NCBI GenBank assembly: GCA_021234155.1
Contig: JAJEKV010000011.1
Coordinates: 3,905,069 to 3,969,068, forward strand
DNA length: 64,000 nucleotides
Origin: Isoetes taiwanensis
Taxonomy: Eukaryota > Streptophyta > Lycopodiopsida > Isoetales > Isoetaceae
Direction of reading: 5' to 3'
This document shows positions 1 to 64,000 of this stretch, in pieces. Position 1 is the stretch's first letter, and every line of letters begins with the position of its first letter. The notes under the pieces are model-generated. The model did not search any database and was not told where the DNA came from. It was given only the letters and a program-made list of their open reading frames with translations. A program made the translations under genes and the position numbers.

Positions 1-210
1 CGAGTTATGGTATTAACTCTGGTAAACATGGTGTCCAGATTGGTCTAGAGATTAGGAAGTCCTGTTGTTGCCCTTCAGAGTTTGCTAGGTGAATACCATC
101 CTTAAGCTATTGAATGCGAGTCTTTATGCTGGAAACATGCTATTGGAGGCCTATATTTCTTCTACCAAACAAGCAATCCCAGTTGTGTTTCTTTCCGATA
201 TCGCTTGAAC
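1..210. repeat. Outer end of left inverted-repeat arm, with unoccupied copia target site
   Basis: Positions 1-157 are the reverse complement, with small changes, of 21787-21935. Positions 158-210 match 4322-4375 in direct orientation. In this copy the two flanks of the copia insertion are joined directly through a single TCTTC at 158-162. It is therefore the pre-insertion form of the site that carries copia-1 in the other copy. Confidence 0.85.
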
Positions 211-527
211 TTGTTTCCAGTGCTCTTTAGGTGTCTGGTCTGGTGGTGCTAGTGATGATGGATGGTATGACTTGCCATGCACTTAACAGGCTACACTTAT
301 TGCACAAGTCTTTGCTTGCACATTTATTTCCAATGTATACATGCCTGCATATGGGGATTGCATCTACTTACTCTCTTAAGAGAAGTCTCACTGCTATATC
401 TGCCCATTGGGGGGCTATGTATTAACAACGTCATGGCATGCATGTCAGTGGGATAGATTGAAAGGGTGCAGGGCTTGTCCTCTGTCACTGGGATTTCCAT
501 GACTAATGCAGGGGTTTAGATGCTAGG
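211..527. other. Unannotated stretch at left rearrangement junction
   Basis: I see no gene here. The 64-codon open frame at 231-425 has no recognisable features. The sequence interrupts the inverted-repeat homology. It probably forms one insertion with the segment now at about 19700-20061, because the arm homology resumes beyond that segment. TGCTAGGTG at 521-529 also occurs at the other junction, 20062-20070. Confidence 0.5.
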
Positions 528-548
528 TGGATTTCCCATCAGCTCCAA
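528..548 (-). other. 21-bp copia-derived filler at inversion junction
   Basis: These 21 bases are identical to 787-807, an internal part of the copia RT domain encoding the LGADGKS segment. They sit exactly where the RT reading frame breaks off. A short copied insert at a rearrangement junction is typical of end joining with template switching. Confidence 0.7.
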
Positions 549-1543
549 ACCTTACCTTCAATTTTGTCAAATCCTGGAGCTGGTTTTAGATAAATTTCTT
601 CTTCCAATTTAGCATTTAAAAATGCTGTACTGACATCCATATGATGAATCTCTAAGTCTTCAGAATTTGCAATAGCTAACAACATTCTAAGACTATTAAT
701 CTTTACTAATGGAGAAAACGTTTCATCAAAGTCTTGACCTTGCTTTTGAGTGAATCCTTGAGCAACAAGTCTAGCTTTGTATTTTCTGGATTTCCCATCA
801 GCTCCAAGTTTAATTCTGTATATCCATTTGCTTCCTACAACATTTTTACTTTTAGGTCTGTCCACAAGTATATAAGTATTAGTTCTATGAAATGAGTTCA
901 TCTCATCTTCCATAGCTTTCCTCCAGTCATCTTTATTTTTTCCACTTATGGCCTCATTGTAACTTTTTGGGGCCTCTTCATTTTCTAGCACTAGAATATC
1001 AAATACTGTGTTTATTTCCCCCTCACTTTCCAGCAATCTTTTACTTCTGCCATGAACATCCCTTCCAAATAATGCAGTATCCTTATTTTCGTCCTGTAGC
1101 ATCTGTGCTTCAGTTCTTCTTTTCCTTCTTGGTTTTTCCACTATTTCTTCATGTATATGTTGAGTATCTTCTGCAGGTTTTTCAGTCCCATTTGCAGGTT
1201 CTTCTACTTGTTCTACCTCATCATCATCATCACTAAAGTCTGCAACCTTAGTCTGACCATCTACACTAGTATTTCCTTCAGGTTTAATTGACTCTTCATG
1301 TAGACTATTAGTTTCCTCTTGATTATTCATAGCTTCTTTGCCATCTGCTGTGTTTACTTTAGGTATAGTTCTGTAAAACTGATTTTCAGAAAATACCACA
1401 TCTCTGCTAATGATTATTTTCCTTTGAGCTGGATTGTATAATCTATATCCCTTTGAATTTTCATCATAGCCTACCAGATAGCAGATATAAGATCGATCAT
1501 CAAGCTTTTTCCTTAATTCTTCTGGAACCTGTGCAAAAGCCAA
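549..1543 (-). pseudogene. copia-1 integrase C-terminal region and N-terminal half of reverse transcriptase
   Basis: The open frame begins inside the integrase C-terminal (GKGYRLYNP-like) region. It then passes through an acidic linker into the copia RT start. Recognisable RT features are SKWIYRIKLGADGKSRKYKARLVAQGF, shortened here to SKWIYRIK and ARLVAQGF, then TFSPLVK and HHMDVSTAFLNAKLEEEIYLKPAPGF, of which MDVSTAFLN carries the first catalytic Asp. The frame ends abruptly after GKVW at about 549, where filler DNA follows. The YVDD catalytic motif is therefore absent from this half and sits at about 20.2 kb on the plus strand. Confidence 0.9.
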
Positions 1544-1559
1544 ACAACCATAAGTTCTA

Positions 1560-2700
1560 AATTTTCAAAAGATGGTGCCTTACGACCATAGCATTTGGGT
1601 ATGGCTCCATTTATGCTCATTGAAGCCAACTGCTTTTGAATAAACAACTGCAGTTTTGATTGCCTCATCCCATACAAAATTTGGCAATCCCGAATACTTC
1701 AACATAGATCATTTGCATTTAACAAGGTTCTATTTTTTCTTTACGCCACTCCATTCTGGCGTGGAGAATACCGACATGTAAGTTGTCTTTTAATACCTTT
1801 GGATGCACGGAACCATTTAAATTCATCGACGGATATTCACCACCTCGCCGGATCGATACATTTGATCTTTGCTCGGTTTCCAACTCTACTTCAGCAACAA
1901 AAATTTTAAAAGCATCTAGAGCTTGATCTTTTGATTTCAATAAATAGCAATTAGCTCTTCTACTGAAATCGTCAATGAAAGTCATAAAATACTTGTAACC
2001 AGATATACTAGTTACATTTATAGGCCCACACAAATCTGTGTGAATTAACTCCAAAATTCTTTTTGACCTGTGTTTTGACTTCTTAAAGATTTGTCTAGTA
2101 CGCTTTCCAAGCATACCAAAGACAAACCTTCTCTTCCTTATTTGAAGTCATGGTGATCAACCCTCTCTTTTCCAGAGCATCAAGGTTCTTGAAATTTGTA
2201 TGTCCAAGCCTAGTATGCCAAACTTGTTTGGAAGTACATTCAATGGAATTTAGACATGGAACATGACTGTATTGAAAACCAAACAAGTTACCAACACGTC
2301 TGCCAACGAACTTGATTTCATTATCATGAAAAATAGTACATTCCAGTTTTTCAAATACAACTTTGTAACCAAGATCAACAAGTTGACTTACAGAAATCAA
2401 ATTTCTTACTAATCCAGGAACACACAACACATCTCTGAGTTTAACAGGTTTCCCTTGTAAATCAAAGATTTCTAAAACACCAACATCCTTAATCTGCTGC
2501 ACTCCACCATCTCCCAAATGTACATGCCCAACTTTCTTTACACAATTCTGAAGCAGATTTGGCTTGAAGACTACACTTTTTTCTGCTCCTGAATCTATCA
2601 CACAAAAATTGTCATGCAAGGATTTTGAAGTAAGAACATTATTTGAGACATGATTACACGTTACCTTAAAAAATTTCATCTCCACTGCTAGCTTCTTCAA
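1560..2700 (-). pseudogene. copia-1 protease and integrase, decayed
   Basis: The upper part (2700-2095) encodes an aspartic protease with the DSGA active-site motif near residue 37. It then has the VWHTRLGH start of the integrase zinc-binding domain. The Cys pair of the HHCC domain has lost its second Cys (VCLWYAW). The second frame (2114-1719) has HTDLCGP with the first catalytic Asp of the integrase core. The region of the second Asp reads IRRGGEY, so that Asp is missing through a small indel. The region around 1745, normally QNGVAERKNRT, appears to carry a stop at the catalytic Glu. The protein can no longer be made in one piece. Confidence 0.85.
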
Positions 2701-3712
2701 TACTTTCCTCTTTTACCAGATTCATACTTGGTTGAAACTTCCCTCTCCCCCTGCCTCCAGTTCTGGCACGACCTCTCCCTCTTCCAGATGAAGATTTAGG
2801 ACTTGGACATTCTGAAGCCAAATGTCCTTTACCATCACAGTTAAAACACTTGAACACCTTGCCCTCAAAAGTACAATTTGCTTTTAAATGACCATACTGT
2901 TACATTTTAAAACATGGCCCTATTTTATCTTTTTGATTTCTGAAGTACTTACACCCTTTTTAAACTTCCCCCGTATAGTACTTACGGTGATTGCTCTTCA
3001 TCATCAAAACCCCTTCGAAGTCCATTTCAAACTCTGTTTGAATCATTTTTCTGACATGCTCTTTTGCTAGTAGCCACATTCCTAATTAGTGTAGCTAAAT
3101 GAGAATTATGAGAAACTGACTTGGCTAAGTACAGAATTTGATTTTGATCATTCACAATAGATCCTGCACCTTCTAAGTCTGCAATTATGGACTCAAATTT
3201 CTCCATAAACTCAGTTATATTGTCTTTTTCAAACAACTTAAGTCTTCTAAGTTGTTTTTCCAAAACATCTATCTGGGATGAACTCTTGATTTCAAAATGT
3301 TTAATCATATATTCCCACATCTCCTTTGGCTGTTTACCTCTCAATTTTAATTTCAAAGCAGTTCCTACCTTGCTCATAATAATGGCTTGGGCCTCCATTA
3401 TTTTAGTGGCATCAGTTTGAATTGCAGAGCTACCTCCACCAACAACAGATCCACCACCCGAGCTTTCACCACCCGAGCTTTCACCACCTGAGCTTGCACT
3501 TGCACTGGGGACCACCTCCTGGATTAGTACCTGCGGTGCCGGATCTTGCGGGGGGGATGTATAGCCATGGCAAATGTACTGCCATCAATTAAGCCCCAAA
3601 GATTCTCAAACTTTAAAACAGATTCAATTCCTTCTTTCCAAATTTGAAAACCAGTGTCACCTTTAAACACTTCAATAGTTGCTAGCAAATTGGCACCGAA
3701 TCTGGTTGACAT
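2666..3712 (-). pseudogene. copia-1 gag with zinc knuckles, frameshifted
   Basis: The start at 3712 (MSTRFGANLL) follows the primer site by 15 bases and opens the typical copia gag motif GFQIWKEGIESVL. The frame shifts near 3520 and continues from 3515 to 3027 through a Ser/Gly-rich linker and the conserved gag helix region (WEYMIKHFE, LEKQLRRLKL, FMEKFESIIADLEGAG). A CCHC knuckle, CFNCDGKGHLASEC, lies at about 2850-2810, followed by an Arg/Gly-rich tail. A second knuckle just upstream (QYGHLKANC) is degraded by a stop. Confidence 0.88.
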
Positions 3713-3726
3713 CCTGAGTCACCTTA

Positions 3727-3738
3727 GCTCTGATACCA
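3727..3738 (-). promoter_or_regulatory. copia-1 primer binding site
   Basis: On the minus strand the sequence is TGGTATCAGAGC, one base after the LTR end. This is the complement of the 3' end of initiator methionine tRNA, the standard primer of plant copia elements. Confidence 0.9.
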
Positions 3739-3739
3739 C

Positions 3740-4321
3740 TGTAGAAATTGTTTCAGAAATAGTCAGTAAAACAATAACTTTATTCACCAAATTTGCTAGA
3801 CAACTTTATAAACAAGGCTTATAAAAGCTTAGGTTCATGGAGCCAAAATATGGTCACTCATCCAAGAACCTTTTACAAAATACAACTCCGTTTACCCGCA
3901 CATATGCTTGCGCTCAGCTATGCATCTCTATGCATATCATTCATTTTATATCTATTCTCATCAACCTGGATATCTACACCTGTCAAAACGTGCATGTCCT
4001 GCATATAGAAGATTTTCCAACTTGCCTAAATATTCGGATGCCCTGCTGTCCTTATTTTCCAGCTGTCATTGACTTTGACCAGTTTGACCAGTCAACCCAA
4101 AACCCTAAATGGCGGGCAGGGGGTATCACGAGCTTTCTGGCGAGCCTAGCAACATCAGGGTAGTACCTGCCCGCCACCTTACTGTCTCCACATATTTTTC
4201 CATACTTCTCCAGGTTGATCTACTGCGACTGCTTCTCATAGATCAACTCTAATCTACTGCCACTGCTTCTCATAGATTAGAACAGAATATCACTTACAAT
4301 TATTACATGACAACCACAACA
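3740..4321 (-). repeat. copia-1 5' LTR
   Basis: The LTR is 582 bp, starts TGTTGTGG and ends TTTCTACA on the minus strand. It pairs with the 586-bp LTR at 21196-21781, which lies in opposite orientation. Differences are mostly short indels in a local repeat around 4210-4290 (ATCTACTGCNACTGCTTCTCATAG), plus scattered substitutions. Confidence 0.9.
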
Positions 4322-6710
4322 TCTTCTACCAGACAAGCAATCCCAGTTGTGTTCCTTACGTTATCGCTTGAACAAACCTTATAGATTTTGTAAGCAGGTG
4401 TTATAGAGTAGTAGATAGTGCAAAACCAAATAAAACTTATAAAATTGCTAAGATCCATTGTTTAAGCCTTCACAGGAGCTAGTTACAAGAAAAATAGAGT
4501 TAGGGTAAAGACAAGTCAAGTTTCTGTTTGAAAGCCTAAGATAAAAGTGTCTATGCATTGTTAGAAATTAAAGGTCAAGTGTCAACCGAATAAGAATCTC
4601 AGCATGCATTTGAGAAAAACACATTAGGTTATCATCGAACAAGCACATTAGGTTATCACTGCATGTATGACTGTATGATGATTCTTTGAATGAAAATCCG
4701 ATCCTAGGCATTACAATTGTGTTCAAATTGATTTCCACATTCTAAATAAGGTAAATTAAAAAGGTAAAAGCGATATTTGAAGATAATTTGTTTGTTTGCA
4801 TATCATAACTCAGGTTGCATCATACTCTGTTCTATTGATCAAAATCAACATAAAAATTAGATTAAATTGCCTTTAATATCAATCTGTCTGAAAATTTGAC
4901 AAGTTCTAGCACTGCATGTAGGATAATACTTATAAATAGAGAGTTAACCAAACAGGTAGAAAGCATAAAGAGTTTGGAAAAACATCGAAAAACAATTTGC
5001 AACAGCTTGTTTTCTATACTTGGCAAACCATGGCATTTTTAGGCAAAATATTCCACCTTGGAGATTGTAGCTATAATTTTTATCAAACAACCAATTCTCC
5101 CTTGCTTGTAGACTATTTGAAGGTGTTAAAAGATCTTCAGAGCTCAGAAAAGATTAGCATAAATCGATTTGCAAAATTTTGCCTGCTGTTTTTTCCCATA
5201 ACAGCCTGTTTGCAAAGAATTTATTTTTGAGGTCTTTCTTGCACCTATTTTTGCAAAAAAAGATTCATATTCTTTTGCAAAAAATTGCTCACTGCCAGGG
5301 ATATTGACTTAGTTTTGACTTGGTCAGGAGTGCATATTTGAATGATCTTTGCAAAGCTATTGGCATCTAACTTTAGGCCCTAGATTCTTTGAGACCTTAA
5401 GCAGCTTTTTGAATTGGAATCATGATAAAATCTCATCCTGCTTGCAAATGGCATCATTTTTGCTGAGGCATCCTTTTTGTTGATTTGGGAAAGCATTATT
5501 GATTCTGTGTTTAGACTTTCTTTCTGGAATCATTAGGGATTTTTTGAGATCATAAAAGGGCCTTCTAAGAACTGCTGACTAAGCCATATGAACTACCAAT
5601 AAGAAAACAGAACTGGTAATCCAGTCAGCAAAACAGTTATAACTAACTCACTGGATCACATTTTCAAGCATAAGTGTTGATAGAAAAGTCCAAATGAGCT
5701 TTTGTTTAGTGCAATAGATAGATCTCATTGAGATCTTTCCAACCTTGGGTGGTTTACATATCTTTTAGTCCCGTAGGATAGTAAAAAATGGTGAAAACTA
5801 TATTTTTTGGAGTTTTGACAATCATAAGTCGTTAAAATATGTGCAAAGCACCCAAAGTTGGAAAGATCTCAACGAGATCTATCTATTGCACTAAACGAGA
5901 GATCATTTGGACTTTTCTATCAATAGTTATGCTAGAAAATGTGATCCAGTGAGTTAGTTATAACAGTTTTGCTGACTGGACCCGTCAGGCTCTTATTTCT
6001 GCCTAAAGCAACCTGGAGGTTCTAATCCATTGAGGTTGAAGGTTTTCCAGGACACACCTTCAACACGAACACTAGTGTCTTTCCATGATACTAATACTAG
6101 CTCCAAGAGCTGGACCCACCTACTTTCGGTAACAACACAGAGGTTCTAGTAATAGTTATGTCTGATTGAATCATCTAAATCTTGTCAAGAACTACGGTCG
6201 AAGGCATTGCATATGTGCATCCAAAGCATCCAACTTTACTCACAGAAGTGTTTTCTAGCTGGACTAGAGAGGCATAATAACATAGCATCGCTGGTAAAGC
6301 AGTAGAGGGTAGGTAGTTGGATTAAGGAATCAATCATGAAAATGCTTTTCTGGATAGGATATGATAATAAAGAAGTAGTAGAAAAGGTGATCTTGCTTGT
6401 GATTAGCAAATTCCTTTTGCACTTGGAGGTCATCTCGTGATGCCAGGACCGTTGCCCTTGATCATAATATGGGATATTGTAGATGCGTGAGAGGTTGACA
6501 TGTCAACCCCAAGTACTGGAGTTCATGGGACGGAATGAAGATACCACTTACCCAAGTCCTTAACACCATGCTCCATCCTATGTTCTTGTAGTTGTTTATA
6601 TGTAGTGATGATATACTCTGATCCATATTTAATTGGAAAAAAGTATTCAATAGTGCCGTTATCATGTTAGTCTGCACTTCAAAATTAGACAGTATTTCTT
6701 TATAGGTAGC
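4322..6710. repeat. Left arm of large inverted repeat, inner part
   Basis: The sequence is the reverse complement, with moderate divergence, of 17773-19700. Matching landmarks are the open frames 4997-5230 (+) and 19066-18863 (-), and 6710-6462 (-) and 17780-18021 (+). None shows codon conservation beyond that of the repeat itself. A CAATAGATAGATCTC palindrome-like pair (about 5712 and 5876) forms a further local inverted repeat, about 5640-5760 against 5850-5970, around the ACTCACTGGATCAC motif. I see no gene. Confidence 0.8.
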
Positions 6711-6744
6711 GACCTTGCTAAAGCCTTCTGGTGTGCCTTTTGCT

Positions 6745-6763
6745 AGTGTGTGTGTGTGTGTGT

Positions 6764-6797
<34 letters not shown>
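6745..6797. repeat. (TG)n followed by poly-T
   Basis: About ten TG dinucleotides (6745-6764) run into an almost pure T tract of about 30 bases. The tract marks the edge of the 2.9-kb direct duplication. Its second copy at 14.9 kb is also bordered by T-rich sequence. Confidence 0.9.
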
Positions 6798-6798
<1 letters not shown>

Positions 6799-7449
6799 TG
6801 GAAGTGCATTTTTGAACAGGAAAAAACTAACTCTACAACATATATATTGCTGGTAAAGCAATTGTGTCTAAAATAAGAAGCAGATTTAAAAATCATGAGT
6901 TTGGATTTTAATTCGTTGCGGATAGTTAAAGAATTATTAACTCAAGGTAAAGATGATTACATGTGTTAAAGATAAACCTGTATGCTAAGCATGAACTAGA
7001 CTATGCTTTTGCAATTGAATTTTGAATTATACGAGCCTAGCAGAACCATCAGTATAATTTACTATCCAATGTGCAACAATTTTCATCATTCCCGGTTTAT
7101 TATCTCAACACTATTGAGGACTGTAGTCACGAACTTTAGACTGTTTAAGTATTTTGATAGCCCAAGCAATGGCGACAATCTCAATCCAGCAACCTTCTAC
7201 GAATTTCTCTGTGTCCTGTAGTGCCGTATTCTGATTCCTTTTTCTCTGGTAATCACCAAGAAGCCGACATACAAATTTCCTGATATATCCATCTTCGATG
7301 GTAGGATCTCATTTGTCCACATAGCCTTATCAATAATGCATTTTATTAACCATTGACATTTATGACAATGGTCACCTAGGTTCAATGGTCTATATAATTT
7401 CTGGTCACCTGGATTCACTGTGTATAATTTCAAAAGAGCGCCTGCTTGC

Positions 7450-8308
7450 AAAGTGACATTTGCCTCCACAATTAAAGCATTCATTATCTTTAAGTTTTGG
7501 ACAATCTATTTTCAAATGCCTTTGCATATTACAATAAAAACATTTTCTATCTTCAGACGGATATTTGGAGTTCCCCCCTCTGAATTTACCTTTGCTAGCA
7601 AACAGAATTTCCATGTTTCTTGCATCTTCATCTTCAAATGCTTTCTTTTGTTCAAATTCTGTTCTAATCATTTCTTCTGCTGTTTCCCGTGTCCTTTTGC
7701 TACATTCCTAATTAATGTAGCTAGTTGCTCATTGCTGCCAACTACCCTGGCAATGTGTAAAACTTTTTGCTGCTCTGTAAGAAGCACTCCAGCACCCTCG
7801 AGATCGGCAACAACATTATCAAACTTAGAAAGAAAAACTGTTAAATCATCATGTTCTCTGACCTTGAGCTTCCTTAGTTCCTTATCCAAAACATCAGTTT
7901 GAGAGGAGGTTTTTTCCTCATAATGTTTAAGTAAATATTTCCAATCTTCTTTAGTGTCTTACCTCTGATCTTCAGAAGGATGGAAGATCTGACTTTGCTT
8001 GCAAGAATCGCATATGATTCTCTGATCTTGGCTTTATCCTCACTCCCCAAGCTCACACTTACATCATTGGTTGCAGTGGCATCGACTCCTCCCCTTGTAG
8101 TGGAGCCTTCTCCTCTAGCAACACTGCTCTCCTTTGTACCTGCAGCAGCACTTATATATATAGCACCACTGTCTTCTCCACTTACCAATTCCCAAAGCTT
8201 CTCATTCTCCAGTACATTTTTAATTTGTTCCTTCCAAATTTGAAATCCTGGGCCTCCTTGATACTCCTTTACACTACTCAAGAGTGAAGCTCCCAATCTG
8301 CTTGCCAT
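7450..8308 (-). pseudogene. gag of deleted copia element, copy 1
   Basis: The start at 8308 (MASRLGASLL) lies 18 bases after the primer site, and GFQIWKEQIKNVL is the same gag motif seen in copia-1. The frame shifts near 7960 and continues from 7889 (LDKELRKLKVREHD, then VADLEGAG). It shifts again near 7670 into two CCHC knuckles: CFYCNMQRHLKIDC is intact, and CFNCGGKCHFASR has lost its last Cys. The frame then runs straight into the partial LTR, which shows the deletion. Confidence 0.85.
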
Positions 8309-8326
8309 GATGAGATTGCTAACTCA

Positions 8327-8338
8327 GCTCTGATACCA
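8327..8338 (-). promoter_or_regulatory. Primer binding site of deleted copia element, copy 1
   Basis: TGGTATCAGAGC on the minus strand, one base downstream of the LTR, is complementary to initiator methionine tRNA. Confidence 0.88.
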
Positions 8339-8339
8339 A

Positions 8340-9033
8340 TGTTAAAGATAAACTTGTATGCTAAGCCTGAACTAGACTATGCTTTTGCAATTGAATTTTG
8401 AATTATATGAGCCCAGCAGAACCATCAGTATAATTTATTATCCAATGGTGCAACAATTTTCATCATTCACGATTTATTATCTCAACACTATTGAGGACTG
8501 TAGTCACGAACTTTAGACTGTTTAAGTATTTTGATGGCCCAAGCAATGACGGCAATCTCAATTCGTCAACCTTCTACGAATTTCTCTGTGTTCTGTAATG
8601 CCGAGTTTCTGACATACAAATTTATTGATACATCCATTTTCGATGGTAGGATCTCATTTGTCCACATAGCGTTATTAACAATGCATTTTATTAACCATTG
8701 ACATTTATCACAATGGTCACCTAGGTTCAATGGTTGTATAATTTCTGGTCACCTGGATTCACTGGTCTGTATAATTTCCTTACCACGTGTAACTGTCAAT
8801 CAAACATGTCTACATCTTCTAAATCTGTTCAAAGATTGGAACCCCATGATTAACCTTGAATCACTGTTCTACATATTCTCAGACCATTTTCTTCCTATGC
8901 TCAGACCATGTCCAACTGTTTATCTGTACTTATACTAATCTGCATATATGGTTTAACCATCTTAACAGAAACATTAAAGTGTCTTCAACATTCAACAACC
9001 TCATTATAAATATGTAACATGATATTTCCTTCA
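8340..9033 (-). repeat. 5' LTR of deleted copia element, copy 1
   Basis: The LTR is 694 bp with TG/CA ends. It contains a minus-strand TATA-like ATATTTATAAT at about 9004-9014, suitable for the retroelement promoter. It also contains two tandem units of about 33 bp (GGTCACCTAGG...TATAATTTC) near 8725-8790. Confidence 0.8.
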
Positions 9034-9189
9034 ACATGAGCAGGTCATTATTGTAGATTGAAACAATTGTTGTCCTTAGGTCATCGTGTTTGATTCTAGC
9101 ATATTGTATGGATACTTCATTTACATCATTCCTGGATTATACGTTTGCTAACAAGTATAATAATGTTGTATGTTTCAAACCTCGATGTT

Positions 9190-9545
9190 CGAAATTGACA
9201 AACATAAACGAGAACGAGGTGCACCTCGGACTACCACAGTCATCAGATTCGTTGTTCCTACGACCCAGATCGTATGTTGGGGTCTCTGGGCACCTCTCGT
9301 TTCGCTTATAGTCACTTATGATTGGAGGTGCCTTTGATTTTGAAATATGAAATACAATTTCGCCTAAGGTTTTGAGGGAATATCGAACCTCTATATCAAA
9401 TACAATTTCACCTAAGGTTTTGAGGGAATATCGAACCTCTATACGACTTTGCCTAAGATTTTAGAATATGAAATACGGGGGCTCGAACCTCTATGAAAAT
9501 AACTCAATGTCTTAATAAGACTATTTTAACCAATACATCCAGTAA
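9190..9545 (-). repeat. tRNA-like (SINE-like) repeat S1
   Basis: On the minus strand the head at about 9545-9475 has an A-box-like TTGGTTAAAATAG and a B-box-like GAGGTTCGAGCCCC spaced as in a tRNA. A short stem with a seven-base loop lies between them. A body of about 280 bp follows, with an internal 48-bp tandem unit (about 9349-9396 and 9397-9444) that repeats GAGGTTCGATATTCCC. Related copies lie at about 9710-9960 and 17290-17590. Confidence 0.5.
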
Positions 9546-9709
9546 GCTAATGTGATTCTTTTTTATCTTGAATCTATGTTTTTTTTATAACAACCCATTC
9601 AATTGTTTTAGGAATATATGGTCTATGGTTTCAAGAATTGTTTTTCTACATCCATATCAGATCACCCTGGAACTCCCCGTTATTTTCCTACATGTTCTAA
9701 GCGAGATGC

Positions 9710-9960
9710 AGCATGGAATACCACAGTCGTCGGATTCGGCGATCCTATGACTCAGATCGTATGTTGGGGCCTTCAAGCACCTCTCGTTTCGCTTATAGTC
9801 ATTTATGATTGGACATGAAATACGAAATATGATTTCGCCTAAGGTTTTGAGGGAATATCGAACCTCTATACGGTTTTGCCTAAGATTTTAAAATATGAAA
9901 ATACGGGGGCTCGAACCTCTATCAAAATAACTCAATGTCTTAATAAGACTACTTAGCACG
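9710..9960 (-). repeat. tRNA-like repeat S2
   Basis: A shorter relative of S1 shares the CGTATGTTGGGGCC block and the two GAGGTTCGA boxes. It lies just outside the 2.9-kb duplication unit. It lacks the 48-bp tandem unit. Confidence 0.5.
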
Positions 9961-10039
9961 ATTTCTTTAATTGCGGCCCAAAAGATTGACATGCTTTCAA
10001 CTTACGCCCAGCAACGCTGGCACAATTACTAGTCTTATC

Positions 10040-10518
10040 CTAGCCAAATGCTGCTGCAGGGCCCAAAAGGGGTATAAATAGCAGCCTAATTACAAGCAGG
10101 GAACGCTTTATAGATTGATTTTTAAAGTGCTGAAACAGCTCGTCCCTGTGATACAGATCGAGCAAATTCTCCGATTCAAACCTTGGAACATCCTTTTGGA
10201 CAACGTTGAATGTTCGGAAATCTTCCTGCCACAATTGGGCGAATTCTAGATTCAAGTCGTCTGGACTGCCAAGATCCCTATTCAACAGAAACAAATTTAA
10301 TTCAGCAAAATTTTGCACATGTTTTGAACTGTAAGAATGAATACAGCAGAACAAAAGGGGAAAGAAATTTTCAAGTTGAGATTTTGGGCTTACTTTTTGC
10401 AATCGATCCAGTCCCATTCGCAGTAGTTTTGCTTTGTTTTGGAGCTTCCAGGATCTGCACAAATTTGAGAGATGGTGCAGGCCAATATCGATAATAGAAG
10501 AAGACGTTGCATATCCAT
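10040..10518 (-). CDS. Two-exon gene for small predicted secreted protein, copy A
   Basis: I do not recognise the family. Exon 1 is 10518-10394, the intron has GTAAGC and TTGAATAG ends, and exon 2 is 10277-10040. The spliced frame is 363 bases, giving 120 residues and a stop. The start ATG heads a hydrophobic stretch (RLLLLSILACTISQICA) that looks like a signal peptide cleaved near residue 21. A short polar segment with two Cys (YCEWDWIDC) and a likely helical acidic domain (FAQLWQEDFRTF, LLDLYHRDELFQHF) follow. The end is hydrophobic (LLFIPLLGPAAAFG) and could be a membrane or GPI-type tail. A TATAAAC lies about 40 bp upstream of the ATG. Copy B at 48848-49362 keeps the same splice sites and phase with an open frame. 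That two diverged copies stay open argues for a real gene, but transcription is not shown. Confidence 0.55.
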
Positions 10519-10547
10519 TGCTTGGGTTGCTAAATGGATTGTGTTTA

Positions 10548-10556
10548 TATTTGAAT
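10548..10556 (-). promoter_or_regulatory. Putative TATA box of secreted-protein gene A
   Basis: On the minus strand AAATATAAACA lies roughly 35-40 bp upstream of the ATG at 10518 and is conserved at the same spacing in copy B. The upstream conserved block continues to about 10710. It is placed by sequence only. Confidence 0.4.
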
Positions 10557-10712
10557 TTGGGCCTTTGGGTTGACTGGTCCTTGAGCTTCTTCCTAGTCCT
10601 TACCCCTCCTCAAGACGTGTGTAAAATGTTGAACATTGTAGAGACGCGGTCTATCTCTTTATTTGGCCACAAATATGAAATAGAATGATTATCAATTGCT
10701 AGATTTATGACA

Positions 10713-11720
10713 TAATGTGGCCCCGATCAAAAAGGATATTTTTGTTACATATGGTTTTCTAAGGTTAGGCCTGGTATTCGTATTCAAATACGTATTTTGG
10801 TGATGGTGGCATATGGGGTGCGTTTTGGAAACCTAAGCGGATTGTGGCAGGAGGGGCCTGTGTTTTCTTCTGAGATCTGGATTGAGATCTGAATTGGGTC
10901 GGGCGTGGAGGCAGCTGCAGGTGTCCACGACTGAGGAGGATGCTAATTCGGGCCACATTATTATCGGCTTAGGGTGATTTCCCATGGGCAGAAAACCTCC
11001 AGGCTTCGTGAAGGTCAGGTCTGTTTTTCTGATGTTCCCATGAGCTGAGAACCGGAGTGGCTGAGGTTAAGAACCTCATTTAGAAAATAATCCTGAGGAA
11101 TACTTTTGGACCTGGGCCTGACCTCATCCAGGTCCGGCCGTCCATGGCCAAGCTGGGTGGAGGCATTGCTGGGTTTCTGGCAACTGGAGTTCGAACTGGG
11201 TCTTAGAAGTATAAGGCCATAACACTGTGTTCTGTCTTGCTTTTGTCTGCTATTTGGGCGTGGCCGAAGGAAGAATAAGTGAGCGGATTTTTGCAAGCAA
11301 GCAAGATCCGGTGGACATTATTTGTTTTTTTCTTTTGTTCTCTTGCAGAGGCGGAGTTAGGTCAAGCCCGTTGGATCTAACGGAAGCCCCTTGAATCAAA
11401 ACGCCATGTCTGAATCTGAAAACGCCATGTCTGAATCAAAACGCCCCTTGAATCTGAAAACCTTGGCCACGCCCTTCCCTTGGCTTGCTTGTTGCTTGTT
11501 CCAACGATTCTAAGTACTTTTTCCTTCAGGATTTTCTTTCGGATTCTTGCATTCTTTTGTTCCTTGAAAACCTTGAATATCTTGTTCCTTGAAGACCTTC
11601 TGAAAACCTTGGCCAAGCAACAACATTGGAACTGACAAAATGATGATTAAATGAGATTCGAAGTTTCAAGCACAGAAGTTTCAAGCACAGAAGCGTCGGC
11701 AGGATTAAAGTAATAACCTT
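10713..11720. other. Non-coding stretch, no gene recognised
   Basis: No recognisable protein. Around 11385-11470 short degenerate tandem units (GAATCAAAACGCC, AAACGCCATGTCTGAATC) occur, and CTTGGCCAAGC/CTTGGCCACGC motifs recur. The open frames at 10765-11296 are short and have no family features. Confidence 0.5.
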
Positions 11721-11724
11721 TAGG

Positions 11725-12430
11725 CGGTGTCACATCGTTGCAATGAAGCCCCTTCTGAAAACCTTGGCTTGCTTGTTCGACTACCAGCCTCTCGTTCTAC
11801 CAGCCTCTCGTTTGAAACATATTTTTTCTTATCTTTGCACGTTTTGTTTGAAGCATATTTTTTCCTTATCTTTGCACAATATCTCATGAACTCGACTGCA
11901 CAATACTGTAAGATATGATGTGTTTTTTCTATGTTCTTTGGTCTGCCCGTACCTGAGCCTTGAGCATTGAGCATTCGATTCCCCAGGCTCTTGTCATTTT
12001 GTGGTGTTGTTCATCTTCTTCGCTCATAGAGCATTGGCATGCAATAATTGGCCATGTTCTTCTCATACTGTACTGTATTGCAGTGAAAATACTGTTTTAT
12101 CTAATGGTCTCTGCCGTAATAATGCCCCCTTCAAAGTCGGGTCAACAGGCGCCAGTTTGACCTGCAAAAGACTCAGCTTGGACGTCCTGGATTTATGGAG
12201 AGGGAATATGCTCCCACATGTGCTCTAATCCAATGGCCAAAAAGCCATAATACAAGGTTTAGCCATAATACAACCATAATACAAAGGGGGAATGGATTTC
12301 CTCGGACTTGCACTCTAGGCTGCCCCCACTTATTGTTCATTTGTTGCTGTCATCTTGTTCTTCACCAATCACACCAAAACCATGACGCCATGGACATGTT
12401 TATTTTTTGATAATTGAAACACTTAAGATT
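11725..12430. repeat. Duplicated segment R4, copy 1, ending in partial R5
   Basis: It is matched in direct orientation by 13338-13915 plus 14623-14765. Internal short repeats occur (CCAGCCTCTCGTT twice; TGAAACATATTTTTTC/TGAAGCATATTTTTTC). The last 150 bp (12279-12430) are a partial copy of R5. I see no coding features. Confidence 0.75.
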
Positions 12431-13337
12431 AGTTGGAGCAGGCAATGAACTTGAACTCTGCAGTTCCTCTATCAGATGTTCGCTGATGCACTGGTGGCCA
12501 TGGCTTGGGGTATGCCACAGATCTTATTAACAACAGAATGGTTATTGTGAGAAGAGTGTTCGAGATTTATTCAACCGGCATCTTTGGCACTACTTTTTGC
12601 GGTGATTTTCTGGTGTTGTGCAGACCTGCGTTGTATTTGGCATCTTGATTCTTATGTTGTCCCATTGTATGAAATTTTCCGATGAATGCTGAAGGTGTAC
12701 AATGACGACTCACAAGGAATGGATCGCTTTAGCTCGAGTGTTCTACTAATGGTTTGGTGGGCGTTTGGGGGTGTGACTGCACTATTTTTTATCAGTGTTG
12801 TTTCTAACAGATTTTGTATGGTTAAGATGTTATCTTGGAAGGTGTTTCGCTTTTTCCATGTTGGCCCTCTTCCATCCCAGCTGGAAGAATGGTGTGTTTG
12901 TTAGGGACAGTATTGTGAAAGGAGGTCAAAATAAGGTAAAGATTCAGGTGGCATTTGGATCGGGAGGACCAAATCTCACCTAGTACAATGATTATGAAGC
13001 CCAAGCTGGTGACTAAAAGTAGACTTGGCGTGGACCACCCTTTGGGGAGGCCTGTAGAAGGCATTGGCATCTTGAGAAGATGGTGAGACAATTTGTCTCT
13101 CAGTACAGTGGGAAACGAGCAAGTAGTCTCCTTGTAGTACCTTTTTGCAGATGTGCAGCTTCGGGCCAAGTTAATGCGTGGGAAGACACTGCTTCACTTC
13201 TACCTTTGTCTATCAGTATCTTCGAGAGGCGTTTTAGGGTGGCATCATCCTTATGCAGGGATTTTTTTCTTTTGATGATTTTCTCAAATGGTGTCTGTCT
13301 CTACCTTCATACTTGGGGTTTGAGTACTTGTGCTGAT
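12431..13337. other. Spacer between R4 copies, no gene recognised
   Basis: Open frames up to 143 codons occur (for example 13080-13511 +), but they run across the repeat boundary and have no recognisable motif. I annotate nothing here. Confidence 0.45.
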
Positions 13338-13915
13338 ACGGTGTCACATCGTTGCAATGAAGCCCAGAAGCCCCTTCTAAAAACCTTGGCTTGCTTGTTC
13401 GACTATCAGCCTCTCGTTCTACCAGCCTCTCGTTTGAAACATATTTTTTCTTATCTTTGCACGTTTTGTTTGAAGCATATTTTTTCCTTATCTTTGCACA
13501 ATATCTCATGAACTCGACTCCATCCATACTGTAAGATATGATGTGTTTTTTCTATGTTCTTTGGTCTGCCCGTACTTGAGCCTTGAGCATTGAGCATTTG
13601 ATTGGAACTGGGGTTCGATTCCCCAGGCTCTTGTCATTCTGTGGTGTTGTTCATCTTCTTCGCTCATAGAGCATTGGCATGCAATAATTGGCCATGTTCT
13701 TCTCATACTGTACTGTATTGCAGTGAAAATACTATTTTATCTAATGGTCTATGCCTTAATAATGCCCCCTTCAAAGTCGGGTCAACAGACGCCAGTTTGA
13801 CCTGCAAAAGACTCAGTTTGGACATCCTGGATTTATGGAGAGGGAATATGCTCCCACATGTGCTCTAATCCAATGGCCAAAAAGCCATAATACAAGGTTT
13901 AGCCATAATACAACC
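13338..13915. repeat. Duplicated segment R4, copy 2
   Basis: It is closely similar to 11725-12275. It is interrupted at 13916 by a 0.7-kb insertion that the first copy lacks, so the first copy shows the uninterrupted sequence. Confidence 0.8.
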
Positions 13916-14487
13916 GTAACCTTAGGGACCTGGAAATTTCCGTGGATTTCAGTGTCGGTTATTTTAGGTAACTTTTGGGTCTATTTTTTGGTGGCGATCT
14001 GGTGGCGCCGCCAAACAGGGTTTTGAGCCAGGAAGCTTTCCCAGAACAACAGAACAGAGTTTCTCCTGCCGGAACAGAGCTTTGCCACAACAGGGCTTCC
14101 CGCAACAAGGCTTTGCCGCAACAGGGCTTTTTTCATTTCGGCTCTTTTGGCGTTGCTAGCGATGATCAGGAGCTGCTACTCCCGATTTATCTCTTTTTGC
14201 CATGCAAATCTACATTATTGATCCCATTCCAGCCAGATCTTGGAGCAAAGCTCTTGTGTAGAGTATTAGACCTGGATTTGCCCTGTTTGAGTTGTTCTTA
14301 GATTTCAGTACCTTGCTCGCCGGACGTTTACGTCCCTCGCTTGCTTGATTCTTTCTACAGATTTCAACAGATCTGCTTGATTTGTTCTACAAATCTCAAC
14401 AGAAAACACAGATCAAGAACAGGAATCACAAATATGAACATGGAAACACAGGATTAAAAGGAAATTTCTAGGTCCCTAAAGGCTACG
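13916..14487. mobile_element. Short TIR element inserted in R4 copy 2
   Basis: The ends form an imperfect terminal inverted repeat of about 26 bp (GTAACCTTAGGGACCTGG at the left; reverse complement of CTAGGTCCCTAAAGGCTAC at the right). There is no transposase. The interior has AACAGGGCTT/AACAAGGCTT tandem motifs (about 14080-14130). No clear target duplication is visible, partly because a second hairpin follows immediately. Confidence 0.55.
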
Positions 14488-14621
14488 GCGGGAAACTTTC
14501 TCGAGCAGGGAAGTTTCAGGAAGAAACTTCTTTGGCGGGCGCCTTCATGGCGGACGCCGCCTTCGCTTCCGCTCCGCCAAAGATGTTTCTGAAACTTCCT
14601 GCTCTCAAAAGTTTCCCCTTC
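14488..14621. repeat. Hairpin (foldback) sequence
   Basis: Two arms, GGGAAACTTT..GAGCAGGGAAGTTTCAG..CTTTGGCGG and its reverse complement CCGCCAAAG..CTGAAACTTCCTGCTC..AAGTTTCCC, flank a GC-rich loop (about 14542-14575). Together with 13916-14487 it makes up the insertion absent from the other R4 copy. Confidence 0.65.
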
Positions 14622-14627
14622 CATAAT

Positions 14628-14890
14628 ACAAAGGGGGAATGGATTTTCTGGGACTTGCACTCTAGGCTGCCCCCACTTATTGTTCATTTGTTAAGCTGTC
14701 ATCTTGTTCTTCACCAATCACACCAAAACCATGACGCCATGGATATGTTTATTTTTTGATGACTGAAACACTTATTATGACCAACATATTGAACAATTTG
14801 AACAACATGGATGGGTTGCCCTCTAATACAAGGAACGTTCAATGAATAACTCAAATCTGATGAATTCGTGTTTTGTTTTGTTTTGTTTTG
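14628..14890. repeat. Repeat R5, copy 2
   Basis: It is matched by 49553-49845 and, for the first 150 bp, by 12279-12430. It ends in TTTTG pentamers and a T tract, where the second copy of the 2.9-kb duplication begins. Confidence 0.8.
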
Positions 14891-15071
14891 TTTTTTTTTT
14901 TAGTGGAATTGCATTTTCGAACAGGAAAAAATTAACTCTACAACATATATATTGATGGTAAAGCAATTGTGTCTAAAATAAGAAGCAGATTTTCAAAAAT
15001 CATGAGTTTGGCATTTTAATTCGTTGCGGACAGTTAAAGAATTATTAACTCCAGATAAAGATGATTACATG

Positions 15072-17104
15072 TGTTAAAGATAAACATGTATGCTAAGCAT
15101 GAACTAGACTATGCTTTTGCAATTGAATTTTGAATTATACGAGCCTAGCAGAACCATCAGTATAATTTATTATCCAATGGTGCAATAATTTTCATCATTC
15201 ACAGTTTATTATCTCAACACTATTGAGGACTGTAGTCACGAACTTTAGACTGTTTAAGTATTTCGATAGCCCAAGCAATGACGACAATCTCAATCCGGCA
15301 ACCTTTTACGAATTTCTCTGTGTCCTGTAGTGCCGTATTCTAATTCCTTTTTCTCTGATAATCCCCGAGTTGCCGACATACAAATTTCCTGATATATCCA
15401 TCTTCGATGGTAGGATCTCATTTGCCCACATAGCATTATCAATAATGCATTTTATTAACCATTGACATTTATGACAATGGTCACCTAGGTTCAATGGTCT
15501 GTATAATTTCTGGTCACTTGGATTCATTGGTCTGTATAATTTCAAGAGAGCGCCTGCTTGCAAAGTGACTTTTGCCTCCACAATTAAAGCACTCATTATC
15601 TTTAAGTTTTAGACAATCTATTTTCAAATGCCTTTGCATATTGCAACAAAAACAATTTCTATCTTCAGACTGATATTTGGAGTTTCCCCCTCTGAATTTA
15701 CCTTTGCTAGCAAACAGAATTTCCATGTTTCTTGCATCTTCATCTTCAAATGCTTTCTTTTGTTCAAATTCTGTTCTAATCATTTCTTCTGCTGTTTCCC
15801 GTGTCCTTGCTACATTCCTAATTGATGCAGCTAGTTACTCATTGCTGCCAACTGCCCTGGCAATGTGTAAAACTTTCTGCTGCTCTGTAAGAAGCACTCC
15901 AGCACCCCCGAGATCGGCAACAACATTATCAAACTTAGAGAAAAAAACTATTAAATCATCATGTTCTCTGACCCTGAGCTTCCTTAGTTCCTTATCCAAA
16001 ACATCAATTTGAGAGGAGGTTTTTTCCTCATAATGTTTAAGTAAATATTTCCAATCTCCTTTGGTGTCTTACCTCTGATCTTTAGAAGGATGGAAGATCT
16101 GACTTTGCTTGCAAGAATCGCATATGCTTCTCTGATCTTGGCTTTATCCTCACTCCCCAAGCTCACACTTACATCACTGGTTGCAGTGGCATCGACTCCT
16201 CCCCCTGTAGTGGAGCCTTCTCCTGTAGCTGCATTGCTCTCCTTTGTACCTGCAGCAGTACTTACATATGTAGCACCACTATCTTCTCCACTTACCAATT
16301 CCCAAAGGTTTCTCATTCTCCAGTACATTTTTAATTTGTTCCTTCCAAATTTGAAACCCTGGGCCTCCTTGATACTCCTTTACACTACTCATGAGTGAAG
16401 CTCCCAATCTACTTGCCATGATGAGATTGCTAACTCAGCTCTAATACCAATGTTAAAGATAAACTTGTATGCTAAGCATGAACTAGACTATGCTTTTGCA
16501 ATGAATTTTGAATCATACGAGCCTAGCAGAACCATCAGTATAATTTATTATCCAATGGTGCAATAAATTTCATCATTCACGGTTTATTATCTCAACACTA
16601 TTGAGGACTGTAGTCACGAACTTTAGACTGTTAAGTATTTCGATAGCCCAAGCAATGACGACAATCTCAATCCGGCAACCTTTTACGAATTTCTCTGTGT
16701 TTTGTAATGCCGTATTTGTTCCTTTTTTTTCTGATAATCACCGAGTTGCTGACATACAAATTTTCTGATACATCCATCTTCGATGGTAGGATCTCATTTG
16801 TCCACATAGCATTATCAATAATGCATTTTATTAACCATTGACATATTTCCTTACCACGTGTAACTATCAATCAAACATGTCTACATGTTCTAAATCTGTT
16901 CAAAGATTAAAAGCCCATGATTTACCTTGAATCACTGTTCTGCATATTCTCAGGCCATTTTCTTCCTATGCTCAGACCATGTCCAACTGTTTATCTGTAC
17001 TTATACTAATCTGCATGCATGGTTTAACCATCTTAACAGAAACGTTAAAGTGTCTTCAACATTCAACAACCTCATTATAAATATGCAACATGATATTTCC
17101 TTCA
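15072..17104 (-). mobile_element. Internally deleted gag-only copia element, copy 2
   Basis: The layout is as in copy 1: LTR 17104-16451, mutated primer site (TGGTATTAGAGC), gag with at least two frameshifts (start 16419), and partial 3' LTR 15543-15072. The flanks are ACATG (15067-15071) and CCATG (17105-17109), a 5-bp target duplication with one change. The LTR lacks about 60 bp near 16840 that copy 1 has. The loss runs between short repeats and removed the tandem 33-bp units. Confidence 0.78.
15570..16419 (-). pseudogene. gag of deleted copia element, copy 2
   Basis: It is homologous to 7450-8308. The start codon at 16419 is conserved but the frame breaks near 16320, again near 16000, and again near 15800. 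CFCCNMQRHLKIDC and CFNCGGKSHFASR remain from the zinc knuckles. The second has lost both the last Cys and one internal residue seen in copy 1. Confidence 0.8.
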
Positions 17105-17289
17105 CCATGAGCAGGTCATTATTGTAGATTGAAACAATTGTTGTCGTTAGGTCATCGTGTTTGATTCTAGCATATTGTATGGATGCTTCATTTACATCAT
17201 TCCTAGATTATACGTTTGCAATGTAACAAGTATAATAATGTTGTACGTTTCAAACCTCGATGTTCGAAATTGACAAACATAAACGAGGT

Positions 17290-17590
17290 GCTACAAATTC
17301 TAAACGAGGTGCACCTCGGACTACTACAGTCATCGGATTCGTTGATCCTACGACCGAGATCGTATGTTGGGGCCTCTGGGCACCTCTCGTTTCGCTTATA
17401 GTCATTTATGATTGGAGGCGCTTATGATTTTGAAATATGAATACGATTTCACCTAAGGTTTTGAGAGAATATCGAACCTCCATACGACTTTGCCTAAGAT
17501 TTTAGAATATGAAATACGGGGGCTCGAACCTCTATGAAAATAACTCAATGTCTTAATAAAACTACTTTAACCAATATATCCAATAAGCTA
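17290..17590 (-). repeat. tRNA-like repeat S3
   Basis: This is the counterpart of S1 in the second duplication copy. The head at about 17590-17515 reads TTGGTTAAAGTAG, then a stem and loop, then GAGGTTCGAGCCCC on the minus strand. The 48-bp tandem unit of S1 is single here. Confidence 0.5.
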
Positions 17591-17772
17591 ATATGATTAT
17601 TTTTTATCTTGAATCTATGATTTTTTTTATAACAATCCTTTCAATTGTTTTAGGAATATATGGTCTATGGTTTCAGGAATTGTGTTTTTTACATCCATAT
17701 CAGATCCCCCTGGAACCCCCTGTTATTTTGCTACATATACATATGATTCTAGTTTACAATGCAATCACCCAT

Positions 17773-19700
17773 GCTACCTATAAAGAAATACTGTTTAATT
17801 TTGAAGCGCAGACTAACATGATAACGACACTATTGAACACTTTTTTCCAATTAAATATGGATCAGAGTATATCATCACTACATATAAACAACTACAAGAA
17901 CATAGGATGGAGCATGTTGTTAAGGACTTGGGTAAGTGTTATCTTCATTCCGTCCCATGAACTCCAGTACTTGGGGTTGACATGTCAACCTCTCAAGCAT
18001 CTACAATATCCCATATTATGATCAAGGGCAGATGATCTCCAAGTGCAAAAGGAATTTGCTAATCACAAGCAAGATCACCTTTTCTACTACTTCTTTATTA
18101 TCATATCCTATCCAGAAAAGCATTTTCATGATTGATTCTTAATCCAATTACCTACCCTCTACTGCTTTACCAGCGATGCTATGTTATTATGCCTCTCTAG
18201 TCCAGCTAGAAAACACTTCTGTGAGTAAAGTTGAATGCTTTGGATGCACATATGCAATGCCTTCGACCGTAGTTCTTGACAAGATTTAGATGATCCAATC
18301 AGACATAACTATTACTAGAACCTTTGTGCTGTTACTGTTAAGTAGGTGGGTCCAGCTCTTGGAGCTAGTATTAGTATCATGGAAAGACACTAGTGTTGTT
18401 CTGGCAAACCTTCAACCTCAATGGATTAGAACCTCCAGGTTGCTTTAGGCAACCACTCTGTGCAAGAAAATTCCAGAAAGAAAGCCTAAACACGAAATCA
18501 ATAATGCTTTCCCAAATCAACAAAAAGGATGCCTCAGCAAAAATGATGCCATTTCCAAGCAGGATGAGATTTTATCATGATTCCAATTCAAAAAACTGCT
18601 TAAGGTCTCAAAGAATCTAGGGCCTAAAGTTAGATGTCAATAGCTTTGCAGAGATCATTCAAATATGCACTCCTGACCAAGTCAAAAATAAGTCAATATC
18701 CCTGGCAATGAGCAATTTTTTGCAGATCAAAGAATATGAATCTCTTTTGAGTTCTGACACTTGATTCTATCTCTTACAGGTCTGCACATAAGTATCAACC
18801 ACTTCTTTTGTAAAAATAGGTGCAAATAAGACCTCAAAAACAAATTCTTTGCAAACAGGCTGTTATGGGGAAAACAACAGGCAAAATTTTGCAAATCGAT
18901 TTATGCTGGTCTTTTCTGAGCTCTGGAGATTTTTTAACACCTTCAAATAGGCTGCAAGCAAGGGAGAACTAGTTGTTTGATAAAAATTACAGCTAGAATC
19001 TCCAAGGTGAAATATTTTGCCTAAAAATGCCATGGTTTGCCAAGTATAGAAAACAGGCTGTTGCAAATTGTTTTTCGATGTTTTTTCAGACTCTTTATGC
19101 TTTCTACCTGTTTGGTTAACTCTCTATTTAAGTATTATCCTACATGCAGTGCTAGAACTTGTCAAATTTTCACACAGATTGATACTAAAGGCAATTTAAT
19201 CTAATTTTTATGTTGATTTTGATCAATAGAACAGAGTATGATGCAACCTGAGTTATGATATGCACACAAACAAATTATCTTCAAATATCGCTTTTACCTT
19301 TTTAATTTACCTTATTTAGAATGTGGAAAGCAAATTGAACACAATTGTAATGCCAAGAATCGGATTTTCATTCAAAGAATCATCATACAGTCATACATGC
19401 GGTGATAACCTTGTTCGATGATAACCTAATGTGTTTTTCTCAGATGCATGCTGAGATTCTTATTCGGTTGACACTTGACCTTTAATTTCTAACAATGCAT
19501 AGACACTTTTATCTTAGGCTTTCAAACGAAAACTTGACATGTCATTATTAGATAACCCTAACTCTATTTTTCTTGTAACTAGCTCCTGTGAAGGCTTAAA
19601 CAATGGATACTAACAATTTTATAAGTTTTATTCGGTTTTGCACTATGTACTACTCTATAACACCTGCTTACAAAATCTATAAGGTTTTTTCAAACCTTAT
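17773..19700. repeat. Right arm of large inverted repeat, inner part
   Basis: Reverse complement of about 4375-6710. I see no gene. Local differences from the left arm include short insertions at about 18730-18800. Confidence 0.8.
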
Positions 19701-20070
19701 CTAAAACTAAATTTGATCTTGAACAAACACTCCAAAATGCAAAATGTATCAATAAGTGTTCATCAAAGGCGGAACATCATTGATAATAACTTCACATAAA
19801 ACATTCCCAAGTTCACAGGCCATGGGCAAAAAAACATTTCTCAAGAAAATAAGGATATTACTCAACTTTTTGCCTCAAGAATGCTACTTTCTCCTCCTCT
19901 CCTCTCCCCCCCCAACCCCCCTTCACACCCCTCCCCCAACACCACAGGGTTGAACCCCTTTAAAAACCCCTCGTCCCAACCTTTGGGGGTTGTCATTTAT
20001 GCTTTACCCTCATCCTCTGAACTAGTTGTGCCTTTAAGAGATCCTTAGCTCCTTAAACCTTTGCTAGGTG
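19701..20070. other. Stretch at right rearrangement junction, pyrimidine tract and short repeat
   Basis: A nearly pure C/T tract runs from about 19888 to 19946. The next 120 bp (19945-20066, GGTTGAACCCC...CTCCTTAAAC) are repeated in direct orientation at about 24027-24150. The copia RT half begins at 20071, immediately after TGCTAGGTG. No gene is visible. Confidence 0.6.
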
Positions 20071-21175
20071 TATGGGTTAAAACAGGCTCCTAGAGAATGG
20101 TACAAATGTATGGATGGCTATTTGCTTGAACAGGGATTTGAGAAGTTTCTATGTGATGGGAATCTATATAGATTTAGAAGTGGAGATGAATGGTGTGTGA
20201 TTGCCCTATATGTAGATGATAACATTATGGTAGCAAAGGGCAAGAATATTCTTTTGCATTGTAAGAATATTTTGAGTAAAAGATTTCAAATGACTGATTT
20301 AGGAGAACTGAAGAGGTTTCTTGGAATTGAAGTCTGCAGGGACAAGACAAACAAGACTTTACTCTTAAGTCAACAAACACATATTACTAATATGTTAAAA
20401 ACTTTTAAAATGCAGGATTGTAATGTTGCAGATACTCCATTAGTACCTGGACACAGAATTTCAGAAGATATGTGCCCAAAATCTGCTCAGGAGGTGAGGC
20501 AAATGGAAAGAACTCCATACAGATCTTTAATTGGTTGTCTTGCTTATGTGGCTAATTGTACAAGGCCAGATATTTCCTTTGCTGTCAATTTATTAAGCAG
20601 ATATAATAACAATCCTGGTGTAGCTCATTGGAATTTCTTTTGCAAAAGGATTTTGAGGTATTTAAAGGGCTCTTTGGAAGTTGGAATTATGTACAATCCG
20701 GCTAAACTTGAACCGAAAGCATATTGTGATTGGTGGGGAGGAGACTTAGATCAAAGAAAATCCACGCCGGGTTATTTAGTCATGTTAGGTGGGGCACACA
20801 GAGTTGGAAGTGCAAAAGCAATCTAGCATAGCATCAAGTCACGAGAGGTGAATCTGATGCACCGCTTAGTAGCAAAGGAGTTGATTTGGGAAAGAAGACT
20901 CTTAGCGAGAATTGGAAACTCCACGAGAATAATCCTCTTGCTATTTCTTGTGACAATACCGGTTGCTTAGCTATGTCAAAAACCACCGTTCTTCACGAGA
21001 AAGAACAAAGCACATTGAAATGGAAGTCCACTTTCTTAGAGACATGGTGAAGAAGAACATGCTACAAATGATATATGTTTGGCCCGATGGACAATTAGCT
21101 GATATTCTCACCAAAGGCACTTACGGCCCGGGGGTTTCTCAAGTTAAGAACAATAATCCGGTATAATCGAGAATC
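20071..21175 (+). pseudogene. copia-1 C-terminal reverse transcriptase and RNase H
   Basis: The frame from 20068 to 20826 begins YGLKQAPREWY, contains the RT catalytic motif (ALYVDDNIM, near residue 50), LGELKRFLGIEV, TPYRSLIGCLAY and TRPDISFAVN. It then has the RNase H start (ayCDWWGGDLDQRKSTPGY). A stop at 20824 and a frameshift break RNase H where SSTEAEY would be expected. The end returns at 20963-21166 with HIEMEVHFLRDMV and GQLADILTKG, normal for copia C-termini. It is a dead fragment without its N-terminal half. Confidence 0.92.
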
Positions 21176-21186
21176 GCTTATTACAT

Positions 21187-21195
21187 GAAGGGGAA
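21187..21195 (+). promoter_or_regulatory. copia-1 polypurine tract
   Basis: GAAGGGGAA directly precedes the TG of the 3' LTR, the normal place for the plus-strand primer. Confidence 0.8.
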
Positions 21196-21781
21196 TGTTG
21201 TGGTTGTCATGTAATAATTGTAAGTGATATTACATTTCTAATCTATGAGAAGCGTTAAGTGATGTAGATTAGAGTTGATCTATGAGAAGCGGTGGATAGA
21301 TCAACTTTGGAGAAGTATGGAAAAATATGTGGAAACTTGATAAGGTGGCGGGCGAGGTACTACCCCGATGTTGCTAGGCTCGCGAGAAAGCTCGTGATAC
21401 CCCGCCCGCCACTTAGGGTTTTGGGTTGACTGGTCAAACTGGTCAAAGTCAATGACAGCTGGAAAATAAGGATAGCAGGGCATCCGAATATTTAGGCAAG
21501 TTGGAAAATCTTCTATATGCAGGACATGCACGTTTTGACAGGTGTAGATATCCAGGTTGATGAGAATAGATATAAAATGAATGATATGCATAGAGATGCA
21601 TAGCTGAGCGCAAGCATATGTGCGGGTAAACGGAGTTGTATTTTGTAAAAGGTTCTTGGATGAGTGACCATATTTTGGCTCCATGAACCTAAGCTTTTAT
21701 AAGCCTTGTTTATAAAGTTGTCTAGCAAATTTGGTGAATAAAGTTATTGTTTTACTGACTATTTCTGAAACAATTTCTACA
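21196..21781 (+). repeat. copia-1 3' LTR
   Basis: It runs 586 bp from TGTTGTGG to TTTCTACA and is inverted relative to the 5' LTR at 3740-4321. It is followed by the 5-bp duplication GAAGA. Confidence 0.9.
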
Positions 21782-21935
21782 GAAGAAATATAGGCCTCCA
21801 ATTCCAGCATAAAGACTCGCATTCAATAGCTTAAGGATGGTCTTCACCTAGCAAACTCTGAAGGGCAACAATGGGACTTGCTAATCTCTAGACCAATCTG
21901 GACACCATGTTTACCAGAGTTAATACCATAACTCG
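21782..21935. repeat. Outer end of right inverted-repeat arm
   Basis: Reverse complement of 1-162. Homology with the window start ends at CATAACTCGAG, so the left arm may continue beyond the window. Confidence 0.85.
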
Positions 21936-24900
21936 AGACCGCGAACATTTCAAGCTAGGGAAATTCTATCCCTACTTTGCACAGACGCTAAAAAAAGGCA
22001 GCCACAACCCAAAAGACATTATAGGCAACCAGCAAGGTACAACACCAACACCTCCAGACCCGCGAAGGCAAGGACAACAATCTGCAGCAAATCTCTTCAA
22101 ATAGGAAAAGGGTGGTAGACTTCAAACTTCAGGAATTGGGGCATATGACTGTCATGCGAGGATGGGCGGGTTAGAGGGCTGCATGCCACAGTTACTCGGC
22201 AAGGCAAAGATCTCTACGCAGAAACTCTTGAGTAGCTGCAACAGTGGGTCCGCAATTTACCAAGGCAAGACAGACTCTAGACAGAGCTCAGCTCTCAGTT
22301 ATAGAGAGTGAAGCATACTTAGCGAACTACAATGGTTGCTCTTGCTCATGTTCCCATCTCCGAAACCCACCAGCTTAGACATGTGAATTCTACCCCTCCC
22401 TACCAGCCATCATGGGTTCAATGCAAGCAACAGATAGCTCTCGACAGACAGCCACCAATATGTACCGGGCAAGGAACATTGCCGGCATGATCAGCAACCA
22501 ACAAGAGCAGAATCGCAAGAGATACAATGTGATGGTTCATGTTCTTCCTGAAAAAGTGAGGAGAACCTTAATCGGCTCCACACATTGGTCCTATCACACA
22601 TGAGGTTCCATGCTCCAGTACACATTGCCAGGATCACGTGTCACGATGTTCAGCACCCAGCCCATCCATCCATTGTCAAATTCACAGTTGCAAATGCAAT
22701 GATAAGAGATATCATATTGTGGCAGATTGTGAAGCTGAAGGGCACCTCACTACGTGTAGTCAAGTTCTTTGCAAAAGACATACGGACACAATTGTTATAT
22801 GTGGATCCGAGTGCAAAGCAGCAAGGATGACACCCTCTTTCTGGGAGCATGCTATTTTTCACTTCAAAACCCAATTTCTATCGGTATAACATAAATGTGG
22901 ATAGGTTGGATCCATATGTCAGATTATGCTGAGTCGGATTATGCTACTAGAAGACTTCATGCATGCATAAGAATAGGACAACTTACGAAGTTTGATCCCT
23001 TAGTAGAGAATCTGCTATAGCTCCAACCTGTAGAGACTATTTGGTCACAGACATCAGCTGATAGAGTCCATCGAGTCATGTGACATGGCAGGCAGTTGCT
23101 TTAGATGTGCAACATCTTTGTCTTAGTCATCTGTAATGGTTTGGCGCAATGTGCACTATCCCCTCTAGCTACATTCGCAGGCAGGAAAACTAGGGAGGCG
23201 GCTCCAGTGTCACGGACAAACAATGTCGAGGCACCTCCAAATTGACATAAACAGCAGAGATGAGAAGGTGGATATTAGATCATCAATTGTTTTTTTAAGG
23301 TGGATTGACAATTTATTGAAAGCACATGTGCTTCAATCCCTCGGTTGTGATCAACTGTGGCTGAGTTACGGCCACAAAAACAGACTGCTGTCTAGATGCT
23401 CACCACTGAGCTGGAGGTAATTTTGCAGCTTTCTATTGCATCAACAGATTGGCCAGTTGATCAAAGTGCATATTCTTGCTGCCCAGAGATGCTTTGGCAG
23501 AGGCTGCTGCCAGAGGACCTTGAAGACTATAACGATACCAAATGTAGGGAGCTCAAACGCTAGCTTTGACATGTCATTAAACTGCTTTGCACCATCTTGT
23601 GATCAGACAATACTGTGTTTTTATAAAGAAAGAGACAGCCAGATACATTGCGGAGCATCAGAGGAAAATGTTTTACCTCCTGGACTAGCAGCCTAGGATA
23701 TTCTAGAGAAAAGCGTTGAACAAACCTCTACAGACTATAGGAAATTTCAGTTCTAACCAATGGGTACAATACTTGCACTAGCTCTATGACCCTGTTGGCG
23801 TTTGAGCATAGGTGTCCCCCACGAAAGAGCTCCATGTTGGAAATGATAGAGGCAGATGTCCCTCAGGGTCTGCATTATCTTTCCAATGGCAAGACGACAA
23901 ACTTGGACAACAGCAAAGCACTTGTAGGCAAGGAACGTAATGAACTCTTTCAACAAGCCAAATGCGCAATGTGAGTGACTTCATATTGTTCTTCATTTTT
24001 TAGAGCCAAATGTGCAATATAAGAGGGTTGAACCCCTCCAAACCCCTCGTGCCAACTACTAAAGGGGAGTTTCTTATACTTTACTCTCATTCTCTGAACT
24101 AGTTGAGTCTTCAAGAGAACTTTAGCTCCTTAAGCCTCTGCTACCCGCCAGCCTCTTCTCTCACCACCTGCTTCTAAACCCGTGCTTTAATCATCGCAAC
24201 CCCAGTGGCAGAGGAGCTAGACAAGCCCTATATCCTGATGCTGATACACAGTCCTCCCTCCCCCTTTGGGGCGCTCCGAGACATGGCAGCAAGACTTCTT
24301 AAGAGAGAAAGTAGAGGTAATTCTATACGTAGACCAGATGATACGGATAAAATTGGTAGGTGTACACTGAAAATAGATGTGCGAGCAAAGACTTGCGCAA
24401 CAAGTGTGGCCCATTAAGTGCATGGCAGATACTCCAACCTAGTGGAAAGCCATACCCGTACATTGTCACCAACACCACCGGACCCGTACCCGTACATTAG
24501 CACCGGAGCTTGTTATTGCCTCCAAATTGAGACATGTAGATGGGCTTGGGAGGCGTGTGAGAACAGAAATTGTTAGTGTTGCCACACTTTGCAGCATCGT
24601 TAGTGAGGACAAATGTCAGAATCTACAACGAAGAGGAAATGTTACACTCTGCAACACTATCAATGAGGACGAACATCACACTCAATGGCAAATGTCACAC
24701 ACTGCGCACTGTCTGGCATTCACCTATATCTAAGCCCTCTATGCTGAGTTGATCCTGCCTAATCAACCGCTCCATGTGCTACTGGACATCATCTTAGTGG
24801 GTTTGCTAGTATCTTATCTCCAAGGCATCATGGATGCACACACTCAGCTATGTCCTCAGACACTGCAACTGAGACCAAAATATACCATAATGTATCATTG

Positions 24901-25619
24901 TACAATTTCTCAGCACATCCATTACTGCCAACGTTTTTACCTTGAAAACTCATCGGGGCGAGGGTTTTTTAATCCTAGCAGTAATGCACTTGCTATATTC
25001 CTTGATTGGATCCCATAGGCCAATTGGTCTTGGAAGACGATAAAAATCCATTCAATTCAATTCTTTTTCTCCGATGGCTATATAAGCCATAGTGTAGGGG
25101 AGATGATCTTAAGATCTGTCAGACACAAATGCTAGTTTTGGATTCAACATCAACTGGTACAATGGGGATGGCTATAGAACATAACTATGGCCATGTCTAT
25201 AGAAAAAGGTAATATTTATTTGAATATTATTAGGGTGCCTCCCCATTACGCTCGAAATTCACCTTCCCTTTCCCATGTGGCAAATTGAGTTCCCAAAACG
25301 GCATTGCCATTGTGAACCAAGATACGCACTTCGGCTGACATTTTAGGTGCAGCTTCATTTGGCCGACTTCGCAATCAGTTTATTTTCTAGCAGCTAGGAC
25401 TTTGTTTTGCATGGTGCATTTTGTTTTCTTGTGAGGGATTTCAAATAGATTGTATTCTAGTGTGAGGCTTCTAGAGTCTTCAATGGAAATGGCTCCCGGA
25501 TACTATCAGAAAGGTAGGATGGCCTAATGTTGAGGCGCTCTTAAACAAGAGATGTGGAATGGTAGACTCAAATACCATTCTCCAATTGAGGGAAATGGCA
25601 TGTGGGCAAGCCTATTAAG
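21936..25619. other. 3.7-kb stretch without recognisable genes
   Basis: All open frames are under 90 codons and show no family motif. About 120 bp at 24027-24150 repeat 19945-20066. The sequence before 25070 (ATAAAAATCCATTCAATTCAATTC at 25044-25067) looks like the simple tail of a retroposed element, without a recognisable body. Confidence 0.5.
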
Positions 25620-25660
25620 CACTACAAGAAATTTATCAGCGTGACCGACGCCCATAACAT
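25620..25660 (+). repeat. CACTA-type transposon terminus
   Basis: CACTACAAGAAATTTATC followed by GC-rich sequence is the typical start of plant CACTA (En/Spm) elements. An inverted relative lies at 40587-40604 (GATAAATTTCTTGTAATA). The last three bases there are changed from the expected GTG. Confidence 0.5.
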
Positions 25661-26023
25661 TCTCTCCTCCAACTTGCTGCAAAAAAACGTTTTGTGCGAA
25701 GTCGAATAGTTCTCAATTCTGGACATTCTTAGGATGCGAAAGAACATGCAGGAGTCGAATCTGCACAATTGCCATCTGTTTTGCGCCCATATGATAAATA
25801 GGTGCTATAACCCACTACCATGGATTAACATACTACGAAATATGATAATAGGATTAACATACAAATTATTATAAGAACGCGAACATTTCTTTCGTTCAAA
25901 ACTCATGCAGTTCTCACCTTTATTTAGAAATTATACAGTACAATATTTATTTAGTTTAATCTATTACTTTAACATCGTCGATCATTACTTTTTGTTATCG
26001 AAGGTTTACGGGTTTACAATACA

Positions 26024-26163
26024 TTAAACATCACATTTAACATGATCTATAACTGAAGATGGGATCTCCAATATAGCATCTTTCGACACGAAGGCTGGTG
26101 AGTTACCAAAGGTGCTCATCCACCATCCATAAATGACGTAGTCTTCTTTCATCTGTGCCATCT
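26024..26163 (-). pseudogene. Possible terminal exon of an unidentified gene
   Basis: On the minus strand a splice acceptor (TTTTGTGTGCAG) is followed by 46 open codons ending in TAA. The peptide includes EDYVIYGWWMSTFGNSPAF and SKDAILEIPSSV. I do not recognise the family and no upstream exon is evident, so it may be an isolated fragment. Confidence 0.3.
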
Positions 26164-26763
26164 CTGCACACAAAAGATAATTGCATTATGCCGAAATTAA
26201 GGAACATTGATCTCTATATAATGAAGATGCACCTTTAATGGATGTGCAGAGAATATGTAGTTTGAAAAATGTTTCATTTTTGGTCTTATATACTGCAAGA
26301 TGGCACACAAAAGAAGTGGTAGTGAAGGAAACTTCAGATAACAGAGACGGGAACTAAAGGTGCATAAGAAATTGCAAGCTAGAGATTCTTCCTCTATTGT
26401 TTGCTTGCTACGATATGTCGATAACATAATAAAGGGCAACAAAGGCCTTATTTCATATAAATGCCGTATTATTGCTATCAACATGAACACAACTTTAAGG
26501 CCTTTTTCTTCGGCATCAACTCGGTATAGCTAAACATTTACCCGAGCATACTGGCCAACTGACTAACATCAAGAAGTAGCTATGTATTTTAGACGCATTT
26601 TGAAGTCTTGGTGTACTTACATTTGGGTTTTAGTCATTTTTATAAAACACCCATGGATGAATTTGGACCATATGAAAATAATAAAAAGGCTAAAAAAAGA
26701 AGGGCCCTCAATAATCTACAAAACAATAGCGCAGCTACCACAAATATTTATATTCAATGGTGT

Positions 26764-27373
26764 TTATTTTGGGTGCTGTTTGCACAGCGAATCATGGGAC
26801 CATCCGAGCCAGGTTTTTTCCAACCCTTCAAGGGGACACGTGTCAACATCTTGGATGCCTGTCAGAACCACCAGATCTGCACATGACACCACACCAGGGC
26901 ATGCAGCCTCTACCTTTTCCTTTCGCACATCAAACCACGTTAGGTTTCTTAAGCCAATATTTCTTGCAGAATCCAATTCTAAGCCCGCGCCTCGCAAAAG
27001 GATAGAACCGTCACATTTTTAGGCTATAAGATGAAAAAGCTTATGCATTTTGTTCCCTTGTGGGAATTGCCTTCTCTTTTTTTTGTTATGTTTTAAGATG
27101 GAACATAAGGAAGTTCCAAAACTGGTAAGATTCATCCCGAACAATTTTCTCCAAAGAAGGGCAAGATTTTGCATAGTAATCATATTGAAGCTGAGCCAAG
27201 ACGGGTAGGATAAATATGCAAAATGCGACTATGAAACAGGCTACGAGCTTGGCGCTGGCCGGCCATGGCAGATTCTTGGGAAAGTGGAGCGAAGCCCCGA
27301 TTAAATAGTGCTCATGCCCTACAATAGGTGACTTTTTGACTATGCTTGTCAGAGTTATCCCCCAACACCACAT
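26764..27373 (-). pseudogene. Class III peroxidase fragments
   Basis: Two pieces lie in gene order on the minus strand. The first (about 27290-27120) encodes a hydrophobic signal segment ending in PVLAQL, followed by QYDYYAKSCPSLEKIVRDE, the standard mature N-terminus of secreted plant peroxidases. The second (about 26960-26870) encodes FDVRKEKVEAACPGVVSCADL, the conserved exon-2 motif. The distal haem His region (FHDC) between them, and everything after SCAD, is missing. No in-frame start codon sits at the expected place before the signal segment. This is a decayed remnant with no activity. Confidence 0.8.
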
Positions 27374-27573
27374 GGGGTCAGCCCCATTGGCTATTTTTCA
27401 AGCTTATATTTTTAGCACCCTAACATTTATTTTTGAACCATATACGAGCCACCACCCATTGGCCATTTTTCAAATATGTATATTTTAATTCAGTTTTTCT
27501 CCTCTCTTATCTTAAACCACATATATGTCCCACCCCATTAGCCATCTAGTGTGGATCTCTTCTCCTTGGCCCA

Positions 27574-27675
27574 CTCCATTGGCCATATCTGACTTAGATA
27601 CTCTTTCAATTGAATGTTTAGCCGCTCCATTGGCCATATCTGACTTAGATACTCTTTCAATTAAATGTTTAGCCC
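27574..27675. repeat. Two tandem 51-bp units
   Basis: CTCCATTGGCCATATCTGAC begins each unit (27574 and 27625). The copies are nearly identical. Confidence 0.9.
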
Positions 27676-28289
27676 TATTCATATGCTCATCAATCAAATC
27701 TTGCATCTGGGCCTGCTATATAGTAAAAAATGTCACAAATTTAGTGGCACTAGACCACTAAATAGGTGAGCACCCCTTAAATCGGGGATGCCACCAACAA
27801 ATCGCCTCAGATGAACTGAGCGCGCCGATTTGCAAGATTGAAACGATTTCCAGCAGAATCACCTGCCCCTTCGGGATAACGCCCGAATTCTACCCGACAA
27901 AATTTTGGCTGATAATTTATAAAAAAGTTATATATAGTTAATATATCCCATATCTGGTGTGTGTCAAAGTGCTATTCGAACTGTTGAAATCGCCCATCCA
28001 GATCTGACAGCCCAAGTTAAGAGTCAAGGCCGAGATTATTGGTTTAGGGTTAGGGCTGGACGGAGTGTATTTCCACCTTATGACCATAACTAGTATGTGG
28101 TTTAATTTGATGCAAGTGTATATTACTGATTAATATCTTAATTTCAATGACAACCTTTTTTTGGAAAATAAAGTCCTTCAATGTACATGCAGAAAAGCAC
28201 AAATCAAAAGGAAGCATATACAGGTGGAAATGCATGAGATAAGGTTGCGATAACTGTTTGATACATGACTGAAACTGGGATTTAGTGGG

Positions 28290-30165
28290 CATGTTCCTAT
28301 TGATATTCCAGAAGGATCACCACCAACTTCCTCGAGCAATACCACAAGGTTTCCAGTGTCTTTGAGCCAAGCTCGTGGAACATGATACCTATAACATGCG
28401 AAATTCATGAGTAATCTTACATGGCAGAGTAACTACATAGCGGAATACTATAGTCCTATATGTTAAAGTATCTGAAATGCCCAGTCTACTTGCAGTGTTA
28501 CTGTACCAAACAAAAATGACCTCCCTAAAGCTACTTAGCCCATAACTAAAACAGAGAAAAGTCTGGTCTGTGAAATCTATTCAGGAAAAATGACTGACCA
28601 ATCCTTCGTAAACCTATACATAATTAACAGGTTTTGACATTCTAAATTAGCATCATATTTAGCTACGGAAGTGTTTGCTCACAATTGCTGAGAAGGTTGC
28701 CCGCAGCCGGTTCAGCATTTTGACAAATTATAAGTCCCACAATAATCACATGATTGGCACCCTGTTTGTGGAGACAATATTGATGGCCAGAAGCGTCCTA
28801 TACTATGTCCATAACCCAAGCCTGACCTTTTCGCATGCTACCTAGGTCTATTGAAACTGGATCTGAACCAGGAGGAGCATCAAACCTAGCCTGCAAACAG
28901 AGATAACAGATTATCAACCAGCATATTTCAAAAACAATATGCTGTGTACCAAGCATTGAAAAAAGAATACCATACCTTATACCAAACTAGAGATTGGTTC
29001 CTGGAAATAGATAAAAGCTTCCATGACATGCTGGCAGATCCTTCATTATGCATCAAAGCATACGAACCTACCCATTAGCTCACAAATATTGAAGTAGTAT
29101 AGAAGCATAGTGTTATTTATTATGTAAAGTACATGCTGCAGAGCAGGAAGATACCTGGTGTGTCCATTCTCGCGAGGTCAAGTTCATATCTCTAGATAGA
29201 ATTCCTCTAAAAAATACAGACCCGTTGAATCAAGCACTCCATGTCTCAAACCCTTTCCCATAATTCTTTGCCAAATTCCCATTAATTGATCAGTTTCAAG
29301 TATAAATAAGATAAGCACTGACACAAAAACCTCCGACACAAGAACCTCTACAATACGTGATCATCTCCATATGGGATCCTCTTAGATGAGGATCAGTTCC
29401 AAGGTACAGGTTTCTCAGAAAGGACTTAGGAACAGGCTAGAGTGGTATTGCAGACTAGATGCCAAATACGGATTTGAGTGCATCAGAGGTTTATGTCCAA
29501 CATACCTAGCTTAGAAATTACGTTCCCTCTAGTTGCAACTAACAAAGGATTTGTAAGAAAATTTGGCCCCGAAAAGAAATTGTCAACTATGCTATTTCTC
29601 CTTCAAAAAGTTTCTTACCTGAAGACCAACTGTTGTGCATAATAATGCTAACGTGTTTGTCCCAGCATTTAGCTTGATAGGTTGGTTAACTTGGGTATAC
29701 ATAGTACTGGAAGAGATTGCATTTGCACTTCCTACAGATAAAGAAAAATTAAAAGTCAGTTAATGGAAAATGAATTTCATAAACTGTGAATAATCATTAC
29801 CTGCAAGTATCCCGTTTGACATATATATAAAGCACATCCCTCATGCTTTCAACTGTGAGCAGAGCACATGATGCTTCAGAAACCTGCACACTGTTACCCA
29901 GAACGTTTATTAGCAAAACTACAGTAGTGAAACTATCATCTCAAAAAGGAACGCTTCACAAACCTAGTAATGTACCACAGGTAATCGGTGGTATCTTTAG
30001 TGGCTTTTAAGTGCTCAATAAGTCCCGATGCTCTTATAAAATTCCCTCTCTATCAAGTGCCTCCCAGTCCAATCCTGACACTATTTCACTGTTGAAACTG
30101 CGTTGTCTTTGTGAAGAAAGCACACTATGAAGTTCCACAGCCATTATTGTGGTTTGCTGATTAAC
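28290..30165 (-). pseudogene. Beta-galactosidase (GH35), C-terminal exons, broken
   Basis: Seven exon-like segments on the minus strand match plant beta-galactosidase C-terminal beta-sandwich domains in order. About 30165-29964 has LIEHLKATKDTTDYLWYIT. 29883-29801 has ALLTVESMRDVLYIYV. 29731-29619 has IKLNAGTNTLALLCTTVGLQ. About 29205-29155 has LTSREWTHQ. About 29045-28976 has NQSLVWYK. 28890 to about 28690 has FDAPPGSDPVSIDLGSM, then GQ(A)WV and GCGQPS. 28388 to about 28290 has [14 protein letters not shown] and GGDPSGIS. Most splice sites are intact. Frameshifts near 30030, 29812 and 28800 and a TGA near 28710 break the frame. The N-terminal catalytic barrel with its two Glu is absent, so no enzyme could be made. 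Confidence 0.85.
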
Positions 30166-30179
30166 CTGCAATTTATATT

Positions 30180-32260
30180 CTAAAATTATCAAGACTCCTA
30201 GCAACAATGTTTTAGTAAATCAATGTTCAAGACTGTTGTCGGGGATTTTCTCAGTAGCTATATTGAAGCTTGGCATCGTGGCTTCTATCTTGTCTTGAGT
30301 ATTAAAACAATTACACAGAATCAAAGAAAAGCAAGGGAATTTACAGGCGACATACCTTATATCAACCAGCGCTGTGTATGAATTATCTCACGGTGAATGA
30401 ACTGAAAAAATTTGGGCAATCTAAGCCTATTTATACCTACAGAAAGCCAAAAAACCATTTACACGTAGAACTATCCACCGGATATCTCTGTCCAACCGCA
30501 ATTCGTCCAGAGACTGTGGCAATCTGGCAGCAGATCTGCCCTGCTAGAATCTTATCTATAATACAATATAACACAACTGGAACAAAAAAACACAAAGACG
30601 ACACCTCTTCATCTGCAAACCATCGCCGTCCAGCTGCACAGCAATCAAATCCAGTCCACACTGTTCCGTCCAGATCAAATCCGCGCGATTTTTTCCTTTC
30701 AGTTCCATTTTCTCTGGCTTCCGACACGTCCTAACATTTTCGACTTTCACTACTATTTTGGCCTTTTTTTTTCTATCCCTATTTTTTCCTTCCGGAAAAA
30801 CGTGGCCTCTTTAGAGGCAAGCATCACCTTAGAATATGCCAAAGGAATCGTGCCCTTAATGTTTATATATGTTAAGATATACTCTATTCTTTCAAGGCTG
30901 TGTAAGCATACACATAATCCAGACATATATAATCCAGAGTCCAATTTTTTATTTCTGTTCGACCTTAAGGAATTTTTCTGGGCCGCAATCCAAATCTCTG
31001 TTTTTGTGCCACGTTGCCCCACCATACCCAATCTAGCGGAGGACGAAGATTTCTTGCTGGTTAAGGCATTGATTTCTTCAAGCTCCAACTGTTTCTAGCT
31101 GTCTCGAAATCCAGGATTTATCTGGCAGCAGCTAGACCACAGATTCTTACCATTCAGGCAGATATATGAGCCGGAAAACTGTATAATCTTATCTATCCAC
31201 AAGCTATGGCGGTGGATAGTCTGCGGATTTGTCTGGGTATTTTTTTGAGACAATTTGCTCCGTCAAAGCTTTAACGCCTGGAAGAGGAGCCGGATTCCGC
31301 CGACTAAAGCAAGTTACAGGGACGAGCATGAGGGGCGAGTAATAAGCTTCCGTTTCTTTCTTCAAAATTTTTTTCCTTTCTTTCTTTCTATCGGCTATCA
31401 AATTCTCGTTCTTTCTGTCAGTAGTTGTTTGCCGGATGAATTCGCTTTACTGATTTTTTTCCTTCTTCGCTCTGTATCTAGGTTAAAAGCATTCTAGAAA
31501 AATATTAATAGCAAGGCAAGAATTTGGTTCTTTCGACGCCATAGCTATGGCGACATAGAAACAGTTCTGTTGCATTAAGTGTGTAGAAGAACATTCGAGC
31601 AGCATAATGAATGAGGCTTCTGGCATTGGCCGCTCCTCTTTAAACAAGACATCTGACAGTGGCCGCATTCAAATCTATATGTGCTTGTGGTTTCAAAATG
31701 TTCTGTCTGTACAGGTTTTCGGCTGCCCCATTTCCACTGCTCAGATCTACTACTCTGGAAAGCGACTGCTCTGAAGCTTTCAATTTTTGAGATGGGCTCC
31801 ATTGTGAGATCCGGTGCCCAAAATCGGTTATTCTGCATCTGTACCAAGTGGCCGGATCTGCCATGTTATGGATCAATAACTAATATATATGCTTTGTTCA
31901 TGTAAAAAGTTGAGATTGAAATATTAAGAAAAAAACAACAACTAAACTAAGAATCGAATCCATATGTGCAATGCATGTTCCGTTGCTGCCTGACGAGTCT
32001 GCCTTAGCCTGGATCGACCTAGTGCAAAGCTGAATCTATCTAACCGCTGGCAGGCGTGATCATCATGAGTCGGGTTTGCTGCTTAGCCGCTGCCATGCCG
32101 TCAGAAGAGGAACCAATTTTCAGCCTAGCCACTCCCCTAAATTAGGTTCGTTTCTTGCCCTATTATTTCTTTGTTTATTCGATATAAGAGGGTAAAACCT
32201 ATCAAGCTTAGGACTCCCTGAAGGAGTCTGGACTTGCAGATCAGCTTGAATATGCTCACA
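30180..32260. other. 2.1-kb stretch without recognisable genes
   Basis: It is AT-rich with pyrimidine-rich segments (30745-30800, 31365-31480). Open frames of 118 and 111 codons (30378-30734 +, 31088-30753 -) have no recognisable motif and overlap each other's strand. No catalytic exons of the neighbouring beta-galactosidase are seen. Confidence 0.5.
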
Positions 32261-32268
32261 AAACCTTA

Positions 32269-33409
32269 GGCCCTTTTTCCACGGCACTCTTGTCTTAAAT
32301 TTGTGAAGATGTGATTGGGCCACGTAATCATATGCGACACCTTGGTTTTTCCACACAAGTTTATAAGACATGTCGCATCTGCCTGCCGTACAACTTTGGA
32401 GTCCCTTTTTCTTCCGGGGGAAATCCCCCGCCAGAAAATAAGACAGCAAATCTTATCCAATAGCAAGGGTTCTTCGCCGAAAATTGTGGAGCTCATAAAA
32501 ATAAGGTTGAAGAGGAATTTATCGGACTGTAACACAAAATCCGATGGCCTTTTGTTTCCTCTCGGAGCTCTAGCGTTTGCAAAAAATCTTAGCAGGTGAA
32601 AATTTCTTCTTCTTCGCTTGTTTTAATCGTATTCTCCTCTTTTTTCTTTTTCGTTTGATATTTCTTTTTCGTGTTCTAAAGTCTCTTCCTCTGTCGGATT
32701 TGCATGCAGCATCTTGTCGGATTTGTGTCTTGTAAATCTCTTCCTTTGTCCGATTTTCCCAGCTTCCGCCTCTGCCATGCCCCAATTCTTCCTCCAGCAG
32801 ATCATTTGTGCTCAAGCTTCCTTATTACATTTCCCAGGCGCAGAGTCTTTTTGGAGAGATTGAGTACAAAGTGAAAGCATTCTGCACAAAATCCGCAGGT
32901 TCTTTAGATCTGTCTGCAGCAAATGAATTAGGAAAAAGCCCAGAATCTTCAGTGCTAATCATACTCCAGACGATATTCTGAACACGGATTTTGTATGGGC
33001 TTCTATGGCCAAAAATTGAAAGATACAGCCAATTTTCTTGCATTTCTGGGTTTTCTCGGCATCTGCTCCACTTGGAAGGTTCTGTCCCAAATCATTGATC
33101 ATCATGCCATATTTGCTGGATTACAAGGCATTTCAGACAAGGAAGGAATGTATTTCATGCTGCTAGATAGGCATTTCAGACAAGGAAGGAAAGTATTTCA
33201 TGCTGCTAGATTATGCAAACGGAGAGATTGATGAGTAGTAGTGGAAAAGCAAATTTATAAGACATGTCTTATATTATAAGACACCTCTTATAATAAAGCC
33301 ATGGAAAAATAATTTTTTTAAGACATGTCACAAAAGTGACGTGGCACCTCAAATGCTGTCTTATAATTATAAGACAGCCGTATTTTAAGCCATCCGTGGA
33401 AAAAGGGCC
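32269..33409. mobile_element. PIF/Harbinger-like non-autonomous TIR element
   Basis: The element is 1141 bp with terminal inverted repeats GGCCCTTTTTCCACGG and CCGTGGAAAAAGGGCC, flanked by TTA on both sides (32266-32268 and 33410-33412). TTA target duplications and GGCC-type ends are those of PIF/Harbinger and Tourist elements. There is no transposase frame. Subterminal TTATAAGACATGTC motifs recur (about 32360, 33255, 33321). A 43-bp tandem duplication lies at 33127-33213. Confidence 0.75.
33127..33213. repeat. Two tandem 43-bp units inside the Harbinger-like element
   Basis: Each unit begins GGCATTTCAGACAAGGAAGG and ends in TGCTGCTAGAT. They differ by about two bases. Confidence 0.9.
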
Positions 33410-33593
33410 TTAGTAGGATAGCCTACTGATTCTGTTTGTTATTTCATAGTGGTTCAAATTTATTTGATTCAGAGAGTTTAACACTTTCTGGTTTAAAGAC
33501 ACAAAAAATCTCAAGCCCAACTTCGTTTTCTTCTACCGATCTCTTCTACCGATCTGCCAAGACCACGCACCTCTGGCTTTGGCGCCCTTCTTT

Positions 33594-34304
33594 GGCTCAG
33601 GATAGTCTTACCCTGGTTTCGGGGATCCCGGAGGAGAAAATACCGGCCTCCGGTATCACCACCAGGGCTCGACGGAATCCGTTTCAGGACCCCTCGTTTC
33701 ACCGTACTGACACACGTGAGGCGGCCTGCAGAAATCTGGGCCGTCCGCCCACGCGACGCATCCGGGCCGTTCGTGGTGTTCCCCGCCTCCGGGATCACCA
33801 TCTTGTGATCCCGGCCTCCGGGATCCCCAAGCCGTGGCCGATAACGGTACCGAAATCAGCCATGGAGATCCCGACCTCCGGGATCACCGTCCATGATGGC
33901 CGATACTTGTACGAAATCGGCCGTGGAGATCCCCCTCCTCGGGATCACCCGTCACAGGAGGTCGTGATTCCCTCCTCGGGATCACCACGCGCCGCGGCTG
34001 ATATCGGCGGTCGATATCAGCAGCGTTATCCGCCTCGGGATCACCACCGTGGGCGTGGGACCATCTTTGCCGTAGGGTTCGATATCTGGTGTGATTCCCT
34101 CCTCGGGATCACCACGCTTTTGGCCCGATATCGGCGGTCGGATATCGTAGCGTTATCGCCTCGGGATCACCCCGTGGGGCCCGTCTCGGCGTTCGATATC
34201 GATGGCGTTATCCCGCCTCGGGATCACCACCGTGGGCGTGGGACCATGCTGTCCGCGGGTTCGATATCGGTGTGATTCCCTCCTCCGGGATCACCACACG
34301 TACT
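33594..34304 (+). repeat. Left terminal inverted repeat of MULE, modular
   Basis: It is about 710 bp and GC-rich, inverted relative to about 38545-39279. It is largely built from units combining CCTCGGGATCACCAC, GATATC-containing segments and GTGTGATTCCCTCC. I count about eleven GGGATCACC-type motifs. The two arms differ by many small indels. Confidence 0.85.
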
Positions 34305-34511
34305 TTATGCATGAAAATCGACGGTGGGGCAGCGGGCGTGGACGGATCGTGCGGCCGGTTTTGAACATGTCAGCCCATGCACGGACCAACCATTAAGACA
34401 CGGACACCTCGGATGCCGGAAACCACCCTCAGGGATCCACATTTGTCTTCGAATTTCTGCGTGGCCGCTTGCATATGCAGACGGATGTTCGAAGCGGCCC
34501 CTGGCAGCTAT

Positions 34512-37212
34512 GGACGATTGGGGGCTGGAGGAGAAGATAGCACAGGTATCTATCTGCTTAAGATTATTTTTAGGAGTTAAGAAACGTATATCTGAGCTCC
34601 CTTTCTCGCCATTCCCAGCTGTGTGCAGAAATACATGTGGAGTCACCCCCTAATGGCATTTTCGACCACAGCAACCTACACTGGTTTCCAGAAGAGCACC
34701 GGGTTCATTCAATGCGAGGGAGGTGGAGAAATGCTTGTGTGGACCTGCTACTTCCCAACAAACCGGGTTGAAGACTTCATTCTTGGAGAGCAAAGAAATT
34801 GTGTGGCACCGTGCAGCTTCTACCTAAGGAGTTCCAATCCCAAGAGGGTGCTAAAGAGGCCAACCAGGGATTCTTATTTAACTATGAAAAGGTATGTATT
34901 TCTAAAACCCTATCCTCTAGTTTACTGTTGTTTTTGTTTCTGTAGTAGAAAACATTGTAGCAGAAGTATATTTATTTCTTAGATGTACATGCACTACTTT
35001 CATGCACTAATTTTGAACACTCAAACTAGGTATTGGTGCACATATGGTCCCCAGGACAAGACTTTGAACACTCACCTGGTTGCTAATGGACCACGTCAAC
35101 CTGGCACACGCAGGAAAAGAATTGAGAGGGGTGAGAGTGTGCGTAGGGGCTGCCAATGCCATTTTACCATTAGGCAACTCTACCTTCTCCCAGAATGCTC
35201 TTAAGTTACTTATTATGGGTTTGAGCATAGAAATCTCCAAGGTGAGCCTTGCCATGGTAAATTTGCTGACGTAGAGAAAGGGATCAGATTCAAGCTAGCA
35301 CCGTGGATCTCTCAGGAATTGAGGGAATGGGTTAGAGAAAAGCTCGTGCATTGGCACACCCACAGTGTTATGAACATGCACGAGGAGAGGTGGAGATTTA
35401 AACTAGATGTTCATGGCAAGGATAGTATGTGTAGGGATGACATGCTGAAGATCCAGGATGTTTACAACATTGAAAAGAGTGTTGTTAGAAACACTTGGAA
35501 GCTACATGAAGACCTTCCCACTAGCATCAACATGTGGGTGCAACAACATCTAGAGTCCGTGTTCTTGTATGAACATGGTGACACGTTCCAATTGGGAGTG
35601 ATGACTCCAATCCAAAGAGAGGCAATGCTGAAGTTTGGAAAGAATAGGGCCATTTGCATGGATGCAACCTTCAAAACTAATGACAAGAGGTACACTACTT
35701 TGTGTTTATTTCCATTCTAGATCTTTTCCATAGTCCATTTAAAATGGCTATAGCATTTCAATTCTAGATCCAATGTGAGCTATTGGTTTCTATTATCCAG
35801 GTACTATCTTTTTACACTCATTGCCTTCGATGACCATTGCAATGGCTTGCCATTGGCATATGTCATAACCAATTCTCAAAAACTAGGGCTATAACTAAGT
35901 GGTTGAAAGCGAAGGATTCATTATGCCCGGATGATCCGGATTGGCACCCTTCTTGCATCATTAATGCGATTTATGCGATCTTTGAGATCAAAGGCGGTAA
36001 AAAATGTAAGTATACTTTCTTGTATACTTTCTTGCCATACTTTCTTGCATACTTTCTAACACTAACACAATGGACTGACATTGTGCACTTGTAGGTCTTC
36101 CCAAACGTGCATGTGCAAATATGCATTTGGCATGTGAGGAGAGCCTGGATTAAGTGGCTAAGCAAAAATGTAAGGAGTAAGGTGCATAGAAATGAAATGT
36201 TCAAGGAGCTAGGGAATATAATGTACAAGGCAGAGGGTCTGTAGGGGACAAACGAGTATGGTCATGAGTACAGGGAAGCTGTTAGGAAAGAAGCTATCAA
36301 GAGATTGGAAGAGTTGGTGAGGAAGTATCCTCAATACCCTAAATTATCGGCCTACATGAGTAAGGAGTGGACTAAGAACATTTGTGAATGGGTATTGGCT
36401 ACAAGAATGTACATGCACTCAAATCAAGAGACCAATGCTGCCATAGAGGCATGGCATGCTGCCCTTAAGTTGCGCCTAGGCATATGTAAACGTGCACTTC
36501 GAGGCAGGAGAATTGACTGGTTGCTCTACATTCTCACTAACAATGTGGAGACACACATGGCTTACATGAGGTAACATTTACATACCACTACCTAGTCTAA
36601 TTTACCTTGCATATTTACCATATTTACCTTGCAAATGATTGATATATAGCTATGTTCTAGGTCTATGAAGGAACATGGATTTGTAGTAAACACTTCACAG
36701 GAACAAATAGTAGAGTGCGCAATTCAGACGAACAAGTCACATTTACCAACTTCGAGGAGGGTGAGGCTGAAGTGCAAACCGAGCGCACTCTTGGAGGGTG
36801 AGGCCCGTATTTTGTTGCTGGAGCACACAAGAATTGGGCATGTTGTGATTGCCCTTGGGGAGCCAAGGGTAATCTATGTAAGCATCAGGTGAAAGTTATG
36901 CAAATGCTTGGCAATTACAGGGATCAAGATCTCTTACAGGTCTTGGGTTCCCAATATGGGACAATAGGTGGGGGCATGGACCACCTGAAGCCATACGAAG
37001 CTGTGCAAGAGAGTTGTGGAGACCAGGGATCCGAGGTGCTTGAGGTAGTACGCCTAGGGGAAGAGTCTCCCTTGCAAACAAGCAGTCAAGTGGACTTGAA
37101 GAAGACTCAGGCATCCTTGGAGGAGGTAATTGCTAGAGTGATGTCTAGGGCTCAAAAAGATCCTAACATTTTAGTTGCAACCGATTCTCTCATGAGGCTA
37201 TTTCGACTTTAG
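34512..37212 (+). pseudogene. MULE transposase with SWIM zinc finger, multi-exon, decayed
   Basis: A likely start at 34512 (MDDWGLEEKIAQ) is followed by exons joined at about 34546/34629, 34892/35030, 35692/35802, 36000/36095 and 36572/36661, all with GT/AG ends. The N-terminal part is Cys-rich (WTCYFP, CVAPCSFYL, YWCTYGP, GCQCHFTI), resembling a FLYWCH/WRKY-like DNA-binding finger. The core has ICMDATFKTN (first catalytic Asp), LIAFDDHCNG, VHVQICIWHVRRAW and QETNAAIEAWHAALK (catalytic Glu). The end has CDCPWGAKGNLCKH, a SWIM finger. The second catalytic Asp region reads CIINAIYAIFEI with no Asp. Frameshifts near 35200, 35877 and 36800 and a stop at 36241 show it is not functional. Transposase would cut and move the element in the nucleus. 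Confidence 0.82.
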
Positions 37213-37429
37213 ACTTGAGAAGATGGATCACATAGCTGGCACAAGCACTAATCTATCAAGTCTACCTGAGCTTACCTTGGAGGTCAATTGTGGTACTAGC
37301 TTGTCACGGCTGAAGCCAGTGATAGAACTTGGAAAACAAAGGGTGAAGAAAGCAAGGAAGAGTTGGAAGGAAGTTGAGATGGAGGCTTCCTGCAAGGCAC
37401 CATGATTCCCAAATTTTAGGACTTGAAAC

Positions 37430-37570
37430 ATGACTGTAATGGTAAAGTGTAATGGTAGTGTAATGTTATGGTAGAGTGTAATGTAATGGAAAACTGTAAT
37501 GGTAATGTAATGGTAAAGTGTAAAGTTATGTAATGGTAAATGTAATGGTAAAGTTTTGTAAATGGTAAAT
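37430..37570. repeat. GTAATGGTAA-type minisatellite
   Basis: Short AT-rich units (TGTAATGGTA, AATGGTAAAG) repeat irregularly about ten times just after the transposase. Confidence 0.85.
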
Positions 37571-37574
37571 GGGC

Positions 37575-37832
37575 TGGTGATCCCGGAGGACGGGATTTAT
37601 TTTTTAATTTTTTTTCGTCCCCTAAGGTACCATGGTTCTAAGGTTATCAATATAATCCCGTCCGCCTGCTGGTGATTCCGGAGGATGGGATCACGTGTGG
37701 TGATCCCCACCTCCGGGATCACCAGCAGGCGGACGGGATTATTTTTTAATTCTTTTTCGCCCCCTAAGGTACCATGGTTCTAAGGTTATCAATTTAATCC
37801 CGTCCGCCTGCTGGTGATCCCGGAGGATGGCC
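37575..37832. repeat. Duplicated block with GGTGATCCCGGAGG motifs
   Basis: Two direct copies (about 37592-37690 and 37731-37830) each contain CCCTAAGGTACCATGG and TCCCGTCCGCCTGCTGGTGAT. They bring the TIR motif GGTGATCCCGGAGG into the element's interior, beside an inverted CCTCCGGGATCACC. Confidence 0.8.
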
Positions 37833-38520
37833 TCCTCTGCATCCCCGCTGCCCTTTGTGGCACCAAGTTCTCCATTTTCTTGATCCCCTGCCTCCTCCTC
37901 CCATCGACCGCCTGATCCGAACCCTCTCGGAAATGGGGAAACCTTCTTTGGTGAAACCCTTTGGCTCGGCCTCGCCCTTAATTTCTTTTTGTTAGGATTG
38001 AACCTCTTGGTCAGATCCAACCTCTTTCAAGCAATCCGGCATCTTCCAGGCCGAGTTTTCTTCTAATGCACCATTCCAGTTCTCGTTAATAGACGTGTTT
38101 AAGCTGATTTCCAGGTTAATCGACTCCTCCATCTGTAAAAAAAATGTGAAGGCTTAAAATAAGCTTTGAATACAAAAAAGCGAGTTCCCGATGGCGGCTC
38201 TTTTTATTACCTTAAACTAATCGGGCCGAGTCAAGCGCGTGACGAAGACTGCGAGATTCGGCGACAAAATGGCCCTTTTCCGTTGAGCGGCCGGAAGGGC
38301 AAAGGATCTTTGGCGACAAATGTCGGACTTAGCCATCGCCGAATGAATTCCCTTCCTCAGGAATCCCCACCGCCCACGCATGGCGTCTCCCTAGTCGTCA
38401 AATACGGACCGTTCTGCCAGTTTCCCGCCCTCCGGAATCACGTTCATTGCATAGCCGCATCACGGTGTTTAATCCCGTATTTAATCCGTCGTTCAAACGA
38501 GGGGCCTTGATGTGTCCACG
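37833..38520. other. MULE interior, no gene recognised
   Basis: A 93-codon minus-strand frame (38020-37739) is rich in Lys, Arg and Gly and has no recognisable domain. It could be a captured fragment, but nothing supports that. Confidence 0.4.
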
Positions 38521-38544
38521 GGCCTCGGATATATCGGCGTCGCG

Positions 38545-39279
38545 GTGGTGATCCCGAGGAGGGAATCACACCGGATATCGAACCCGATGGTCCCATCGCC
38601 CGGTGGTGATCCCGAGGCGGGGATAACGCGCCGAGCATCGAACGCCGATATCGGCCCCACGTGGTGATCCGGGGCGGGGATAACCCGCCGATATCGGACC
38701 GCCAATATCAGCCGCGGTGTGGTGATCCGGAGGAGGGAATCACACCGATATCGAACCCGCAAAGCATGGTCCCACGCCCATGGTGGTGATCCTGAGGCGG
38801 GATAACGCGCCGATATCGACCGCCGATATCGCCCCACGGTGGTGATCCCGGAGGCGGGATAACGGGCTGATATCGGACCGCCGATACCAATGCCGTGTGT
38901 GGTGATCCCGAGGAGGGAATCACGACTCTCCCCAGATCGGGGATCCCGAGGAGGGGATCTCCACTTTCGATTTCGCACCGCTATCGACCACCGCGATGAC
39001 GGTGGATCCCTCGAGGCCGGATCTCCATGGCTGATTTCGTACCGCTATCGCCACGCTTGGGATCTTGAGGCCGGATCACAAGATGGTGATCCCGGAGGAT
39101 GGGAACACCACGGACGCCCGGCAAGGCTGCGGCTGACGCCCAGATTTCAGGCAGCCACGTGGTGTCAAGACGGCGGAAACGGGGGTCCGAACGGATTCCG
39201 CCGAGCCCTGGTAGTGATACCGGAGGCCGGTATTTTCTCCTCCGGGATCCCCGAAACCAGGGTAAGACTATCCTGAGCC
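38545..39279 (-). repeat. Right terminal inverted repeat of MULE, modular
   Basis: Inverted counterpart of 33594-34304. It is built from the same GGTGATCC(C)GAGG, GGGATAACG(C)GCCGATATCG and GGGAATCACAC units, and is followed by the 9-bp duplication. Confidence 0.85.
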
Positions 39280-39288
39280 CCCTTCTTT

Positions 39289-39632
39289 CCTAGAGGGCTA
39301 TCTCAGCGGAATCCTTGATTAAAAACGTGTGGAGTTAAGGAAGCCTCCCCTGCAAGTCCTAGGTGATTCTATCCCGTAGAATAACCCACGGTGATGATCG
39401 TGCCACGACCCATAACCAGGGTAACTTTATTGCGTTCCCTAGATAGGAGTGAAGAATTTCAAGATACAGCAGCCGGTTTGGGGTTGCTTAATGCCGAAAC
39501 TGGTACAATAGCTTGCACAATAGCATCTAGGTTGAGCTCAATTCTGGTTGCTCAATTTTGCGAGCAGGACCTACTTATTAAACCTTCAGAACCTTCAGAT
39601 AGCCTAGCAGACATTTGCCAATGATGCTTATC
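39289..39632. other. Intergenic stretch
   Basis: No gene or repeat recognised between the MULE and the 81-bp tandem repeat. Confidence 0.5.
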
Positions 39633-39875
39633 ATGAACAACATTTTTATGCTCAATAATATCACATTATTACGCTCCCATAATAAGCGTGAATCATTTGC
39701 CAGATACATCAAAATGAACAACATTTTTATGCTCAATAATATCACATTATTACGCTCCCATAATAAGCGTGAATCATTTGCCAGATACATCAAAATGAAC
39801 AACATTTTTATGCTCAATAATATCACATTATTACGCTCCCATAATAAGCGTGAATCATTTGCCAGATACATCAAA
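39633..39875 (+). repeat. Three identical 81-bp tandem repeats
   Basis: Units at 39633-39713, 39714-39794 and 39795-39875 are identical base for base. Because 81 is a multiple of three, the plus frame (39615-39974, 119 codons) and the opposite minus frame both stay open through them. The repeated plus-strand peptide starts MNNIFMLNNITLL. Each unit contains the small inverted pair ACGCT/AGCGT. I recognise no protein family, and the open frames may simply follow from the unit length. Confidence 0.9.
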
Positions 39876-39975
39876 ATGAATAGAAGGATTTCAAAAGTGA
39901 TCACAAGGAGAGGCATAGGTTCAGGTTTTGGGCCTCATTGTTTTAAGTCTATACTAAAGGCATATTTTCATTAGT

Positions 39976-40555
39976 CATTGCAATTTCACAACCGAATTTC
40001 TAACTCAATACATTGTTAGATGTTAATCCCCCTTGCTCCTCAGCATTCACATGTTGTGGATTCTGTTCACTTTGAGAGTGATCCATAGAAACATCAACTT
40101 GAGTGCCTTGGATATTACCTCATTGAATGGCTTTATTTCTGGATAGATCAATAATTAGGTTATCATTGACGAAGTTGATTCCCTTTTTATCGAATGAGTA
40201 GCAACTCTGATAACTTCGATTCAGGACCAAGCCACTCCGGCAAGTTTTAAAAAAAATTCTAAGAGCATATTAGGTGATAATATATTGAACTTATAAATTT
40301 GATATACAACTTTTTGATGGCATTACATTTTGACCTATGTCTGGGTGAGGCAACCTATGGTCTTGCACAACATACTCCTAAACTCGTGCCCCAACAACTG
40401 TCATATAAAACATTAGCTAACATAGAGAACAATTAATTTAAAAGTGCCTAGTTAATGTTTGCAATCGCTCAAATTAGAATGGATTTCGAACATCCATACT
40501 TACTTATGTTAGGCCTAATTACTACAATTCAAACCAGTAATGAGTCGGTTGGGAA
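39976..40555. other. Intergenic stretch, nothing recognised
   Basis: It is AT-rich, with no open frame of note and no recognised repeat. Confidence 0.5.
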
Positions 40556-40556
40556 G

Positions 40557-40604
40557 AGAAATGTTCGCGGCGGCCTTGGCCGCCGCGATAAATTTCTTGT
40601 AATA
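40557..40604. repeat. Perfect GC hairpin at CACTA-like terminus
   Basis: CGCGGCGGCC (40566-40575) and GGCCGCCGCG (40578-40587) form a perfect 10-bp stem with a 2-base loop, extended by AGAAAT/ATTTCT. The right side reads GATAAATTTCTTGTAATA, the inverse of the CACTA-like end at 25620. Confidence 0.7.
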
Positions 40605-40779
40605 TATAATGATGTAAATTGCACTTACCCCATAGTACCATATTGAGTTTTGTATAGTTGATTAAATCCTCATTGTATCCAAGGCTTTCTTTCCAACAAC
40701 TGGAGGTGTGGGTAAATTTTTACAAATGACATAGTTTACCCTTTAAGTCCAAGGATGTGTAGTTGCATGTGTCTTCATT

Positions 40780-41515
40780 ATCTACATCCAATACCAAAAT
40801 GCTTGTTATACTTCTTATGCATAGTCTACACCTAAATCTCCTCTGTTTAGTCGACCTATGATAGGGGCAATATAATGGATCTTTCTAATGCGCCAATCAA
40901 GGAAATCCCAGTGCATCCAATACCAAAATGCTTGTAGTCCACCCCTATGTAGTCCACCTATGATAGGGGCAATATAATGGACCTTTCTAATGCCCCAATC
41001 AAAGAAATCTCAGTCTACCACAGATGTCATGACCCATTCTCATTTGTAAGGATAGAGTTACAACATGAGATCCGCACATAAAACTAATGTTTAGCCTCCA
41101 AGATTGTGCATCCAATTCCAAAATGAATGTTACAATGTCATAATTTTTCTACATAGTGTACATTTAAATGTCCCCTCTTAGTCCACCTATTGGTATGAAG
41201 AATGTAGTTGTCTGATATAGCTCGATGCAAGCATTGCCATGCAAAAGTTTGGATTTTTTTGTTGGGCATATGGTCTCCAATTTTTTCTAACAGCAAAAGC
41301 ACAAAATTTTGAGAGACTTCCATTTTGAAAGGGTAGGGAATAGCAGCTAAGTCATTAATAATAGCTGCATAAGTCTTGTTAACCTTGTAATAAGCTCTAT
41401 CTTCCAGTTTGCCTGAGTGCCATAGAAAGTATATCTGAACAAAATGAAATATGTTTCTTTTGTGCTTGGAGTGCATGCCGTTGGTGCAAATATTCTCGTA
41501 AAATGGTTTGTGCAT
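40780..41515 (-). pseudogene. LINE zf-RVT domain remnant with duplicated 3' part
   Basis: The minus-strand frame 41515-41138 has KIQTFAWQCLHRAISDNYILHTNRW. This resembles the Cys/His domain downstream of plant LINE reverse transcriptases (F.W...H..LPTN..L..R). Its 3' part recurs twice more at about 40781-40905 and 40918-41030 (CCTATGATAGGGGCAATATAATGGA). The fragment was therefore locally duplicated and is far from functional. Confidence 0.5.
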
Positions 41516-42330
41516 TTCCAGTCTGTAAAATAGTTGATATTTTTGCTTTTACATATTACCAGGATGTGACCTACTTGCCTGCATTTGAAATGGGACTTGT
41601 TGTATAATAATGATTTGTTCTGAAATCTATCATTTATCTTGAAGTCCTATATACCAAAAGAAATCCATTGAACCTTTGACAAACTATTGATTAGACCATC
41701 TCGGAAAACATGCACTAGCTAATATTTACAAGTATTCTTCATTATCCTTAGAATATGACCAAAGACCAAAGGCAGAACCATAGGAAAAAAGTGAAAAAAG
41801 CTCCTTGGCTAGTTCTTGGAACCCAAAAAGAAACACCAAAAACAATAGACTCAAGAACATTTCTCCTAGTGCACATATTTCAACCTAGTGTATACCCCTT
41901 GAGCAATCCAAAAATGTGGAATGGAATCTATAGAGGCACAGAAAGAAGTTAGCAAATTTTGTTCTTTAATCCGGTTTCACTGTTATCTCGTGGGAAAATA
42001 AAAACGGAAAATGAAATCAATGATCCCAAATAGAATACATTTTCGTAAACTGATAAAAACATATGAATACATACACTCGTAGATCATATTCATAAAGGCA
42101 AGCATAGAATTTTCTTAGATGCTACTTTCAAATGTTAAAAAGTTTTGGTCGGCGAATACTTAATACGTTGAAATTGTCAACAAGTTGATGGCGAAGCAGC
42201 TGTGTAGAAAATGATCAGCTGTGTGGGCAAATTAACTGCTTCAAATTCGAATGTAGTGCCGTAAAGTTTTAGTTTTCCGAATCGGCCTATTTTTGGGTTG
42301 CCCCTAGGGGGGCAAACCCTTGTTTATGTG
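41516..42330. other. Intergenic stretch, nothing recognised
   Basis: No motif-bearing frame and no recognisable repeat. Confidence 0.5.
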
Positions 42331-42337
42331 GGTTTGT

Positions 42338-42379
42338 AGCATATCCTGGGTATATGCTAGAATATACCCAGGATATGCT
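42338..42379. repeat. Perfect 18-bp hairpin
   Basis: AGCATATCCTGGGTATAT (42338-42355) and its exact reverse complement (42362-42379) are separated by GCTAGA. A shorter GCCCCTAGGGGGGC palindrome lies about 40 bp upstream. It may be a foldback element. Confidence 0.85.
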
Positions 42380-43057
42380 GGTGACTGCTAAAAACCCATT
42401 ATTTCCTGTAAATTGGCGGTCACCTGCGTTCTCGATTCCGGATGTTCCAACCGGGTAACTGGCATGGCAGACCCAAGCTCCAACTGATGAATAAGAACGC
42501 TCGAGTACCCTGGCATTTGGACGACTTACATCCTCATAAATAAGTTTTCTTGAAGAGGGATTTAGGAGATTTGATGTTTTTTATTTTCCATTCTTGTAAT
42601 TCGGTGGGGTCTTAAATGGTCTTTTTTGTTGCAAAATGGTTTGATGACTTGCAGCTGGGATGGACAGATCAAGTTGTGGAATAATGCGACCACGACAAGC
42701 ATGAAGAGGTAATGGCACGATTCTTTGCATTCTATGTTGAGAAATTTAAAGGTTTGTGGCATTTGAGCATAAAAATCGTAGAAAATAGCCTTGCAATATG
42801 TCCAAGGGTTAAAAGGGTTCGGATATAGCAATTTTGTCCAGAGCTTGATTTCCATCCATGTATGTTGAGTGCCTTTGTTTCTGGTTTTTTCCTTCAAGTA
42901 TTCTTCATATCTGAGCAACATTCGACATACATTGTATCTCCATACTTGCAAAACACATCCATTTACTGCCTACCTAACTCAGAGGGTGGAGTTACATTGT
43001 TTGATTTTGAGACATGCTACAAAATGCTTATTCTCATTATGTCAATTTCATTTGCAG

Positions 43058-43172
43058 GTCTCTTATCTTGGAGTGTAAATAATCACTATCTTCTCACTCG
43101 CAATGATAACATGCCAATGGCACTTTGGATATGGGACATTTCCAGGTTGGAGCTCGCTGCAATTTTGTCCAG
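43058..43172 (+). pseudogene. WRAP73/WDR8-like WD-repeat protein, isolated exon
   Basis: After an acceptor (TCATTTGCAG) the frame reads LLSWSVNNHYLLTRNDNMP and ALWIWDISRLELAAIL. This matches the second beta-propeller of WDR8/WRAP73, a WD40 protein of microtubule-organising centres. The expected continuation (QKDPI.) is found at 48043. The donor is degenerate (CAGGG in place of CAGGT). It is probably a pseudogene exon, separated from the next by inserted fragments. Confidence 0.75.
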
Positions 43173-43937
43173 GGCCTGCAACAATAAATTTCTTAGATGG
43201 GTCAAACTAAGCTCCGAAATAAGTGATGCAGCCGAAGCTACTTGCAAAAGTGAAGTTGGCTCGGGGGTTTGTTACAATGATTTTGCTTATCCTATGTCGT
43301 GCTGGGTATTTTATTCCATTGCCTGGGTTTGATCAGAATCTGATGCCCAAGGAATACCTGTCTTCAGTTCTGGAAAAATAGGTATAGCATAGGAATTTAG
43401 CGAGCATATCGAGGAAGGCAAAATTGGCTCAATGCATGATGAAAGCTCAGGTGGATGTTATAATGGATAGTGAGGTTTCTGATCATGAGATAGTACCCAA
43501 CAGAGGGGTAGAGTATACTGAAGAGTTACTAGCCAATGGAGAGTTGTCGTATAACAAGGCATACGAGCCCATTGTTTGCTTTGAACACCAGCTTCCAGTC
43601 ATGAGGTGCAGTTGAATGTGCAGAATCAGGAAATCTATGCTTGCATTTGTTGTGGTTATCCCCAAAAAAAGGAAAGGCTTTTGTTGATTTACCAAATGAT
43701 TGTTACACATTCTCTAGAATCAAAGACATTACTTCACCTTCGAGGAAGGAATATAGATGGTTCTTCTAGTTACGTTAAACCTCGTCAGATTATTCCTTGT
43801 ACCGCGTCGCCCCTCTTGGATCTAATGTTGATGCAATGCACGAGGATCCAAGTGGCTCAAGTGTTGGCGTTGTTGGTTAAGCCTCCAAGCGGTCTTGAGC
43901 AAGTTGTTACGCCTTCGTGTAGTGGCCTCCAAGATCT

Positions 43938-44399
43938 TTGTTGGCTAAGCGGCTCAAGGACACGTATTTTTCTGTAGATGTTGTCCTCGTTATAGGAGTT
44001 AGTGATAGCTTGTGCAAGCTTAAGGATCTTTGTGCAAAGTTGAATGCCAATGGCTTAGCAGAGGTGAAAGGCAAGGGAAAAGGGAAAGCAAGGACAATTC
44101 CTTTATCTCCTTCATGTGATGAGCATATAATTAGTGTGATATCTGATATACTTACTGAGCTGGGAAATGGTGATGGAGTATCTACATTTGAATTCGTTGG
44201 AAGTGGAGTTGTGGATGCACTTTTGAAGTTTCTCTCTTGTGGTGGTGTATCTAAAGGCAATGCATCAGAAAATGCTACGTTCAGGTTACGGCACCAAGTC
44301 CCGAGAAGGTTCAAATGCTTTTTGGAGCTGTCTCTTCCGCATCCAGCAGGGGCGCAATTTGTAGTCGCAGATATAGGTACTAGTTCTAAGTCACTCTAG
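43938..44399 (+). pseudogene. UPL3/UPL4-type HECT E3 ligase fragment
   Basis: The 153-residue frame has RLKDTYFS, LKDLCAKLNANGLAEVKGKGKGKA and GDGVSTFEFVGSGVVDALLKFLSCG. These match the mid-region of plant UPL3/UPL4 (KAKTUS) ubiquitin ligases. The armadillo-like N-terminus and the catalytic HECT domain are absent. The frame starts and stops without matching flanks, so it is a captured or leftover exon. Confidence 0.8.
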
Positions 44400-45580
44400 A
44401 ATCACAGTATTCTTGACTGTTGCTCTGAGCTGCTCGTGCTTCTACCCAAACATGCCATAGTTTGTATTTTCTTACTGTGATTCTCTGTCTTACGGTGGAA
44501 ATGTTGGTTCATATTGTTATGGCGACTGTGAGTGAATATTTCAATTTTGATACATAAGTTACGATCAAATCCTAGTACAAGTCTTCTAGTGGTGGGCCAA
44601 GTCCCTTTGGTTTTCACATATCTAATTGTTTTTTGCAAATCATTGTTTCACTCATCTCACGAAATATATGGCTTCAAGCGGTGTGGATCTTGGTTTCATT
44701 TTATCCTCGCCAAATCACAATCATGTTTTACATTTTAATGGCTTTACCTTGTTTTTCATGCATCTATTTAGTCCAGTCTATGATCTTGCATTTTGAGGAT
44801 CTTGTATTCCTTGTTTTGGCTTTTTATCGTGGCAACTCTACAGGCATGTCAAAGAAAAATGTCTTGCATTTCTAAAGTACTCTTTTCTTCATTTATTTTA
44901 GCTTCCCTACTGATTTCCTACTTGAGTCAATTATGTTTCATTCCATCTGTCCAACTATAAAATGTATGAGTTCATTGTACTTCCATGTCCTATCTTTGCT
45001 TTTTTTGTATATATCCATTTACATTTGAGAAGACTTACACCTTAGTTTTTTCAAGGTGTATCGTCTTCATCGACTTTAAGGTGGCGGTAGCAACTAGTAG
45101 CAGGTCTTATGTACTCCATGAAGCGTGTAGAGACTACTGCTTAAACCATGGCAGTTAGTGGTGCTTTGCAAATGTTATTAACAGTCCTCCAAGTGCTTGG
45201 CATGCTTTGCATGCTTTGCTTATGGTCTTTATCAACATTTTTGGTCCAGATATCCACAGCATGGCAGTATGGCAAGGGATTCTCTTTGTTCCCCATGTAA
45301 TAAGTTGACCATCCTGTACAAAAGGATATCTTCTTTTCTGTGTTTTATGGAAGTTTTGTTCACGTGGAAGCATGAGCTGTCACTTTATTAACTGCTATAC
45401 ATTAAACTTAGTAGAGGTCCTGCTCTGGCATCAGAAAACTTTTGTGCACTAGAATACTCCTTCATTTCCTTTATTGGCCATCTTTGCAACCTGCCATCTC
45501 AAGATGTCATATGCTAGAGTAACATGGTTTCAGGATATGTTTTTGAGTGTTGTGAATGCCTCCTTTGCCCTTAAGTTCTG
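44400..45580. other. Stretch between UPL and PPR fragments
   Basis: No recognisable protein or repeat. T-rich on the plus strand. Confidence 0.45.
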
Positions 45581-45584
45581 CAGG

Positions 45585-46080
45585 AGACTGCATAAAGCCA
45601 GATAGATTTCAGCTGTGAATATCCTGAAAGCATATGGCAATATCAGTGTTCTAGAAAATGAAAAACATATTCATGAGCAGATCGTTGACTGCAATTTGAT
45701 TTTTAGCCCTTGCAGATAGTAGTGTGGTTATGTGATGGAGGCAAACAAAGTATTTGACCACTGAATCGTGATGACTTATCAAGGAGCTCAATGTTTGTAG
45801 GTTATGTCCATTTCGGTGATGTAGGGCCAGCTATTAAGTTTCTTGAGGACATGGAGCATTGTGGCAGTAAGCCAGATAGTATGGCTTCCACTGGTATCTT
45901 GGTATCTTAACTGCATGTAGTCATTCTGGCATAATGGATGAAGGTCTCTAGTATTTTAGATCAATGGGACATGGCCAGCTTACCATCAAATAGATCTCAT
46001 TACAGTTATATGGTTACCCATATGGGCTGCATTGGATACTTCAAAGAGGCCACACATCCACTGCAAGGTACTTTAGCCTG
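45585..46080 (+). pseudogene. PPR protein fragment 1
   Basis: Broken frames read IKPDRF, NISVLENEKHIHEQIVDCNLI, VFD and, further on, TACSHSGIMDEG then YFRSMGHG and HYSYMVTHMGCIGYFKEA. This order is that of PLS-class pentatricopeptide repeat proteins. Many stops and frameshifts occur. Such proteins act on organelle RNA, and this copy cannot. Confidence 0.8.
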
Positions 46081-46884
46081 GACAATGCTCATCGTTTGTA
46101 GATTGCATTACAATTGGGAGCTAGGAGGCCAATGTTCTAATGAACTTGCAAAGCTGAATTTCAGTAGTTCGCACATAACTTTAGTAACTTCTATTAAAGA
46201 TTAAAGATGGATCTTGGCATAGCACATACATTGTTCAAGCCTCCACCACAATCGGGGTAATTTTAAAAATTGCTACTTCTAGCCAGGAAGCATGATCCTG
46301 AATCAACAAGCTCTTATATTTTGCAATCCGCTCTATGCTAGTGAATCGACAAGCATTTCAGAAGACAAAATTGAAATTGAAATATAATCAAAATTTAGCT
46401 CTCATTTTCTATTTGGGATGTTGGCCTAGAGATTATCATGGAATACAAGGTCAAGGAAACTGAAGATGTCAAACGTCTAAATATATTAGGGAAACTCAAT
46501 GCAAATGCCAAAATACTACATGGTTGGCCCTAAATTTGTGTAAAATGCATATTTGTATAAAAAAAATATCACTATTTTGGATGAAACTATATGTGGAGCT
46601 TTCTATGAATGTCAACTCTAGGAAGCAAATGGTGTTCGTTCTGTTCAAGCCATAGAATCAGAGGGAAAATGGTTTTTATATACATTTCTGACAAAATGTC
46701 TAGAAGAGATAACTTCTATTCTTGACGGCATTTTATAGATTGAACCTTATAAGTTATAGGCCTAGCACATTTGTCAAACAGGGTTGACAAGATGCATATG
46801 CCCGCACTTCATTTTAACAAGCCATTGAAGCTTGGGGTTTTGATGGACTTTTAGTCCGTGATGTTGCTTGCTAGACTGATTGAT

Positions 46885-47290
46885 AAAAGCATATGTTGAA
46901 AGTGAATTTGATAGTCACATTAGTGTGTTGTTTGAATGCATGTTGCAGCATAGGTGCAAGACATAAGGGTAGGGTAATACATATGGAAATTGCATATAAG
47001 GGTTTGGAAGGCGGTCCTTTCATGGGTGGCACTCTAGTTGATATGTGTGCCAAATATGGCTCACTTCTAGACGATAACATGTATTAGACAAGCTATCGGT
47101 TAAGTAGTGTTGTGACCTAGAACACATTAATTTACGGATATGTTGAGAATGGATCCAAGCAAGGATTCATGGAAATGCTTTCAAAATATGCAATCGAGGA
47201 AGAATATGTCATTGAGAAGCATGCAACTTCAAAGATCTCTATTCCAACAGAAAGATGGCCAATGTTTACAAGCAGCCTCATCTTAAACTT
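46885..47290 (+). pseudogene. PPR protein fragment 2
   Basis: LNACCSIGARHKGRVIHMEI, GGTLVDMCAKYGSLLDD, VVT and YGYVENGSKQ are PPR motifs. It may belong to the same former gene as fragment 1, but the repeat order suggests an upstream part of a PPR or a second copy. Confidence 0.78.
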
Positions 47291-47299
47291 ATGTTTGTA

Positions 47300-48040
47300 A
47301 ACCACAAAGGCAAGAGTATAGACCATTGATGCTATCTTGTTATGTACAACTATTATATATACACTTATCATGCTATTTGGTGCAGGTTCTTTTTGCTTAT
47401 TTTTGTTGAACATTGTTGTAAACATGTTCAAAGAAACTCGATCTTTCAACTTGTTGTAAATTGTTTTAGTTTGCCTGTTTGAGATAGCAATCCACATGTC
47501 TTTCCATGCATTCTTGTGATAGCTCTTGTCCTTACCCATACCACATCCTACAATTTGCTATGCAAAGTAATCAAACGTGCTTTTGACTAGTTCTTATCTA
47601 AAGCGGGCAAATGGTAAATGGTCTCATTTTTGCTTAAGAGGCAGTTTTTACGATATGGTTACTTGATAATTCAATGTTGTTTGATGATACACGCTAAAGA
47701 TGGAAACAAAATATCAGTCATAATAAACTTAGACTAAACAATTGAAGCATGTGCAAACCAAACAAGTTGGTCGAATTATTTGTTTAAGTTGGATGAAATG
47801 AACTATAAAAGATCTTCCATCACTGTCATTCCTAGATAAGTAAAAAACCAAAGAGTCTATAAAGGATCACATTATCTCGGGACAATAAAAGGTTTACCTT
47901 TATCTTTATTATAGATATTTATGAGTATCCGATATTTAAGAGTATCCTTCAACGTGCATTTGAATTAACCTTTAAGACAATATACTTTAAGTCCAAAATG
48001 TTTGGACCTTATTCATTTCCACGAGCATTCAAATACATCC
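47300..48040. other. Stretch between PPR and WRAP73 fragments
   Basis: No recognisable protein or repeat; AT-rich. The 135-codon minus-strand frame at 47539-47132 overlaps the PPR fragment and has no motif. Confidence 0.45.
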
Positions 48041-48042
48041 TG

Positions 48043-48250
48043 TAAAAGGACCCAATCAAGACAGTAGCCTGGGATCCCATTTTTCCTCGAGTAGCACTTT
48101 GCGCTGGGATGTCTCAGTTGTACATGATGACACCTTGTGTAAATGTTCCATTACCCCAATTTGTTGTATATGACCTCAAGTGGAGATGGAACATCCACGC
48201 TTTTGAAAGACAAAGGAAGCATTTTCTGCACTTTCGTTGCCCATGCTTTC
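48043..48250 (+). pseudogene. WRAP73/WDR8-like WD-repeat protein, second exon
   Basis: The frame begins KDPIKTVAWDP and continues VALCAGMSQLYMMTP, then VNVPLPQFVVYDLKW, directly continuing the exon at 43058. A frameshift near 48186 moves the rest (DGTSTLLKDKG, FCTFVAHAF) to another frame. Four codons of the WTPSGA region are missing. This is a pseudogene. Confidence 0.78.
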
Positions 48251-48847
48251 TCGAGTATGAAGTGGATGAAAACAACTTGACTCTCTATAACATCGGTTTT
48301 ATTCCACTTCGGTGCGGTATTTTCAGCACAAGTATTTATTCTTCAAACTGGGACGGATGTGGAGGGCAAAATTGTATGAATCTCAAAATTGATAAACTTG
48401 ATTGATACAAAAAATTACGGAATCACTAGTTGTGGAATATCATATTGCCAAGCTTTAAAAAAGCAAAAAATTCAACATGTAAAACAAAAGCTTTAGCGAA
48501 ATAACAATCTAGACTCTCTCGAATGCAATGATCTGTTGTGCGTGGACAGATCCACGATCGTATGCTTTGTCACAATGATCAAGGATCTGTCCTCCCTCAA
48601 TTCTATAAATTGAACCCTCCCTCAGTTCTATGAATTGACCTGCACAGCTTCGTAAACAAAACTCATGGACTGAGAAAATGACACTGTGTGTTCAAACAAA
48701 GACCCGACAATGACGAAACAGAAACTATGAAAATACACTTTCGCGCCCCCAGAGGGCAACCCTCCGTGCGTAGCACCTTGTTTGTTTTGTATAGTAGATT
48801 TTGCAGCTACTAAGCATAGAGAAAGACCCCTTTTTGTGAAGAAAATC

Positions 48848-49362
48848 TTACGCCAAAATGCCTGCTGCAGCGCCCAAAAGGGGTATAAATAGCAGCCTAA
48901 TTTCAAGCAGCTTAATTTCAAGCAGCAGCCCAATTTCACGCAGGGAATGCTTTCTAGATTGTTTTTTGAAGTGCTGAAACAGCTCGTCTCTGTGATACAG
49001 ACCGAGCAATTCCTCCGATTCAGACCTTGGAACATCCTTTTGGACAGCGTTGAATGTTCGGAAATCTTCCTGCCACAATTGGGCGAATTCTAGATTCAAC
49101 CCATCTGGACTGCCGAGACCCCTATTCAACAGAAACAAATTTAATTCATCAAAATTTTGCACAGGTTTTGAAATGTAAGAATGAATAGAGCAGAACAAAA
49201 GGGGAAAGAAATTTTCAAGCTGAGATTTTGGGCTTACTTTTTGCAAACGATCCAGTCCCATTCGCAGAAGTTTTGCTTTGTTTTGGAGCTTCCAAGATCT
49301 GCACAAATTTGAGAGATGGTGCAGGCCAATATCGAGAATAGAAGAAGACGTTGGATATCCAT
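48848..49362 (-). CDS. Two-exon gene for small predicted secreted protein, copy B
   Basis: Paralogue of 10040-10518. Exon 1 is 49362-49238 (125 bases, as in copy A) and exon 2 is 49121-48848. The spliced frame is 399 bases, giving 132 residues. The N-terminal signal-like segment (RLLLFSILACTISQICA), the NFCEWDWIVC segment and the acidic helical domain are conserved. The tail is 12 residues longer through a small repeat (EIGLLLEIKLLEIRLLFIP) and ends LLGAAAGILA. Splice sites and phase are kept although many codon changes alter residues, so selection may be relaxed or diversifying. A TATAAAC lies about 40 bp upstream of the ATG. The family is unknown to me. Confidence 0.55.
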
Positions 49363-49555
49363 TGCCTGGGTTGCTAAATGGATTGTGTTTATATTTGAAT
49401 TTGGGCCTTGGGTTGCCTGGTCCTTAAGCTTCTTCCTAGTCCTTACCCCTCTTCAAGACATGTGTAGAATGTTGAACATTGTAGAGACGCGGTCTATCTC
49501 TTTATTTGGCCACAAATATCAAATAGAATGATTATCAATTGCTAGATTTATGACA
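48848..49555. repeat. Duplicated segment R3, copy 2
   Basis: Direct match of 10040-10712. It continues without interruption into R5. Confidence 0.85.
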
Positions 49556-49845
49556 TAATACAAAGGGGGAATGGATTTCCTCGGACTTGCACTCTAGGCT
49601 GCCCCCACTTATTGTTCATTTGTTAATTGTCATCTTGTTCTTCACCAATCACACCAAAATCATGACGCCATGGACATGTTTATTTTTTGATGATTGAAAC
49701 ACTTATTATGACCAACGTATTGAACAATTCGAACACCACAGATGGGTTGCCCTCTAATACAAGGAATGTTCAAGTAATAACTCACAAGGAATGTTCAAGT
49801 AATAACTCAAATCTTGACGAATTTGTGTTTTGTTTTGTTTTTAGC
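49553..49845. repeat. Repeat R5, copy 3
   Basis: Match of 14628-14890. A short internal duplication (AAGGAATGTTCAAGTAATAACTCA twice, shown here in part) is present only in this copy. A TTTTGTTTTTAGCACACCAG tandem follows. Confidence 0.8.
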
Positions 49846-49974
49846 ACACCAGTTGTTTTGTTTTTAGCACACCAGCCCTACCGGGCCTACAGCCTTTCCT
49901 TGTCATTTCCATGTCATGAGATCTCTAGTTTCGCAAATCTAAGGCAAGGAAATTAGAAAATCGGCAAAAAATAG

Positions 49975-50400
49975 CTACGGAGAGATGGAAAGAATCAAGG
50001 GAATAACTTCTTCTTTCCCTCCATCGGACTTTGTGAAGGAGATGGCACCAGATATGTGAAGCAAAGCAAGAACTTTTCTTATCATTTTGTACTATTACCC
50101 TCGTTTTCTCTGCCATATCTTCAGTATTTTGTTTTTCAAAACGGTGCCATTACACTGGATATTGGATATTTCCTCGATTTAAGACCCTAATGCAATTTTT
50201 CCAACAATGTGCATTACTCTGGCCCGTTACAGATGGCTCCTCTGCCTTCTATGATTTTCTTAGGCCTATTCACTCTTTTGAAGGAGACGGCACCAGATTT
50301 GCAAAGAAGAGGAAGATTTTCTTGGTCATTCTCTACTTTCTATCCTCAAGTTTTCTTTGTCTGCTCTTCAGCCATTTGAAGCTCTCCCGTCCATTGATCT
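49975..50400. repeat. Two diverged 110-bp repeats
   Basis: About 50020-50120 and 50265-50380 share GAAGGAGA(T/C)GGCACCAGAT followed by a pyrimidine-rich stretch and TCTTCAG. No gene is visible. Confidence 0.5.
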
Positions 50401-51089
50401 CTCTTTTTTTTTTGTCAAATACCAATGCATTTGCGGCCTAGGATAGCTGTCTGTGGTCAATGGCGTCTATCTGTGGGTGCAGCCAACACAAAGTGGATAA
50501 GCAGATGCTCATTGGACCCGGATGTAGCAGCTTAAGGCAGATCTGTATGGCCTTGGACCTTTCCTGAAAGCCTATTGCAGATCAAATGCTCAAGATCCAT
50601 TGTATTCAGCTACAGGCGTTGATGATTGGTGCAAAAACGACCTTGTGATGTTTATGTTCGGTTGTGTTAGATTCATAAAAAGGTGCTGATATGTGGAGCG
50701 AAACTTCATTCAGGTTTGCTTATACAGTCTTGAGTTTAAAAAGTTTGAATATTTACTGTCAGGTTTGTTTCTATTCTCACATAGTCACCACTTCACTTAT
50801 GTATTGTTAGCTTGCATTGAAATCTTAAAAAGAGATTGTCTAGGACAGAACAGAGGATGAGACTGCCATGTCGAGAGGCTCAGAACGGTTCCAAAGGCAA
50901 ACGAGGAAAGCGTGGACAAAGATGATGAAGGAAGCGGCAAACTAAGGTCAGTTATGAACCAAAATGTTTGAAACTGTATCCTTTCGAAAGGCAATAGATA
51001 ACCTGTGCAGCAGATGATATTGAATGGCAAACATGCCTCTGCTTGATATATGAATTTCAGAGAATTATTAAAGACATTCTAGCTTTACA

Positions 51090-51724
51090 TTTTCCAATGC
51101 TGGATATACATACTCTCTTTTGGAATGCCAAGGCTGGAGATTTTGGACTTGCTAGGCTCATGGAACATACTAAAGGTGCTCAGACCTTGACTAAAGCTGG
51201 CACCATAGGATACATTGCTGTAGAACTTGCATATATAGGGCACGCCACCCAGAAATCTGATATGTATGGCTTTGGAGTTCTTGCATTAGAAATTGCAACA
51301 GGTTTGCAGCATGTTGGGTTGATCCACAATAGGGTAACAACTTATTCTTGCTTACTTATGTTTGACAAATGTTTGAAAAGGGCATGTTATTGAAGTTATA
51401 GATAGTAGGCTTAATGGGGATTTTGTTGAAGATGTGGCTCTTACACTTGTGCAAATTGGATTACTGTGCTGCCATCCTGATGCAAATTCTCGGCCAAGCA
51501 TGAAAAAATGCAGCCAAGTTCATAGTGGTGATGCAGAACTTCCTGCACTCCCTTCCACTAGGCCAAATATTGTCTACTTGAATTTGTTCGAAGACGATCT
51601 TCCGATGTTGAATGTTTATACTTCTCAAATGTCTACCACTTGCTCTATTCTATTCTATTCTATATCCGCTTCTACTACTTCCACCACAACTCCAAGCATC
51701 AATGATCTACTGCCTCATGCTTAG
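51090..51724 (+). pseudogene. Lectin-type receptor kinase, C-terminal kinase fragment
   Basis: The frame has NAKAGDFGLARLMEH (DFG motif), TKAGTIGYIAVELAYIGHAT (activation segment, normally GYMAPE), KSDMYGFGVLALEIATG. After a frameshift near 51385 it continues IDSRLNGDF, VQIGLLCCHPDANSRPSM and GDAELPALPSTRP, ending at a TAG (51722). This is the C-lobe of an L-type lectin receptor kinase. The lectin domain, membrane helix, glycine loop and catalytic HRD are missing or corrupted, so it has no kinase function. Confidence 0.82.
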
Positions 51725-53040
51725 AGTGATGAGAGTAGAGCTTTCTCAAGCAGATTCACATGTTTGACTGATAGAGCTCCAATATAAATCTTATTCTGTG
51801 GCGGTAAGCTAATGTGTCTTGGTTGTGTGAACGCAAACGCAGCATAGTTTCTGCTTTGTTTTAGAGGGACCACATGGCCTCATAAAAGACTAAAGTGTCT
51901 TTGTAAAGACAGGAATTTTCAGAAACTTGGTCCTGGCTTGACCCATAAACTTTGCTTCTCTAATAGGTTTTGAACATGTGTCCTCCAAAAAGTGAAGTTG
52001 GTTGGCAAGTATTAATTGCATGTATGGCCATGAATCCTCTTGGCATTTAATTGTGTGTGGAGAATTTTTGAAGGAATGTTGTGATTCTATGAATAATATA
52101 GTCCCTCTACAAAATTGCCAGATGGAACTTGTCTTTTTTATGACATATCTTGACTTCCAAATTTGCTTGCAGCACCCTATTTGTAATACCCTAATATTGC
52201 TTTGATATTTTATTTGCAAAACATTAAACACATTATTTTAAGGGCTCTTCTAAACTTCGAAGCACAAAAATGAGGCCGTTGAAATTATGCCCACCATGTA
52301 ATAAGTAGTACTACTGAAGCTATATATTGCAGACATTTTTCTTTATAATATTTATTGTTCTCTACAAGGGGTTACCCCTATTTATGATTTAGCAAATACA
52401 AATACAAGGGATATTCTCCAGCGGAGGATTGCCTTCAATTGGAAAGGGGCAAAATTAAACATCCAAATTATTATTTTCAACATTTAACGAATTCAAACTT
52501 TAAGTTAGAGAAAGTAAAAACATTGCTAAATTGACTAAGAACTGGAATTTTAGTTCATGAAGGATTTTCTTATAGCAACACGTAGCCCTACAAATACCAA
52601 CATAAATTCCATTGATGGGTTTTTACATCCTTAATTTTAATCCAATGTTTTGAAAGTGGAGCACCAAATAGACTTGAACATGAATTTGAGGCAATCATAT
52701 ATACTTATTATTGTTGTTTTTTGTGGTGGTTAAGAAACGTATATTTCATTCTATTGTAATGCAAGAAGGACAGCATCAAGTTGCCAAAGTCTTCTGCTAT
52801 ACAAGGAACACTTTTTATACTGTGGAAGGATACACTCTTGCTTATGTGGTCATTAGTAGGTAATGCAATAAGACGATCTTCCGATGTTGAATGTTTATAC
52901 TTGGTTATTAGTTTTTCAAGATAATGTTCTTTCTATTGTAAGAGTTCATTGGTATACTATGACAGTAGACAATCCTTATGTTGGTCGTTATGAACCTTTG
53001 TAATCTCTACTGAAAAGGGGAAGAAGACAAGGAAGAAGAA
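51725..53040. other. Intergenic stretch with a 32-bp echo of the kinase end
   Basis: 52871-52902 repeats 51593-51624 exactly (AGACGATCTTCCGATG start). Otherwise it is AT-rich without recognised genes. Confidence 0.6.
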
Positions 53041-53044
53041 CCAT

Positions 53045-53332
53045 ATGGATAATGTAGACTTGATTAAAACTCAGGTCTTGAAATGTAATTTTTCTTTTAA
53101 GGTTAATAACAAGCTATACCAAAGAACATTCGACTTGCAGAAGTCACTTTGTGAGGAAAACTCTAATGAAGACCATATAGATGGTAACGACTCTAGAAAT
53201 TATAGTTCCTCTAGCTCTTCAAGCGATAATGAAGATTCTGATACAAGTAGAAATGATGTTGAAGGCATTGATCAGTATGATGATATTCCAGATGAAGGGC
53301 TTCTTGATTGTGGCATGACGTTAAAATTATAA
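53045..53332 (+). CDS. Hypothetical Ser/Asp-rich small protein
   Basis: A 95-codon frame with a polyserine run and many Asp/Glu residues (NEDSDTSRNDVEGIDQYDD). No family is recognised. It could be an exon or chance, as composition alone supports it. Confidence 0.2.
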   Translation: MDNVDLIKTQVLKCNFSFKVNNKLYQRTFDLQKSLCEENSNEDHIDGNDSRNYSSSSSSSDNEDSDTSRNDVEGIDQYDDIPDEGLLDCGMTLKL

Positions 53333-53623
53333 AATTCCTTTCTAATATGTTGTCGTAAAAGCAATATCTTGTTGCCTCATTGCAATTTTTATGTAGCTAA
53401 TAGAGTCCCTTAACAAGGGCAATTTTGTGTATAATTACCACGCTATGCACATATAGCCTCAATAAAATTTTGAATCTCGTGTTTACATCCCTATCACTAT
53501 TTTTTGTCCTTTTTATGTTTTCCACTTACTAAGCATTTCTGGATATTTTCTATTTTGAGTCTTTTTCATGTTCCTATTTTTTCCTTTACTAGCGAAAATG
53601 ATATATTTATTTTTAGTTTCCCT

Positions 53624-53652
53624 TCCCCTCCCCCCCCTCCCCCTTCCCCCCT
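53624..53652 (-). other. G-run tract with quadruplex potential (minus strand)
   Basis: The plus strand is a C/T tract, so the minus strand has five or more runs of three or more G separated by one to three bases. Confidence 0.6.
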
Positions 53653-54106
53653 TCTTGGCTTGCTTAAACCCTTAAATTGCATCTCGCAATTGAAATTGAG
53701 GGCACTTTTCCATTCGGCCCACCTAAAACAACATAATTTCAACTATTTGACTTGTTGGCGATTAATGCAATTTTAGGTCATTAGTGCAATTGATTCGTCA
53801 CCTTGATTTTTTATGCTTAACACGAGTTGCCCACTGGACCATCTGTGGTCCTGGACCAGAATTGGTCCATCGTACCTCTGCCACTTAAACCCATATACCT
53901 AGAGAGGAACTTCTCCATTTTGCAATCTACCACCACCTTTTGAATCTTCACTTAATTCTTTATGATCTAGAAGAATTTCATGACCAATGGATTCACCAAT
54001 ATCTTGTGGTAATTGTCCAAACCTCATACAATTTAGCAATTTTTGTACTAGTTCAATTTTTGTACTAGTTTTTGTACTAGCAATTTAGCAATTTTTGTAC
54101 TGGTTT

Positions 54107-56909
54107 GCAATGGTTTAATCTGGTGATAGGTGTTCTCATTTCTTTTTTAAGGCGGCAAAACGGAGGAGGATGGCTACTTCTATTAACTCTCTCACTCTCC
54201 CAGATGGCTCGGAGGTTTCTGATCCGGTGCACCTAAAGCAGCACCTACATAATCATTTTGCAGTATTCTTTGCTCGACATCGCTTACCATTTCAGGAGGA
54301 TATGCAATCAGCTGTGTTAACTAAAGTGCATTCTATTGTTTCGGCAGAGCAACGTTCAATTTTAGAGACAAATATCACTAGAGACGATCTAGGCGCAGCG
54401 GCTCACCTATTGGAGAAAGGAAAATGTCCAGGTCTTGATGGTTTTCCAGTAGAATTTTTTCAAGAATATTGGGAGTGGATTGGAGATGATATATATAATG
54501 CATTTTGTGAATTTAGAAGATACAGAAGTTTGGACCAAATTCTTAACACAGGTGCTATTTCCCTCATTCCCAAGTGTAAAGAGCCCAAGACCATTTCGGA
54601 TTGGCATTCTATAACATTGCTTTCTACAGTGTATAAGATTTTTGCGAAAGCTCTGGCAGAGAAGTTGTGTGTTGTTCTTCTTTGAGTCAATTTTCGTCCA
54701 CCCAAACTGGGTTCTTGCCTGGAAGGTGTATTCTTGATAATGTTGCAGCGGCCTATGAAGGTATGTATTGGGCAAGGCTAAAGGCCCATCGTATTGTGTA
54801 TCTCAAACTTGATTTTGCCAAGGCATATGACAGTGTGGATTGGGGTTTTTTAGAGAAGTGTTTATTGGCTTTAGGGTTTGGTATCCCATTCACAAGAGAT
54901 GTCATGAAGTTGCATACTTCAGCAAGATCTACAGTACTCTTCCAGGGAGAGCCCTCTGTTGTCTTCCCTGTTGGTAGAGGAGTTCGGTCAAGGTTGCCCC
55001 TTGGCTCCATTGCTTTTACAATAGTGGCAGAGAGGTGCTTTTCACAATTATTTTCTAGTCTTTCTGAGGATGATGTGATCGGGGGTCTTCCTATGGAAAA
55101 TGGCTCTCAAGAAATTATTAATCGGTATCGATGATACCTTTGTATTTTTGAAAGCGATCCGATAATCTCCAAAATGCAAAGCTTACGCTTGACACATTTT
55201 CCTTAGCCTCCTGGAGTTTTGGTCGGTTGGCAAAAGTGTTCTGCTTTGTGGACTCTAGATGATGAAGTCCCTACATGTGTTCTTGCTTACCCCTGGAAGG
55301 TGTTGCCTCATGGGAAGGCAACCAAGCTTCTTGGTATCCCAGTGGGTATTCATGTTTCAACTTCTGATGCTTGGGATGTTATAATCGAGGGGTTGCGGAG
55401 GCACCTTTTTTGGTGGGATACGGCTGCTAAGCTATCTATGCCTGGAAGGGTAATAGTTGCTAAGCATGTCTTAAGCAACACACATGTCTATATGGCTTCT
55501 GCCATTCTTGCTTCCCACTCAAAGTTTCAAGAGATTGTGGGTGTTGTTAGAAACTTTATCTGGGGTGGAAATGAAGCAGGGGTAGTGGTGAAGGTTGCAT
55601 GGTCTAAGTGTATAAAACCTAAGTCGGCTTTGGAGGTTTGGGCATGACAGATTTCCATTTGCGAGAGTAAGGTTATGATCTCAAAATTCATTTGGCGGCT
55701 TCTTGTAGGTAAGGATGATTCTCCGGGTTACGGCTTATTGCGGGCTCTTACCCTCTTTTGTATCCCTTTGGTAAAGTCACACTCAAACCTGTTCTTCCAT
55801 GGAGTTTATTTTATGAGTTGCGCCTTATCATAATGCTTCTCCATTCTTAAAGGGATTGTTAGATTCACGGCACACAATCAAAACTTTATTTCACATCGGT
55901 CCAACCGCCAGGTATGCGGTTGATCGCGACCTTGTTGGTGGATCCCTACGGTAGACAATCAACCACTTTGCTTTCTGATTGCACCCATTGACTCAAAGAC
56001 GTTGGAAAAGTGCTGGAATCTTAACTATTGCAGCATGGTATGACTCAGGCCAGTTGCTGACATGGGAGGCTTTTCAGTTAAAGTTTCTATTGGGGCGATG
56101 GTATAGAGTTCTTTGGCAAAAAGTTGCTGATTTTCTACAGCCTATTCTGCCACACCAAGAAGATATTTTGGTATGGGTTTGTCATGAAGAAATTAAGGAG
56201 TGCAAACTTGTGAACTCTATGTATCAGTTGTTGCTTGATACTGATATTCTTCCTCCGTCTAATAAGTGGTCTCTTCAACTTCCTCCTCCTCAATGGCAGA
56301 AGGTGTGGTCTTGGGCATGGGACAAGCTACTTCATCCTAAAGTGGCAGTTCTTTGGTGGCAGATTCTTCATATAATGTGCTTGTCCATAAGTTTAACCCT
56401 AGAATATCAAATCAGTGTCCAGTATGCAAGCGTGGATCTGAGACCATTGAGCATTGCTTTTTCATGTGTGAACACCTTAGACAGGTATGGGACTGGTTGT
56501 TTTCCCTTTTTCAGGTTTCACTAACAAGTCAACAACTGCTTTTGGCAATTTACCCAAGTACTTGGACAGAGTTACAAGGCCAGGCTTTTCATCTAGCAGC
56601 AGGATGGTTGCTTTGGACTATCTGGAAAAGACGAAGATTGGTAATCTTCAAAGGTCTGGATGTGGCAGATAATCGTGTTCTCCAAGAAGCTCAAGGTTAC
56701 ATTGTAAAGTCGTATCATTGTTCTTCACTTGCCCCTCGCAAGAGGCGATTGATTTTTGAGGAGTTTTTGGATGTGCACTCTTATGCTTAGGCAGGTTGCT
56801 TCACTCGGTGGGTCTCCGCTTATCCGCTGAGATTTTATTCCTGTCTCTGCATTTATACTTGTATTTGACTCTTTGATTGAATAAAGTCTGATGTCCTTCA
56901 ACAAAAAAA
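54107..56909 (+). mobile_element. LINE (L1-like) retrotransposon, 5'-truncated
   Basis: It runs from within or just before the RT domain to a polyadenylation-like AATAAAG (56880) and an A tract. TTTTGTACTAGTT after the A tract matches TTTTGTACTGGTT just before the 5' end (54094-54106), a target-site duplication. The target motif is already tandemly repeated at 54037-54106. The endonuclease is missing through 5' truncation. Confidence 0.85.
54170..56790 (+). pseudogene. LINE reverse transcriptase and zf-RVT domain
   Basis: Broken frames in order carry KGKCPGLDGFPVEFFQEYW and ISLIPKCKEPKTISDWHSI, then TGFLPGRCILDN, LKLDFAKAYDSVDW (catalytic Asp), GVRSRLPLGS, then NRY-DDTFVFL. Next come KATKLLGIPVG, MPGRVIVAKHVL, NFIWGG, and finally ISNQCPVCKRGSETIEHCFF of the zinc-binding domain. 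Two bases are lost at the YADD catalytic motif (about 55125), which shifts the frame. Stops and frameshifts elsewhere (54684, 55645-55980, 56400) confirm it is dead. It belongs to the plant L1 group. Confidence 0.9.
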
Positions 56910-58250
56910 ATTTTGTACTAGTTCAGAACTGCATTCTTCATATTTTCTAGCACAAAGGGGCCTAAACCTTGCTAAAATCAAAAGCAAATGATTTTTTATG
57001 ATAAAACATATTGATTTGTATGTTCCCAAGTTTTTTCACTATTATATGACATTAGATGAAGTCTTCATACCCAATTGTTCTCAAAAGAGTTGTTCGAGGG
57101 TATGAATTATTTCTTTCTTACTATTATAAGTTTTGGCCTAATTCTTGTGGTCATAAGTTGTTGACTCTAAGAGCTACAGTTCGATGTTTTTTTTATGCAT
57201 TCATAATTTATAATGATTTCAATGTTGACTAAAGAATCTTTTATATAGAATTCAGGAAAAAATAAATCTAAAATGATTTAATAAGACTCGTATATCATCT
57301 TTAAAAGGGTAATAAAAGATGCAATTTATATCTAAGTAGATTATATATGTGGTAGTTAATCATGCATTCTCTACATTTGGTTGTGTTTGTTACTACACAA
57401 TATTGGAGTATATTAATTGTACATATAGTTCATGTTTTAAGAAATGCTTGAATGCAAGGCTTTATTGGCAACATAGATCTCAAATTTGATGTGAAAGTGA
57501 CATAGTAGTTGCAAGATTTAAATATAAATAACCATGAACCATTAATGGTCAATACTTAGACTTGTCAAAATTTGAATCATTTAATCAAGATAACACTCTT
57601 TTTCAACTCACATATAATAATATATGTGCATAGAGGTTCTTGATGTCATATATCGCAAAAAACACAAAGAAACCTATTTTTCTCTTGCTATCATAAACTT
57701 ATTACTGTGTTTGCCGCCAGAAGTATTATAGGTAAGTATGATAATAGTGCATGTAGATCATCTTTCATGATGAGCTATATATTTTTTTTTTTTTATGGAT
57801 GCAAGCCTTCCTTGGTAATATAGATCTCTAATTTCATGTTAAAATAATTATTGGTCCACAAAAAATAGTTTTGACTATGTCGTGTTCGATGAACCATATC
57901 TTCCTTCTCATACCTTGAAATGAGATGTAGTTTTTTGTGTTATACTCTGTAACTCGCATAGAAAAATAAGAAAATACTCAAAAAAAAATCAAAAAAATCA
58001 TTTCATTAAGACAGTTTCACCTTATGTCAATATGAGGCAGTCTTGGCATGACCCCGTTGGATTCACCTAAGTATAACTTCCAAGAAAGGAGTTAGATAGA
58101 TTTTTAGATATTTTTCATATGGAATATGACTGCCATATATGACCTTCTAGGAAGGGTTTTATTGATTTTTGAGCCATTGATTTTATATGAATTTTAAAGT
58201 GAACAATGTAAATGCACCATTTTTTGTCCATCGCCTGACAACTATAGTGT
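56910..58250. other. AT-rich intergenic stretch
   Basis: No recognised gene. Poly-T at 57780-57795. Confidence 0.5.
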
Positions 58251-58610
58251 TAAATTTCTTTCGTTCTATAGTAGCCATTATGCTCATCCTTGCCAAATAG
58301 TGGCAAATGCAATATGTAGCAATGAAGCAGAGCTTTGCAGTAAGTTGGTCAGTCTTGGTCTTTTGATGAATGAATTATGAACTATCTTCCCTCGCAACAT
58401 TAGCAGATGCGTGCCTCCTTGTGGCACATTCTTGCAGAGCCTCATATCCCGCACCTTCGGCCCCCTAAAACAACATAATTTCAACTAAACTTTGACTTGT
58501 TAGCAATTAATGCAATTTTAGCTCTTTAATGCAATTGATCCATCTAGCCATTAAGTTCACCCTTGCCAACTAGTGGCAAATGCAGTATGTAGCAATAAAG
58601 CAAACCAAAG
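58250..58610. repeat. Mosaic of local repeats
   Basis: 58250-58320 and 58545-58607 share CCTTGCCAA(A/C)TAGTGGCAAATGCA. 58330-58440 matches 60858-60965 (AGTAAGTTGGTCAGTCTTG). 58458-58545 matches 53717-53795 (AAAACAACATAATTTCAACT). No coding function is visible. Confidence 0.7.
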
Positions 58611-59750
58611 GGGGTTTAAGGGGGATTTTAATTTAAATGTGTTAAATGCAATGGTTTATGTTAATAATGTTAATGGTAGTTGTGTGTTGATTGTTTTATT
58701 AAAAAAAATTTTGGGCCCTTCGGGCCCTAACTAAAGCATAGGTAAACTTTATGTGCTAGTTAGCCTGTTTATGTAAGTATGTAAGTGCCAAGAAATATAC
58801 AAATAAGAGTTTTAATTCTATATCGACATGCGTTTTACAAAGATCAGCAAATAGGACCATCTTTGTATCTCACGTCTTTGTATCTTTTGTCCCTGAAAAT
58901 GGAGTGGCGATGCTGACATTTACTATGCAGAATCTGACTATCAAATAGTAAGAACAAAGAATATGTAGAAAATGCATGGATATAAATATCTTATTTCAGC
59001 ACCACGGCATTTGCACCATTAAATATTGAGAACAAAGAACATGTAGCAAATGTATATGATACATAAAAACATGAACTTGGCGGCAACTGCCTAATGAATT
59101 TCAAATATCCTATTTCATCAAATATCCTATTTCAACATGACAAGTATCATGTATTCAGCATGTAGTCATTACATAAATAGCTAAATAGATTCACCTTTCA
59201 TCTGGGGCATTAGAGAGGCTATAATGCTTTGGGCTGTGAAGCATTTATCTCATGAAATCTCTGTGCCTGGAACAACTTCTTTAAAAGCATCTTCTACCAT
59301 TTTGCATTACCATATATTACAAAAGGCAAGCAATTCAAGATATCCAAAGGCTACCGTTCCTGGTGACTTCTCACCTTCAACACAATCCTCACATTGAATA
59401 AAATGAGATGACGAGTATAACAAAAGAAGCTGTAAATGGATGCAAATCCCGTTTACATTGTTTCAACTAGTAGTACAAGAAAGGAAGCAGAAAATCCGCT
59501 ATTCTGCTACCTTGCAGTCTCTGCAGTATCAGTACAAACAGAATTTAAAATGTGAACTTTAATTTCAAAGTACAAACTATGAGAATGCATATTACAATCA
59601 TACCTAGCAGATGTGATGGGACAGGATGCCGTGAATAATGGCATATACATTAAGCAGAGAATAAGGAGCAAAATAAGCAGCTCCTGCAAAATAAAATCAT
59701 CATTTAGCAGTTGCATCTCGTCTACTCACTCTAGTTAAGACCAATTGGCA
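58611..59750. other. Stretch downstream of the possible small gene
   Basis: A short minus-strand exon-like segment at about 59690-59608 has TTTTGCAG/GT-type ends but stops in every frame shortly after. Otherwise nothing is recognised. Confidence 0.4.
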
Positions 59751-59756
59751 ATGTTG

Positions 59757-60388
59757 TCAAGTTACTAATGTAAAAACGGAAGAAAACTTCATGGCACCAT
59801 ACTGCTGCTTTTTAGCTAGTTTTCTCCGCTTGGACTTAGAAATGGTGGTAACTAAATCTGAAGAGAAAGGTCCATAGTGAAAATATAAAAATTTGGAAAA
59901 ACACTTGAGCATAAGTTGCATACATTACCCTCTGTTGCAGACTTATCTTCTATCACCAAAGGCTCTGCTGGGACAGTTTTTTCATCATTATCCTTGATTG
60001 TTGATTCCATTAAAATTTTTGGAGGTTCTTGGCCTGGTTGCAATGGACCTATGAACCTCTTGGAAGGTTGAGCTACATCCCTGCTCTGCTTTACCTTTTG
60101 CTTTCTGCAGAAGTAGGGTGCTCTTCCCCGGAATACACTGGATTCTATATAATCAGCAGAGTAATTTAAGAGTTATGGGTCATTAGATAGATGTGAATAT
60201 ATAAGAAACTACTTACAGAAGTATCCACATTTTCGAAGATGAGTTGGGGCTGCTGCTTCTGTGGTGGCGGAGGAGGCGATGGCGGATATAAAGTAGCAAG
60301 GAGCGCTTCGTGCAATCTGGCCTGCCGGCGTTGCACCCCTCAGAAGATATTTAACAGCAGAAGCGCCTTGCATGCAATATAAGGCCAT
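59757..60388 (-). CDS. Possible small multi-exon gene, unidentified product
   Basis: Candidate exon 1 (60388-60217) starts at an ATG in good context (GCCATGG). It encodes an Ala/Ser/Arg-rich, low-acid N-terminus (ARSAPCYFISAIASSATTEA) such as organelle transit peptides have. It ends at a strong donor (TTCT/GTAAGT). Exon 2 (60144-59939) encodes SRDVAQPSKRFIGPLQPGQE and an acidic segment. Exon 3 (59857-59757) joins it in phase and has SKSKRRKLAKKQQYGAMK before TGA. The exon 2/3 join is clean. The exon 1/2 join as drawn creates TAA, so exon 1 may be non-coding, the join may differ, or the gene may be broken. I do not recognise the product. Confidence 0.35.
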
Positions 60389-60499
60389 GGCAAAAACGCA
60401 GACGGTGTGCAGATCCGATATAAACGGCAATAAACCCAGCACCGGAGTTGGGAGTTATGGCGCGGATCACAAGCTCCGGCGAGAGGAAGGAAAGAAAGG

Positions 60500-61100
60500 A
60501 GCAAACGGGTCCACCGGCTGACAGGTAGGCACTTAAACCCGCTGGAAGTCCTGTGTATTTTTTACACCGGACTCATGAACAAGGCGGCTAGATTGGACTG
60601 TGGAAATTAATGTGTATCAGTTCTGCGTGAGCCCTTGATCTTTTTGGATTAAAAGAGGGCTTTCTTTGTAAGCCCTCTGATCTTAACCATTGAGGAGGAT
60701 GAAACAAAAATTGCACAAATTGCATGCAAAAACTTGGTGCACTCTAGATGTACTGATTAGTATGTCTCGTGCAATACACCCATGAAATCATATGAAAACC
60801 ATGCAAAAAAACGTATAAAATCACAAAAAAAACCCCTGTTATAATGCTACATATTAAAGTAAGTTGGTCAGTCTTGATCTTTTGACGAATGAATTATGAA
60901 CTATCCTCCCTTGCAAAGTTACCATATGCGTGCACTCCTTGTGGACATTCTTGTAGAGCCCCACCCTCCCCAGTCCCACCTCTCCCTCTCCCGACCAAAA
61001 AAAAATAGTGCAAAACATCTCTGATGCTAATGAATTAGGCAAAATCAAGCTAAAGATTGATGGTATCAAACATCCATGAAAGGCTGACAAACCAAGAGCA
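60500..61100. other. Intergenic stretch with repeat copy
   Basis: 60858-60965 repeats 58330-58440. Nothing else is recognised. Confidence 0.5.
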
Positions 61101-61111
61101 GGAGTAGCCAG

Positions 61112-61588
61112 GACGCCCGTATTTAGAGTCTAGGATGTGGTGTTTCTAACCTTTTTTGGTGGTATTTCCGGCCACCCGTTATCAGCCAGATGGCATTTCC
61201 GGCAAAAAAAAAGGTATTTTCGGCCAAAAAAAGTGGCACTTCCAGCCAAAACAATGGCATTTCTGGTCAAAAAGGTGTATTTCTGGCCAAAAACCAAGCG
61301 CGAAACTGCTGGGCGGAGTTGAGGTCTTTGGTCGAATCGTTCTTGCAGCTCCGTGGGCGGCTTGAACTGCTCCAAAAGCCCTTATAATCACTTTGTCGCC
61401 TCTTTAACACTAGTTTGATGAAGAAAGGAAGCGATTTGGGCTGATATAGAGTTGGATTGATCCAAAAATGCCTCAAAACAGTTGGTTCTGGGCTTAAAAT
61501 TACAAAGTGTATAGTGGCTGACAATGGATATCCAGAAATACCACAAGAACAGGCTGGAAATACCACATCCCGGACTCTAAATATGGCG
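61112..61588. mobile_element. TIR element containing a GGCATTTCCGGC minisatellite
   Basis: The ends are inverted: GTATTTAGAGTCTAGGATGTGGT at the left and ACCACATCCCGGACTCTAAATAT at the right, shown here in part. Between about 61155 and 61300, six units of about 22-27 bp of the type GGTATTTCCGGCCAAAAA are arrayed. A related terminus lies at about 62320-62345 with similar GGCCAAATACACCACC units. No transposase and no clear target duplication are seen. Confidence 0.55.
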
Positions 61589-62209
61589 GTTTGAGTAGCC
61601 GCCGCAGTCAACAATGAATTTAACACTTTGCTCGAATATGAGCTTGATAGGAATAATACAATATAATATCTTCAACTCAATGTTGAATAGCACGGAAATT
61701 AAAAAATTGAAGAATAGGAAACCAGAATTCGAGAATTGAAATGGAATTTAACCTCGTTTCTCTCGCTAACTCAAGATCTTCCCCGTGTGAAGGGCGACGA
61801 CAATGGTCGGAGATGGGTGTTGAAGGGCGCTTGGCGTTTTAAAGCACTTGATCTGACTGATGCCCCGGACGTGCTGGAATGTCTGGATCTAGCATTTTTC
61901 CACCCATTAACATTATATGAACTACTTTCTTATCTACTCTAATGGAGCGTCCATTAGAGCGTCCATTAGTTGTTAGATTGGTTGCCAAATATTTAGCTAG
62001 ACCATGAATTTGCATATGAACGTTGATTAACAACGTGCTACAAATTACTATGTCTGCCACCCCTTATCAGGCACTATGCATTCGCAGTATCAAGCCTAAA
62101 ACCAAGTGTTTTGGGCTTAGACTGCTTCTCTTTTTATCGATCCAATGTTAAAGAGGCAGGTAAGGCGATTGAACGGCTTTTTGAAGCAGTTCAATTGGTC
62201 GGATATACG

Positions 62210-62346
62210 ATTCTTTGGCTAGATATACCACTTTTTGTGCCGGATATATCACCTTTTTTGGCCAAATACACCACCTGGCTTGTAACAAATGGCCAGATAT
62301 ACCATTTTTTTTGCCAAAGATATCACATCCTGGACTCTAAATACAA
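62210..62346. repeat. Second member of the GGCCARATATACCAC repeat family
   Basis: Units of the type GCCAGATATACCATTTTTT repeat about five times and end in ATCACATCCTGGACTCTAAATAC, close to the terminus of the element at 61588, shown here in part. Confidence 0.5.
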
Positions 62347-62531
62347 GAGTCTGTCTACTATTATTTGCTTATTAAATCCAATGGAAATCTATTGTATAAG
62401 TGAGGTAAACATCCAACTTATGCAAACAATGACATATTATAGTTTTACCCGACTCTTGATAATAGCAATGTATTCTATTGAGCCTCCTTTCTCCAACTAA
62501 ATAGCATCGATCCGAGACATCGGATCGCCAT

Positions 62532-62685
62532 TCTAGAATGGGACGAGCATGCATGTCATGCATGCATGCGGGCGGCGCATGCCCGTTTTGGTGGGGAGTT
62601 CGCTATTTCAGGCGCGTTTCTGCATCCACGTCTCATCGGCGCTTCCTCTTCTCTCAGCAGTACCTTATTCTCTTTGAATTGTTTC
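62532..62685. repeat. GC-rich direct repeat with CATGCATG motifs, copy 1
   Basis: It begins AGAATGGGACGAGCATGCATG and has a cluster of overlapping CATGCA/TGCATG (RY-type) motifs, then TTTTGGTGGGGAGTTCGCTATTTCA and CTCATCG..GCGCTTCCTCTTCTCTC, shown here in part. Copy 2 lies at 62873-63030. Confidence 0.85.
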
Positions 62686-62872
62686 CAGGCGGGGGAGGGG
62701 CTTCTTCCTGCCTGGTTTAGCCAATTTGGCGTTTCTTTCCTGCTATCCTTTTCCGGCTTTTGGCCTCGTCCTGTGACCTTCGTCCACGATCCTAGTTTGT
62801 AAGGAAGTTCTCTGGTAGTCGGGCGGTTTGTTGGTTTCTTGCGAGTCCCATTCTAGAATCGCATCGATCGCT

Positions 62873-63030
62873 ATTCTAGAATGGGACGAGCATGCATGTC
62901 ATGCATGCATCGCAGGCGGTGCATGCGGATTTTGGTGGGGAGTTCGCTATTTCAGCGCGGCGTTTACGCATCGACGTCTCATCGGGCGCTTCCTCTTCTC
63001 TCGGCCAGTACCTTATTCTCTTTGAACCCA
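62873..63030. repeat. GC-rich direct repeat with CATGCATG motifs, copy 2
   Basis: About 85-90 percent similar to copy 1 by eye. A third partial start (ATTCTAGAAT before GCATCGATCG) lies at 62850-62875. Downstream, a 28-bp tandem (CCACCATTTGGGTGATGC) lies at 63087-63130. Confidence 0.85.
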
Positions 63031-63199
63031 CCCTCCCCCTTCTTTGTTTATTATATTTTGTACAAGTTACGTTTATCATGTTTTTCCACCATTTGGGTGA
63101 TGCTTTTTTTTTCCACCATTTGGGTGATGCTATTCTCACGGTATGTTTTTCGTTTGTTGTGTTGGTGATGTGCGGTATAGGTTGGCGGCGGCATACTGA

Positions 63200-64000
63200 T
63201 TTCGACTTCTCCATGCGGGGTTTTTGGGGGCGATTCTATGCCTTACGTTTGTCTAAGCCCCTTCGTAGAGGCTTATCACTAGGGGTTTAATGTGACGTTC
63301 GGGCATTTTATCGGTATAATTATGCCATGCAGGGACACGCCACTAGGACATAAGGGGTAATTGTCTAAGTGGGAGTCGACCACAATGGTTTTATTTAGCT
63401 ATGTTAATAAATCCATTGTGGATAATTATGAAGTATATAGCCTAATTACCCTAATTAAGCTAAATTAGTTAATTAGCACCAACAAGGGGTGCCACTTGGC
63501 CCAAATCGATTGGGCAAGGCATGGTTTCCATTTTGGACACCCAAATTAGGGCTTTTTGTGCCCCAATTGAATTAGGAGCATTTGGAGATGGAGGAGAGGA
63601 GCTTTGGGCCCAAGGAGCAGATTGAGCCCAAGGATCATTCTTGGCCCAAGGAGCAGCATTTGGCCCAAGGACGCTATTCTTGACCTCACCAAAATCCTTG
63701 AACAACCTCTAGTTTGTTCTTTGCCACCCTTCGACACGACACCATGGAAGCACCCCACGATAACGGTTCCAGTAAAACACCGGTTAGTGGTAGTTTAGTT
63801 GTGAATTCTAGGGTAGCGCCCTGTTGGGCACTTGTTGTGTTGTTCTCATCGTTTCTCTCGTGTTTCAATGGTAGGAACTAACCCTTGATTGTAAAGGTAA
63901 GTTCTCTTCATATTCCGATTACGGTTTGGTTCTTAAAAGGATGGATTGATAGTTCTTTGTATGGTATCACTCGGAAATGGGGAAATAAAGGCGGGGTAGA
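63200..64000. other. Right edge, GGCCCAAGGA repeats, no gene recognised
   Basis: 63600-63672 contains four to five degenerate units of TTGGCCCAAGGAGCAG. The remainder has no recognised coding or repeat. The sequence runs off the window. Confidence 0.5.

Follow-up and report, generated by a model that had tools for sequence, protein, structure and literature searches.

Plant secreted peptide precursors of the CLE, CEP, PSK and RALF kinds are small proteins that start with a signal peptide and continue with a variable body. The product of the gene analysed here resembles them in its small size, its signal-peptide-like start and its variable body, while, compared with them, it has only two or three cysteines after the supposed cleavage site. 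A second group to be considered are the plant orphan genes, which are characterised in a review (PMC9305701) as short, fast-evolving and without recognisable domains.

Two copies of the gene are present in the window, which is the whole stretch of 64,000 nucleotides that was analysed (Isoetes taiwanensis, contig JAJEKV010000011.1, positions 3,905,069 to 3,969,068). The locus is read here as belonging to a young family of two-exon orphan genes, which would encode a small protein of the secretory pathway and which at present would evolve nearly neutrally. Judged from the sequence, this reading is assigned a probability of about 0.5.

Gene model in the two window copies

The first-pass annotation had described two copies with an unbroken spliced frame, an identical length of exon 1 and the same intron phase, and all of this was confirmed. 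Both genes are located on the minus strand with ATG start codons at 10518 and 49362, and the spliced frames are open over 120 amino acids in copy 1 (10518-10040; referred to as copy B) and 132 amino acids in copy 2 (49362-48848; copy C). Exon 1 comprises 125 nt and the intron 116 nt in both copies. In copy 1, exon 1 (10394-10518) encodes the signal-peptide-like N-terminus and the CEWDWI.C segment, the intron (10278-10393) extends from GTAAGC to GAATAG, and exon 2 including the stop codon (10040-10277) encodes a part that is mostly helical in a low-confidence model and has a hydrophobic C-terminus. The N-terminus of the spliced product, with its putative signal peptide, is hydrophobic on the Kyte-Doolittle scale. 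The A+T content of copy B is 69% in the intron and 56-58% in the exons, which was counted in favour of the gene reading. In copy 2, exon 1 (49238-49362) and the intron (49122-49237) are followed by an exon 2 (48848-49121, stop included) with an in-frame gain of 33 nt near its end, and the last few codons differ. Over a core of 300 nt the two copies are 92% identical. The shared exon lengths, intron phase and TATAAAC carry little weight, because recent duplicates would have them in common anyway.

The TATAAA noted upstream was found in both window copies, starting 31 nt upstream of the ATG (10544-10549, minus strand, in copy 1). Its conservation among recent duplicates is of little information. 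Plant TATA boxes are placed 23-59 bp (PMC10005294) or 50-20 bp (PMC1832190) before the transcription start; a leader of at most about 8-11 nt would follow, and the element is too near the ATG for a normal 5' leader. A bacterial promoter scan of this DNA was uninformative here.

The gene model is not unique, as neither the acceptor nor splicing itself provides the sole open reading. Without splicing, the exon 2 frame is open over 189 and 191 codons from stop to stop in the two window copies, and the unspliced product of 124-137 amino acids, which begins with MGLDRLQ, is intact in all five copies of the genome with an open frame (see below). In addition, a second in-frame acceptor, TTACAG, is located 51 nt upstream of GAATAG, and exon 2 of copy 1 would then begin at 10328. 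With this acceptor, four of the open copies yield a form of 137 amino acids. In copy C, the fifth, it is changed to TTACAT, so that of the two acceptors only GAATAG remains. It is quite unlikely that the unspliced frame or the 137-amino-acid form is the actual product of this DNA. The position of the TATA box would fit a transcript start near or past the first ATG, and both forms are widely intact; however, the intron ending at the upstream acceptor would have only 62-65 nt, and this acceptor was lost in copy C.

Whether such a model arises by chance was estimated by scanning for an ATG, a hydrophobic N-terminus, a GTAAG donor, a T-rich YAG acceptor and a length of at least 120 amino acids. 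The real window contained five models at three donors, two of which are the donors of copies 1 and 2, while the third is located at 15887 on the plus strand. Of the first-order Markov windows only 2 of 60 contained any such model, with criteria that were tailored in so far as they were written once the finding was known. With this caveat the gene models of the two copies are real and non-random, and the first-pass reading of a two-exon, signal-peptide-like gene was supported as a model that is unlikely to arise by chance under these criteria. The third model (15725-16086, plus strand) is probably due to chance. A frame on the opposite strand, gag-like by eye, overlaps it.

A chance open frame in non-coding DNA with few stops, which was duplicated afterwards, is highly improbable as an explanation. 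Other frames in the neighbourhood are open as well, for example one of 153 amino acids at 48628-49089 on the minus strand, and neither a family nor constraint is visible for the gene. On the other hand, models of this type were rare in the Markov windows, the differences between the exon 2 tail and the stray piece L021 are partly silent, and the indels are biased (both described below).

Similarity to known families and structures

The first-pass annotation could not place the product in a family, and profile searches with Pfam (five products) and NCBIfam (two products) gave the same outcome. No Pfam model reached its cut-off, the best E value being 0.035, and matches to myotoxin, ATC_hydrolase, DUF7238 and FANC_SAP were disregarded as they remained under their cut-offs. 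NCBIfam yielded no model for the two products. In a PDB sequence search with the copy 2 product only, the best match (E value 0.014) was a partial one to pheromone-binding proteins. Exon 2 alone, modelled with five rows, was mostly helical at a mean pLDDT of 62, and Foldseek comparison of this model with the PDB gave 18 matches at E values up to 10 and none at 0.001 or better. Nothing was detected by Rfam at gathering score within the window. A literature search for EWDWI retrieved only unrelated papers from movement science and psychology.

Seven copies in the genome

The first-pass annotation had counted two copies; seven were found when the genome was searched at the DNA and protein levels. 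The DNA search of the 1.66-Gb genome gave 11 matches, eight of them within the seven copies and three elsewhere, and 14 of the 16 matches of the protein search fell within the same seven copies. Besides copies B and C, the spliced frame is open in copy A (C919:3876192, plus strand) and copy a (C1034:121975, plus strand). In copy c (C1034:173837, minus strand) exon 1 and exon 2 each have an open frame, and the phase at which they would be joined is unchanged; the context of its acceptor is TTCAATAG, and its 137-amino-acid form is open. Copy b (C1034:143279, plus strand) is frameshifted. Copy d (C1034:188739, minus strand) has retained exon 1, with an altered CEWDWI segment, and most of the intron, which is followed by unrelated sequence, and it lacks exon 2. 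The spliced frame is therefore open in five of the seven copies (A, B, C, a and c), whereas a frame broken in most relatives had been named as the mark of a repeat-borne chance frame. Outside the seven copies no exon 1 was found in the genome protein search at E values up to 10, with all 17 of 17 candidates scored.

Downstream of the gene, two stretches of copy b, about 350 and 550 bases long, are identical to copy a, and upstream the two are nearly identical. The 120 differing columns among 2399 (C1034:142843-145125, L006) are clustered: small substitutions and indels lie densely within the gene itself and within a single further patch. The breaks in copy b are probably the result of a poor assembly consensus, so copy b was not counted as a pseudogene.

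Flanking regions and mode of duplication

The block around copy 1 (8681-10971, minus strand) matches C1034:121537-123819 (92%) and C1034:142843-145125 (89%). The flank of copy 2 (49554-49784, plus strand) recurs near other copies in the two chromosome blocks described below, and its matches were confined to the blocks among the 40 of 691 candidates scored; the last approximately 50 bases of the longer query 49554-49900 are a dispersed repeat. All three matches of the flank 41587-42294 fall within the two blocks. The flank 6066-6710 gave ten matches, three of which lie outside the blocks and are short and weak (C1036, C1074 and C930). Dispersed repeats are present a few kb further out from the gene copies. 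Since the near flanks are essentially confined to the blocks, local duplication is indicated and not a dispersed repeat. A transposon-borne origin of the gene was rejected for the same reason, and the repeat-borne chance frame raised by the first-pass annotation is disfavoured.

Marker pieces suggested that C919 from 3.84 to 3.96 Mb and C1034 from 0.20 to 0.067 Mb are roughly collinear in inverted order. C1034:198500-200000 matches C919:3839107-3840599 with 87% identity, and also, in part and with 83-85%, C1034 at 32.9 Mb and C1035. C1034:185255-186374 matches C919 at 3872-3873 kb with 93-94%, copy a matches copy B with 98%, and C1034:66658-67413 matches the window at 57.8-58.6 kb with 92%, its first part overlapping a dispersed repeat. 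The order inside the blocks is partly scrambled: the piece at window positions 41587-42294 adjoins copies c and A, yet it is 6.5 kb away from copy C. Among the matches of the DNA search no counterpart proper to copy C was found at the expected place on C1034. From these alignments the two blocks are taken to be diverged versions of one locus, either haplotypes or homoeologues.

Other features of the window were recorded as well. Nested inverted and direct repeats surround a rearranged block within positions 1-22000, where the inverted arms are 88-99% complementary, and copia-like frames (labelled by eye) are present at both ends of this block. A piece of 1.5 kb at 43900-45400 has 11 more full-length matches in the genome at 91-97%; the frame 43923-44399 within it resembles a fragment of a UPL3-type ubiquitin ligase by eye, and the piece is perhaps an element that carries gene fragments. 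Three perfect tandem copies of 81 nt are located at 39633-39880, with a frame open on both strands.

Pieces of exon 2 elsewhere in the genome

Sequences related to the last third of exon 2 occur at three dispersed loci on C1035, C1072 and C1028. Over 16 codons the piece L021 differs from copy C in seven codons, of which two change the amino acid in the exon 2 frame; in the other two frames 4 of 8 and 8 of 8 codon differences do so. The corresponding count for the piece L022 against copy C is 3 of 8, and for copies A and B it is 4 of 8 against either piece. This is a hint, and no more, that the exon 2 tail already encoded protein prior to the spread of the pieces. Past the exon 2 tail the frame of L021 reaches a stop, and the alignment continues out of frame. 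A search for upstream exons near the three pieces yielded nothing beyond weak matches to exon 1 that resemble chance hits. All three adjoin a dispersed repeat of about 300 nt (L021:1000-1327, L022:1540-1866 and L023:997-1291), which was overlapped by 41 of the 44 rows listed, query included, with 40 of 85 candidates scored. The stray pieces were for this reason rejected as the parent gene and are taken to be captured fragments or relics.

Selection on the protein

Changes were counted among the five open copies; copy b was left out for its noisy-looking consensus and copy d for its lack of exon 2. There were 13 synonymous, 27 non-synonymous and no stop changes, compared with a neutral expectation of 10.3, 28.0 and 1.7, respectively (20,000 simulations with the observed transition share). 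The probability of no stop change under neutrality was 0.19. The rearranged end of copy C contributed four of the 40 changes (sites 468-475), which vary with the alignment; when these are omitted, 11 synonymous and 25 non-synonymous changes remain. The comparison of dN/dS proposed in the first-pass annotation revealed no purifying selection on the protein in these five of the seven copies, with an omega of 0.77 (interval 0.38-1.62). Over the ten pairs, omega ranged from 0.18 (A and c) to 2.52 (c and C). Strong purifying selection on the copies is unlikely, while the lower end of the interval, 0.38, allows moderate constraint.

In exon 1, 10 of 125 sites were variable, compared with 10 of 116 in the intron and 28 of 238 in exon 2; conservation is therefore no higher in the exons than in the intron. 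The substitutions in exon 2, tested in four pairs, did not single out any frame and favour neither the unspliced nor the spliced reading. The scripted indel count, from which an 18-nt gap at the alignment edge was excluded, gave two indels within 360 coding bases, each with a length divisible by three, and five within 150 bases upstream (p = 0.026, uncorrected). This is a weak hint of coding.

These results bear on the possibility that the copies are non-functional relics of a once-coding gene, which ride on the segmental duplication, drift neutrally and are still open only because they are young. Such a history is somewhat unlikely. It agrees with the substitution counts, which are indistinguishable from neutral, with exons that are not better conserved than the intron, with the loss of exon 2 from copy d and of one of the two acceptors from copy C, and with the absence of stops, which is compatible with chance. 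The sparse indels in the coding part do not agree with it, and the omega interval also leaves room for constraint.

The C-terminal half of exon 2 contained 14 non-synonymous and 5 synonymous changes, compared with 4 and 6 in the first 32 codons (p = 0.11, post hoc). A more specific proposal is a clade-specific family of secreted peptides that expanded in the rearranged block with its two diverged versions, that uses alternative 3' splice sites to form isoforms of 120 and 137 amino acids, and whose C-terminal half changes fast, like that of a recognition or defence peptide. This proposal is considered unlikely.

Discussion

According to the favoured reading of a young orphan gene family, exon 1 would provide a signal peptide, with a likely cleavage site near ICA/DPG as judged by eye, and the short CEWDWI.C segment, and exon 2 would provide a helical body that ends in a hydrophobic stretch. 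Local segmental duplication would have multiplied the locus before the two blocks split, and probably again afterwards. The transcript would be spliced and its product secreted, possibly to act as an apoplastic or membrane-linked peptide, and at least one copy would still be expressed. Most copies evolve with little visible constraint, and redundancy or early decay is therefore likely.

If the gene is expressed, its five open and nearly neutral copies make this compact orphan gene useful for studying how function is acquired or lost by young secreted proteins following local duplication. If it is not expressed, the locus is a clean case of duplicates that appear gene-like to an annotator and yet are without constraint.

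None of the peptide motifs of the CLE, CEP, PSK and RALF precursors was recognised by eye in the products, and no Pfam model reached its cut-off. The gene differs from the plant orphan genes, as these are portrayed in PMC9305701, in having an intron and a signal-peptide-like start. It resembles them in its short length, few exons, fast protein change and absence of a recognised domain. Local duplication is named there (PMC9305701) as one route for plant orphan genes, and it is also indicated for the locus described here.
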